Positions 1 through 43,969 of a stretch of 43,969 bases of DNA are shown here, in pieces. The DNA is from Halogeometricum pallidum JCM 14848. Lineage in GTDB: Archaea > Halobacteriota > Halobacteria > Halobacteriales > Haloferacaceae. The position numbers and the translations under genes were made by a program. Within the stretch, counting starts at the first letter, position 1, and every line of letters begins with the position of its first letter. Below the pieces are notes generated by a model, which saw only the letters and a program-made list of their open reading frames with translations, was not told where the DNA came from and did not search any database. Location: NCBI RefSeq assembly GCF_000337095.1, contig NZ_AOIV01000023.1, forward strand, positions 57,535 through 101,503, in the 5' to 3' direction.

Positions 1-26
1 CGCTCAGAGATGTGTATAAGAGACAG
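1..26. other. Residual sequencing-library adapter (Nextera/Tn5 mosaic end)
   Basis: Bases 8-26 read AGATGTGTATAAGAGACAG, exactly the 19-base Tn5 mosaic end in Nextera tagmentation adapters. The preceding bases resemble the end of the second Nextera adapter (GCTCGG) with one change. It sits at the extreme edge and is followed at base 27 by an open reading frame in mid-gene. It is best read as untrimmed adapter at a contig end, not organismal DNA. Confidence 0.95.
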
Positions 27-377
27 CCACTCGATACCGGAGACGCCGCCGGGCACGTCCGTGATTCGCTCGGCCTCGCCGCCGCCGAGGGGGAGCACCC
101 ACAGTTGCGGCCGGTCGTCCTCGGCGCCGCGCGTTGAGACGAACGCAAGTCGGTCGCCGTCGGGACTCCACCGGGGTTGAGAGTCGTCGCCCTCGGCGAT
201 AGTGAGACGGCGGGGGTCCTCGCTCCCGTCGGTCGGGACGACGTAGACGGTCTGTTCGTAGGATTCCCCGTCTCTCGGTACCTTGCGGACGAAGGCGACG
301 CGCGTCCCGTCGGGCGACACCCGCGGGTCCTCCACCTGCACGATATCGTGGTAGTCCGTCGCGGCGACGTGAGTCAT
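27..377 (-). CDS. S9 family peptidase (acylaminoacyl-peptidase type), N-terminal fragment
   Basis: This is a minus-strand frame of 117 codons from ATG at 377 with no stop before the adapter at base 26, so only the N-terminus is present. The translation starts MTHVAATDYHDIVQVEDPRVSPDGTR in two runs (MTHVAATDYH, then DIVQVEDPRV, SPDGTR). It contains the repeated propeller motifs VSPDGTRVAFV and WSPDGDRLAFVSTRG, each followed by a strand and short loop (QLWVLPLGGGEAERIT). These are typical of the TolB-like beta-propeller that precedes the alpha/beta-hydrolase domain in prolyl-oligopeptidase-family (S9C) enzymes. The catalytic domain would lie off the left edge, so peptidase activity is inferred from the propeller alone; a stand-alone TolB-type propeller protein is the alternative. 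The break is an assembly boundary, not a biological truncation. Confidence 0.8.
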
Positions 378-508
378 ACCGCCGCGTTCGGAACCTCCGC
401 TGAAAGCCTTACGCCCACCGGCGGGGACGGCCGCCGCCGCCCCGTTCGTGTAAGATCGTTGAGCTAAATTCCGTATTTGCAGATAATCCGGGAATTGATA
501 ACAATGTG

Positions 509-514
509 TATATA
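509..514 (+). promoter_or_regulatory. TATA box of the TAXI-TRAP operon
   Basis: TATATA lies in an AT-rich stretch (about 470-515), centred 27 nt before the ATG at 539. That is the archaeal TATA-to-start distance and predicts a leaderless transcript beginning at or next to the ATG. It is the main reason for preferring 539 over the in-frame ATGs at 506 and 551. Confidence 0.65.
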
Positions 515-538
515 CGTGGCGAAGGTAAGTACGGAGAT

Positions 539-1573
539 ATGGCAGGTAACATGCGACGCCGTGAGTTCATCGCAGCGACCGGCGCGGCGGGCATAGTCGG
601 TATCGCGGGCTGTTCCAGCAACGGGAACGAGGGCGAGACGACGACGACCTCGGGCGGCGAGGAGACGGAGACGGGGACGGGAACGGGGACCGAGACGGAG
701 TCGTCGGGCGGCGGGTCCGGCGGCAGCGGACGCCTCTCGTGGCACGCCGGCGGGACCGGCGGGACGTACTTCCCGCTGTCGAACGAGTTCAAGACCGTCG
801 TCGAGGACAACACCGACTTCACCCTTCAGGTGCAGTCGACGGGGGCGTCGGTGGAGAACGTCGGCAGTCTCGCCCGCGGCGAGGCGGACTTCGCGCTTAT
901 CCAGAACGACATCGCCTACTTCGCGTTCAACGGGGAAGGCATCGACGCCTTCCAGGGCAACGCCGTCAAGAGCCTTCGCGGTGTGGCGACACTCTACCCG
1001 GAGACAATCCACATCGTTACGCTCGCCGGGACGGGCATCCAGTCCCCCTCGGACCTCTCAGGAAAGACCATCAACACCGGCGACCTCGGGTCGGGGACGC
1101 AGGTGAACGCGACGCAGATTCTCGAAGCGCTCGGCGTCTCCGACTACGAGGAGCAGAACACCGGGTTCTCCACGGCGTCCGACCAGTTGAAGAACGGCGA
1201 CATCGACGCGGCGTTCGTCGTCGGCGGGTGGCCCGTCGGCGCCATCGAGGAACTGGCGGCGACCGAGGACGTGGTCGTCGTCCCCGTCGAGGGCGACAAC
1301 AGGCAGGCGGTCAAGGACGCCGCGCCGTTCTACGCCGACGACGAGATTCCCTCCGGGACGTACGGCCTCGACTCCGCCGTCCCGACGGTGTCGGTGCAGG
1401 CGATGATAGCGACGACGACGCAGGTGGCGGACGGAACGGTCGAGAGTGTCGCGGGCGCCATCTTCGATAACACGGATCAACTCACCATCAAGACCGACTT
1501 CATCACGAAGGAGTCCGCCCAGGACGGGATGTCCATCGACCTCCACCCGGGCGCGAAAGCCTACTTCGGGTAG
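539..1573 (+). CDS. TAXI family TRAP transporter solute-binding lipoprotein
   Basis: This is a 344-residue extracellular receptor of a tripartite ATP-independent periplasmic-type transporter, TAXI subfamily. The N-terminus MAGNMRRREFIAATGAAG carries a twin-arginine motif (RRREFI) and ends in a lipobox, GIAGC, with Cys25 as likely lipidation site. It should therefore be Tat-exported and anchored outside the membrane. A Thr/Glu/Gly-rich linker (about 28-65) precedes the binding domain. That domain starts with the TAXI signature WHAGGTGGTYFPLSNEF and has LARGEADFALIQNDIAY, INTGDLGSGTQVNA and GDIDAAFVVGGWPVGAIEEL. The permease lies two genes downstream in the same operon (gaps of 9 nt, then a 4-nt overlap). 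The ligand is unknown; studied TAXI proteins bind small organic acids such as glutamate. Confidence 0.93.
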   Translation: MAGNMRRREFIAATGAAGIVGIAGCSSNGNEGETTTTSGGEETETGTGTGTETESSGGGSGGSGRLSWHAGGTGGTYFPLSNEFKTVVEDNTDFTLQVQSTGASVENVGSLARGEADFALIQNDIAYFAFNGEGIDAFQGNAVKSLRGVATLYPETIHIVTLAGTGIQSPSDLSGKTINTGDLGSGTQVNATQILEALGVSDYEEQNTGFSTASDQLKNGDIDAAFVVGGWPVGAIEELAATEDVVVVPVEGDNRQAVKDAAPFYADDEIPSGTYGLDSAVPTVSVQAMIATTTQVADGTVESVAGAIFDNTDQLTIKTDFITKESAQDGMSIDLHPGAKAYFG

Positions 1574-1582
1574 CGGTCGGCC

Positions 1583-2089
1583 GTGATATCGAGACGAACC
1601 GCACGCTCGCTGGTGGTGTTCGCTCTCGTCGTCCTCCTCGTCGCCGGGGCGGGAGCGGCGACGCCGGACGACCGCGTGCTGGTGGTCGAGGACGCCGAAA
1701 CCGGCGAGACGCTCCTGACCGTCCCCGTCTCCGAGGGCACGCCCGTCGCCCTCGAATACACCCACAGCGTGGAGAAGACCCGCGTCCTGGACGGCTACGC
1801 CGTCGACGGGACGAATCTGACGATGACGCGGATGGAGTTCGAGTCGTACGGGGCAGGCCTCCCGGCGCGGGCGAACGTGACCGTCGAGAACGGGACGTTC
1901 GTCTTCGACCCCGAGGGCACCTACGAGGAACTGTACGTGAAACCCGGGCGCATCGCGGGCCACGAACTCCGCGTCGGCGGGGAGACGTACGACCTCGTCG
2001 CCCTCTCCGACGCTCGGTCGGTTCGGTTAGCGGTCGAACGCCGCTCGGCGCTCTCGCACGCCCTCTCGGTCGCAGATAGTAAGCTATGA
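1583..2089 (+). CDS. DUF1850 domain protein of a TAXI-TRAP operon
   Basis: This 168-residue protein starts at GTG 1583, 9 nt after the receptor stop, and its stop overlaps the permease start (ATGA, 2086-2089), so translation is probably coupled. It has an N-terminal hydrophobic segment (about 8-26, VVFALVVLLVAGAGA) that may be a signal or anchor. The DUF1850 core follows, with YTHSVEKTRVLDGYAVDG and FESYGAGLPA. DUF1850 genes recur beside TAXI-TRAP transporters in bacteria and archaea, but no biochemical role is established. Position and topology suggest an accessory subunit at the outer membrane face. Recognition rests on those two motifs and the context. Confidence 0.8.
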   Translation: MISRRTARSLVVFALVVLLVAGAGAATPDDRVLVVEDAETGETLLTVPVSEGTPVALEYTHSVEKTRVLDGYAVDGTNLTMTRMEFESYGAGLPARANVTVENGTFVFDPEGTYEELYVKPGRIAGHELRVGGETYDLVALSDARSVRLAVERRSALSHALSVADSKL

Positions 2090-4947
2090 CATCCGATACA
2101 GACGACCGCCGAAGTGGTGACGGCGCGGGGGACGACCCCGAGACGAACGCGCGGCCCCTCGCAGACGGCGGCCGGGACGACCCCGGCCGAGACGACCCGG
2201 GTCGAACGGCGGACGACCGGCCGGTCGGGGATGAACCGCCGGGCGGCGACCCCGCCGGGCCCGAAGGCGAGGCGGACACGCTGAGCGACGCCGATGCCGA
2301 AGAGCTGTTACAGGAGATAGAGCGGCGGCGCTCCCTGTCGGGCTACGCGGCCGTCTTCGTCTCCGCCGTCGGCATCGCGTTCTCGCTGTACCAGATGTGG
2401 CTCGCCGCCCGCGGGTTCACCTTCGAGGTGGACCTGCCCGTCGTCGGCGAAGTCGGGGTCGGACAGCTTCAACTGCTCCAGATAAACGCCATCCACGTCG
2501 CGTTCGCCCTCGTCCTCGCGTTCGTCCTCTTCCCGCCCGCCGACGGTACCGGTGCCGTCTCCCGGCGTCTCGGCCGCGTCGTCCCCGCGGTGCGCTCTCG
2601 ATTCGGTTCCGACAGTCCGGTGACGAGGGGAGCGACGGCGGTGCGGGGCGGCGTCCGGTGGGCGGTCGTCGACGGCGACCGGAACCGGGTGACGCCTGCC
2701 GACCTCGTCTGCGTCGTCCTCTCGATCGCCACGGCGCAGTACATGGTGACCGAGTGGTCGGAGATTCAGCAACTCCGCGTGCTCGGATTGGCCGCGGGCC
2801 GGTCCGTCGCGGAGTACCTCGGTCCCGCAGGCGTCCTCGCCGAGGCGGTGAGCGCCGTCGGAATTCCGCTCGCGGACGTCTCCTACCCGTTCTTCCTCGG
2901 CGCCGTGGGCGTCCTGCTCGTGCTCGAGGCGACGCGGCGCGCGCTCGGCCTCTACCTCATGCTCATCGTCGCCTCGTTCATCGTCTACGCGCGGTACGGC
3001 TACTTCATCTCCCCCGACACGCCGGTCATCGGCGTCCTCTCCATCACTGAGGGGTCGTGGGCGAACATCGTCCAGAACCTCTGGTACAACACCGAGAACG
3101 GCGTCTTCGGCATCCCCGTCACCGTGTCCGTGCAGTTCATCTACATCTTCATCCTGTTCGGCGCGTTCTTGGAGATGTCCGGCGCCGGCCAGTGGTTCAT
3201 CGACCTCGCGTACGCGGCCACCGGGACGCGCCGCGGCGGACCGGCCAAGGCATCCATCCTCGCCTCCGGGTTCATGGGAATGATATCCGGGTCCTCCATC
3301 GCCAACACGGTCACGACGGGGGCGTTCACCATCCCGCTGATGAAGAAATCGGGCTACCGCCCGGAGTTCGCGGGCGCGGTGGAGTCCTCCGCCTCCTCGG
3401 GCGGACAGATTCTCCCGCCGGTCATGGGCGCGGCGGCGTTCCTGATGATAGAGTTCATCGGCGTCCCGTTCTCCGACATCATCATCGCCGCCACCATCCC
3501 CGCCATCGTGTTCTTCTTCGGCGTCTGGGTGATGGTCCACCTCGAAGCCGTCCGCACGGACATCGGCGGCCTCGACCGGAGCGAAGTCGTCGACCTCGGG
3601 GCGCACCTCCGCATCGGGTGGTTCTACCTCCTTCCCATCGGCCTGCTGCTGTTCTACCTGCTGATCGAACGCCTCACCGTGGCGCGGTCGGCGTGGTTCA
3701 CGCTCGTCGCCATCATGGCGCTCGTCGCGTTCGTCGCGGCGTACAACCGCCGGACGCGGGTGCCGCTAGTCGGCGCCGTCGTCGCGCTTGCGACCGCGCA
3801 GTTCGCCGCCTACCTTCTCACCGGCGTCGGCGTCCTCGCGGCGGTGACCGGCGGGGCGGGAGAGGCGATGGCTCCCGTCGAGGCGGTGTTCGCCGTGGGC
3901 GGAGACCTCGGGACCATCGTCGTCGTCGTCAGCCTCGCGTTCCTTCTCGCGCGCCGTCGCATCGACGCGCCGCTTCTCGACTTAGACGCCGCCGTCGACG
4001 AGACCGGCGAGCGAGTCGCGCGGTCGGTCGGTCGACCCGCGCTGGCCCGCCTGAACGCCTTCCGCTACAGCGTGTTCGTCGGCAAGTCGATGGACTCCGG
4101 TGCGCGCACCGCGACGGAAGTCGTCGTCGCCGTCGCCGCCGCGGGCATCATCCCCGGCGTCGTCAGCGCGACGGGTCTCGGGCCGAACTTGACGTCGCTC
4201 ATCCGGACGACGGCGGGCGGGTCGCTCGTCCTGCTGCTCGTGTTCACCGCCATCGCCTCCATCATCCTCGGGATGGGGATGCCGACGACGGTGACGTACA
4301 TCATCCTCGTCTCGCTTCTGGGGCCGGCCATCGCGCAGTCCTCCGACATCCCCCTGCTCGCGGCGCACCTGTTCATCCTCTACTTCGGCGTCATCGCCGA
4401 CATCACGCCCCCGGTGGCCGTCGCCGCCTACGCCGCCTCCGGGATAGCGAAGTCCGATCCGTTCCAGACGGGGGTGCAGGCGTTCTCGCTGTCGCTCAAC
4501 AAGGCCATCGTGCCGTTCGCGTTCGCGCTCACCCCCGGCATCCTGCTCCTCCGCGGGAGCGGCGAGTCCGCCCGCGTCATCACGTTCGCCGACGTGGCCG
4601 ACGTGGCGTACTTCCTCCCCGAGGTGGTCATCCCCGTCGCCGGGGTGTTCCTCGGCGTCGTCGGTCTCGGCGTGACCGTCATCGGCTTCCTCTACCGCAC
4701 CGTCGACGCCGGCGAACGCGCCCTGTTCGCCGTCGCGGCGCTGCTGCTCATGGCTCCGATGCTGCTTCTGAACGCCGTGACCGACGTGCTCGGAGTGCTC
4801 GGCGTCCTGACGAACCTCGGCGAACCGCTGGTCCTCGACGTGGGGATGCGCGCCGCCGGCGGCGTCCTGTTCGCCCTCCTCGCGTTCCGGAACCGCCGCG
4901 GGGCCGACGAGAAGCCGAATCCGACGACCTCGGCGACGAGCGACTGA
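2086..4947 (+). CDS. TRAP transporter fused permease (DctQM fusion, TAXI type)
   Basis: This is a 953-residue integral membrane protein that combines the small (DctQ-like) and large (DctM-like) TRAP subunits in one chain, as is usual for TAXI systems. Residues 1-85 form an acidic, Gly/Pro/Asp-rich cytoplasmic head with a short repeated motif (GRDDPGRDDPGR). About 16-18 hydrophobic segments follow. DctM hallmarks are SGFMGMISGSSIANTVTTGA, then IPLMKKSGYRPEFAGAVE near residues 395-445, SSASSGGQILPPVMGAAAF, and GMGMPTTVTYIILV near residue 727. The coupling ion (Na+ or H+) cannot be read from sequence. The acidic head is longer than in bacterial relatives, a common haloarchaeal feature. It is encoded downstream of its receptor in a three-gene operon and converges on the oxidoreductase gene with about 20 nt between stops. 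Confidence 0.93.
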   Translation: MTSDTDDRRSGDGAGDDPETNARPLADGGRDDPGRDDPGRTADDRPVGDEPPGGDPAGPEGEADTLSDADAEELLQEIERRRSLSGYAAVFVSAVGIAFSLYQMWLAARGFTFEVDLPVVGEVGVGQLQLLQINAIHVAFALVLAFVLFPPADGTGAVSRRLGRVVPAVRSRFGSDSPVTRGATAVRGGVRWAVVDGDRNRVTPADLVCVVLSIATAQYMVTEWSEIQQLRVLGLAAGRSVAEYLGPAGVLAEAVSAVGIPLADVSYPFFLGAVGVLLVLEATRRALGLYLMLIVASFIVYARYGYFISPDTPVIGVLSITEGSWANIVQNLWYNTENGVFGIPVTVSVQFIYIFILFGAFLEMSGAGQWFIDLAYAATGTRRGGPAKASILASGFMGMISGSSIANTVTTGAFTIPLMKKSGYRPEFAGAVESSASSGGQILPPVMGAAAFLMIEFIGVPFSDIIIAATIPAIVFFFGVWVMVHLEAVRTDIGGLDRSEVVDLGAHLRIGWFYLLPIGLLLFYLLIERLTVARSAWFTLVAIMALVAFVAAYNRRTRVPLVGAVVALATAQFAAYLLTGVGVLAAVTGGAGEAMAPVEAVFAVGGDLGTIVVVVSLAFLLARRRIDAPLLDLDAAVDETGERVARSVGRPALARLNAFRYSVFVGKSMDSGARTATEVVVAVAAAGIIPGVVSATGLGPNLTSLIRTTAGGSLVLLLVFTAIASIILGMGMPTTVTYIILVSLLGPAIAQSSDIPLLAAHLFILYFGVIADITPPVAVAAYAASGIAKSDPFQTGVQAFSLSLNKAIVPFAFALTPGILLLRGSGESARVITFADVADVAYFLPEVVIPVAGVFLGVVGLGVTVIGFLYRTVDAGERALFAVAALLLMAPMLLLNAVTDVLGVLGVLTNLGEPLVLDVGMRAAGGVLFALLAFRNRRGADEKPNPTTSATSD

Positions 4948-4968
4948 TCCGGCCTCGCCGACCGCGGT

Positions 4969-6114
4969 TCAGAAGCGGTCGACGGCGAACCGCTCGATGT
5001 CCGTCGCGGGCGTCTCGCCGCGCACGGCGTCGGCGACCATTTTCCCGCTGTACGGTCCCAACTGGAGGCCCGTGGGTCCGTGTCCCGTACAGAGGTAGGC
5101 GTTCGGAACGCCCGGCACCGCGCCGAGGACGGGCAGGCCGTCGGGACTCAGCGGTCGGAGGCCGACGCGCGAGGAGCGAAGGGAGGCGTCCGCGAGGCCG
5201 GGAGCGACGCGGAGCACCTCCTCGAACACCTCCCGCAACCCCTCGACGGTGGTGTGCGGGACGAACCCCGACCCCGTCTCGCGGGTCGCGCCGGCGGCGA
5301 CGCGGCCGTCGTCCCACGACACCATGTAGTGACCCTGGAACGGGCTAACGATGGGCCAACCGTCGGTGTCGGCGTCCACGTCGAGGTGGACTATCTGCCC
5401 GCGTTGCGGTTCGACGGGGACCTCGACGCCCAACTGCGACCCGAACGACTCGGACCACGCGCCGCCCGCGACGACGACGCTGTCGGCGTCGATGCGCTCG
5501 CCGGATTCGAGGACGACTCCTCCGACCGCTTCGACGCCGCCGTCGCCGAGAACCAGTTCGCGCACGCTCGCCTCGCGTTCGGTCAGCCCGTGGGACTCGG
5601 CCGCCCGCCGGAGCGCCGACTCGAACGTCCGCCCGTCGACCCGGGCGGCGTTTTCGTAGTAGAACGCCCGTTCCACGTCGGCCAGCGGCGGAAACCGCTC
5701 TCTCGCCTCCTCGGCGTCGACTTCCCGCAGCGACCCCGGCTCGGGAACGCCGAAGCGCTCGCGTCGCTCTTCGATATGTGTCATTGTCCGCTCGAACGCC
5801 TCGACCTCGTCGTCGTCGATGGCGACGCTCAGGACGCCCCGTTCGGCGTACCCGTGCGGGCCGTCCTGTTCTCGTTCGAGGGCGGCGACCAGCTCCTCGT
5901 AGTAGCCGACGGCCTCGACGGCGAACGCGACCCACGTCTCGTCGTCCCTGCTGGTCGTCGCAGGCGAGAGGATGCCCGCACCGGCGTCGGTGGCCCGGCC
6001 CTCGTCGCGTCGGTCGACGAGAAGCGTCTCGACTCCCTCGCGGGCGAGGTGGTAGGCGACGGAGGAACCGACGATGCCGCCGCCGACGACGACCGTCTCG
6101 TATCGGTCTGTCAT
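4969..6114 (-). CDS. FAD-dependent oxidoreductase, DAO family (glycine/sarcosine oxidase-like)
   Basis: This 381-residue flavoprotein has an N-terminal Rossmann dinucleotide site VVVGGGIVGSSVAYHLAREG (about 8-27), then an acidic/basic strand end (LLVDRRDEG) and GAGILSPATTS. The C-terminus carries the DAO-family FAD motif GLRPLSPDGLPVLG with CTGHGPTGLQLGPYSGKM. Length and layout fit D-amino-acid, glycine or sarcosine oxidase/dehydrogenase relatives such as ThiO or SoxB. The substrate cannot be assigned. It is convergent with the TAXI-TRAP operon. A link in which the transporter imports an amino acid that this enzyme oxidises is possible but is inference from proximity only. Confidence 0.85.
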   Translation of the reverse strand: MTDRYETVVVGGGIVGSSVAYHLAREGVETLLVDRRDEGRATDAGAGILSPATTSRDDETWVAFAVEAVGYYEELVAALEREQDGPHGYAERGVLSVAIDDDEVEAFERTMTHIEERRERFGVPEPGSLREVDAEEARERFPPLADVERAFYYENAARVDGRTFESALRRAAESHGLTEREASVRELVLGDGGVEAVGGVVLESGERIDADSVVVAGGAWSESFGSQLGVEVPVEPQRGQIVHLDVDADTDGWPIVSPFQGHYMVSWDDGRVAAGATRETGSGFVPHTTVEGLREVFEEVLRVAPGLADASLRSSRVGLRPLSPDGLPVLGAVPGVPNAYLCTGHGPTGLQLGPYSGKMVADAVRGETPATDIERFAVDRF

Positions 6115-6213
6115 GGAGGCGAGACGACGGTCCGAGACGTGATACTGTCGCTTCCGTCTCTTCGGAGGAGCGGACGGTGCGAGTCGACGGCGAGGTCGGG
6201 AGGGTCGGAGACG

Positions 6214-6486
6214 CTACTCCACTTTGTCGCTGACGCGGATGTCGACGCCGCCGTCGCTCCACAGCCCCATCGTGAGGTTTTCGAGTTCGATGGTGACGCT
6301 GATCTCGACGTCGCTCGTGTCTTTGAACAGCATGTCGATGGCGTCGGGGTTGATGTTATCGTACAGGCGGAACTCGTCGCCGGAGAACGTCGCGTGCTCG
6401 TGCTCCTGAACGGCCTCCAGTATCGCCTCGCTGAGCGCGATGTCGTCGTCGGGGTAGTACCGTCTGCGTTCGGGGTCGTAGGTCAT
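6214..6486 (-). CDS. HalOD1 domain protein
   Basis: This is a 90-residue protein consisting almost entirely of the halobacterial output domain 1 (HalOD1). Visible features are YYPDDDIALSEAILEAVQEH, the core LYDNINPDAIDMLF, and a beta segment VEISVTIELENLTMGLWSDG ending in VDIRV. The ATG at 6486 is chosen over one 12 codons upstream because GAGGAGG lies 6 nt before it, a strong Shine-Dalgarno match. HalOD1 is found alone or as the C-terminal part of haloarchaeal signalling proteins and is thought to be an output module; its biochemical activity is unknown. A second HalOD1 gene lies at 19605-19961. Confidence 0.8.
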   Translation of the reverse strand: MTYDPERRRYYPDDDIALSEAILEAVQEHEHATFSGDEFRLYDNINPDAIDMLFKDTSDVEISVTIELENLTMGLWSDGGVDIRVSDKVE

Positions 6487-6565
6487 GGTTCGCCTCCTCT
6501 CAGGTACACCGACTGTGCTCAAATTTCTTTTTGCAGCGGCGGGAAAATATAGTCGGCACGGGGCG

Positions 6566-7186
6566 CTACCCGACGTCGGCCCGGCCGCTGGTGGCGCTCC
6601 GAATCCGGTCGCGGAGACCGGACCCCTCCTCGACCGGAACCCGAACGTCGAAGGATACGTCGGCCTCGTAGGCGGCGTCGAACTCGACGTCCGCGCTCTC
6701 TAAGATGCCGCGGACGGTGCCGGAGTCGTCGTAGGCGACCGTGACGGAGAACGTCTCGTGCGGTAGTTCCTCGACGGTTCCGGCGGCGTCGACGGCGTCC
6801 TTCACGCCGCGGGAGTACGCGCGGGCGAGGCCGCCGACGCCGAGGTTCGTGCCGCCGTAGTAGCGCGTGACGACGGCGACGACGTTTCTGATGTCCTGTT
6901 GGACGAGGACGTTCAGCGCGGGTTTGCCCGACGACCCCGAGGGTTCGCCGTCGTCCGAGGAGTACTCGCGGAGCATCGTCCCGGACCCGGCCGACTCCCC
7001 TCCGGCGGGGACGCGGTAGGCGGGCACGTTGTGCGTCGCGTCGGCGTGTCGCTCCCGCACCGCGTCGACGAACGCCTCCGCCTCCTCGACGGTGTTCGCC
7101 CGGTCGACGTAGCCGATGAACTCGGAGCCGCGAATCTCGAAGCGGGCCTCACCGGGGCCGGCGACGGTGCGGTAGGCGTCGGTCAC
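6566..7186 (-). CDS. IMPACT/YigZ family protein
   Basis: This 206-residue protein starts at GTG 7186 (MTDAYRTVAGPGEARFEIRG). The frame runs open far upstream to 8128, but similarity to the family begins only here. The N-terminal IMPACT (UPF0029) domain includes the signatures SEFIGYVDR, HNVPAYRV, DDGEPSGSSGKPALNVL and VVAVVTRYYGGTNLGVGGLA. The C-terminal ferredoxin-like DUF1949 domain begins near residue 140. YigZ proteins are widespread. The eukaryotic relative IMPACT regulates the eIF2-alpha kinase GCN2 and E. coli YigZ has been discussed as an RNA- or nucleotide-binding protein, but function in archaea is not established. The gene lies 71 nt downstream of the acylphosphatase gene, same strand. 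Confidence 0.9.
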   Translation of the reverse strand: MTDAYRTVAGPGEARFEIRGSEFIGYVDRANTVEEAEAFVDAVRERHADATHNVPAYRVPAGGESAGSGTMLREYSSDDGEPSGSSGKPALNVLVQQDIRNVVAVVTRYYGGTNLGVGGLARAYSRGVKDAVDAAGTVEELPHETFSVTVAYDDSGTVRGILESADVEFDAAYEADVSFDVRVPVEEGSGLRDRIRSATSGRADVG

Positions 7187-7257
7187 GGTCGGAGTTGGCG
7201 CGGGTTCAGGCAAAAGGGTTCGGTCGTCGCGGGCGAGGTCGGTTTGAGGTCCGAGTT

Positions 7258-7539
7258 CTACTCGTTCACCTTCCGGAAGCCCTCCAAATCCCCCTGCGGG
7301 CTCCCCCACTCGATGTTGACGCCCTCGACGTCGGCCTTCGGCGGGCCGCGCTTGCACCAGTCGACGACGTGTTGGACGTCCGGTTCGGCCCCCTCGAACA
7401 CCGCCTCGACGCGGTCGTCTTCGAGGTTCCGCGCCCACCCGTCGACGTCGTGGGCGCGGGCCGTCTCGTGGAGGTTGTCTCGGAAGTGAACACCCTGTAC
7501 CGTACCGGAGACGAACACGTGTGCGCGTGAGTCGGCCAT
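7258..7539 (-). CDS. acyP: Acylphosphatase
   Basis: This 93-residue enzyme hydrolyses the carboxyl-phosphate bond of acylphosphates in the cytoplasm. The first signature is VFVSGTVQGVHFRDNL with the phosphate-binding Arg20. The second is GWARNLEDDRVEAVFEG with catalytic Asn38. Length matches the family (about 90-100). The only oddity is strong acidity typical of halophiles. It follows the ACT-domain gene (54-nt gap) and precedes the yigZ-like gene, so all three may share a transcript, with no obvious pathway connection. Confidence 0.93.
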   Translation of the reverse strand: MADSRAHVFVSGTVQGVHFRDNLHETARAHDVDGWARNLEDDRVEAVFEGAEPDVQHVVDWCKRGPPKADVEGVNIEWGSPQGDLEGFRKVNE

Positions 7540-7593
7540 CGAAGACGTTACGCACGGGCCACTGAAACGGGATTGGGCCGGAGCGACGGACAG

Positions 7594-8097
7594 TCAGGCG
7601 ATGCTGATACGGCGGACGAACGGGAGTCCCGACAGTTCGTTCAGCAGGTCGCCCGGGACCGGTTCGTCGGTGACGAGGTAGAGTTTCGGGTCGTCGGTGA
7701 ACTCGGGGTCTTCGCTTATCGTCTGGCGGATGGAGATGTCGCGGTCGGCCAGTCTGGACGTTATCTCGGCGACGATGCCGGGGGCGTCGGCGTCGGCGAC
7801 TTCGACGGTGAGAACCGAGAGGTCGAGGACGGGCGCGAGGTCCATCAGGCTGGGAATCGAGGAGATGTTCTGGAAGATGCGGCGGAGTTGCTCGTCGTCG
7901 AGGATGGCGCTGGTCGTGGAGTCGACGACGCGGCGGTCGACGCCGATTTCGCGGGCGATACCGGTGTTCGGAATCTCGATGCCGCCGGAGACGACGCGCC
8001 CCTCGTCGTTGACGGAGAACCCGCGTTCGAGGAGGAGGCGGATGACCTCCTGTTGGCTCGGACTCCCCTCGAACTTCCGCATTATCTCGTCGAACAT
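7594..8097 (-). CDS. ACT-domain regulatory protein with N-terminal helix-turn-helix-like region
   Basis: This 167-residue protein begins MFDEIMRKFEGSPSQQEVIR. Residues about 10-60 look like a DNA-binding helical region (QQEVIRLLLERGFSV, then GGIEIPNTGIAREIGVDRR). Residues about 93-165 form an ACT domain (VLTVEVADADAPGIVAEITS, LADRDISIRQ). ACT domains bind amino acids and control metabolic enzymes or regulators. Archaeal proteins of this layout have been annotated as predicted allosteric regulators of amino-acid metabolism (COG2061 type). The ligand is not readable. It is the first gene of a possible minus-strand run with acylphosphatase and yigZ-like genes, and it is divergent from the zinc-knuckle gene. 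Confidence 0.8.
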   Translation of the reverse strand: MFDEIMRKFEGSPSQQEVIRLLLERGFSVNDEGRVVSGGIEIPNTGIAREIGVDRRVVDSTTSAILDDEQLRRIFQNISSIPSLMDLAPVLDLSVLTVEVADADAPGIVAEITSRLADRDISIRQTISEDPEFTDDPKLYLVTDEPVPGDLLNELSGLPFVRRISIA

Positions 8098-8234
8098 CGC
8101 TTCTCGGGAGATTGGAAGGCGGCGGCATTAATCCCTCGTTCGTCGCCGGACGGGACGGCCTCGCAGGGGTCGGGGGCGACCGAGTCCGGCCGCGGCGAGA
8201 GGGTTTAACCGCCCGCGGTGAGCATCGTTCGGGT

Positions 8235-9188
8235 ATGCCTATGCGACAGCTTCGCTCGTGTGACTTCTGCGGCGAGGACGCCAGCGGAATCTACGAAGTC
8301 CTCCCCGCGGAACTCTCGCCGACCGAAGACGAACAGCGTCGCGTCGTCCTCTGCGACGACTGCCTTCGGACGCTCGAAACCGTGGTCGACCCCCTCCTGG
8401 CCCGCCTCGGCTTCGACGCGGCGGCGAGCAGAGATTCCGTCGTCGAGAAGCGAGAACGGGGCGAGTCGCCCGAACCCGTCTCCGCCTCGCGGATGAGCAA
8501 CCGGGAGGGCGACATCACCGAACGGCCCATCGCCACATCGGCGAAGGACACGACGGACGCGACGCCGATGACGACCGAGTCCGAGCGAACGTCCCGGACG
8601 GCCGACGGCGGAACCGACGACGAAGGCGCGGCCCACGGCGAGACGGCCGACGTCGACGACGAGGGGGCCGTCGAGCAGACGGGCGACGAGGAAACGGGTG
8701 ACGAGGAGACGTTCGGCGACCGGCCGGCCGAGGATTACGAGGTCGACGAGGAGGCGGCAGTCGAGGAGACTGCGACGCCGGACGAAACGAGGGAGACCAC
8801 CTCGGAGTCGGACGAGGAGAGAACCGTCGAGGAGACGGACGACGAGGAGACGTTCGGCGACCGACCGGCAGAGGATTACGAGGTCGACGACGCCGACAGG
8901 CGGCAGTCGACCGAGGGCGACCCCGCCGAGGACTACGAGGTCGAAGGGGACGTCGAGGCGGGAGGAGAGATGGACGCCGCGGAGTCCATCGAGGCGGAAC
9001 CGGAGAAGTTCCGGCGGGTGATGCGCCTGCTGAACAACCGCGACCTGCCGGTCGAACGGGACGAGTTCGCCGACGTCGCGACCGGTGCGTACGAACTCGA
9101 CCGCTCCGAGGTCGACGCCATCATCGACTACGGAATCGAGCGCGACGTGCTGGCGGAGGAGGACGGACGGCTCCGGAAGGCGAGCTAG
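8235..9188 (+). CDS. Zinc-knuckle protein with acidic repeats and C-terminal helical domain
   Basis: I do not recognise a named family. The 317-residue protein begins [18 protein letters not shown] and shows two CxxC pairs (CDFC near residue 9, CDDC near 43), suggesting one structural zinc site. Residues about 70-250 are extremely Asp/Glu/Thr-rich and hold a near-repeated segment: [16 protein letters not shown] near 157 and again near 204, with a shorter [13 protein letters not shown] near 230. The underlying DNA is duplicated (8700-8751 and 8841-8892). Residues about 255-317 ([20 protein letters not shown], then [20 protein letters not shown]) look like a compact helical or winged-helix domain. 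The start is ATG 8235 (or 8241), with a TATA-like TTTAA at 8204-8208, about 28 nt upstream. A role in nucleic-acid or protein binding is only inference. Its stop overlaps that of hisB. Confidence 0.75.
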
Positions 9189-9808
9189 AGCGCCCCCTTC
9201 GTGCTCGGCGTGTCGCTGCGCCGCGGGTCGACGCGCGTCGCGTCGTCCAGCGCGCGGGCGAGGGCTTTGAACAGCGCCTCGACCTCGTGGTGGGCGTTGT
9301 CGCCGCGGACCTCGGTGTGCAGCGTCAGGCCGGCGTGCATCGCCAACGAGTAGGCGAAGTGCCGGGCCATGTCGCTCGCGAAGTCGCCGATTTCGTCCTG
9401 GGAGAACGCGCCGTCGAACGCGAAGTACGGGCGGCCGCTCACGTCCACGACGACGCCGGCGACGGCCTCATCCAGGGGTACTTTCCGGTCGGCGTACCGG
9501 ACGATGCCGCGCTTGTCGCCGAGGGCCTCCGAGAGGGCGTCTCCGAGGACGATAGCCACGTCCTCGACGGTGTGGTGGTCGTCGATGTGCAGGTCGCCGT
9601 CGCACTGGACGGTCAGGTCGAACAGCCCGTGCTTGGCGAACGCTTCGAGCATGTGGTCGAAGAACCCGACGCCGGTGTCGACGACGGCGTCGCCGTCGCC
9701 GTCGACCGTCAGCGTCACGTCGATGGTCGTCTCGGCCGTCTCGCGGGAGATGGCGGCGGTGCGCGGGGCGGCCTCTCTCCGTCCGTCCGCGTCGGCGTCG
9801 TCGGTCAT
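9185..9808 (-). CDS. hisB: Imidazoleglycerol-phosphate dehydratase
   Basis: This 207-residue enzyme converts imidazole glycerol phosphate to imidazole acetol phosphate, a middle step of histidine synthesis, using a bound Mn2+ pair. Diagnostic motifs are [18 protein letters not shown] (about 49-66), [17 protein letters not shown] (about 76-92), [17 protein letters not shown] and [18 protein letters not shown] near the C-terminus; their His and Glu residues bind the metals. It is monofunctional, with no phosphatase domain. A polar extension of about 20 residues precedes the conserved start. It converges on the zinc-knuckle gene, sharing a CTAG. HisA and hisI lie 4 and 8 kb away on the same strand, not in an operon with it. 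Confidence 0.96.
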
Positions 9809-9870
9809 ATCGGCGAGTCGTCGCGGGGCGGTATCACGGTTGCGCTCTCGCGCGGCAGCGGTCGCTCGCC

Positions 9871-10728
9871 TCACGACGCGTCCGAACTGGCTCCCTCTCC
9901 GGCCGCCCCCGAGGGAGGGCCGTCGACGGGAAACAGCCCCGTCGCCATCAGTCGGCGGACGATGGTCACGAGTCCGTTGTCGAACCCGCGCCCGAACACG
10001 GCCTGTTCGGACTCCTCTTTCGTCGCGGCGTTCGAGTGAGCCGTGCTCACGAGGATGGTCGCCCGGTCGATCAGGAGCAGTCGGGTTATCTCGGTGTCGT
10101 CGTCCGCCGCGGCCATCGAACTCAGCCAGCCCAACTCGGAGACGAACGCCTCCGCGCCCGGGAGCAACGCGCGCACGTCCTCGCGGAGCGACTCCGACAC
10201 CGTGCCGACGATGACCGAGACGCCGCGGTCCTGCGCCGATTCGAGTTGGTCCACCAACCCGTCGGTCAGTGCCAACTCGTGGCCGACGACGAGGACGATT
10301 TCCTCCTCGGCCTCCTCGATGAGTTGGGACGTGCGGGTCGCTATCGCCGCGCTTCCCGAGAGCGCCCACACCTCGTGGGAGACGTCCACCTCGTCTTCGA
10401 CGGTGGCCGCCTCGACTCCCTGCAACGTCTCCCGGAGCGAGTCCGTCCGCGATTCGTACTCGGCCCGAAGCGTCTGGGCCGCCTCCTCGATGGAGACGGC
10501 CCGAAACCGCTGCGGGTTCGCGTGCTGAATCTCGACGAGTCCCTTCGTTTCGAGCACGCGGACGGCGTCGTACACGCGCGTGCGCGGCACCTCCGAGATT
10601 TCGCTGATGTGTTTCGCTGTGCCGCTCGGAAGCTGCGTGAGCGCGACGAAGCACTTCGCTTCGTACTCTTTGAGCCCGAGTTGCTGGAGCAGTTCCACCG
10701 CTCGTTCGACGTTTGTTAGGTCTTCCAT
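9871..10728 (-). CDS. TrmB family transcriptional regulator (copy 1)
   Basis: This 285-residue protein starts at ATG 10728 (an in-frame TTG lies three codons upstream). The N-terminal TrmB winged helix-turn-helix spans about 1-80: [61 protein letters not shown] helical linker follows (about 80-110), then a C-terminal effector-like domain with [20 protein letters not shown] and [17 protein letters not shown]. Typical TrmB proteins sense sugars and control sugar transport or central carbon genes, but no sugar transporter lies nearby, so target and ligand are open. It is divergent from a paralogue at 11117-11932 across a 388-nt spacer. A 16-bp sequence covering its start codon recurs near the start of the paralogue. 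Confidence 0.88.
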
Positions 10729-10742
10729 GGGTCCCAACCTCT
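10727..10742. repeat. 16-bp direct repeat, copy A (overlaps TrmB-1 start)
   Basis: ATGGGTCCCAACCTCT occurs here and again, identical, at 11037-11052. It contains the near-palindrome TGGGTCCCA. This copy overlaps the start codon of the minus-strand TrmB gene. Possible explanations are a shared operator or a duplicated segment; neither is shown. Confidence 0.75.
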
Positions 10743-10900
10743 TCGACCGGCTACTCAGTCGTCACAGTGGGGTTGGCGTCCCCGAGGAAAGACGCTTCCG
10801 CTCCGAAACGTATCGAGGGGTCCGAGCGGGGAAACAGCGGCGACGAGGTGATTCCGTTTCGACGGTCCGAGGGCGGCATTCGGCGGCATCGGATGCAGTC

Positions 10901-10917
10901 ACTCGATTACTCACAAT
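10901..10917. repeat. ACTCGATTA repeat, copy 1
   Basis: ACTCGATTACTCACAAT here matches ACTCGATTAATCACAAC at 10973-10989 in 15 of 17 positions. Copies are in the same orientation, 72 bp apart, in the AT-rich part of the spacer between two divergent TrmB genes. They are candidate regulator-binding sites. Confidence 0.55.
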
Positions 10918-10972
10918 AGCGTTGGAGAGAACAGCAGGCCGTACCCTGCTTACTAGCTTGTCAAATCCGTTA

Positions 10973-10989
10973 ACTCGATTAATCACAAC
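10973..10989. repeat. ACTCGATTA repeat, copy 2
   Basis: This is the partner of 10901-10917. It lies directly before the TATA-like sequence at 10992-10998, where a bound regulator would affect the plus-strand TrmB promoter. GTTAAC and TTAAT around it give a partly palindromic TTAA-CTCGA-TTAA core. Confidence 0.55.
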
Positions 10990-10991
10990 AC

Positions 10992-10998
10992 AAATATA
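10992..10998 (+). promoter_or_regulatory. TATA-like element of TrmB copy 2
   Basis: AAATATA within CAAATATAAT is the best TATA match in the spacer. A start site about 26 nt downstream falls at about 11021, exactly on an in-frame GTG. Transcription there would give either a leaderless mRNA with a 32-residue N-terminal extension, or a 96-nt leader before ATG 11117. Confidence 0.55.
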
Positions 10999-11036
10999 AT
11001 CCCGGAGCACGCATCGGCGAGTGGCACGTCGTCAGA

Positions 11037-11052
11037 ATGGGTCCCAACCTCT
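11037..11052. repeat. 16-bp direct repeat, copy B (upstream of TrmB-2 ATG)
   Basis: This is identical to copy A at 10727-10742 and in the same absolute orientation, 310 bp away. It lies between the predicted transcription start near 11021 and ATG 11117. It is therefore in the leader, or in the extension if GTG 11021 is used. Confidence 0.75.
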
Positions 11053-11071
11053 CTGCATCGACGTGCTGTGG

Positions 11072-11089
11072 CTGCCCCTCCGGGGGCAG
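11072..11089 (+). promoter_or_regulatory. Leader hairpin with UCCG tetraloop before TrmB-2
   Basis: CTGCCCC (11072-11078), loop TCCG (11079-11082) and GGGGCAG (11083-11089) form a perfect 7-bp hairpin. The loop is a C-closed UNCG-type tetraloop, a class known to be very stable. It lies 28 nt before ATG 11117 and 50 nt after the predicted transcription start. It could affect initiation at 11117, or be incidental if translation starts at GTG 11021. Confidence 0.5.
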
Positions 11090-11116
11090 TTTCCGACCGC
11101 GAAGTCCGCCTCTACT

Positions 11117-11932
11117 ATGTCTCCAGACTCGTCCGACGACCCGCACGCCGTCGCCGTCGAACAGTTAGAATCGCTCGGGTTGAGCGCGTACGCCGCGCGA
11201 ACGTTCGTCGCGCTCGACAGCATCGAGCGGGGAACGGCCCAGGAGATAAGCGACGTGTCCGAGGTCCCGCGGACTCGCGTGTACGACGCCGTCGAGGAAC
11301 TCCGGGGCCGAGATCTCGTCGACGTACAGCAGTCCTCGCCCAAGCAGTTCTGGTCCGTCTCCGGCGAGACGGCGAGGCGACGGTTCGAACGCGAGTACAC
11401 TCACCGACTCGACACGCTGTCGGACGCCCTAGACGCCATCGAAACCCCGCCGCGGACGACGGAGCAGCGCGGGGTGTGGACCGTCACGGGACGGGAGACG
11501 GTCACCGACCGCCTCGTCGAGTTCATCGACGAGGCGACCGAGGAGATAGTGTTCATGACCGTCGAGGAACTGCTCTCCGAGGAGATAGTCGACCGACTCC
11601 GCGCGGCCGGCCGACGCGGCGTCTCCGTCAGACTGGCCGGCCTCTCGCCGTCCGTCCGGGACGACATCCGAGCGAAGGTGCCGGAGGCCGAACCGTTCGA
11701 GTCGCTGTGGGCGTGGTCGGAGACGCCCGCCGGTCGACGCCTGATGGTCGACCGGGAGAAGACGCTCGTGAGCGTGCTGGTCGACGGAGACAGCCACCAC
11801 CCGCCGGAACCCCGCGACGAGACGGCCATCTGGGGGACGGGTGAGACCAACGGTCTGGTCGTCGTGCTGAAGGCGATGTTCACCTGGGAACTCGAACGCG
11901 ACGGCGCCGACGGAGTCGACGGAGCGAGTTGA
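11117..11932 (+). CDS. TrmB family transcriptional regulator (copy 2)
   Basis: This 271-residue paralogue of the divergent gene has an N-terminal winged helix ([60 protein letters not shown]). A helical linker follows, then a C-terminal domain with FIDEATEEIVFMTVEELLSE and RLMVDREKTLVSVLVDG. The motif [10 protein letters not shown] is identical in the two copies, so they share ancestry and perhaps DNA specificity. ATG 11117 gives the best match to family length; GTG 11021 would add 32 residues and fits the TATA position, so the start is uncertain. No sugar genes lie next to either copy. Autoregulation or cross-regulation through the shared spacer is plausible but inferred. Confidence 0.88.
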   Translation: MSPDSSDDPHAVAVEQLESLGLSAYAARTFVALDSIERGTAQEISDVSEVPRTRVYDAVEELRGRDLVDVQQSSPKQFWSVSGETARRRFEREYTHRLDTLSDALDAIETPPRTTEQRGVWTVTGRETVTDRLVEFIDEATEEIVFMTVEELLSEEIVDRLRAAGRRGVSVRLAGLSPSVRDDIRAKVPEAEPFESLWAWSETPAGRRLMVDREKTLVSVLVDGDSHHPPEPRDETAIWGTGETNGLVVVLKAMFTWELERDGADGVDGAS

Positions 11933-11993
11933 CGCCAGTGGGACGGAGCGACGGCGTCGCCTCGCGGCGCTCTCGAACGCTCCCGCGTCCTCG

Positions 11994-12668
11994 TCAGTTC
12001 CTGGTTCGCTGCGGGAATCTCCGCCGTTCGGACTGGCGGAGATAGCTTTCGATGAGGTTCGCGGTGCCGCGCCGGAGACACTGCGACGCCGCGGTGTCCG
12101 AGATGGCCAACCCGTCGGCGAGTTCCATCAGCGACGCCCGCCTCGGAACGTCGAAGTAACCGATTTCCCACGCCCGGTGAAGTACCTCGCGTTGCTTCTC
12201 CGTCAGGGTACTTCCGGGCGTCTGCAACGTCAACTCGGACGAATTGATGCGGTAGATGGTCAGCGGGTACTCGGGGTCGTCGTAGTCGGCGTAGAACCGC
12301 GACATCGTCCCGCGGTCCGAAAACCGGAGCGCGAGGCGCCACTCCCCGCCTCGCAGGGAGGCCCGGACGAGAGTCCCCTCGGCGTCGCGGACGCGCCGGA
12401 ACAGTTCGGGCAGCGTCTCCCCCCAAGAGAGTCGATAGATCGCACCGTTCTCCGTCTCTTCGACGCGGCGGACGTCTTCGAGGAGGGGGCTCTCGCGGAA
12501 CGCGGCCACCACCGCCTCGGTGGCGTCCCCGGAGATGACGACGGCCGCGGAAGCGACGCGGTCCGGAGCGAAGACGGCGCGTTCGAACTCGACGTCCGCC
12601 GCCGTCAGTCGGGTTCCCGTCCTGACGAGACCCAACGCACCGGCGGGCACCGATAGCTCTACGAGCAT
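11994..12668 (-). CDS. HTH_10 (Bat-like) transcriptional regulator
   Basis: This 224-residue haloarchaeal regulator resembles the C-terminal part of the bacterio-opsin activator. Residues 1-150 resemble the Bat-associated beta-rich region (MLVELSVPAGALGLV, YRLSWGETLPELFRRVRDAE). Residues about 155-207 are the HTH_10 domain: LTEKQREVLHRAWEIGYFDV, RRASLMELADGLAISDTAAS and CLRRGTANLI. It has no PAS, GAF or receiver input, so any signal must be sensed by the N-terminal region or a partner. It is transcribed alone, with about 380 nt of non-coding DNA upstream. Targets are unknown. Confidence 0.87.
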   Translation of the reverse strand: MLVELSVPAGALGLVRTGTRLTAADVEFERAVFAPDRVASAAVVISGDATEAVVAAFRESPLLEDVRRVEETENGAIYRLSWGETLPELFRRVRDAEGTLVRASLRGGEWRLALRFSDRGTMSRFYADYDDPEYPLTIYRINSSELTLQTPGSTLTEKQREVLHRAWEIGYFDVPRRASLMELADGLAISDTAASQCLRRGTANLIESYLRQSERRRFPQRTRN

Positions 12669-13049
12669 CTCGGGGTCCAGTCCGCGAACGGCGGGACCGG
12701 CCCGGACCGGGCGACGGAACGCGTCCGACGCGACTCGGCCCGGCCGTGGGGAGCAGTTCGCTTTCGAGGGCCCGCGGCGGGCGAAAACGACGATTCGGCC
12801 GAGGCGGCTGTCGTATCGGATAACATGTGTGGTTCCTCCCCGTTCGAGCAGTGTGGTGCGTGCGTAAACGTGGGACTACACGTTCACGCGCGCGTCGGAA
12901 GCCGGTGTCGTTACTTCGCATCCTCACACGACCGCGTGCGCTCTCGGCCGGATTTCGAAATCGAGTCGGCTGTATATTCCGTTTCCATACCGTCTGACGG
13001 GCGTCTGCCGGATATTCATGCGTCTCGGGCCGCCAAGAGGTAGTAGTCC
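12669..13049. other. Intergenic stretch without a convincing gene
   Basis: This 381-nt spacer lies between the divergent HTH_10 gene and a small membrane-protein gene. The only longer open frame (12825-13043, plus) encodes a Cys/Arg/His-rich peptide with no family features and is probably non-coding. AT-richer patches near 12815-12825 and 12968-12990 could hold promoter elements for either neighbour, but none is at a diagnostic distance. A GAGGT Shine-Dalgarno-like sequence lies just before 13050. Confidence 0.5.
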
Positions 13050-13235
13050 ATGCGCTTGAAGGGAACGGCGGTGGCGCTGTACACGCTGACGCTCGGATGC
13101 CTCCTGCTGTTCGCGCAGTCCAGCACCGGGACGGCGCTCGGAGTCGCGCTCATCGCCCTCGTGTCGACGGCCGCGGTGGCGAGAGTCACCATCGACCGGC
13201 CGGCGCGTGGAAAGCGACGGCGGGACGTGGAGTGA
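13050..13235 (+). CDS. Small two-helix membrane protein
   Basis: This 61-residue protein has two predicted transmembrane segments, AVALYTLTLGCLLLFA (about 7-22) and ALGVALIALVSTAAVA (about 29-44), joined by a short Ser/Thr/Gly loop. It ends in a basic tail (RPARGKRRRDVE), which by the positive-inside rule puts the C-terminus in the cytoplasm. GAGGT lies 8 nt before the ATG. I recognise no family or function. Support comes from membrane topology, G/C third positions and the ribosome-binding site. Confidence 0.6.
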   Translation: MRLKGTAVALYTLTLGCLLLFAQSSTGTALGVALIALVSTAAVARVTIDRPARGKRRRDVE

Positions 13236-13316
13236 CCGAACCGGTGGATTCGGTCGAACGGTGCGGCCGCGAGCGTGCGGCGCCCCGAACGCCCGGCGAG
13301 CGACGACGACGGGTCG

Positions 13317-14051
13317 CTACTCGCCGACGGCCGCTCGGGCCGCCTCGAGGGTGAACGTCCCCTCGTAGAGGGCCGTCCCGACGACGACGGCCGCCGCGCC
13401 CGCCTCCTTCAGCGCCCGAACGTCCGAGAGCGACGCGACGCCGCCGGAGGCGACGACGGGGATGTCGACGGCGTCGACGACGCGGTGGGTCACGTCGGTC
13501 TGAACCCCTTCTAACCGCCCCTCGACGTCCACGTCGGTGAACAGTATCGCGCCCGCGCCGAGTTCCTCGTAGCGCGCGGCGGCCTCGGCGGGGTCCAGTC
13601 CCGTTCCCTCGGTCCACCCCGAGACGACGACTTCGCCGTCCTTGGCGTCGAGACTCACCATCACCGACCCCGGATGCGACTCGCTTATCTCGCCGACGAT
13701 GTCGGGGTTCTCGACGGCCGCGGTGCCGAGGATGACCCGCTCGACGCCGAGTTCGAGCAGTTCGACCGCGTCCGCTGCGGTCCGGATGCCGCCGCCCAAC
13801 TGGACGGGCACGTCGACGGCCTTCACCACCGACTCCACCGCGTCGGCGTTCTTCCGGTCGCCCTCGAACGCGCCGTCCAAGTCGACGAGGTGGAGCGTGC
13901 GCGCCCCCTCGTCGACCCAGCGCTCGGCGGCCTCGACGGGGTCGCCGTAGCGCTTCTCGGTGCCGCGTTCGCCCTGCACCAACTGGACGACTTCGCCGTC
14001 TTGCATGTCGACCGCGGGGACCACCTCGAACGTCGGAAACGCCGCTGTCAT
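13317..14051 (-). CDS. hisA: ProFAR isomerase HisA
   Basis: This 244-residue (beta/alpha)8-barrel enzyme isomerises ProFAR to PRFAR in histidine synthesis. The two half-barrel signatures are FEVVPAVDMQDGEVVQLVQG at the N-terminus, with the catalytic-type Asp in AVDMQDG, and LFTDVDVEGRLEGVQTD in the second half. Phosphate-binding loops appear as PVQLGGGIRTAADAVELLE and VVASGGVASLSDVRALKEAG, VVVGTALYEG. Length matches the family. HisF is very similar in fold, but the sequence VPAVDMQDGEVVQL and the order of motifs favour HisA. It is divergent from the glmM-type gene and monocistronic here. Confidence 0.95.
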   Translation of the reverse strand: MTAAFPTFEVVPAVDMQDGEVVQLVQGERGTEKRYGDPVEAAERWVDEGARTLHLVDLDGAFEGDRKNADAVESVVKAVDVPVQLGGGIRTAADAVELLELGVERVILGTAAVENPDIVGEISESHPGSVMVSLDAKDGEVVVSGWTEGTGLDPAEAAARYEELGAGAILFTDVDVEGRLEGVQTDVTHRVVDAVDIPVVASGGVASLSDVRALKEAGAAAVVVGTALYEGTFTLEAARAAVGE

Positions 14052-14261
14052 ACCGGAGCGTGGACGCCCGCCGCGCGTAAAGTCACCGGAGACGGCGGCT
14101 CTGCCGCGCGGGTCGTCCCGGGCGGTGAGGACTGCGGCCGGACAGAACGGGAACTATCAGTTCGGAGGGGTGAAAATCTTGATATCGTTCGGGAAAGACG
14201 CGAGCGATTCGAAGGAACTGATTCGCAACCGCTTTGGCGTCGGCCGAATCAAAAGGAGGTA

Positions 14262-15626
14262 ATGAAACTGTTCGGTTCGAGCGGGACCCGGGGCGTGGTG
14301 GGTGACGGTCTCACGCCCGAGTTCGTCCTGCGCGTCGCGAAGGCGGCGGGGACAGTCTGGGCGTCGGACCGTGCGGTGGTCGCGCGCGACACCCGAACGA
14401 CGGGCGAGATGTTCTCCGACGCGGCGACGAGCGGTCTCGCCAGCGTCGGCGTCGACGTGGACGTACTCGGCCCCGTCCCGACGCCGGGCGTCGTCCGCTA
14501 CTGCGAGGCGGAGGAGGTGCCGGCCGTCGTCATCACCGCCTCGCACAACCCCCCGGAGTACAACGGCATCAAACTCGTCGGCGACGACGGCGTCGAACTC
14601 TCCGTCGCCGACTTAGAGCGCATCGAAGAGCACATCCTCGCCGAGGACTTCGCCACCGCCGCGTGGGACGAGGTGGGCGAGATACGCGAAATCGACTCCG
14701 CGAACCGCGAGTACGTCGAGGACCTCTTGGGCGCCGTCGACCGCGAGGCCATCTCCGAGGCGAACCTGACCGTCGCTCTCGACCCCGGTCACGGCGCGGG
14801 TTGTCTCACAAGCCCCCAGTTCTTCCGCGAACTCGGCTGTGAGGTCGTGACGGTCAACGCCAACCCGGACGGTCGCTTCCCCGGCCGCGAGTCCGAACCG
14901 GTCGGGAGCAAACTGGGCGACCTCTGCCGCCTCGTGAAGGCCAGCGACGCGGACGTGGGCGTCGCCCACGACGGGGACGCCGACCGGGCGGTCTTCGTCG
15001 ACGAACGCGGCGAGTTCGTCGCCGGCGAAGCCTCGCTGGCCGCCCTCGCCGCCGCCCACCTCGGACCGAACGACACCACCGTCGCCGCGGTGAACGTCTC
15101 ACAGCGACTCGTCGACGTCTGCGAGGAGACGGGCGCCGACCTCGAACTGACGCCCATCGGCGCGACGAACATCATCACGCGCATCCGCGACCTCTGGTCG
15201 CGGGGCGAAACCGTCCCCGTCGCCGGCGAGGGCAACGGCGGCATCTTCTTCCCGAACTACCGCCTCGTCCGCGACGGCGCCTACACCGCCGCGAAGTTCC
15301 TCGAACTCGTCGCCGAGCGTCCGACGAGCGAGGTGGTCGCCCCCTACTCCGACTACGTGAACGTGCGCGTCAACCTCCAGTACGAGAACGACGCGGAACT
15401 CGAAGCGATGCTCGACGCCGCCCGCGAGTACGCCGAGAACTCCGAGGCGACGCCGAACACGACGGACGGCTACCGCCTCGACTACGGCGACGCGTGGGTA
15501 CTCGTGCGCCCCTCCGGCACCGAACCGAAGGTGCGCGTCTACGCCGAAGCGCGGAACGAAGAGCGAGCCGCCGAACTCGCATCCGGGGCCGAAGACGCGC
15601 TCAGAGACGCTCTCGAACGGGTCTGA
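14262..15626 (+). CDS. glmM: Phosphoglucosamine mutase-type phosphohexomutase
   Basis: This 454-residue alpha-D-phosphohexomutase starts MKLFGSSGTRGVVGDGL, the family start. The catalytic phosphoserine loop is ITASHNPPEYNGIKLVGDDG with Ser94. The Mg2+ loop is VAHDGDADRAVFVDERGEFV, the sugar-binding loop VAGEGNGGIFFPNYRLVRDG, and the phosphate-binding loop VRPSGTEPKVRVYAEA near the C-terminus. Archaeal members can be phosphoglucosamine mutase, phosphomannomutase or phosphoglucomutase, and sequence alone does not fully separate them; the start is closest to GlmM. The product would feed UDP-GlcNAc synthesis for glycoproteins. GGAGGT lies directly before the start with 1 nt spacing, closer than normal. 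The frame is open upstream to 13674, but that part lies antisense to hisA and is not family-like. Confidence 0.88.
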   Translation: MKLFGSSGTRGVVGDGLTPEFVLRVAKAAGTVWASDRAVVARDTRTTGEMFSDAATSGLASVGVDVDVLGPVPTPGVVRYCEAEEVPAVVITASHNPPEYNGIKLVGDDGVELSVADLERIEEHILAEDFATAAWDEVGEIREIDSANREYVEDLLGAVDREAISEANLTVALDPGHGAGCLTSPQFFRELGCEVVTVNANPDGRFPGRESEPVGSKLGDLCRLVKASDADVGVAHDGDADRAVFVDERGEFVAGEASLAALAAAHLGPNDTTVAAVNVSQRLVDVCEETGADLELTPIGATNIITRIRDLWSRGETVPVAGEGNGGIFFPNYRLVRDGAYTAAKFLELVAERPTSEVVAPYSDYVNVRVNLQYENDAELEAMLDAAREYAENSEATPNTTDGYRLDYGDAWVLVRPSGTEPKVRVYAEARNEERAAELASGAEDALRDALERV

Positions 15627-15631
15627 TTCCG

Positions 15632-15636
15632 TTTTT
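15632..15636 (+). terminator. T-tract terminator after the phosphohexomutase gene
   Basis: TTTTT occurs 6 nt after the stop at 15626, without a strong hairpin. Short T-tracts alone serve as archaeal terminators. It separates the gene from the convergent membrane-protein gene ending at 15642. Confidence 0.45.
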
Positions 15637-15641
15637 CACCG

Positions 15642-15926
15642 TTAAAACGAACTGAGTAGGCCGAACAACAGACAGAGCAACCCGAAGACGAGGAGGCCGA
15701 CGCCGCGTTCCACCGACACCTCCGAGGCGGAGTCCTCGGGCATTGCCGCCCGTTCGTCGGGCGGGAGCAACCACGCCGTCGGCGCGTCGTCGGTGCCGGT
15801 CACCTCCCCCGTCGGGTCGTCGCGGCGGCGCGCCCGGCCGACGGCGCGTCGGAGTTCCAGCGCTTTCGCGGCGTAGTAGAAACAGACGAAACCGAGCGAC
15901 ACCGCGAACGCGCCGACGACCGACAT
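15642..15926 (-). CDS. Small membrane protein of the hisI operon
   Basis: This 94-residue protein has two hydrophobic segments: GAFAVSLGFVCFYYAAKAL near the N-terminus (about 5-23) and GVGLLVFGLLCLLFGLLSSF at the C-terminus (about 75-94). A polar cytoplasmic or external loop (RRAVGRARRRDDPTGE and onward) lies between them. I recognise no family. It starts 4 nt after the stop of the coiled-coil gene, and the two are probably translated from one mRNA headed by hisI. A structural or scaffold role with the coiled-coil protein is a guess from adjacency. Confidence 0.7.
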   Translation of the reverse strand: MSVVGAFAVSLGFVCFYYAAKALELRRAVGRARRRDDPTGEVTGTDDAPTAWLLPPDERAAMPEDSASEVSVERGVGLLVFGLLCLLFGLLSSF

Positions 15927-15930
15927 CGTC

Positions 15931-17064
15931 TCAGTCCTCGGCGAGTTCGGCGGTCAGTTTCTCGCGCGCCTCGCGGAGTTCGCGCAGGTCCGTCTCGACG
16001 GCGCCCGAGCGGAGACGGTCGAGTTCGTCGTCGGTCAGTTCCGTGCGGGCGCGCGCCGCCGTCCGGAGGCGGTCGTAGTCGTCCAGTCGCGTCAGCGCCC
16101 GAACCTCGCGCAGGCGGGCTACCGTTTCCTCGTCGGCGAAGCGGTCCAAGACCGAGACGAGTTCGTCCGCGCGGCGGCGGAGCGTCTCGGCCGACGGCGG
16201 CGGGAACGACACGCGCAGGGGGCCGGCGTCGAGTCGTTCGAGGTACGTCCGGTGGACGGCGACGGCCGTCTGGAGGGCCGCCGGGTCCTCGGCGTAGTGG
16301 TCGAGTTTCGACCCCGTGTAGTCGGCGAACTCCAGCAGTTTCGGGACGGGTTCGTCGGCGTCGGGGCTCTCGCGGACGAACGCCCGGAGGTCTCTCGGCG
16401 GCGTCTGGTAGTCGACGAGCGGGTACCACTCCGTGGCCTCTATCGTCGTGAGCACCTCGTACGCCGAGAGATTCCGCTTGTACGCCCGAAATTCGTCGGT
16501 CACGGCGTCGTTGTACGTCTCGACGGGGTCGCGGAGGCGTTCGACCGGCGCGTCCACGTCCGCCTCGCCGAGTTCGCTCAGTCGCCGCAGTTCCTCGATG
16601 CGGGCGTCGATATCCTTCCGGCGGAGTTTCGCGTCGCGCCGCGCCGCCGACAGTTCCTCGCGCGCCTCGCGTCTGCGGTCGAGGCGTTCGACGGCCGCGG
16701 CGGCGGATTCGAGGTCCTCCCGCGCGCCCTCGAAGTCGCGTTCGCGGAGGCGGCGGCGGTCCAGACGCTCGGCCGCGGCCTCGAACGCCTCGCGGTGCGG
16801 CAGGTCCTCGGGGAGGTCCTCGACGAGTCCGAGGAACTTGTCCTGGAACTCGACGTACGCCTGAAAGTCGCCTGACCCGACGGCCGAATCCTCGTACCGG
16901 TCGAGGAGTCGCGTCGCCTTCCGGTAGGCGTCGGCGGCGGCGACGACCGACTCCTCGCCCGTCTCGGCGACCGCCGACTCGGCGGCGTCGCGGGCCTCGC
17001 GCGCCTCGGTGAGTCGCCCCCGCAGGTCGTCCGTCTCGGCCGCAGTCGGGTGCTCGTCGGCCAT
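15931..17064 (-). CDS. Coiled-coil protein of the hisI operon
   Basis: This 377-residue, highly charged soluble protein has long helical heptad-rich regions: about 12-75 (LRGRLTEAREARDAAESAVA), 95-175 (FEAAAERLDRRRLRERDFEG; AVERLDRRREAREELSAARR; RIEELRRLSELGEADVDAPV), and a C-terminal helix (DLRELREAREKLTAELAED). The middle (about 200-260) is more globular, with YEVLTTIEATEWYPLVDYQT. Proteins of this kind are conserved in haloarchaea without known function; I do not assign one. It starts 1 nt after the hisI stop and is followed by a small membrane protein. No histidine-pathway domain is visible, so operon membership may reflect shared expression only. Confidence 0.8.
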   Translation of the reverse strand: MADEHPTAAETDDLRGRLTEAREARDAAESAVAETGEESVVAAADAYRKATRLLDRYEDSAVGSGDFQAYVEFQDKFLGLVEDLPEDLPHREAFEAAAERLDRRRLRERDFEGAREDLESAAAAVERLDRRREAREELSAARRDAKLRRKDIDARIEELRRLSELGEADVDAPVERLRDPVETYNDAVTDEFRAYKRNLSAYEVLTTIEATEWYPLVDYQTPPRDLRAFVRESPDADEPVPKLLEFADYTGSKLDHYAEDPAALQTAVAVHRTYLERLDAGPLRVSFPPPSAETLRRRADELVSVLDRFADEETVARLREVRALTRLDDYDRLRTAARARTELTDDELDRLRSGAVETDLRELREAREKLTAELAED

Positions 17065-17065
17065 C

Positions 17066-17431
17066 TCAGTAGACGTCGTCCGGGTCGAACACTCGTTCGC
17101 CGACCTCCTCGCCGTCGACGGTGCGGTAGAAACACGACCGGTGTCCCGTGTGGCACGCGCCGCCGGTCTGGTCGACGAGGTAGAGGAGCGTGTCGGCGTC
17201 GCAGTCGACGCGCACCTCCTCGACGGACTGGGTGTGCCCGCTGGTCGCCCCCTTCTCCCAGAGTTCGTCCCGACTGCGGGAGTAGTAGTGCGCGCGGCCC
17301 GTCTCGCGGGTCTGTTCGAGGGCCTCGGGCGAGACGTACGCGAGCATCAGCACTTCGCCGGAGTCGGCGTCCTGCGCGACCGCGGGGACGAGACCGTCCG
17401 CCCCGAAATCGACCTCGACGTCGTCTGTCAT
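17066..17431 (-). CDS. hisI: Phosphoribosyl-AMP cyclohydrolase
   Basis: This 121-residue enzyme opens the adenine ring of phosphoribosyl-AMP in histidine synthesis. Family motifs are [35 protein letters not shown], and the metal site [20 protein letters not shown] followed by TGHRSCFYR. The Asp cluster (76-80) binds Mg2+ and Cys77, Cys93 and Cys100 bind zinc. It is monofunctional, without the HisE pyrophosphohydrolase. ATG 17431 is preferred over the longer open frame to 17527 because conserved sequence starts here and a TATA-like ACATATC lies about 27 nt upstream on the minus strand. It heads an operon with the coiled-coil and membrane-protein genes. Confidence 0.95.
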
Positions 17432-17513
17432 CGAGTGAGCACACGTGATTCCGGCCGATATGTCTTGTGTACCGTCGAATCGCGCACTATCGACACCCGT
17501 CCGTCGGGTCCGC

Positions 17514-17906
17514 TCAGTCCGCGCCATCGCTCATCGCCTCGTCGGGCGCCGTCGGCGGGGCGGCCGTCCCCCGGCGCCCGAGGGCGATGCCGGCGCCGAC
17601 GGCGGCGAGTATCGCGCCGCCGAGGAGAACGACCAGCGCCCACCGAAGCGAGTCGGGAATCGCTAACCCCGCGTGGATACCGAAGATGGCGACGCCGGAG
17701 AGGAGAAGCGAAGGGACGGCGTTCGCGAGCGACGCATCTCGACTCGCGTTCGTCCACGTCTCCCGCTCCCGGTACGCGAGCGCGCACCCGAGCCCCCAGC
17801 AGAGACCGGCCGTCGCCGCGAGCAACGCGTCCGGATACAGCAGGGACGAGACGGCGCCGCCGAGCAGTGCGCCGCCGATAGCGATAGCGCGGGTGGTTCG
17901 GGACAC
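17514..17906 (-). CDS. Small membrane protein, about four helices
   Basis: This 130-residue protein contains hydrophobic segments at about 5-22 ([20 protein letters not shown]), 26-44 ([19 protein letters not shown]), 65-82 ([20 protein letters not shown]) and 88-108 ([20 protein letters not shown]). It ends in a polar, acidic tail. No catalytic or transport motif is visible and I recognise no family. It lies between the hisI operon and the prepilin peptidase gene, same strand, with 51 nt to the latter. Confidence 0.65.
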
Positions 17907-17957
17907 GCGCGGCAGTTAGTCCGCGCGCGGCAAAAGTGTCGCGTTGGCGATGTTTTC

Positions 17958-18917
17958 TCAGACCAACCCGAGCGCCCCGACGACGCCGAACACGATGTCG
18001 CCGTAGGTGAACGCGAGGACGGTGCCGAAGAACATCGGAACGAGGAACGGGATGCCGGGCGATATCCACACCTCCTCGCGCGAGGTGACCACCTGCAGGC
18101 CGTCCCGGAGTTTCTCCGGCGTCGTCCCGTACGCCGTCGAGTCGATGTCTTCGAGGAACGCCTCCGCACCCCACGGGTCCTCCGCCTCGACCGAACCGCC
18201 ATCGACGGCCATCCCGTCGCCGACGGCGCCGTCGGTCGGGTCGTGCGTCTCGGTGATGCTGTTCGGGTCGCGGAGTCGCTCCGGTCGTTCGCGGAGTTCC
18301 GCCAGCGTCGTCCCCCGCCAGCGGAGGTACATCCGCAGGGCGTCGATGTCGAGGCCGTTCCTCGTGTACCCCGTCGTCGTCTCGAACAGGCGGCCGTGCG
18401 CCGTCGACAGCGAGGGGACCGAGACGCGGCGACCGAGGAACATCAAAGGGAGTTCGACGCTCCCGTCGAGGAGGTTCCGCACGCCGAGGGCGAGCGGATA
18501 GCCGACGGCGAGCACGACGGTGTTCGTCAGGACGGTCATCGAGAACACGCCGAGCGTCGTCCTGACGACGGGGAGTCCCAGCCCCGGCAGCAGGTACCGC
18601 GGGAACGTCGGCAGCAGTATCGAGATGGTGATGAGCGCCTTCGCGTCGGCGCCGCCGAACCCGCCGAGTCGCCAGAACACGTACGAGAGGGGCGCGACGA
18701 ACAGGAGGCTGATACCGACGCGGAGGAAGTACAACTGGTCGAGAGGCGTGAAGGCGAGGTGGCCGAGCGACTCCCACGCGAGGAGCGCCGCGCCGAGAGC
18801 GACGAGCGGATACCACACGACGGAGGGGACCCGTCGCGTCTCGATATCCCGCCACGCCGCCCATCCCAGGAGGGGTAGGACGACGAGTCGGAGGAGGTCT
18901 GGTACGGAGGCGAACAT
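17958..18917 (-). CDS. pibD: Archaeal prepilin/preflagellin peptidase (A24)
   Basis: This 319-residue membrane aspartic protease would cleave class III signal peptides of type IV pilins and archaellins. The two catalytic aspartates are in the expected motifs: Asp24 in WAAWRDIETRRVPSVVWY and Asp91 in GGFGGADAKALI (GxGD-type, here GGAD). Hydrophobic segments follow (SILLPTFPRYLLPGLGLPVV, MTVLTNTVVLAVGYPLALGV). A large soluble insertion (about 165-285) carries LRMYLRWRGTTLAELRERPE and an acidic stretch. A last membrane pair contains GIPFLVPMFFGTVLAFTYGD. The insertion makes it longer than many FlaK/PibD proteins but is usual in haloarchaea. No pilin gene is adjacent, so it probably serves substrates encoded elsewhere. 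Confidence 0.92.
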   Translation of the reverse strand: MFASVPDLLRLVVLPLLGWAAWRDIETRRVPSVVWYPLVALGAALLAWESLGHLAFTPLDQLYFLRVGISLLFVAPLSYVFWRLGGFGGADAKALITISILLPTFPRYLLPGLGLPVVRTTLGVFSMTVLTNTVVLAVGYPLALGVRNLLDGSVELPLMFLGRRVSVPSLSTAHGRLFETTTGYTRNGLDIDALRMYLRWRGTTLAELRERPERLRDPNSITETHDPTDGAVGDGMAVDGGSVEAEDPWGAEAFLEDIDSTAYGTTPEKLRDGLQVVTSREEVWISPGIPFLVPMFFGTVLAFTYGDIVFGVVGALGLV

Positions 18918-19072
18918 ACAGGCCGAACGAGTCCGGGGGGAGTTATCGTTTTGGAACGTTGAAACGCCGGGGACGCGAGACGGAGGCGTATCTCGTGAGC
19001 GTGATTTCGGGAGAGTGAACGGTCGTATTCGTCGTCTAGCGTCTCAGCGGCGTGCGGGCGTCGAGGGCACCG

Positions 19073-19225
19073 TCACTGTTCGACCGGGACGTGGTGAGTC
19101 GACTGAATCCACGCGTGGTGGTTCTCGGTGTCCTGGATGACGGCGACGGTGCCGCCGTCGTCGTTGTACTGGATGTATCTGTATCGGTCGGTGCATTCCG
19201 GTTCCGGATCGGTGTGTACGGACAT
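19073..19225 (-). CDS. Small DUF7331-like haloarchaeal protein
   Basis: This 50-residue protein starts MSVHTDPEPECTDRYRYIQY and has the pattern DGGTVAVIQDTENHHAWIQS. That matches my memory of the very short haloarchaeal family DUF7331 (aromatic-rich strand, then D-x-x-N-x-x-AWIqS). Function is unknown. It is the last gene of a minus-strand run with a zinc-finger gene (54-nt gap) and a HalOD1 gene. Reading frame, size and G/C third positions support coding. Confidence 0.65.
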   Translation of the reverse strand: MSVHTDPEPECTDRYRYIQYNDDGGTVAVIQDTENHHAWIQSTHHVPVEQ

Positions 19226-19279
19226 GTGGTTCTCGGGTGCTTCGTAGTCGTGGTCGGATACGCTACCTCGTCGGTTCCG

Positions 19280-19621
19280 TCAGTCGCCGCGTCGGTCGTT
19301 CCCCCTCTCGTCTAGCCACGCCGTCCTGCAGTCGTCGTCGCAGAACAGGTAGACGGTCGAGGGGTCGTGCGGGACGACGGCGGCCGGGTGTCGGTGCGTC
19401 GGGTCTATCTCCACCCCACAGGAGGCGCACCGCTTCCCGTCGGCGTCGTCCGGAGGGCGACACTCCTCTGCGACTTCGTCGTTGCGACGGCGCCGGTCCG
19501 GGACTTCGTCGTCCGGATACCGCATCAGCGTCCACCTGCCGGCGGTGACGCGCCCGATTCGAAACCCGGTCGGCGAGGACCGTGGCTCGGAGCAGTCCAC
19601 CGGGTTACCGTCCGTCGGCAT
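19280..19621 (-). CDS. Small zinc-finger protein
   Basis: This 113-residue protein has CASCGVEIDPTHRHPAAVVP followed by VYLFCDDDCRTAWLDERG, a CxxC...CxxxC zinc site close to the carboxy end, like treble-clef/TRASH-type fingers of small haloarchaeal proteins. The first 32 residues are low in features. A start at 19525 (MRYPDDEVPDRR) is possible, but the longer form keeps coding-like composition and overlaps the upstream HalOD1 stop by 17 nt. No family name is certain. A DNA- or protein-binding accessory role in the signalling cluster is inference. Confidence 0.65.
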   Translation of the reverse strand: MPTDGNPVDCSEPRSSPTGFRIGRVTAGRWTLMRYPDDEVPDRRRRNDEVAEECRPPDDADGKRCASCGVEIDPTHRHPAAVVPHDPSTVYLFCDDDCRTAWLDERGNDRRGD

Positions 19622-19961
19622 CGCCTCTGCCGCCCGCCGCCGAGCCCACGTCGGCGACGGAAACGGTGGGGTGCTCGGACTCGAACTCCGCCGTCGGCGG
19701 CGCGCGCGTGACCGAGACGGTTCCGTCGTTCTCGACGGTCACGTCGCAGCCCTCGTACCGAAACGACAGGTCCGCGTCGTGTCGGACGGTCCCGGTCAGT
19801 CCGGTGGTCGCGAACAGCGCTTCGACGGCATCGGTGTCGACGACGGTCCCCAGCGGTTCGAGTTCGAGCGGATCGGTGGCCGTGAGTTTCGACACGGTGT
19901 CGACGACGGCGAAGCAGATATCCCCCTCCGAACTGACGCAGACTGTTTGACACTCACTCAT
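19605..19961 (-). CDS. HalOD1 domain protein (second copy)
   Basis: This 118-residue protein begins MSECQTVCVSSEGDICFAVV. The HalOD1 core follows: VDTVSKLTATDPLELEPLGT, VVDTDAVEALFATTG, and the strand pair LSFRYEGCDVTVENDGTVSV. It has a disordered C-terminal tail. HalOD1 is thought to be a signalling output domain with unknown activity. The gene lies downstream of the large Bat-type regulator (131-nt gap, same strand) and overlaps the zinc-finger gene, suggesting a functional link. Compared with the 6214-6486 copy it is more diverged and has a longer tail. Confidence 0.8.
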   Translation of the reverse strand: MSECQTVCVSSEGDICFAVVDTVSKLTATDPLELEPLGTVVDTDAVEALFATTGLTGTVRHDADLSFRYEGCDVTVENDGTVSVTRAPPTAEFESEHPTVSVADVGSAAGGRGDADGR

Positions 19962-20092
19962 TGCTCTATCAGTTAGTATCGTAGCTAGCCCTATGGAACT
20001 GTGGCGTATCCTGATATCCCCCCCGCGTAATCCGGCGCTATACTGATTCATCGTCCGGTCGCAGATCCCCGAAAACGAGCGAGAACAGTTCG

Positions 20093-22954
20093 TCACTCGC
20101 CCTTGCGGATGTGCCGGTTCACGGTCGGTTGCGACACGTCGAGGAGTTCTGCGACTTGCTTTCCGGTCGCCTCCCGAGGCCAATCGAAGAAGCCCGCGAA
20201 GTACGCCGTCCGGAGCACCTCCTCCTGTCGGTCCGTGAGCCGCTTGCGGTAGAGCGCTCGGAACTCCGACTCCGTCTGGATGGGCCGCTCCAGTTCGCGG
20301 CGGGCGACGAGTTCGACCCCGTCGTACGTCCGGAGGAGCATATCCAAGAACGCCCGGATATCCCCGGTTCGGGGGAGTTCGACGGTGAGCGTCGCGCCGT
20401 CGGGCGTCGCCGTGAACCCGGTGGGGTACGCGCCGTAGTCGAGGAGTGCGCCGAAGAAGTTCCCGTCTTCGAGCGTGGCCTCGAACAGGTAGCCGTCGTC
20501 GCGTTCGGCGATGAGACTCCCGTCGCTGATGGTCGTCAACTGCGAGGAGAGAGACAGCGTCTCGTCGGGGTCGATGCCGCCGACGACGAAGAAGATGCGA
20601 ACCTCGCCGTCGCCCCGTTCGACCAGGGCGTCCAGCTCGAACGTGGTGTCCGTCTCCCTCGCTAGCGTGACGGGCGGGACGTCCACGTCGTCCATGCGGA
20701 ACTCCAGTTCGACCGCCCGGTCGCTGACGAGCGCCTTGCGCCGTTCGAGGGCGTTGATGGCGAAGCCGATGCTCTTGCCGAGTTCCTCCAGCACGTTCAC
20801 CTCCAAGTCGTCGAACACCCCGGGTTCGTCCGCATAGAGGTTCAACACCCCGTACATCGTCTCCTTGTACACCAGCGGAATGGAGGTGGACGCGCGGAAC
20901 CCTCGCTGGAGGGCCTTCGCGCGCCACGGTTCGAACGGCGGGTCGGTGTGGAAGTTGTTCTGCACCTGCGGTTCGCGCGTCCGGAGCGCCCGACCTGCCG
21001 GTCCTCGTCCCGTCGGACTGTCGTCGGCGGTGACGGTGATTTCGTCCAGATAGCCGCGGCCGACGCCGGCGGACGTCTTCGGGACGAGTTCGCCGCTGAC
21101 CGTCTCCTGTTCGCCGATCCAGGCGAAGCGGTAGGGGTCCGCGTTGACCAACTGCGTGCAGACGACCTGCTCTATCTCCTCGCGCGAGGTCGCCTCCGTG
21201 AGCGCCCGCGTCAGGTCGCGGATGACCGTGTTGATGCGGTTCACGCGTTCCAGCGAGGTCGTCCGCGCCTCCAACTCCTCTTTCTGCTCGCGGAGCGTCT
21301 GCTCTCTGTCGGTGCGCTCCAAGGCGGCGCGCACGTTGGCGACGAGGATGTTCGCCAGGATGACGTCCGTCTCGGAGAACGCGTCCGCCTCCGGCCGACC
21401 GCTGACGAAGACGCCGTACTTGCCGATGGGGAGAACGACCGCGCTCCGAAGCGGCGACTCCGAGGACTCCTCGGCGGCCACGTCGTCGAACACCGCGCTG
21501 GTGCTGCTGGCGTACACCCGCCACGGCACGTCGGAGTCGGGGCCGAACAGCGACCCGTCGCCGACGTACTCCTCGGCGGCCTCGGTGCGCGCCGTGACGA
21601 CGAGTTCGCCCCGGTCGTCGTACAGTTTAATGTCCGAGAGGGGGAAATCGAGCGTCTCCGCCGCCGCCCGGACGGCCAGTTCGCACACCTCCTGGGAGGT
21701 CTCGGCGGTCGTCAACGCCTGCGCCGTCTCGTTGAGTGAGGCGAGTTGCGTCTCCCTGCGCTGCCGGTCGGTGATGTCGCGGACGACGCCGACGCGGCCG
21801 TACGTTCCGTCGCCGAGCGGGAACGGCGAGATGCGCGCCTCTAAGGGGACGTCGCCCCGCGGCGTCGACACCGTCGTCTCGTACGTGACGGCGTTCTCGT
21901 CGTTCCGCAGCAACTCCGTCAGGAGCGACTCTATCTCCTCGGTGGTCTCGTCGTCGCTCACCGTCGCCGCCGCCGTGCCGAGCAGGTCCTCCTCGGACCG
22001 ACCAACCAGTTCGGTGTACGCCCGGTTGACCGCGACGAACCGGCTCCGGTCGTCGAGGACGTATATACCGTCCTGCACAGTCTGGACCATCGCCTCGTAC
22101 CGCTCTAACTCTCTCTCGCGGCGCTTCTGGTCGGTCACGTCGCGGGCGACGCCGATGAATCGGCGCTCCTCGTCGTAGCGGAGTTCGTTGAACGCGATGC
22201 TCAGTTGGACCTCGTGGCCGTCGCGGTGGACGGCGGGGAGTTCGACCTCCTCCCAGTCGAGGGTTCGTTCGCCCGTCTCAAGGTAGCGAGCGAGTCCCCG
22301 TTGATGTTGTTCGCGCATCTCCTCGGGCATCAGTACCGTGAGCGGTCGCCCGATCAGTTCGTCGGGCGGGTAGCCGAGGACGTTCTCGACGGCCGGATTC
22401 ACGAACCGAATCGTGCTCTCCTCGTCTATCGAGAGCACGACGTCCGAGAAGGCGCCGAGGAGCGTTCGCAGTTGTATCCGGGTGGGGAACTCCCGTTCGG
22501 ACCGCGTCGTCAGGGCGACGACGTGGTCGCCGAGGACGGCGGCGTCGTCGGGACCGGTGTCCCGGACGTACTCGTCGACGTCAGCGCCGCGAACCCGGCC
22601 GAGGAGTTCGGGCGAGTGTTCGGCGTCGAACAGGACCGTCGTGACCGACGGATACCGCGCGGCGACGGACGCGAGGAAGTCGACGCCGTCGCCGGCGGAC
22701 GGAGCGTCGCCGTCGTTGAGGGCGGTCGCACCGTCGTCAGCCGAGTTCACCTCGGACGACTCGGCGGCCGTTAGGGAGAGGCGGGCGACCACGCAGTCGA
22801 CCGACGACTCCGAGAGCGCCGTCTCAGCGGCCGACGCGGTCGTGACGGTCCGGAGTCGGAGGTTCGGATGGGATTCCCGGAGCGTCGAGCAAAGCGCGTC
22901 GGAGCGGTCCGAATCGGCGTCGACGTAGAGGGCGAGGGGTTCGTCTGATGACAT
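20093..22954 (-). CDS. Bat-type multidomain sensor-regulator (pseudo-receiver, 2 PAS, 2 GAF, Bat, HTH_10)
   Basis: This 953-residue one-component regulator starts with a receiver-like domain (about 5-150) keeping the acidic start LALYVDADSDRSDALCSTLR. The phospho-acceptor position reads DCVVARLSL, with Arg58 where Asp is expected, so it is probably a pseudo-receiver. Two PAS domains follow: about 160-275 (IRFVNPAVENVLGYPPDELI, ending RFIGVARDVTDQKRRE) and about 278-400 (FVAVNRAYTELVGRSEEDLL, ending VGVVRDITDRQRRE). Two GAF domains span about 405-545 and 570-730 (FRASTSIPLVYKETMYGVLN). Then come a Bat-associated region (735-890) and HTH_10 (LTDRQEEVLRTAYFAGFFDW, QVAELLDVSQPTVNRHIRKG). There is no kinase domain. 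The signal could be redox, oxygen or a small ligand. A TATA-like AAATAAG lies about 37 nt upstream. Confidence 0.92.
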   Translation of the reverse strand: MSSDEPLALYVDADSDRSDALCSTLRESHPNLRLRTVTTASAAETALSESSVDCVVARLSLTAAESSEVNSADDGATALNDGDAPSAGDGVDFLASVAARYPSVTTVLFDAEHSPELLGRVRGADVDEYVRDTGPDDAAVLGDHVVALTTRSEREFPTRIQLRTLLGAFSDVVLSIDEESTIRFVNPAVENVLGYPPDELIGRPLTVLMPEEMREQHQRGLARYLETGERTLDWEEVELPAVHRDGHEVQLSIAFNELRYDEERRFIGVARDVTDQKRRERELERYEAMVQTVQDGIYVLDDRSRFVAVNRAYTELVGRSEEDLLGTAAATVSDDETTEEIESLLTELLRNDENAVTYETTVSTPRGDVPLEARISPFPLGDGTYGRVGVVRDITDRQRRETQLASLNETAQALTTAETSQEVCELAVRAAAETLDFPLSDIKLYDDRGELVVTARTEAAEEYVGDGSLFGPDSDVPWRVYASSTSAVFDDVAAEESSESPLRSAVVLPIGKYGVFVSGRPEADAFSETDVILANILVANVRAALERTDREQTLREQKEELEARTTSLERVNRINTVIRDLTRALTEATSREEIEQVVCTQLVNADPYRFAWIGEQETVSGELVPKTSAGVGRGYLDEITVTADDSPTGRGPAGRALRTREPQVQNNFHTDPPFEPWRAKALQRGFRASTSIPLVYKETMYGVLNLYADEPGVFDDLEVNVLEELGKSIGFAINALERRKALVSDRAVELEFRMDDVDVPPVTLARETDTTFELDALVERGDGEVRIFFVVGGIDPDETLSLSSQLTTISDGSLIAERDDGYLFEATLEDGNFFGALLDYGAYPTGFTATPDGATLTVELPRTGDIRAFLDMLLRTYDGVELVARRELERPIQTESEFRALYRKRLTDRQEEVLRTAYFAGFFDWPREATGKQVAELLDVSQPTVNRHIRKGE

Positions 22955-22987
22955 GGAGGGCTAACGGGATGGGACAGCGTTAGCGAA

Positions 22988-22994
22988 CTTATTT
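22988..22994 (-). promoter_or_regulatory. TATA-like element of the Bat-type regulator gene
   Basis: On the minus strand AAATAAG is centred 37 nt before ATG 22954. This predicts a transcription start near 22964 and a leader of about 10 nt. Just beyond it, near 23060-23075, TCAGAG-G-CTCTGA forms a short inverted repeat that could be an operator. Confidence 0.5.
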
Positions 22995-23167
22995 GTCTGG
23001 CAGTCTGATAAACGACTCGGCTGCGGTGAACGGTGCTGCGGAAGGGAGCGGAGACGGCGCGTCAGAGGCTCTGAGACGAAAGTAGAATAGAACTGTATTC
23101 TGATATGTCAGTGTTAATTTATACATCGGCGTCGTGACTGCCGGCTCGCCGGTTGAGCGACCGTCGT

Positions 23168-23219
23168 CAAAAATGGAGTGCGAATCGACCACATCGGGTC
23201 GTATATCGGGAGATATACG
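23168..23219 (-). terminator. Hairpin plus T-tract after the ferredoxin gene
   Basis: CGTATATC (23200-23207), loop GGGA, and GATATACG (23212-23219) form a perfect 8-bp inverted repeat, beginning 5 nt beyond the ferredoxin stop on the minus strand. A T5 run (minus strand of 23169-23173) follows. The pair fits a terminator or a stable mRNA 3' end for a highly expressed gene. An operator for the downstream regulator is the alternative. Confidence 0.55.
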
Positions 23220-23223
23220 GCCG

Positions 23224-23613
23224 TTAGATGACGCGGTTCTGGAGGTAGTCGAGGTGCTTCGCGTTGTAGACGATTTTGACCTCGTCGGCCTCCGGCGACC
23301 CGATGCAGGTGAGACGGACGTTCTTGTCAGAGACCTCCTCGTCGGAGAGAATCTGCTGCATGTCCATCTCGATTTCGCCCTCTTTCAGGATGGCCGCGCA
23401 GTTCGCGCAGGCGCCGGCGCGGCACGAGAAGGGCCAATCGTAGCCCTGTGCCTCGGCGGCTTCGAGGATGTACTCGCCCTGGTTGACTTCGAGAGAGCCG
23501 TAGTCTTCGTCGTCGAAGTCCGCGTCTGCGGCCTTCTCGAAGAGGTCGTCGTCGTTGATATCCCAGCCGTTGTCGTCCAGCGTCTCGTAGTTGAGGTATT
23601 CTACCGTGGGCAT
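23224..23613 (-). CDS. fer: Haloarchaeal [2Fe-2S] ferredoxin
   Basis: This 129-residue plant-type ferredoxin is the electron carrier for 2-oxoacid:ferredoxin oxidoreductases in haloarchaea. The cluster ligands are Cys64, Cys69, Cys72 ([20 protein letters not shown]) and Cys103 ([12 protein letters not shown]). The acidic insertion near the N-terminus ([20 protein letters not shown]) is diagnostic for halophilic ferredoxins. Start [10 protein letters not shown] matches known mature N-termini. An in-frame ATG nine codons upstream (23640) would add MAWVLNHAV and lies about 27 nt from an AT-rich patch, so a minor longer form cannot be excluded. It is monocistronic, followed by a hairpin and T-tract. 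Confidence 0.97.
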
Positions 23614-23725
23614 CACCGCATGGTTCAGGACCCACGCCATTAGACTTTGCTGTTTTTCGCTGAAAAGATGGGCCCTCGAAATCGGGAGAATCCGACCGCT
23701 TGGCCGGCCTAAAACCGGATTACGG

Positions 23726-24880
23726 TCACAGCGGCGTGGCCGAAAACAGCGCGTACGACGCCACGGCCGACAGCGACGGCGTGAGCAACCAAAAGAAGAT
23801 GACGCGGCCGGTCGTCCCGGGGTCGAATAAGTCCGACCCGGCGAGGTCGGTTTCGGACTCCTCGCCGACCGGCGGCACGTCCTCGCGCGTCTCGGCGGTC
23901 AGCGCGTTCACCGACATGCCGGGGGACTTCCCGCTGATGGCCTCGCCGATGGTTACCGTGCGGGTCGCCCGCCCCCATCCGAGTCCGACGATGCACATCG
24001 TCGCCGAAACGGCGAGGCTGGCGGGGATGCCGATGTACGAGAGGAACGTGATGAGCGACGCCGAGACCGTCTCGACGATGAGAGCGGCGAGGATGGGCAG
24101 TTCCGTCAGGTCGTTGCCGACGGTGTCGAGCGTCCGCCGGGCGATGGTGAACGCGCCGAGACCGATGGCGCCCGCGCTGAGGAGGATGCCCTCGTTGATT
24201 CCGAGGGCGCCGTTACCGACGAGGGGGGCGACGGCGTTGGCGGCGTTCGACGCGCCCGCCGAGTACGCCATGTAGCAGGCGATGACGACGACGAGAACCG
24301 TACTGGCCGCCTCGCGGACGGTCGTGTTCGGACCCAGTTTCGGCATCGGGACGCCGTCTCTGTCCAGCTCGACGAGTGCCCCCGGCGAACTGTCGAGTTT
24401 GAGTTTCGCGTCGAGGTAGGGGTAGACGTAGCGGCCGACCATCGCGCACACCCAGAAGGCGATGACGGGTGCGACGATCCACCACGAGACGATTTCGAGC
24501 ATCACGCCCTCGTCGAGCGTTCCCGTGGCGATGCCGAGACCGGCGATGGCGCCGACGGCGGTCATGGAGGTGGAGGCGGGGACGCCGAACGTGTTCGAGA
24601 TGAGCAGCGCGAGGCCGACGAAAAAGAGGACGGCGACGCTCGCTACGAGCGTGAACTCCGACTGCGGGACGATCTGACCGCCCATCGTCTTTATCACTTC
24701 GCGGCCGGCGGTCCACGCGCCGAACAGGGCGAACGCGGTCATCAGCGCGCCCGCGGCGAGTTTGCTGAGGAGGCCGCTGCCGACCGCCGGACCGAAGGCG
24801 ACGCCGGTGGAGGAACCGCCGATGTTGAAGCCGACGAAGACGGCGACGAGGAGGCCGACGATGAGGAGTATTTCGACCAC
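23726..24880 (-). CDS. PiT family inorganic phosphate transporter
   Basis: This 384-residue membrane protein has about ten hydrophobic segments in two related halves. The N-terminal half has [20 protein letters not shown] and [20 protein letters not shown]; the C-terminal half has [20 protein letters not shown] and [20 protein letters not shown]. PiT signatures usually read GxNDxANA. Here the second is GASNAANA and the first is strongly altered (NIGGSSTGV), a form I associate with archaeal members. Transport of phosphate, with Na+ or H+, is the family function; CysP-like sulfate transport is a possible alternative because the same fold serves it and sulfur genes lie next door. It lacks a neighbouring PhoU-like gene. 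Confidence 0.85.
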
Positions 24881-25042
24881 GAGTTGCGTTCGGTGCTCCG
24901 TCCGTTAAACGTCACCCATTCGGTCGCTGAACCGCGGTCGGGCCGTCGTGCCGGGGAGAACTCCTCGAACTGCCGCGGCCATCGCTCTCCCCTTCGTCGT
25001 CGGTCGTTCTCGCTCGGACAGTCGCTCGGACGGTCCCCCGCC

Positions 25043-26371
25043 TCAGTCCGTCGCCGCCTCGATGGCCTGCGCCAGGTCGGCGACGATGTCTTCGGCGTCC
25101 TCGATACCGACCGAGAGGCGAACCATGTCCGGCGTGACGCCCGCGGCAGCCTGTTCGTCCTCGGTCAACTGCTGGTGGGTCGTCGAGGCGGGGTGGATGA
25201 CGAGCGTCTTCGCGTCGCCGACGTTGGCCAGCAGGGAGGCGAGTTCCACCTCGTTGACGGTTCCGCGGGCGGCCTCGTAGCCGTCCGCGAGGCCGAACGT
25301 AATCATGCCGCCGTATCCCCCTTCCAGATACTTCGACGCCTCCTCGTGCGTCTCGTGCGATTCGAGGCCGGGGTAGTTCACCCACGACACGGCGTCGTGG
25401 TCTTCGAGGAACTCCGCGACGACCATCGCGTTCTCGCAGTGTCTGTTCATCCGCATCGGGAGCGATTCGATCTTTTCGAGCGTATTCCACGCGTCGAACG
25501 GCGACTGAGCGTTACCCAAATCGCGCAAGCCGCGGGCGATGGCCGCGTAGGTGAACGCCGCCTCGCCGAACCGCTCGGAGAAGTCGACGCCGTGGTACGC
25601 CGGGTTCGGCTTCGCTATCTCGGAGTACTTCTCAGCGTGTTCGGTCCACGGGAACGACCCGCCGTCGACGAGGGCGCCGCCGATTGTCGTGCCGGCGCCG
25701 TGAATCCACTTCGTCGTCGACTCCCACACCAGGTCGGCGCCGTGTTCGAGGGGACGGCAGAGGTAGGGGGTCGCGAAGGTGTTGTCGACGAACAGGGGGA
25801 CGCCGTTGTCGTGTGCGACTTCCGACAACCGCTCGAAGTCCGGCGTCACGAGGGCGGGGTTGCCGATGGTCTCGACGTGGACGAACGCGGTGTCCTCGTC
25901 GATGGCCTCGTCGTAGGCGTCGTAATCGAGCGTGTCGACGAATTTGGTCGTGACTCCCCGTCGCTCGACGGTGTGGGTGAGGTAGGTGTACGTCCCGCCG
26001 TACAGTGAGGAGGCGGAGACGATGTTGTCGCCCGCCTCCGCCAGCAGGAAGGTCGCGAGGTCGAACGCCGCCATCCCCGAGGCGGTGGCCGCCGCGCCGA
26101 CGCCGCCCTCGAGCGAGGCGAGTCGCTCCTGCAGCATCGCCACGGTCGGATTCATCAATCGCGAGTAGATGTACCCCTCCTTCTCCAACGCGAACTGGTC
26201 CGCGGCGTCGTCCGCGTCGTCGAAGACGTAGGAGGTGGTCTGGTAGATGGGCGGCGCACGCGCGCCGGTGGCCGCGTCCGGTTCTTGCCCGGCGTGGAGG
26301 CTCCGCGTGCTGAATCCGGGCGTCTCGTTCTCTGCGCTCTCGTCGTCCGCGTGGTCTGTGTCGTCCGCCAT
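25043..26371 (-). CDS. O-acetylhomoserine sulfhydrylase MetY (copy 1)
   Basis: This 442-residue PLP enzyme of the Cys/Met metabolism family makes homocysteine from O-acetylhomoserine and sulfide. Family motifs are [54 protein letters not shown], and the PLP lysine Lys221 in [17 protein letters not shown]. The C-terminus has [20 protein letters not shown] and [17 protein letters not shown]. Its acidic start (about 18 residues) is absent from the paralogue at 28059-29342. Length and the TTHQQL segment fit MetY-type sulfhydrylases rather than shorter cystathionine gamma-synthases. It is the last gene of a probable four-gene run: metY-2, metX, small membrane protein, metY-1. Confidence 0.9.
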   Translation of the reverse strand: MADDTDHADDESAENETPGFSTRSLHAGQEPDAATGARAPPIYQTTSYVFDDADDAADQFALEKEGYIYSRLMNPTVAMLQERLASLEGGVGAAATASGMAAFDLATFLLAEAGDNIVSASSLYGGTYTYLTHTVERRGVTTKFVDTLDYDAYDEAIDEDTAFVHVETIGNPALVTPDFERLSEVAHDNGVPLFVDNTFATPYLCRPLEHGADLVWESTTKWIHGAGTTIGGALVDGGSFPWTEHAEKYSEIAKPNPAYHGVDFSERFGEAAFTYAAIARGLRDLGNAQSPFDAWNTLEKIESLPMRMNRHCENAMVVAEFLEDHDAVSWVNYPGLESHETHEEASKYLEGGYGGMITFGLADGYEAARGTVNEVELASLLANVGDAKTLVIHPASTTHQQLTEDEQAAAGVTPDMVRLSVGIEDAEDIVADLAQAIEAATD

Positions 26372-26419
26372 GCGCGTGGGGACGCGTGACTGGGTGTTAA
26401 AACGACGCGACAGACGGCG

Positions 26420-26797
26420 TCACGCCGCGTCGCCTCGCGGACCGTTCAGCGACGCCCCCGAGAAGAACAGGAGGAAGCCGACGACGCCGGTGACGGCCAC
26501 GACGAGGGGCGAGAACGCGTACAGGACGAGGCCGAGGGCCGCGACGGCGACCAGTAGCGTGCCGACGGTGATGGCCCACGACCGACCGCGGCCCGCGGCG
26601 ACGGCGAGGCCGACGAGGGCGACGACGACGCCCGTGAGACCGATGACGACGAAGACGTTCACCTCGCCGGCGAGGAGGGCGTCCAGCCCTCTCGGAACCG
26701 TCACGGAACCGACGAGCAACCCGTAGTAGGCGACGAACGCACCGACGGCGGCGGCGAGGAGGCCGCCGAGACGACCGAGGAGACGCGCGAGTGACAT
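26420..26797 (-). CDS. Four-helix membrane protein between metX and metY-1
   Basis: This 125-residue protein has four hydrophobic segments: about 8-30 (GRLGGLLAAAVGAFVAYYGL), 46-66 (VNVFVVIGLTGVVVALVGLA), 73-92 (WAITVGTLLVAVAALGLVLY) and 94-113 (FSPLVVAVTGVVGFLLFFSG). Loops are short and the tail is polar. I recognise no family. It lies 51 nt after metX and 48 nt before metY-1 on the same strand. Its place inside a sulfur-assimilation run suggests co-expression, but nothing in the sequence shows transport or enzyme activity. Confidence 0.7.
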   Translation of the reverse strand: MSLARLLGRLGGLLAAAVGAFVAYYGLLVGSVTVPRGLDALLAGEVNVFVVIGLTGVVVALVGLAVAAGRGRSWAITVGTLLVAVAALGLVLYAFSPLVVAVTGVVGFLLFFSGASLNGPRGDAA

Positions 26798-26848
26798 ACC
26801 GGTCCGGTGGTTCGGACGCGGGAAATCGCTTCGGGTCCGAACCGCCGT

Positions 26849-28057
26849 TCACCGACTGAACAGCGAGGAGTGCACCGGCGCGAAGTCCCGGTCGTCCGGC
26901 AGCGACTCGGGTTCTTCTTCGGTGTCGTGGACGGCGCGGCCGTCGACGCCGTCGTCGAGGAAGTCTCGGAGCGGCGGGCCGACCTTCTCGGGTTCGACGA
27001 GGAAGGCGTCGTGGCCGTGGTCGGACTCGACGACGTGGTGGGCGACGGGCGCGTCGAGTTCGCGGAGCGACTCGGCCAGCGACTCGGACTGCTCGGTCGT
27101 GAAGTGCCAATCGCCCGTAAAGGAGAGCAAGAGCGTCTCCCCCTCGAAGGCGGCGAGGGCGTCGGCGTCGTCCTCGTAGCCCTCCGCGAGGTCGTAGTCG
27201 TCCATCGCGCGCGTGAGGTAGAGATAGGAGTTGGCGTCGAAGCGCTCGACGAACTTCTCGGCCTGGTAGTCGAGGTACGACTCCACGTCGCGGTAGGGGA
27301 AGTACGCCGCGGCGGGGTCCGTCGGGAACGACTCCCGTTGGGCGTCGCGGCCGGCGGCCCGCCGGCCGAACTTCCGCTCCATCGACGCCTTCGAGAGGTA
27401 CATCACGTGACCGAGTTGGCGCGCGAGGGCGAGGCCGTCCGTCGGCGGGTCACCGTCGTAGTAGTCGCCGCCGTTCCAGTCCGGGTCGGTGGTGATGGCC
27501 CGCCGGGCGATGGCGTCGAGGGCGAGACACTGCGGGTCGAGGCGGCCGGCGGCGGCGACGACGGCGAGGTGGCGCACGTCGTCCGGATAGCGCTGCGCCC
27601 AGTCGAGGGCGTTCATCCCGCCGACGCTGCCGCCGACGACGGCGTGCAGGCGGCCGACGCCGAGTTCGTCGAGGAGGAGACGCTGGGCGCGCGTCCAGTC
27701 GCCCACCGTGACGGGCGGGAAGTCGGTGCCGTACGGGTCGCCGTCCGGACCCGGAGAGGCGGGGCCGGTCGTCCCGTAGCAGGACCCGGGGACGTTCGCG
27801 CAGACGACGTAGTAGTCGTTCGTGTCGATGGCCTTCCCCGCGCCGACGATGTCGTTCCACCACGCGCGGGCCTGTCCGGCCGTGTTCTCCCCGTAGCCCG
27901 CGACGTTCTGACTGCCGGTGAGGGCGTGACAGACCAGTACCGCGTTGCTTCCGTCGAACTCGCCGTAGGACTCGTAGGCGACGTCGAGCGAGGGGATGTC
28001 CGCGCCGCACTCGAAGTCGAACGCGCCCACGTCGACGGTGCCGCTGTCGGTCTTCAT
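26849..28057 (-). CDS. metX: Homoserine O-acetyltransferase
   Basis: This 402-residue alpha/beta-hydrolase-fold acyltransferase activates homoserine for methionine synthesis. The early motif is [17 protein letters not shown], the oxyanion/substrate region [19 protein letters not shown], and the nucleophile elbow [20 protein letters not shown] with Ser144. The triad is completed by Asp in [11 protein letters not shown] and His in [18 protein letters not shown]. Specificity for acetyl-CoA or succinyl-CoA depends on a few residues and is not certain from sequence, but pairing with MetY favours acetyl. ATG 28057 begins 1 nt after the upstream metY-2 stop, so the pair is surely one transcript. Confidence 0.94.
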
Positions 28058-28058
28058 C

Positions 28059-29342
28059 TTACCGCGTCGCCTCCGCGGCCCGGCGAATCGATTCGTCCAG
28101 GTCGGCGACGATGTCTTCCGAATCTTCGATGCCGACCGAGAGGCGGAGCATGTCGGGGCCGACGCCCGCGGCGCGTTGCTCGTCGGCGCTCAACTGCGCG
28201 TGCGTCGTGGATGCAGGGTGGATGACGAGCGTCTTCGCGTCGCCGATGTTGGCGAGGAAGGAGGCGAGTTCGGTGTTCTCGCAGGTGCGCTTGGCCGCCT
28301 CGTAGCCGTCCGCGAGGCCGAAGGTGACCATGCCGCCGTACCCGCGTTCCAGATACTCGCCGGCGTTGTCGTGCGTCGGGTGGTCCTCGAACCCCGGATA
28401 CGACACCCACGCCACGTCGTCGTGGTCGCGGAGGGAGGCGGCCACCTCGCGGGCGTTCGCGCAGTGTTTCTCCATCCGGAGCGGCAGGGTCTCGACCCCC
28501 TGAATCGTCTGCCAGGCGTCGAAGGGCGACTGCTGGTTCCCGAGCGTTCGGAGCGAACGTTGGCGCGCCGCCATTGCGAACGCCCGGTCGCCGAACCGTT
28601 CGGTGAAGTCGACGCCGAAAGCGGGGTTCTCCCCCGAGAGTTCGTCGTAGTCGGCGTGCTCCCAGGGGAACGTCCCGCCGTCGACGAGGACGCCCCCCAC
28701 CGTCGTCCCCGACCCGTGGATCCACTTCGTCGTCGACTCCCAGACGATGTCCGCGCCGTGTTCGAGGGGTCGACAGAGATACGGCGTCGCGAACGTGTTG
28801 TCGACGACCAGCGGGGCGCGCGCCTCGTGGGCGATATCGGCCAGACGCTCGAAGTCCGGCGTCTTCAGCGAGGGGTTGGCGATGGTCTCGACGTGAACGA
28901 ACGCGGTGTCCTCGTCGACGGCCTCCTCGTAGGCGTCGTAGTCGAGGGTGTCCACGACGCGCGTCTCGACGCCGCGGCGCGAGGCCATCTTCGTGAGGTA
29001 CGTCGAGGTGCCGCCGTACATGTCGGCCGACGCGACGACGTTGTCGCCGACGGACGCGAGGATGCTCGCGGCGGCGTCGAAGGCGGCCATGCCGGAGGCG
29101 GTGGCGACGGCGCCGACGCCCGATTCGAGCGCCGCCAATCGGTCTTCGAGCACGCGCGTCGTCGGGTTCGAGATGCGCGAGTAGACGTCGCCCTCGGCGT
29201 CGAGAGCGTACAGGTCGGCGGCGCGGTCGGCGTCCTCGAACAGGTACGAGGTGGTCTGGTAGATGGGCGGCGCGCGCGACCCGGTCGTAGAATCCGGCTC
29301 CTGCCCGGCGTGGAGGCTCCGGGTGTGGAACCCGTGTGTCAT
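28059..29342 (-). CDS. O-acetylhomoserine sulfhydrylase MetY (copy 2)
   Basis: This 427-residue paralogue of the 25043-26371 gene is similar along its whole length: [43 protein letters not shown] Lys206 in [17 protein letters not shown], and [20 protein letters not shown] at the C-terminus. It heads the metX run. Loop differences lie in the tetramer and active-site entrance ([19 protein letters not shown] versus the copy-1 FPWTEHAEKYSEIAKPNPAY), which may alter the nucleophile or partner. One copy may use sulfide and the other a different thiol or a carrier-bound sulfur; this is inference. A good TATA box lies about 30 nt upstream. Confidence 0.9.
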
Positions 29343-29370
29343 GTACTACACGCATATTCCTCGTGAGAGA

Positions 29371-29375
29371 TATAA
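29371..29375 (-). promoter_or_regulatory. TATA box of the metY-metX operon
   Basis: TTATA on the minus strand (inside GGTTATATCTC) is centred about 30 nt before ATG 29342, predicting a leaderless or near-leaderless transcript. The plus-strand HEAT-protein gene starts at 29453, so this 110-nt spacer holds divergent promoters. Confidence 0.65.
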
Positions 29376-29452
29376 CCTGCGGTTACGGTAGCCGACGACG
29401 GCGAGTCGGGCGCACCGAAGTGTTTTTTCGCTCCGCAGAACGTCTCCGACTC

Positions 29453-31822
29453 ATGTCGAATCAAACGGGCGCGGTGGACGCCCGAATCGAGGTGGGGTAC
29501 GACGCCGCGGTGTACGAACGACTCCGCGGCGGGGAGTCGAATCCCGACGCGGTCGTCCGGGTGGTGGCCGACGGTCGGGAACTGACGCGCGGGCGCGACG
29601 GCCTCCGTCGGCACTGCGCCCGACTGCTCGACGCCGCGGAGTCGGTGCTCGCCGACGACCCCGCGACCGTCGAGTGCTACGGGGGCGGCGGACGGTACCG
29701 CCTCGTCCCGGCGGGCGAGAGTGTCCGGATCGTCCCGGACGCCGACCGGCGGACGGACGCGGAGGGAGGAACGACGGGCGTCGGGTCGGAGCGCGCGGAA
29801 ATGAACTCGGACGGGGACGGAGACGCGGACGGGGAAACGGGCGTCACCGTCGACCGGGAGGAGTTCCTGACGGAGATACTGCGGACGGCCGAGACGTTCT
29901 GCGACGTGGCCGTCGGAGCGAATCCCGCGCTGGCGGCGGACGTCGCCCCGATGCGCGAACGCGTCGGCGCCGCCCGCGTCGCCGCCGCGGGGTTCGGGGA
30001 GTGGGGCCTGCCCGTCCGCCTCCTCGACGCCGTTCCGGAGACGGCGTACGGCGGGACGGTGTACGCCCAGACGGCCGTCGTCGCCGCCGGCGACGCTCGC
30101 TTCGGCGCCTTCGACGGCGAGACGCTGGCCGACGACTGCGCGCGCGACGCGCCGGCCGCCGCCCGAATCTGGCTCTCGGACGTCGAGGCGGTCGCCCGCG
30201 GCGACGGCGTCGGACGGCACGTCGAACCGAACCCGGACGCCCTCGTCTGGCACGACCACGCCTTCGCCGGCGAGGTCGTCTCCGTCGGACCGATTCCGGC
30301 GTCAGCGCGCACGCCTGCCGACCGCGCCCCCGAGCGGTACGCACTGCTGCACGTCGGCGCGGGCACCGTGGCGTTCGACCCCGACGAGGTCGAAACTGGA
30401 GCGGAAGGAAAAACGGTCGCCGCGGGTGACCGCCTCCGCCTCCACGCCTCGCGCGTCCACCTGAGCGACATCGACGTCACCGACGCGCCGTCGCTGACCG
30501 ACCGGTCGGACGCGTCGCTCCGCGACTCGCTGTCGGACCCCTCGCGCCGCGCCGCCGCCGCCGCGGAACTCGCCCGGCGCGGGGACGACGACGCCGTGGC
30601 CGCCCTCGTCAACTGTCTCCGAACCGACCCGCCGATGGCGGACCGCCGCGCTCTCGTCCGCGCGTTGGACGTGCTGGACGACCGGGCGGCCGTACCGGGA
30701 CTCGTCGACCGACTGGCCGACCCCGACCCGGACGTGCGCCGGGCCGTCGCGGCCGCCCTCGCCACCGTCGGCGACCCCGAGGCGATGGACCCGCTACTGG
30801 CCGCCGTGCGCTCGGAGTCCGACGCCGCCACGCGCCGCGCCATCGCCCGCGCGGCCCGCGACGTGGACCCGACGAACGCCCTCGATTACTTCGCCAGCCT
30901 CGTCAGAACCGACACCGACCCGGAGGTACGCGAGACCGTCGTCCGCGTCCTCAGCGGGACGCGGAGCGTCCACGCGGAGGCCCTCGTCGTGGAGGCGCTG
31001 GACGACCCGGACACCGCCGTCGCCTGCGAGGCCATCGACGCGGTCCGGTGGCTCACCGACGAGCGACCCGTGGGCGGCCTCCTGCGCCGTCTCATGGACG
31101 ACGACCCGACGGTCAGAGTCGCCGCCGCCGGCGCCTTCGTCGAACTCGGCGCGCGCGCCTCCGACTACCACGACGGCGGGGCGTTCGGCCCGGAGACGCG
31201 GACGCGCGTGGTCCGCTCGCTGCTCGAACGGTTGGACGACGAGAGCGCCGCCGTCAGGGCGACGGCGATAGAGGCGCTCGGGTCGCAGGCGCACCCCGAG
31301 TCGGTCGCGCCCCTGTGCGACGCCTACGACGAGGACGAGGAGTGCCGGCCGAGCGTCGTCGACGCCCTCGGCCGCATCGGCGACCCGCGGGCCATCCCCA
31401 CGGTCGTCGCCGCACTCGACGACGACCGACCGGGCGTCCGCCGCCGCGCCTGTCGCGCCTGCGCCCGTCTCAGCACCAAGGCGGGCATTGGCCGGCTCTG
31501 CCGCCTCGCTCGCGACGACCCGAGCCCGGCCGTCCGCGTCGAGGCCGTGGAGACACTCGGCCGCGTCGGCAACGACCGCGACGAGGTGTTCGACGCGCTG
31601 GAGGCCATCCTCGACGTCCGGGAGGCGAACGCCGACGCGTGCGGGGCCGAGCGGGACCGCTCCTCGGCGTTCGGAGGCGCCGACAACGCGGACCTCCGCT
31701 GGGAGGCGGTAACGGCCCTCGGGCGACTCGACCACCCGCGCTCGCGGTTCCTCCTCCGGTGGGTGGCCGAGGAGGACCCCGACGACTCGGTCAGAGACCG
31801 GGCGCGCAGTCGGTTAGAGTAG
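29453..31822 (+). CDS. HEAT-repeat (PBS lyase-like repeat) protein
   Basis: This 789-residue protein starts MSNQTGAVDARIEVGYDAAV. ATG 29453 is preferred to the frame's upstream start because a T-rich TATA-like patch lies 27 nt before it. Residues 1-360 form an unassigned N-terminal part with DAAVYERLRGGESNPDAVVR, ECYGGGGRYRLVPAGESVRI and a loop of Asp/Gly residues. From about 365 on, about ten HEAT/armadillo-type repeats appear, with hallmarks AVPGLVDRLADPDPDVRRAV, VGDPEAMDPLLAAVRSESDA and IPTVVAALDDDRPGVRRRAC. Such repeats build solenoid scaffolds for protein binding; lyase activity on phycobilins is not expected. No partner is indicated by context. A MITE is inserted 10 nt after its stop. 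Confidence 0.85.
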   Translation: MSNQTGAVDARIEVGYDAAVYERLRGGESNPDAVVRVVADGRELTRGRDGLRRHCARLLDAAESVLADDPATVECYGGGGRYRLVPAGESVRIVPDADRRTDAEGGTTGVGSERAEMNSDGDGDADGETGVTVDREEFLTEILRTAETFCDVAVGANPALAADVAPMRERVGAARVAAAGFGEWGLPVRLLDAVPETAYGGTVYAQTAVVAAGDARFGAFDGETLADDCARDAPAAARIWLSDVEAVARGDGVGRHVEPNPDALVWHDHAFAGEVVSVGPIPASARTPADRAPERYALLHVGAGTVAFDPDEVETGAEGKTVAAGDRLRLHASRVHLSDIDVTDAPSLTDRSDASLRDSLSDPSRRAAAAAELARRGDDDAVAALVNCLRTDPPMADRRALVRALDVLDDRAAVPGLVDRLADPDPDVRRAVAAALATVGDPEAMDPLLAAVRSESDAATRRAIARAARDVDPTNALDYFASLVRTDTDPEVRETVVRVLSGTRSVHAEALVVEALDDPDTAVACEAIDAVRWLTDERPVGGLLRRLMDDDPTVRVAAAGAFVELGARASDYHDGGAFGPETRTRVVRSLLERLDDESAAVRATAIEALGSQAHPESVAPLCDAYDEDEECRPSVVDALGRIGDPRAIPTVVAALDDDRPGVRRRACRACARLSTKAGIGRLCRLARDDPSPAVRVEAVETLGRVGNDRDEVFDALEAILDVREANADACGAERDRSSAFGGADNADLRWEAVTALGRLDHPRSRFLLRWVAEEDPDDSVRDRARSRLE

Positions 31823-31824
31823 CG

Positions 31825-31832
31825 AAGGAGAG
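31825..31832. repeat. Target-site duplication, left copy
   Basis: AAGGAGAG directly abuts the left end of the MITE and is repeated exactly at 31958-31965, abutting its right end. Eight bases is the duplication length of IS6-family elements. Confidence 0.85.
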
Positions 31833-35497
<3,665 letters not shown>

Positions 35498-35531
35498 TCG
35501 GTCGGTCCGGCCGGCCGTTTGAACGGAACTG

Positions 35532-35548
35532 ATTCAAGTTATTTGAAT
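35532..35548. promoter_or_regulatory. AT-rich inverted repeat upstream of the DUF7344-DICT operon
   Basis: ATTCAA (35532-35537) and TTGAAT (35543-35548) form a perfect inverted repeat with a 5-nt spacer (GTTAT), in a GC-rich setting. It lies 35 nt after the ligA stop and 133 nt before the next gene. It could be an operator for the following regulator operon or part of a ligA 3' end. Confidence 0.45.
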
Positions 35549-35680
35549 ATCTCAGAATAGCGCCGGAGACCGGGTTTCCACCGGGTGAGTGCCCGCCTCT
35601 AACGTTTCACTTTCTTACGATTTCCGGTGGTTTGAAGCGGTCTGACAGCGAATGCACAGTTCGGTACGAGATTGACAGAG

Positions 35681-36085
35681 ATGATTGACGACGATTCGGC
35701 TCTCTCGGAGTACGAGGGCTACGACTGGGAGAGTCTCTCGGGCGTCCCGTCACCCGACGCGCTGTTTCGGGTACTCTCGCACCGTCGCAGGCGACGCATC
35801 CTGTGGTTCCTTCTAGAACGTCCGGAGACGACGGTCGGGGAGCTAGCCGACATCTTAGTGGGGTGGGAACTGGACGACGAGGACGGCACCGCCGGCCCGG
35901 ATAAACACGAGCGCGTGCTGGTCGCACTCCACCACAACCACCTCCCGATGCTCGCCGAGAGCGACCTCGTGGAGTACGACATCGAGACGGGCGCGGTGCG
36001 GTTCTCGTCGCCGCCGGAGCCGATAACGGTGCTCATCAAGTTCAGCTACCAGTACGAGCGGGCCGTCGCCGGCCGGAGGACGTGA
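35681..36085 (+). CDS. DUF7344-type winged-helix regulator
   Basis: This 134-residue protein has the winged-helix pattern of the haloarchaeal DUF7344 family: SPDALFRVLSHRRRRRILWF, LLERPETTVGELADILVGWE, then ERVLVALHHNHLPMLAESDL and VEYDIETGAVRFSS. The family often acts as an autonomous small regulator or occurs with sensor proteins. ATG 35681 is preferred to the TTG three codons upstream. Ten nucleotides separate it from the DICT gene, so both form an operon: the winged helix as DNA-binding part, the DICT protein as probable sensor. A second member lies at 39480-39896. Confidence 0.78.
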   Translation: MIDDDSALSEYEGYDWESLSGVPSPDALFRVLSHRRRRRILWFLLERPETTVGELADILVGWELDDEDGTAGPDKHERVLVALHHNHLPMLAESDLVEYDIETGAVRFSSPPEPITVLIKFSYQYERAVAGRRT

Positions 36086-36095
36086 GGGACCCGAG

Positions 36096-36836
36096 ATGGC
36101 AAGCGACGACGCGGCGGGTCTGAGGGCGATACTGGATGCGGCCGAGCGACGCCGAAAGTCAGTCACGTACTACGCGCCGGAGGCCGGCGACCTCATCGAA
36201 CGGCTGGACACTCGGAACCTCGACGTCGAGTTCCGAGCGATTCCGCCGCGCGGACCCGAACCGTTCCTCATCGTCCGGGCGGGCGGACAGTTCCGGGGGG
36301 CGATGCCCGTCGAAGCGCTCCGCGAACACGTCGGCTGGTCCCGAAACCGGCGCGGCGAGATGGACGAGCACTCCGAGGCATACGCTATCATCGTCGAATT
36401 GCTGGACGACACGGTGTTCGCGTCACTGTCGAAACGCCAACTGCTGTTGACCGTGCGGGAGTTCGAGGACCGCGCGTGGCGGGTGGGGAACGGGGTGTTG
36501 CACACGGGGTTCCAGTCGGCGACGGCGTTCGCTCCCCAGCGGGGGCTGTACCGGGAGTTGGCCGCCGAAACGGCGCTGGACGTGCACATCTACGTCGCGG
36601 ACGGGGAGCGGGTCGAACCGCTCGATGAACCGAACGCGACGCTGCACACCGAACCCGCCGAGGAGATCGGTCGCTACTGGTTTCTCGTGTTCGACGGCGG
36701 CGAGGAGCGCGAACAGGGGGTGGCGCTCGTCGCCGAACAGCGGCCGGACGAAACCTTTCGCGGCGTCTGGACGTACGACCCGGACCTCGTCGACCGGGCG
36801 CTGTCGCTGCTCCCGTCGGTCGACGGAGACCGGTGA
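36096..36836 (+). CDS. DICT sensory domain protein
   Basis: This 246-residue protein matches the DICT domain (found in diguanylate cyclases and two-component systems). After a short N-terminal region (RKSVTYYAPEAGDLIERLDT, PFLIVRAGGQFRGAMPVEAL) come the hallmarks LSKRQLLLTVREFEDRAWRV, VLHTGFQSATAF and LYRELAAETALDVHIYVADG. They end in a strand-rich part with WFLVFDGGEEREQGVALVAE and FRGVWTYDPDLVDRALSLLP. Known DICT proteins are thought to sense light or other stimuli and pass a signal to partners; the stimulus is unknown here. It is encoded 10 nt downstream of the DUF7344 gene. Confidence 0.8.
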   Translation: MASDDAAGLRAILDAAERRRKSVTYYAPEAGDLIERLDTRNLDVEFRAIPPRGPEPFLIVRAGGQFRGAMPVEALREHVGWSRNRRGEMDEHSEAYAIIVELLDDTVFASLSKRQLLLTVREFEDRAWRVGNGVLHTGFQSATAFAPQRGLYRELAAETALDVHIYVADGERVEPLDEPNATLHTEPAEEIGRYWFLVFDGGEEREQGVALVAEQRPDETFRGVWTYDPDLVDRALSLLPSVDGDR

Positions 36837-36934
36837 GAAGCAGCGCACGACGCGATACGGTCTTTCGACGGATCGGTAAAGAGAGCGGACAGTCGGGAGA
36901 GAACTCGCGAAAAGGACTCTGACGCGTCTCGGAT

Positions 36935-37864
36935 TCAGAGGTCTCGCTCGCGGAAGACGTAGTAGCCGACGAGGGTGGGGACGACTATCCACGCCAAGAA
37001 GACGAGCAGCATCGCCCCCCCGGAGAGGTAGATGGGCACGCCGCCCTGCGCCGGAGCGAACTGGTTGGCCACGGCGAGTTGCTCGCCCGTCGTCGCGCTG
37101 ACCAGACGGGCCCGCGCGGGGCCGTAGTACACCTGCGCGACGAGCGTCTCGTACGTCCGGAGCGGGTTGAGATACTTCAGGAACAGCCCTATCTTCACCC
37201 GGGTGAAGTTCTCCAGCGCACCCACGCCGGCCTCCTCGGCGGCGTAGTTGAGAAGCTTCGGGATGCCCTCGGCGATGGGCTTCCAGAGGATGCCGAAGAT
37301 GAGGTACAGCCCCATCGTCGCCAGCGTCGCCTCGCGGTTGGAGTCGGCGACGGCGGAGATGCCGAGACCGACGGAGACGAACGCGAGGGCGAGAAGCACC
37401 GTCAGCGCTATCATCGGGACGAACGACTCGAAGCCGATCGACGTGCCCGTGGCGAGGAGGGCGACGAACGCCGCGAGGAACCCGACGAGTAGCGCGGCGA
37501 CGACGACGGCGCCGCGGCCGAGGAACTTCCCGGCCACGAGGTCCATGCGCGAGTTCGGCAGCGACAGCGCGAGCTTTATCGTTCCCGTCTCGCGTTCTTC
37601 GGTTATCGACCCGTACGACGTCGACAGCGCGACGAACCCGAGGATGAGCGCGAACAGTCCGGGGAACGAGAGGCTGAAGATGCCGAGGTCGACGAAGAAG
37701 CCGAACAGGTTCGACGCGTCCTTGAACTGGTCCGGGAGGAGGAAGCCGAACGCCAGCGCCGCCGCGCCGCCGAGGAACAGGACGAAAAAGAGCGTCGACC
37801 CGTGGAGCCAGCGCGAGCGGATGGAGTCGTCGAACTCCTTGCGGGCGACCGCTTGCCACGTCAT
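36935..37864 (-). CDS. ABC-2 type transporter permease
   Basis: This 309-residue membrane protein has six or so hydrophobic segments: WLHGSTLFFVLFLGGAAALA, LGIFSLSFPGLFALILGFVA, AVVVAALLVGFLAAFVALLA, MIALTVLLALAFVSVGLGIS, LYLIFGILWKPIAEGI and SGGAMLLVFLAWIVVPTLVG. It has the ABC-2 feature TSYGSITEERETGTIKLALS, LPNSRMDLVAGKFLG after the second segment. It starts with an amphipathic helix (MTWQAVARKEFDDSIRSRW). Such permeases export lipids, drugs or sodium (NatB-like); the substrate is not readable. Start overlaps the ATPase stop by 4 nt (37861-37864), so it is translated from the same mRNA. Confidence 0.9.
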   Translation of the reverse strand: MTWQAVARKEFDDSIRSRWLHGSTLFFVLFLGGAAALAFGFLLPDQFKDASNLFGFFVDLGIFSLSFPGLFALILGFVALSTSYGSITEERETGTIKLALSLPNSRMDLVAGKFLGRGAVVVAALLVGFLAAFVALLATGTSIGFESFVPMIALTVLLALAFVSVGLGISAVADSNREATLATMGLYLIFGILWKPIAEGIPKLLNYAAEEAGVGALENFTRVKIGLFLKYLNPLRTYETLVAQVYYGPARARLVSATTGEQLAVANQFAPAQGGVPIYLSGGAMLLVFLAWIVVPTLVGYYVFRERDL

Positions 37865-38886
37865 GCGTGGGCCTCCTGCCCGTCGCCCGCTTCGTCCGTT
37901 TCCGGGGCGTCGTGACCGGTGTACGAGAGGAAGAGGTCCTCCAGCGACGCCTCGCGCGTCTCGAAGTCGGTCACGTCGAGCCCCTGAGATTCCAACTCGT
38001 CGATGACGGCCATCTTGGCGTCGCCGACGCAGGAGACGGTGAGCGAGTCGGCGGCGGCGTCGACGGTGACCGAACGGACGCCGTCGAGTGCGGTGACCGC
38101 CTCGACGTCCAGCGCCGAAACGTCCCCCGCCACCTCGACCCGGAGCGTGGAGTCGGCGTCGGACTTCTCGCGCAGGCTATCGATGGTGTCGACGGCGACG
38201 AGTTCGCCCTCGCGCATGATGCCGACGCGGTCGCAGACGGCGTCGACCTGTTCGAGGACGTGACTGGAGAAGAACACGGTCGTCCCGCGTTCGGCCTCCT
38301 CGGTGACGATGTCGCGCATCTCCTTCGCCCCGGCGGGGTCGAGGCCGGACGACGGTTCGTCGAGGACGAGCAGGTCCGGGTCGCCGACGAGCGCCATCGC
38401 CAAGGCGAGGCGCTGGCGCATCCCTTTCGAGTAGCCGCCGGCCTTCCGGTCGGCGGCGTCGGCGATGCCGACCCGTTCGAGGACGGCGTCGACGTCGGCC
38501 TCGTCCTCGTCGAGTCGTTTCGAGGAGGCGGCGAATTCGACGTGCTGCCGTCCGGTGAGGCGGTCGTACACGTCGAAGCCTTCGGGGAGGACACCGGTCC
38601 GCGCGCGCACGTCGACGCTCTCGTCGCGGGCGTCGAAGCCGAGGACGCGAATCGCGCCCTCGGTGGGGCGGACGAAGTCGAGGAGCATGTTGATGGTCGT
38701 CGATTTCCCCGCGCCGTTCGGACCGAGGAAACCGAACACTTCGCCCTCCTCGACCGTCAGCGAGAGGTTTCTGACTGCGGTAACGTCGTCGGAACGCTCG
38801 GCGTTCCGAACGGAGTCGACGAGGCGCGAGAGTCTCCCGCCCTCCTCGAACCGCTTCGTTACCTCGTCGAGTTCGATGGCGGCCAT
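37861..38886 (-). CDS. ABC transporter ATP-binding protein
   Basis: This 341-residue ATPase drives the adjacent permease. Walker A is FLGPNGAGKSTTINMLLD (about 53-70), the signature GGYSKGMRQRLALAMALVGD, Walker B DLLVLDEPSSGLDPAGAKEM, and the H-loop is in VFFSSHVLEQVDAVCDRVGI. A C-terminal domain of about 100 residues (RVEVAGDVSALDVEAVTALD; SLEDLFLSYTGHDAPET) fits export-type (DrrA/NatA-like) ATPases. An odd insertion after residue 15 (EEGGRLSRLVDSVRNAERSD) is longer than typical. A TATA box lies 27 nt upstream, so the operon begins here. Confidence 0.93.
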   Translation of the reverse strand: MAAIELDEVTKRFEEGGRLSRLVDSVRNAERSDDVTAVRNLSLTVEEGEVFGFLGPNGAGKSTTINMLLDFVRPTEGAIRVLGFDARDESVDVRARTGVLPEGFDVYDRLTGRQHVEFAASSKRLDEDEADVDAVLERVGIADAADRKAGGYSKGMRQRLALAMALVGDPDLLVLDEPSSGLDPAGAKEMRDIVTEEAERGTTVFFSSHVLEQVDAVCDRVGIMREGELVAVDTIDSLREKSDADSTLRVEVAGDVSALDVEAVTALDGVRSVTVDAAADSLTVSCVGDAKMAVIDELESQGLDVTDFETREASLEDLFLSYTGHDAPETDEAGDGQEAHA

Positions 38887-38910
38887 GGGCGAGGGTAGTC
38901 CGTTCCCCGG

Positions 38911-38915
38911 ATAAA
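38911..38915 (-). promoter_or_regulatory. TATA box of the ABC transporter operon
   Basis: TTTAT on the minus strand (inside ACGCTTTATCCGG) is centred 27 nt before ATG 38886, predicting a leaderless mRNA. Confidence 0.7.
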
Positions 38916-38986
38916 GCGTTTGGTGCGAAAATCAGCGTTGAGATTGGGAGGCGCGGGTGGGGGGGTTCTCGGGTCGAAAACCGCGC

Positions 38987-39286
38987 TTACAGTTCGTCGT
39001 CGGGGGCGTACTCCCCGCGGACGCGTTCGACCTCGGTGCGGTAGCGCTCGCGCGTCTCGGCGTCGTCGACGGGTTCGAGGTCCGCGGCCGCCACCGTCGT
39101 CGCCGCGGTGGCTTCGGTACCGCGTTGGCGCATGATGGTCGCCGAAATCTGTTTTCGCCGCACTCGGTCGCCCGAGGGCGTCGCGTACACGAGGTCGATG
39201 AGGCCGCGGTCGGTGTACGTCCGTTCGACGAGCCAACACTGGACGTCCTCGTCGCCGGCGTCGGAGTCGGTGTCAGAGTCGCTCAC
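38987..39286 (-). CDS. Small conserved haloarchaeal protein, function unknown
   Basis: This 99-residue acidic protein starts at GTG 39286 (MSDSDTDSDAGDEDVQCWLV) and contains CWLVERTYTDRGLIDLVYAT, RVRRKQISATIMRQRG and a C-terminal helix ERYRTEVERVRGEYAPDDEL. I recognise a recurring haloarchaeal protein type but no function. GTG 39328 (adding RVKRPVTENVDV-like residues) is an alternative start; neither has a clear ribosome-binding site. It is divergent from the second DUF7344 gene, with about 190 nt between. Confidence 0.7.
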   Translation of the reverse strand: MSDSDTDSDAGDEDVQCWLVERTYTDRGLIDLVYATPSGDRVRRKQISATIMRQRGTEATAATTVAAADLEPVDDAETRERYRTEVERVRGEYAPDDEL

Positions 39287-39479
39287 ATCGACGTTCTCGG
39301 TCACCGGACGCTTGACCCTGTCGCTCACGGAGCATCCGCCGTCTCCGGAGTTGGTCCGCGGGGAACCGCCGTCCGGCGGTGAGCGGTCCGGCGACGACGA
39401 GCCGCGTCCGCCCAACTGTCGGAAATAAAATGTAATTTTAGTAAGTATTAACTGCGGGCAAAACAGTTCTCCAGACACC

Positions 39480-39896
39480 ATGGGGCGGGAAGACATCGGA
39501 GTCCTGTACGAGATGCTATCGACCGAGCGACGGCGGCGAGCGCTCGCGGTGTTGACCGACGCGGAGGAACCGCTCGGCCGTGAGGAGTTGGCGCGGCGAA
39601 TCGTCGCGCGTCGCCGTACCGCCGACGCGGGCGGCGTCGAACCGGACGGAACGCGGAAGACCGACATCGAAATCTCCCTCGGTCACATCCACCTTCCGAA
39701 ACTGGAGTCGGGTGGGGTGGTGGAACGGACCGCGGAGGGGAAGTACGACGCGACCCCCCTGGGGTGCGACCTCAGACGCGCGGCGCAGGCCTTCGAGACG
39801 TCGCTCGACGCCGACGCGCGGGAAATCGAGGGAACGGCGTCGCCGACGAACCGCTCGGACGCCGTGCCCGCGAGCGAAGCCGACGACGGACGGTAA
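39480..39896 (+). CDS. DUF7344-type winged-helix regulator (second copy)
   Basis: This 138-residue protein has the pattern YEMLSTERRRRALAVLTDAE, EELARRIVARRRT, ISLGHIHLPKLESGGVVERT and YDATPLGCDLRRAAQAFETS, corresponding to the DUF7344 winged helix seen at 35681-36085. It ends in an acidic tail. A TATA-like sequence lies at about 39446-39453, 27 nt upstream, in an AT-rich stretch. No sensor gene follows directly; uvrC starts 69 nt later. It may control the divergent small gene or itself; targets are unknown. Confidence 0.75.
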   Translation: MGREDIGVLYEMLSTERRRRALAVLTDAEEPLGREELARRIVARRRTADAGGVEPDGTRKTDIEISLGHIHLPKLESGGVVERTAEGKYDATPLGCDLRRAAQAFETSLDADAREIEGTASPTNRSDAVPASEADDGR

Positions 39897-39965
39897 CTGT
39901 CTCCGCGACCGGCGCTGTTTTTCCGCGCGTCAGCCTCAAGCCGTTCGGGGCGTAATCTCGCGTAG

Positions 39966-41699
39966 ATGGATGCGAGCGACGTCCGCGAACGAGCGAACGA
40001 CCTCCCGACGGGGCCCGGCGTCTACCAGTTCCTCGACGGCGACACCGTCCTGTACGTCGGCAAAGCCGTCGACATCCGCGCCCGGGTGCGGTCGTACGCC
40101 GACCCGCGCGGCGAGCGCATCCGGCGGATGGTCGACCACGCGGCGGCTATCGACTTCGCCGTCACGGACACCGAAACGCAGGCGCTCCTCCTCGAAGCCA
40201 ACCTCATCAAGCGCCACCAACCGCGGTACAACGTCCGCCTGAAGGACGACAAATCCTATCCGCTCGTCCAACTGACGGACCACCCGGTGCCGCGAATCGA
40301 CGTGACGCGCGACCCCGAGGAGGGGGCGACGGTGTTCGGGCCGTACACCGACAAGGGCCGCGTCGAGACGGTGGTGAAGGCGCTGCGGGAGTACTACGGC
40401 ATCCGCGGCTGTTCGGACCATAAGTACGCCAACCGCGACCGACCCTGCCTGGACTACGAGATGGGTCTCTGCACGGCCCCCTGCACCGGCGAGATATCCG
40501 AGGAGAACTACCTCGCCGACGTGGAGTCGGTCGTTCGCTTCTTCGAGGGCGAGACGGGCGTTCTCGCGGACCCGCTCCGCCGGACGATGGAGGAGGCCGC
40601 CCAAGCGGAGAACTTCGAACGGGCCGCCAACGCCCGCGACAGACTCGAAGCGGTGGAGTCGTTCCACGGCGCGGGCGAGGAGGCCGTCGCCTCCCAGTCG
40701 GACGAACGCGCCGTCGACGTGCTAGGTGTCGCCATCGAGGGCGACGCGGCCACCGTCGCGCGCCTGCACAGCAAGCGCGGCCAACTGGTCGACCGCTCCC
40801 GCCACCGCCTCGACGCCCCCGAGGGCGGCGAGCGCTCGGCGGCCGTGCTCTCGGCCTTTCTGACCCAGTACTACGCCGAACGCGAGTTACCGGACGCCAT
40901 CCTCCTCTCGGAGCGTCCGGACGACGAGGACGTGTTGGCGTGGTTGCGCGCGGAGGGCGTGAACGTCCGCGTCCCCGGCGCCGGCCGCGAGGCCAAACTG
41001 GTCGAACTGGCGCTGAAGAACGCCCGGCGCGGGCCGGCCCGGAACGACGAACTCGGCGCCCTCTCGGACGCGTTGGGCATCCCCGGCATCTCCCGCATCG
41101 AGGGGTTCGACGTGAGCCACGCCCAGGGGAAGGCCGTCGTCGGTAGCGACGTCTGCTTCGTCGACGGCGACGCCGTGAAGGCCGATTACCGGCGGAAGAA
41201 GCTCCCCGAACGGAACGACGACTACGACAACATGCGCGCGCTGATCCGCTGGCGGGCCCAACGCGCCGTCGAGGGGCGCGACGACAGACCGGACCCCGAC
41301 CTGCTCCTCATCGACGGCGGCGACGGCCAACTCGGCGCGGCGACGGACGCCGTCGCGGAGGTGGGCTGGGACGTCCCCGTCGTCGCCCTCGCGAAGGACC
41401 GGGAACTGGTCATCACGCCCGACCGGGTGCACGATTGGCCCGCCGACTCACCGCATCTACACGTCCTGCAACGCGTCCGCGACGAATCCCACCGCTTCGC
41501 TGTCCAGTACCACCAGACGCTCCGCGACGACGTTCGGACCGTCCTCGACGACGTGCCGGGCATCGGCGAGAAGACGCGGCGCGCGCTCCTACGTCGGTTC
41601 GGCAGCGTCGAGAACGTCCGCGGGGCGACGGTGTCGGATCTGACCGACGTGCCGGGCATCGGCGAGAAGACGGCGGCAACGCTCAAAGAGCGGTTGTAG
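39966..41699 (+). CDS. uvrC: Excinuclease ABC subunit C
   Basis: This 577-residue nuclease makes both incisions of bacterial-type nucleotide excision repair with UvrA and UvrB. The N-terminal GIY-YIG domain is [20 protein letters not shown], with [10 protein letters not shown] as a later family motif, followed by the Cys cluster [14 protein letters not shown]. The UvrB-binding UVR segment is [20 protein letters not shown] (about 198-217). The RNase H-like second nuclease has [20 protein letters not shown] and [20 protein letters not shown]. Two helix-hairpin-helix motifs end the chain ([36 protein letters not shown]). Haloarchaea carry uvrABC by lateral transfer; uvrA and uvrB are not in this window. 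Confidence 0.96.
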
Positions 41700-41722
41700 C
41701 GGGCGGTCCCTTAATTTTCAAC

Positions 41723-42094
41723 TCAGGGTTCGAGTCCCCGCGCCCAGTCCACCGCGTCCTGCGGCGTGTCGGGCGTCTCGACGACGACGTTCGTGCCGCG
41801 GAGGCGCCCGCGAAGCGCCACCTGCTTCGCCGTGGGGCCGACGAACGCCACGCGCCGGACGCCGAACTCGTCTATCTCGGCCGCGAGCGCGTCGAAGCGC
41901 TCGAAGAACCACTTGCTGATGCCGCCGTCGTCGTCGAGGACGAACACCGACGCGTCCACGTCGGGGCGCGAGTAGACGGCCGTAACCGTCTCGAAGAACC
42001 GTTCGAGGAGGACGCCGCCGCCGACCGCAAACTCCGTGAGGTCGAACAGGGCGACGCCGTCGACGATGTCGTATCGGTACACGTCTGCGCTCAT
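41723..42094 (-). CDS. Unrecognised 123-residue soluble protein, STAS-like fold possible
   Basis: This protein has MSADVYRYDIVDGVALFDLT, a loop GGVLLERFFETVTAVYSRPD, then a strand-helix pair VDASVFVLDDDGGISKWFFE, and RRVAFVGPTAKQVALRGRLR. The pattern of strand, long amphipathic helix, strand and helix resembles STAS-like or SpoIIAA-like proteins, but no diagnostic motif is visible and I assign no function. It is convergent with uvrC (stops 23 nt apart). Confidence 0.65.
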   Translation of the reverse strand: MSADVYRYDIVDGVALFDLTEFAVGGGVLLERFFETVTAVYSRPDVDASVFVLDDDGGISKWFFERFDALAAEIDEFGVRRVAFVGPTAKQVALRGRLRGTNVVVETPDTPQDAVDWARGLEP

Positions 42095-42153
42095 ACCGCA
42101 TAGAATCCCCGAGACGGACCTAACTACGCGGAGACTACTGCGGGCGTAACCGA

Positions 42154-42173
42154 CGGTTAACAGCGGTTAACAG
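42154..42173. repeat. Tandem 10-bp repeat CGGTTAACAG x2
   Basis: CGGTTAACAG occurs twice head to tail (42154-42163, 42164-42173), each with the palindrome GTTAAC, exactly one helical turn apart. It lies 60 nt upstream of the minus-strand gene at 41723-42094 and in the 313-nt spacer before 42408. It could be a two-site operator. Confidence 0.6.
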
Positions 42174-42407
42174 GCCACTCACGCATCGTACGCGAGTCCT
42201 ACCGCCCCGTCCGACCGGTCGCTCCCGCGACAGCGCGGACCGGTACCGAGACCATCAAAATATCGGCTTGAGGAGACAGTCAGGCTCGCGTTATTCTTCT
42301 CTTAGGTGGCGTCGAATCCCGCGACGCCGTCGGAGTCGGTCGCTTCCCCTGGGTCGTGCTCCGGAGGGCGCGGGGATTCTTTGTCGGTCGACGCGAACGG
42401 TCTGGGG

Positions 42408-42584
42408 ATGTCCTCCACATTCGAACGAGTCGGCCTCCTCGCCGCCGGGGGTCTGTGCGTGCTTCTCGCCGCCAACGGCGCGCTGGTACTGTACAGCCTG
42501 GACGACAGGAGCCTCGCGACCGGACTCCTCCTCCTCGGGGCCGCCGTCGTCGTCGGAGCGGTGGTGCTCGCACGCGGACGATAA
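42408..42584 (+). CDS. Small two-helix membrane protein
   Basis: This 58-residue protein starts at ATG 42408 (MSSTFERVGLLAAGGLCVLL) and has two hydrophobic segments, about 8-27 (VGLLAAGGLCVLLAANGALV) and 36-55 (LATGLLLLGAAVVVGAVVLA), with a short polar loop LYSLDDRS. GTG 42306 would add 34 Ser/Gly-rich residues without features, so the shorter form is preferred with modest confidence. I recognise no family. Confidence 0.55.
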   Translation: MSSTFERVGLLAAGGLCVLLAANGALVLYSLDDRSLATGLLLLGAAVVVGAVVLARGR

Positions 42585-42613
42585 AGAAACGAAGTGAGGG
42601 AGCTGAACGGCAC

Positions 42614-43525
42614 TCACGACGCGAACGCGTCGGCCCGCAGGAGCAACCACGCCGCGAGGGCGACCCACGGGAGGGCCGCGAGCACGCCGACGGGGGCCGG
42701 TCCGAGGAGCGAGTGGGGACGGCCGAGGACGAACAGCGTTCCGAGTCCGGCCATGGCGTTTATCGCGCCGTGCCCTATCGCCGCAGGCCAGACGCTGTCG
42801 GTCCGGAGCGTCGCCCACGCGAGGAAGACGCCGGTGGCGACGGTGAACACGCACATGGCGAGAAAGCCCGTCCACGGCGCGCCGACGTAGCCGAAGCCGT
42901 AGTTGTACCCCATAGCGACGATGGGCCAGTGCCAGACGCCCCAGACGACGCCGACGACGAGTGCCGCGCGCGTCGCGCCGAGGGGGAGGAGTTTCGGCAG
43001 CAGGTAGGCCCGCCAGCCGAACTCCTCGCCGAACGCGAAGACGGCGTTGATCAACGGCGCGATAGTCAGCGCGGCGACGACCTGAATACCGACGAGCGTC
43101 CACGGGTCGACCGGCACGCCCCCCGCGGCGGTCTCCAGCGCCGTCCGGTAGGCCGACAGCGCGGGGTCAAACTGACCGGGGAAGACGGCGAAGTACAGCG
43201 CTGCGCCGATGAACGTGAGGAGAGCGGGGGCGAACCACGCGGCGGCGTAGACGCGGAGCGACTCTGAGGGGTGCGGGCGGACCCGGAGGTTCGACCGGCC
43301 CTCGCCGGTGACGAGTCGCGCGACGACGTTGCCGACGGCCGGCGCGAACATGTACGCCGTCGGGAGGAGGACGGACGCGAGCGTGAGACCGAGACCGGGG
43401 ACGACGACCGGACTGTTCGCGAGGCCGCCGGTGGCGTAGATGACGGCCGCGGTGGCCCACGCGACGCCGAAGGCGACGGCGAGGAAGACGCCGACGCGGC
43501 GCGTCGGAAGGGATTCGGAAGACAT
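42614..43525 (-). CDS. CPBP family intramembrane glutamic endopeptidase
   Basis: This 303-residue membrane protein has about eight hydrophobic segments and the CPBP/Rce1 motifs: AFGEEFGWRAYLLPKL with the catalytic Glu pair 167-168 and Arg172, GVVWGVWHWPIVAMGY with His199, and the third motif WPAAIGHGAINAMAG. Known members cleave CAAX-type prenylated proteins or protect bacteriocin producers. In archaea no substrates are established. It is monocistronic. The adjacent downstream DNA (from about 43610) belongs to a mobile element in the opposite orientation. Confidence 0.88.
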   Translation of the reverse strand: MSSESLPTRRVGVFLAVAFGVAWATAAVIYATGGLANSPVVVPGLGLTLASVLLPTAYMFAPAVGNVVARLVTGEGRSNLRVRPHPSESLRVYAAAWFAPALLTFIGAALYFAVFPGQFDPALSAYRTALETAAGGVPVDPWTLVGIQVVAALTIAPLINAVFAFGEEFGWRAYLLPKLLPLGATRAALVVGVVWGVWHWPIVAMGYNYGFGYVGAPWTGFLAMCVFTVATGVFLAWATLRTDSVWPAAIGHGAINAMAGLGTLFVLGRPHSLLGPAPVGVLAALPWVALAAWLLLRADAFAS

Positions 43526-43628
43526 AGCTCACCGTTCGCCGGGCGAGCGCAAAAATGGAACGCGGGTGGACGCGGACCGGACCCGACGCGGACGCGGCGC
43601 TCCGATTACCTGAATTGAGGCGCTAAGG

Positions 43629-43734
43629 CCCCTTCCTCAACGAGCGAGTGGAGCGAGTGAGTAGGGAGGGGATACAGCGTTGACGAGACGCGCTGCGTCT
43701 CGTCCGCACACGAGAGCAAAGCTCTCGTGAACGC
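43629..43734 (+). other. Structured non-coding region: hairpin plus potential three-way junction
   Basis: Hairpin A pairs CCCCTTCCT (43629-43637) with AGGGAGGGG (43663-43671), one G-U pair; its loop holds GAGCGAGTG twice. GCGTT (43677-43681) pairs with AACGC (43730-43734) and encloses two perfect hairpins. B: GACGAGACGC (43682-43691), loop GCT, GCGTCTCGTC (43695-43704). C: CACGAGAGC (43709-43717), loop AAA, GCTCTCGTG (43721-43729). Arms B and C join the outer helix with a 4-nt linker, CGCA. The DNA could be transposon-end hairpins for TnpA recognition, or a structured RNA. Confidence 0.65.
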
Positions 43735-43791
43735 CGCACGGTTCTCAAACACGTCCGTCACTCAGCCCACAGGCCCACGTAATCGCAACTC

Positions 43792-43797
43792 TTATTT
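43792..43797 (+). promoter_or_regulatory. TATA box of the RHH-tnpB pair
   Basis: TTATTT is centred about 27 nt before GTG 43821, predicting a leaderless transcript for the RHH gene that continues into tnpB. Confidence 0.6.
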
Positions 43798-43820
43798 GTG
43801 TAGTTTGTGTATATTGTGGT

Positions 43821-43943
43821 GTGGCAACGCGCAAGAACATCTCTATCCGCGACGACCAAGCCGAGTGGGTTGAGGACAACCACCTCAACCTCTCGTCGTT
43901 CGTCCAAGAGAAACTTGACGAACTCATCGAAGAACGCTCGTAG
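43821..43943 (+). CDS. Small ribbon-helix-helix protein ahead of tnpB
   Basis: This 40-residue protein (GTG start) reads MATRKNISIRDDQAEWVEDN, then HLNLSSFVQEKLDELIEERS. The first strand (RKNISIRDD), a helix (QAEWVEDN), a turn and the second helix (LSSFVQEKLDELIEE) fit the RHH fold of CopG/Arc-type DNA binders. Such small proteins are found directly upstream of tnpB in many haloarchaeal elements. The stop TAG is followed at once by the tnpB ATG, so translation is probably coupled. Codons such as CAA, AAA, CTT and GTT differ from the neighbours, consistent with transfer. It probably binds the element's ends or promoter; this is inference. Confidence 0.8.
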   Translation: MATRKNISIRDDQAEWVEDNHLNLSSFVQEKLDELIEERS

Positions 43944-43969
43944 ATGAACTACAACTACAGGTATCGGCT
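43944..43969 (+). CDS. tnpB: TnpB family RNA-guided endonuclease, N-terminal fragment
   Basis: The last 26 bases encode MNYNYRYR plus two bases of the next codon, directly after the RHH stop (TAG then ATG). This start is characteristic of haloarchaeal IS200/IS605 superfamily TnpB (IS1341-type transposase orf), an RNA-guided nuclease related to Cas12. Only eight residues are visible, so the call rests on the start sequence and on the RHH gene before it. The catalytic RuvC residues and the 3' omega-RNA region would lie beyond the window. Confidence 0.7.

Follow-up and report, generated by a model that had tools for sequence, protein, structure and literature searches.

The window, a 43,969-nucleotide stretch of the Halogeometricum pallidum JCM 14848 genome (G000, contig C23, positions 57535-101503), ends at an assembly gap that falls within a transposon, and all features described here lie on its plus strand. 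The sequence shared with a second genomic copy of this transposon (L009 on contig C27, 92% identical over the region) begins at window position 43606 with TTAC (43606-43609), which from IS605 biology is presumed to be the insertion target directly 5' of the left end. The left end itself (43610-43678), for which homologous blocks occur in many haloarchaeal genomes, carries a near-terminal palindrome (43629-43671) and is followed by a 54-bp double-hairpin (DH) element (43679-43732), by the remaining 5' region of the transposon (43733-43820), which is kept between copies, by a small ORF of 40 amino acids with a GTG start at 43821 (43821-43943), and by the start of tnpB (43944-43969), which is cut by the window end and continues in L008 (672-1953). 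The complete element reads TTAC, left end, small ORF, tnpB and a right end finishing ...GGTAGGGTGGGGTAGTTCAC. The 40-aa ORF had no Pfam or NCBIfam match, and therefore, its designation as ribbon-helix-helix (RHH)-like reflects the appearance of its sequence only; the TnpB of a related copy in the same genome (L011) matched PF07282, PF01385, and NF040570 in Pfam and NCBIfam. By eye, TTATTT at 43792-43797 looks like the promoter of the RHH-like ORF, in which case the DH would lie upstream of the transcript. The last 92 bases of the window (43878-43969) recur after the N in the contig (L008 513-696), and since the copy on C27 has the same pattern, it appears to be a contig overlap left uncollapsed and not a genuine tandem repeat.

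The sequence-only reading had described three strong hairpins ahead of the RHH-tnpB pair, together with an outer helix enclosing the last two, and all four stems are present. In the first hairpin, CCCCTTCCT (43629-43637) pairs with AGGGAGGGG (43663-43671) over 9 bp with one G.T pair. The second, of 10 bp with the loop GCT (43682-43704), and the third, of 9 bp with the loop AAA (43709-43729), are both perfect and are closed by loops of three bases. They are enclosed by a 5-bp outer helix, GCGTT (43677-43681; repeat I5) with AACGC (43730-43734), whose 5' side is composed of target bases and the end of the inserted element, the latter reading GTT-hairpin 1-CGCA-hairpin 2-AAC. A three-way junction, as had also been suggested, is possible on this pairing, and the outer helix does form in the RNA fold of the minus strand; it is absent, however, from the RNA fold of the plus strand and from the DNA fold of the 54-mer alone. 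Folded as DNA, the double hairpin reaches −22 kcal/mol compared to −9.9 ± 2.1 kcal/mol for shuffled sequences (z = −5.8; 0 of 200 shuffles as stable), and the first hairpin alone is within chance by energy (z = −0.3 versus shuffles). Two separate features adjoin here, a transposon left end and a 54-bp insertion.

The first hairpin belongs to the left end of an element of the IS200/IS605 family (IS1341-type), where it forms the near-terminal palindrome; the element carries the RHH-like ORF and tnpB and lacks tnpA. Other left ends, in a comparison of about 40 copies, start after TTAC or TTAG, and the palindrome is kept across 33 haloarchaeal left ends, often with a rebuilt apical stem. In eight genomes (G008, G015, G018, G021, G025, G026, G033, and G048), the left-end block lies 70 to 200 bp upstream of a Y1 tnpA on the same strand. 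The left end is presumably recognised as single-stranded DNA by a Y1 TnpA acting in trans. A comparison with the 3' end of tnpB, proposed earlier as a check for an omega-RNA relationship, was positive for the first hairpin (same-strand local score of 30 to 33 versus shuffled maxima of 24 to 25) and for neither of the other two. The subterminal palindromes at both element ends are alike in the same strand, and this likeness of the first hairpin to the right end is expected, since paired IS200/IS605 ends resemble each other. In a deletion derivative (L006 on contig C21, 1200-1631), the left end and its double hairpin are still present, and of tnpB only the 3' end is left. Further double hairpins break tnpB itself, both in the element of the window (58 bp; L008 1012-1070) and in the 92% identical copy (L009 1024-1081, 1861-1917, and 1988-2044). 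With these interruptions, one of which shifts the frame, both tnpB genes are probably pseudogenes.

That the two extra hairpins were inserted into a pre-existing left end follows from empty sites. L011, a related element, has a left end of ATACAGC↓GCCGTC (the arrow marks the point of insertion) with nothing in between, and homologous left ends in G031, G040, G056, and G010 are empty at exactly the same point, with matches that stop at query position 80 and start again at 133. Furthermore, other left ends (L280, L139, L052, L121, L144, L156, and L166) have DHs at the same point that are inverted, paired in tandem, or of another sequence type. The DH of the window matches the covariance model of the family, which was built from four copies (alignment A2), with 33.8 bits and an E value of 1.4e-6. 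The impression that the structure exceeds what a simple transposon end needs was right, and the excess is a separate mobile element. Very probably, what was inserted between ATACAGC and GCC, and now forms a composite with the IS200/IS605 left end, is a tiny (54-bp) mobile DNA element belonging to a double-hairpin family of haloarchaea.

The covariance-model search found about 20 DH sites in this genome. Matches are present in 51 of 60 relatives, with around 40 copies in two of the genomes; these counts, like all DH counts in the genome tables, take in both strands of a near-palindromic element. When the phylum was sampled, matches were found in 19 of 24 haloarchaea and, marginally, in one genome among 124 other members. 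The latter (G101), outside the order and the only non-haloarchaeal genome to match, has two marginal matches (best E value, 7.8e-6) that may be due to chance or contamination. Scanning 84,980 species genomes with a pattern gave at least 80 records, and all 80 among the matches listed are haloarchaea or archaeal metagenome-assembled genomes; no DH was found in viral contigs with the strict pattern. The family is essentially confined to haloarchaea. Units are 45 to 59 bp long, mostly 57 or 55 bp, with GTY...RAC ends (GTC or GTT starts in 138 of 167 units), arms of mostly 9 to 10 bp, and loops of three bases in 313 of 334 cases, closed by C-G. The two hairpins are separated by spacers such as TGCCA, AGCCA, TGGCA, TAGCA or CGCCA. 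The outer pairs of the hairpin stems are G-C, A-T or C-G. The helix that encloses both hairpins is short, and the innermost of its pairs is complementary in just 84 of 167 units. In arrays, two to four units abut head to tail. Two groups of copies are recorded here as side observations: in G006 and G033 (L084-L100, L101-L120), many DHs sit at one position of another, uncharacterised repeat (GCTGCGCC↓GGACCTCGTGTCCGGCACC), and a 55-bp subfamily (GTTCACGAGAGC...AGCCA...TGATGAC) recurs in GGCGCAGGC↓GACGCAAGCACCGCA sequences of Halorubrum (L141, L163, L176, and other loci).

Precise insertions could be read at several places. Apart from the 54-bp unit in the left end, these are a 58-bp unit at tnpB site B (L008 and L009 compared to L011) and a 57-bp unit at tnpB site C, which is present in L009 and L011 and absent from L008. 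No target-site duplication was seen at sites A, B, C, and E, the empty sites that were read. The target is GNC↓GNC, with C at −1 in 81%, G at +1 in 83%, G at −3 in 68%, and C at +3 in 69% of cases, and complementary bases at −2/+2 are in slight excess (56 versus 38 ± 5). Insertion also reaches a chromosomal gene. A DHH-family gene (the family and the neighbouring ribosomal protein genes were named by eye) carries an in-frame 57-bp unit (VDETRRVSSANQNASRSGD), equal to 19 codons, in this genome (L012 1992-2048, contig C45) and in G004, and the gene is without the unit in G003, G002, G001, and G011. The copy in G004 has one-sided stem changes with the reading frame still open, indicating that pairing decays once a DH is just coding sequence. 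Identical DHs at two places always had related flanks (60 to 100% identity), i.e., they shared the same repeated host. Identical copies in unrelated sites were not found, and we therefore infer jumping from presence/absence and from the unrelated hosts.

Compensatory changes, which the sequence-only reading had proposed to look for, are abundant: alignment A4, which was fitted to the model, contains 557 double-sided changes, and 96.4% of its pair cells are paired. To these can be added an unbiased set of 123 units, which were found by the outer letters of hairpin 2 only. Here, the dinucleotides at the free tip can pair in 113 units (48 on average after shuffling), and hairpin 1, which was not part of the search, forms with 8 bp or more in 98, compared to 12 of 4,760 random positions. 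Pairs nearly always change on both sides, the free cells comprising 473 Watson-Crick, 11 G.T, and 8 mismatched pairs. An RNA would tolerate G.U pairs. Loops of the GNA type (on one strand) account for 206 of 313, compared to a position-shuffled mean of 116 and a maximum of 137, and GNA triloops are reported to form DNA minihairpins of unusual stability (PMC6479982, citing Yoshizawa et al. 1997). With stems that change on both sides and yet stay paired, a scarcity of G.T, and a preference for C-GNA-G loops, the folded form is probably DNA and not a guide RNA, although these arguments, including that from the loops, are indirect and the scarcity of G.T could partly reflect high GC content and strong selection.

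How might such a small element move? In our model, a DH unit would be recognised as folded DNA: extruded or single-stranded, it could fold through its paired GTY/RAC ends into a three-way junction that holds both ends together and may serve as the intermediate. It would be excised or copied in this form by a trans-acting enzyme that the DH does not encode, and the enzyme would join it at GNC↓GNC without target duplication. Tandem arrays are then accounted for, since the joints newly made, RAC↓GNC and GNC↓GTY, are targets in their turn. Tentatively, we propose that DHs represent a class of minimal mobile DNA in haloarchaea, about 57 bp long, without genes and not described before, in which a three-way junction is recognised by its fold, the stems are interchangeable, and a recombinase other than a Y1 transposase acts in trans on a two-sided GNC↓GNC target.

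A mover that would be compatible with the model of a trans-acting enzyme is the Y1 transposase (TnpA) of IS200/IS605 elements. REPs are thought to be moved by RAYTs, and DHs have hairpin-flanked ends, leave no target duplication, and are found in many copies in IS605 elements; in addition, copy number and Y1 count are weakly positively correlated (rho = 0.28; p = 0.06). Nevertheless, we consider a Y1 mover unlikely, if deserving of attention: no Y1 was detected in G010 (34 matches, counting both strands) and G011 (27 matches, counted likewise), nor in G013, G017, G027, and G039, which have fewer matches, and the two-sided GNC↓GNC target differs from the one-sided tetranucleotide of Y1 elements. 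Y1 TnpA as the sole mobiliser was set aside as less likely on account of these genomes with DH copies and no Y1 match.

The mobile double hairpin has its closest known kinds in the bacterial CGTC-tagged REP dimers, which fit best and include the Rickettsia RPEs, and in the small mobile repeats (SMRs) of Haloquadratum. According to Di Nocera et al. 2013 (PMC3733652), CGTC-tagged REPs, among them Rickettsia RPE-4 and RPE-6 and Neisseria dRS3, are without a known transposase and are reported from bacteria only, with no archaeal members. As described there, they share with DHs a C-GTC tag next to the palindrome, head-to-head dimers with the tags outside (mostly, in the REPs), a short CCA-like tail, varied but complementary stems, and, in the Rickettsia RPEs, in-frame insertion into genes. 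The same text gives the REPs loops of 4 to 5 bases, stems of 8 to 9 bp starting with A-T, and partners mostly 20 to 100 bp apart, whereas DHs have 3-base GNA-type loops, stems of mostly 9 to 10 bp, and partners only 4 to 6 bases apart in a unit of mostly 54 to 58 bp. DHs further differ in their GNC↓GNC target and head-to-tail arrays, the REP families having been compared by description only. Like DHs, the REPINs, or GTAG REPs mobilised by RAYTs, move two palindromes as one unit; they have a GTAG tag and linked RAYT genes in contrast to the GTY/RAC ends and the lack of a consistent Y1 association in DHs. In fungal mitochondria, double-hairpin elements also use two adjacent hairpins as a mobile unit, in a host unrelated to haloarchaea. 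Integron attC sites have similar-looking GTT/AAC ends and were dismissed since their orientation and core letters do not fit (compared by eye).

We found no archaeal description of the DH architecture in the literature, the SMRs being set apart by description only. It is doubtful that DHs are simply the SMR-A and SMR-B of Haloquadratum walsbyi already described. In PMC3119063, SMRs are, like DHs, noncoding haloarchaeal sequences without a known enzyme; they are short, have prominent inverted terminal repeats, make no target duplication, and show a preference for IS605 elements and PATEs, where they sit in near-terminal palindromes. A tandem pair of DHs would be about 110 bp long, the approximate length of SMR-A. 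The same source gives SMRs a length of 80 to 110 bp (80 bp for one type of SMR-B), the copies of any one type being commonly >95% identical, and the text consulted describes no double-hairpin architecture; DHs, by contrast, are mostly 54 to 58 bp long with highly varied stems. On these descriptions, to which the SMR-DH comparison is confined, a partial identity of DHs with SMRs is possible. The haloarchaeal PATEs and IS1341-type elements of the same source resemble the deletion derivative L006, and they also have a counterpart of the left end's near-terminal palindrome; they account for the first hairpin only.

A further explanation is that the whole structure is integral to the left end and that the two extra hairpins evolved in place as recognition hairpins for TnpA or the RHH protein. 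About 15 of the left ends fetched do bear hairpins at this very point, and these have travelled with the element to several loci (window, L009, and L006). We regard it as improbable that they evolved there, as the occupants of this point belong to at least five sequence types, in both orientations and including tandem pairs, at least 14 homologous left ends are empty, one of them (L261) adjoining tnpA, and such elements are also present inside tnpB, as tandem copies, and in a chromosomal gene that is unrelated. Some of the left ends were fetched because they bear a DH, and the ratio of occupied to empty sites is therefore no estimate of the true ratio.

No family of Rfam, those of omega-RNA and sotRNA (RF02656 and RF02657) included, matched the window region, L008, L009, L011, or L006, a weak test inasmuch as the tnpB 3' end fails it too. 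Matches to tick-borne flavivirus xrRNA and CRISPR-DR20 were below the gathering score and outside the element, and were rejected as chance hits of GC-rich sequence. The structured RNA suggested by the sequence-only reading, be it a guide-RNA-like scaffold or a leader controlling RHH-tnpB, is very improbable despite the strong stems with compensatory changes and the resemblance of the left-end palindrome to the tnpB 3' end, where omega-RNA lies, since the signature is DNA-like (G.T no commoner than mismatches, C-GNA-G loops enriched), DHs are inserted at unrelated places, including coding frames, in both orientations and in tandem, Rfam has no match, the structure lies 5' of RHH-tnpB whereas omega-RNA and sotRNA lie at the 3' end of tnpB, and the likely RHH promoter, by eye, is downstream of the DH.

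In sum, the double hairpin in the left end of the H. pallidum transposon is best seen as a mobile DNA element in its own right. Hairpins that adjoin tnpB are not necessarily guide RNA, and DHs explain the broken look, or the odd in-frame peptides, of some tnpB genes in haloarchaea. An enzyme that moves the CGTC-tagged palindromes of bacteria has long been lacking, and a compact archaeal counterpart with defined ends, a defined target, clean empty sites, and a high copy number in culturable haloarchaea makes this question directly testable.
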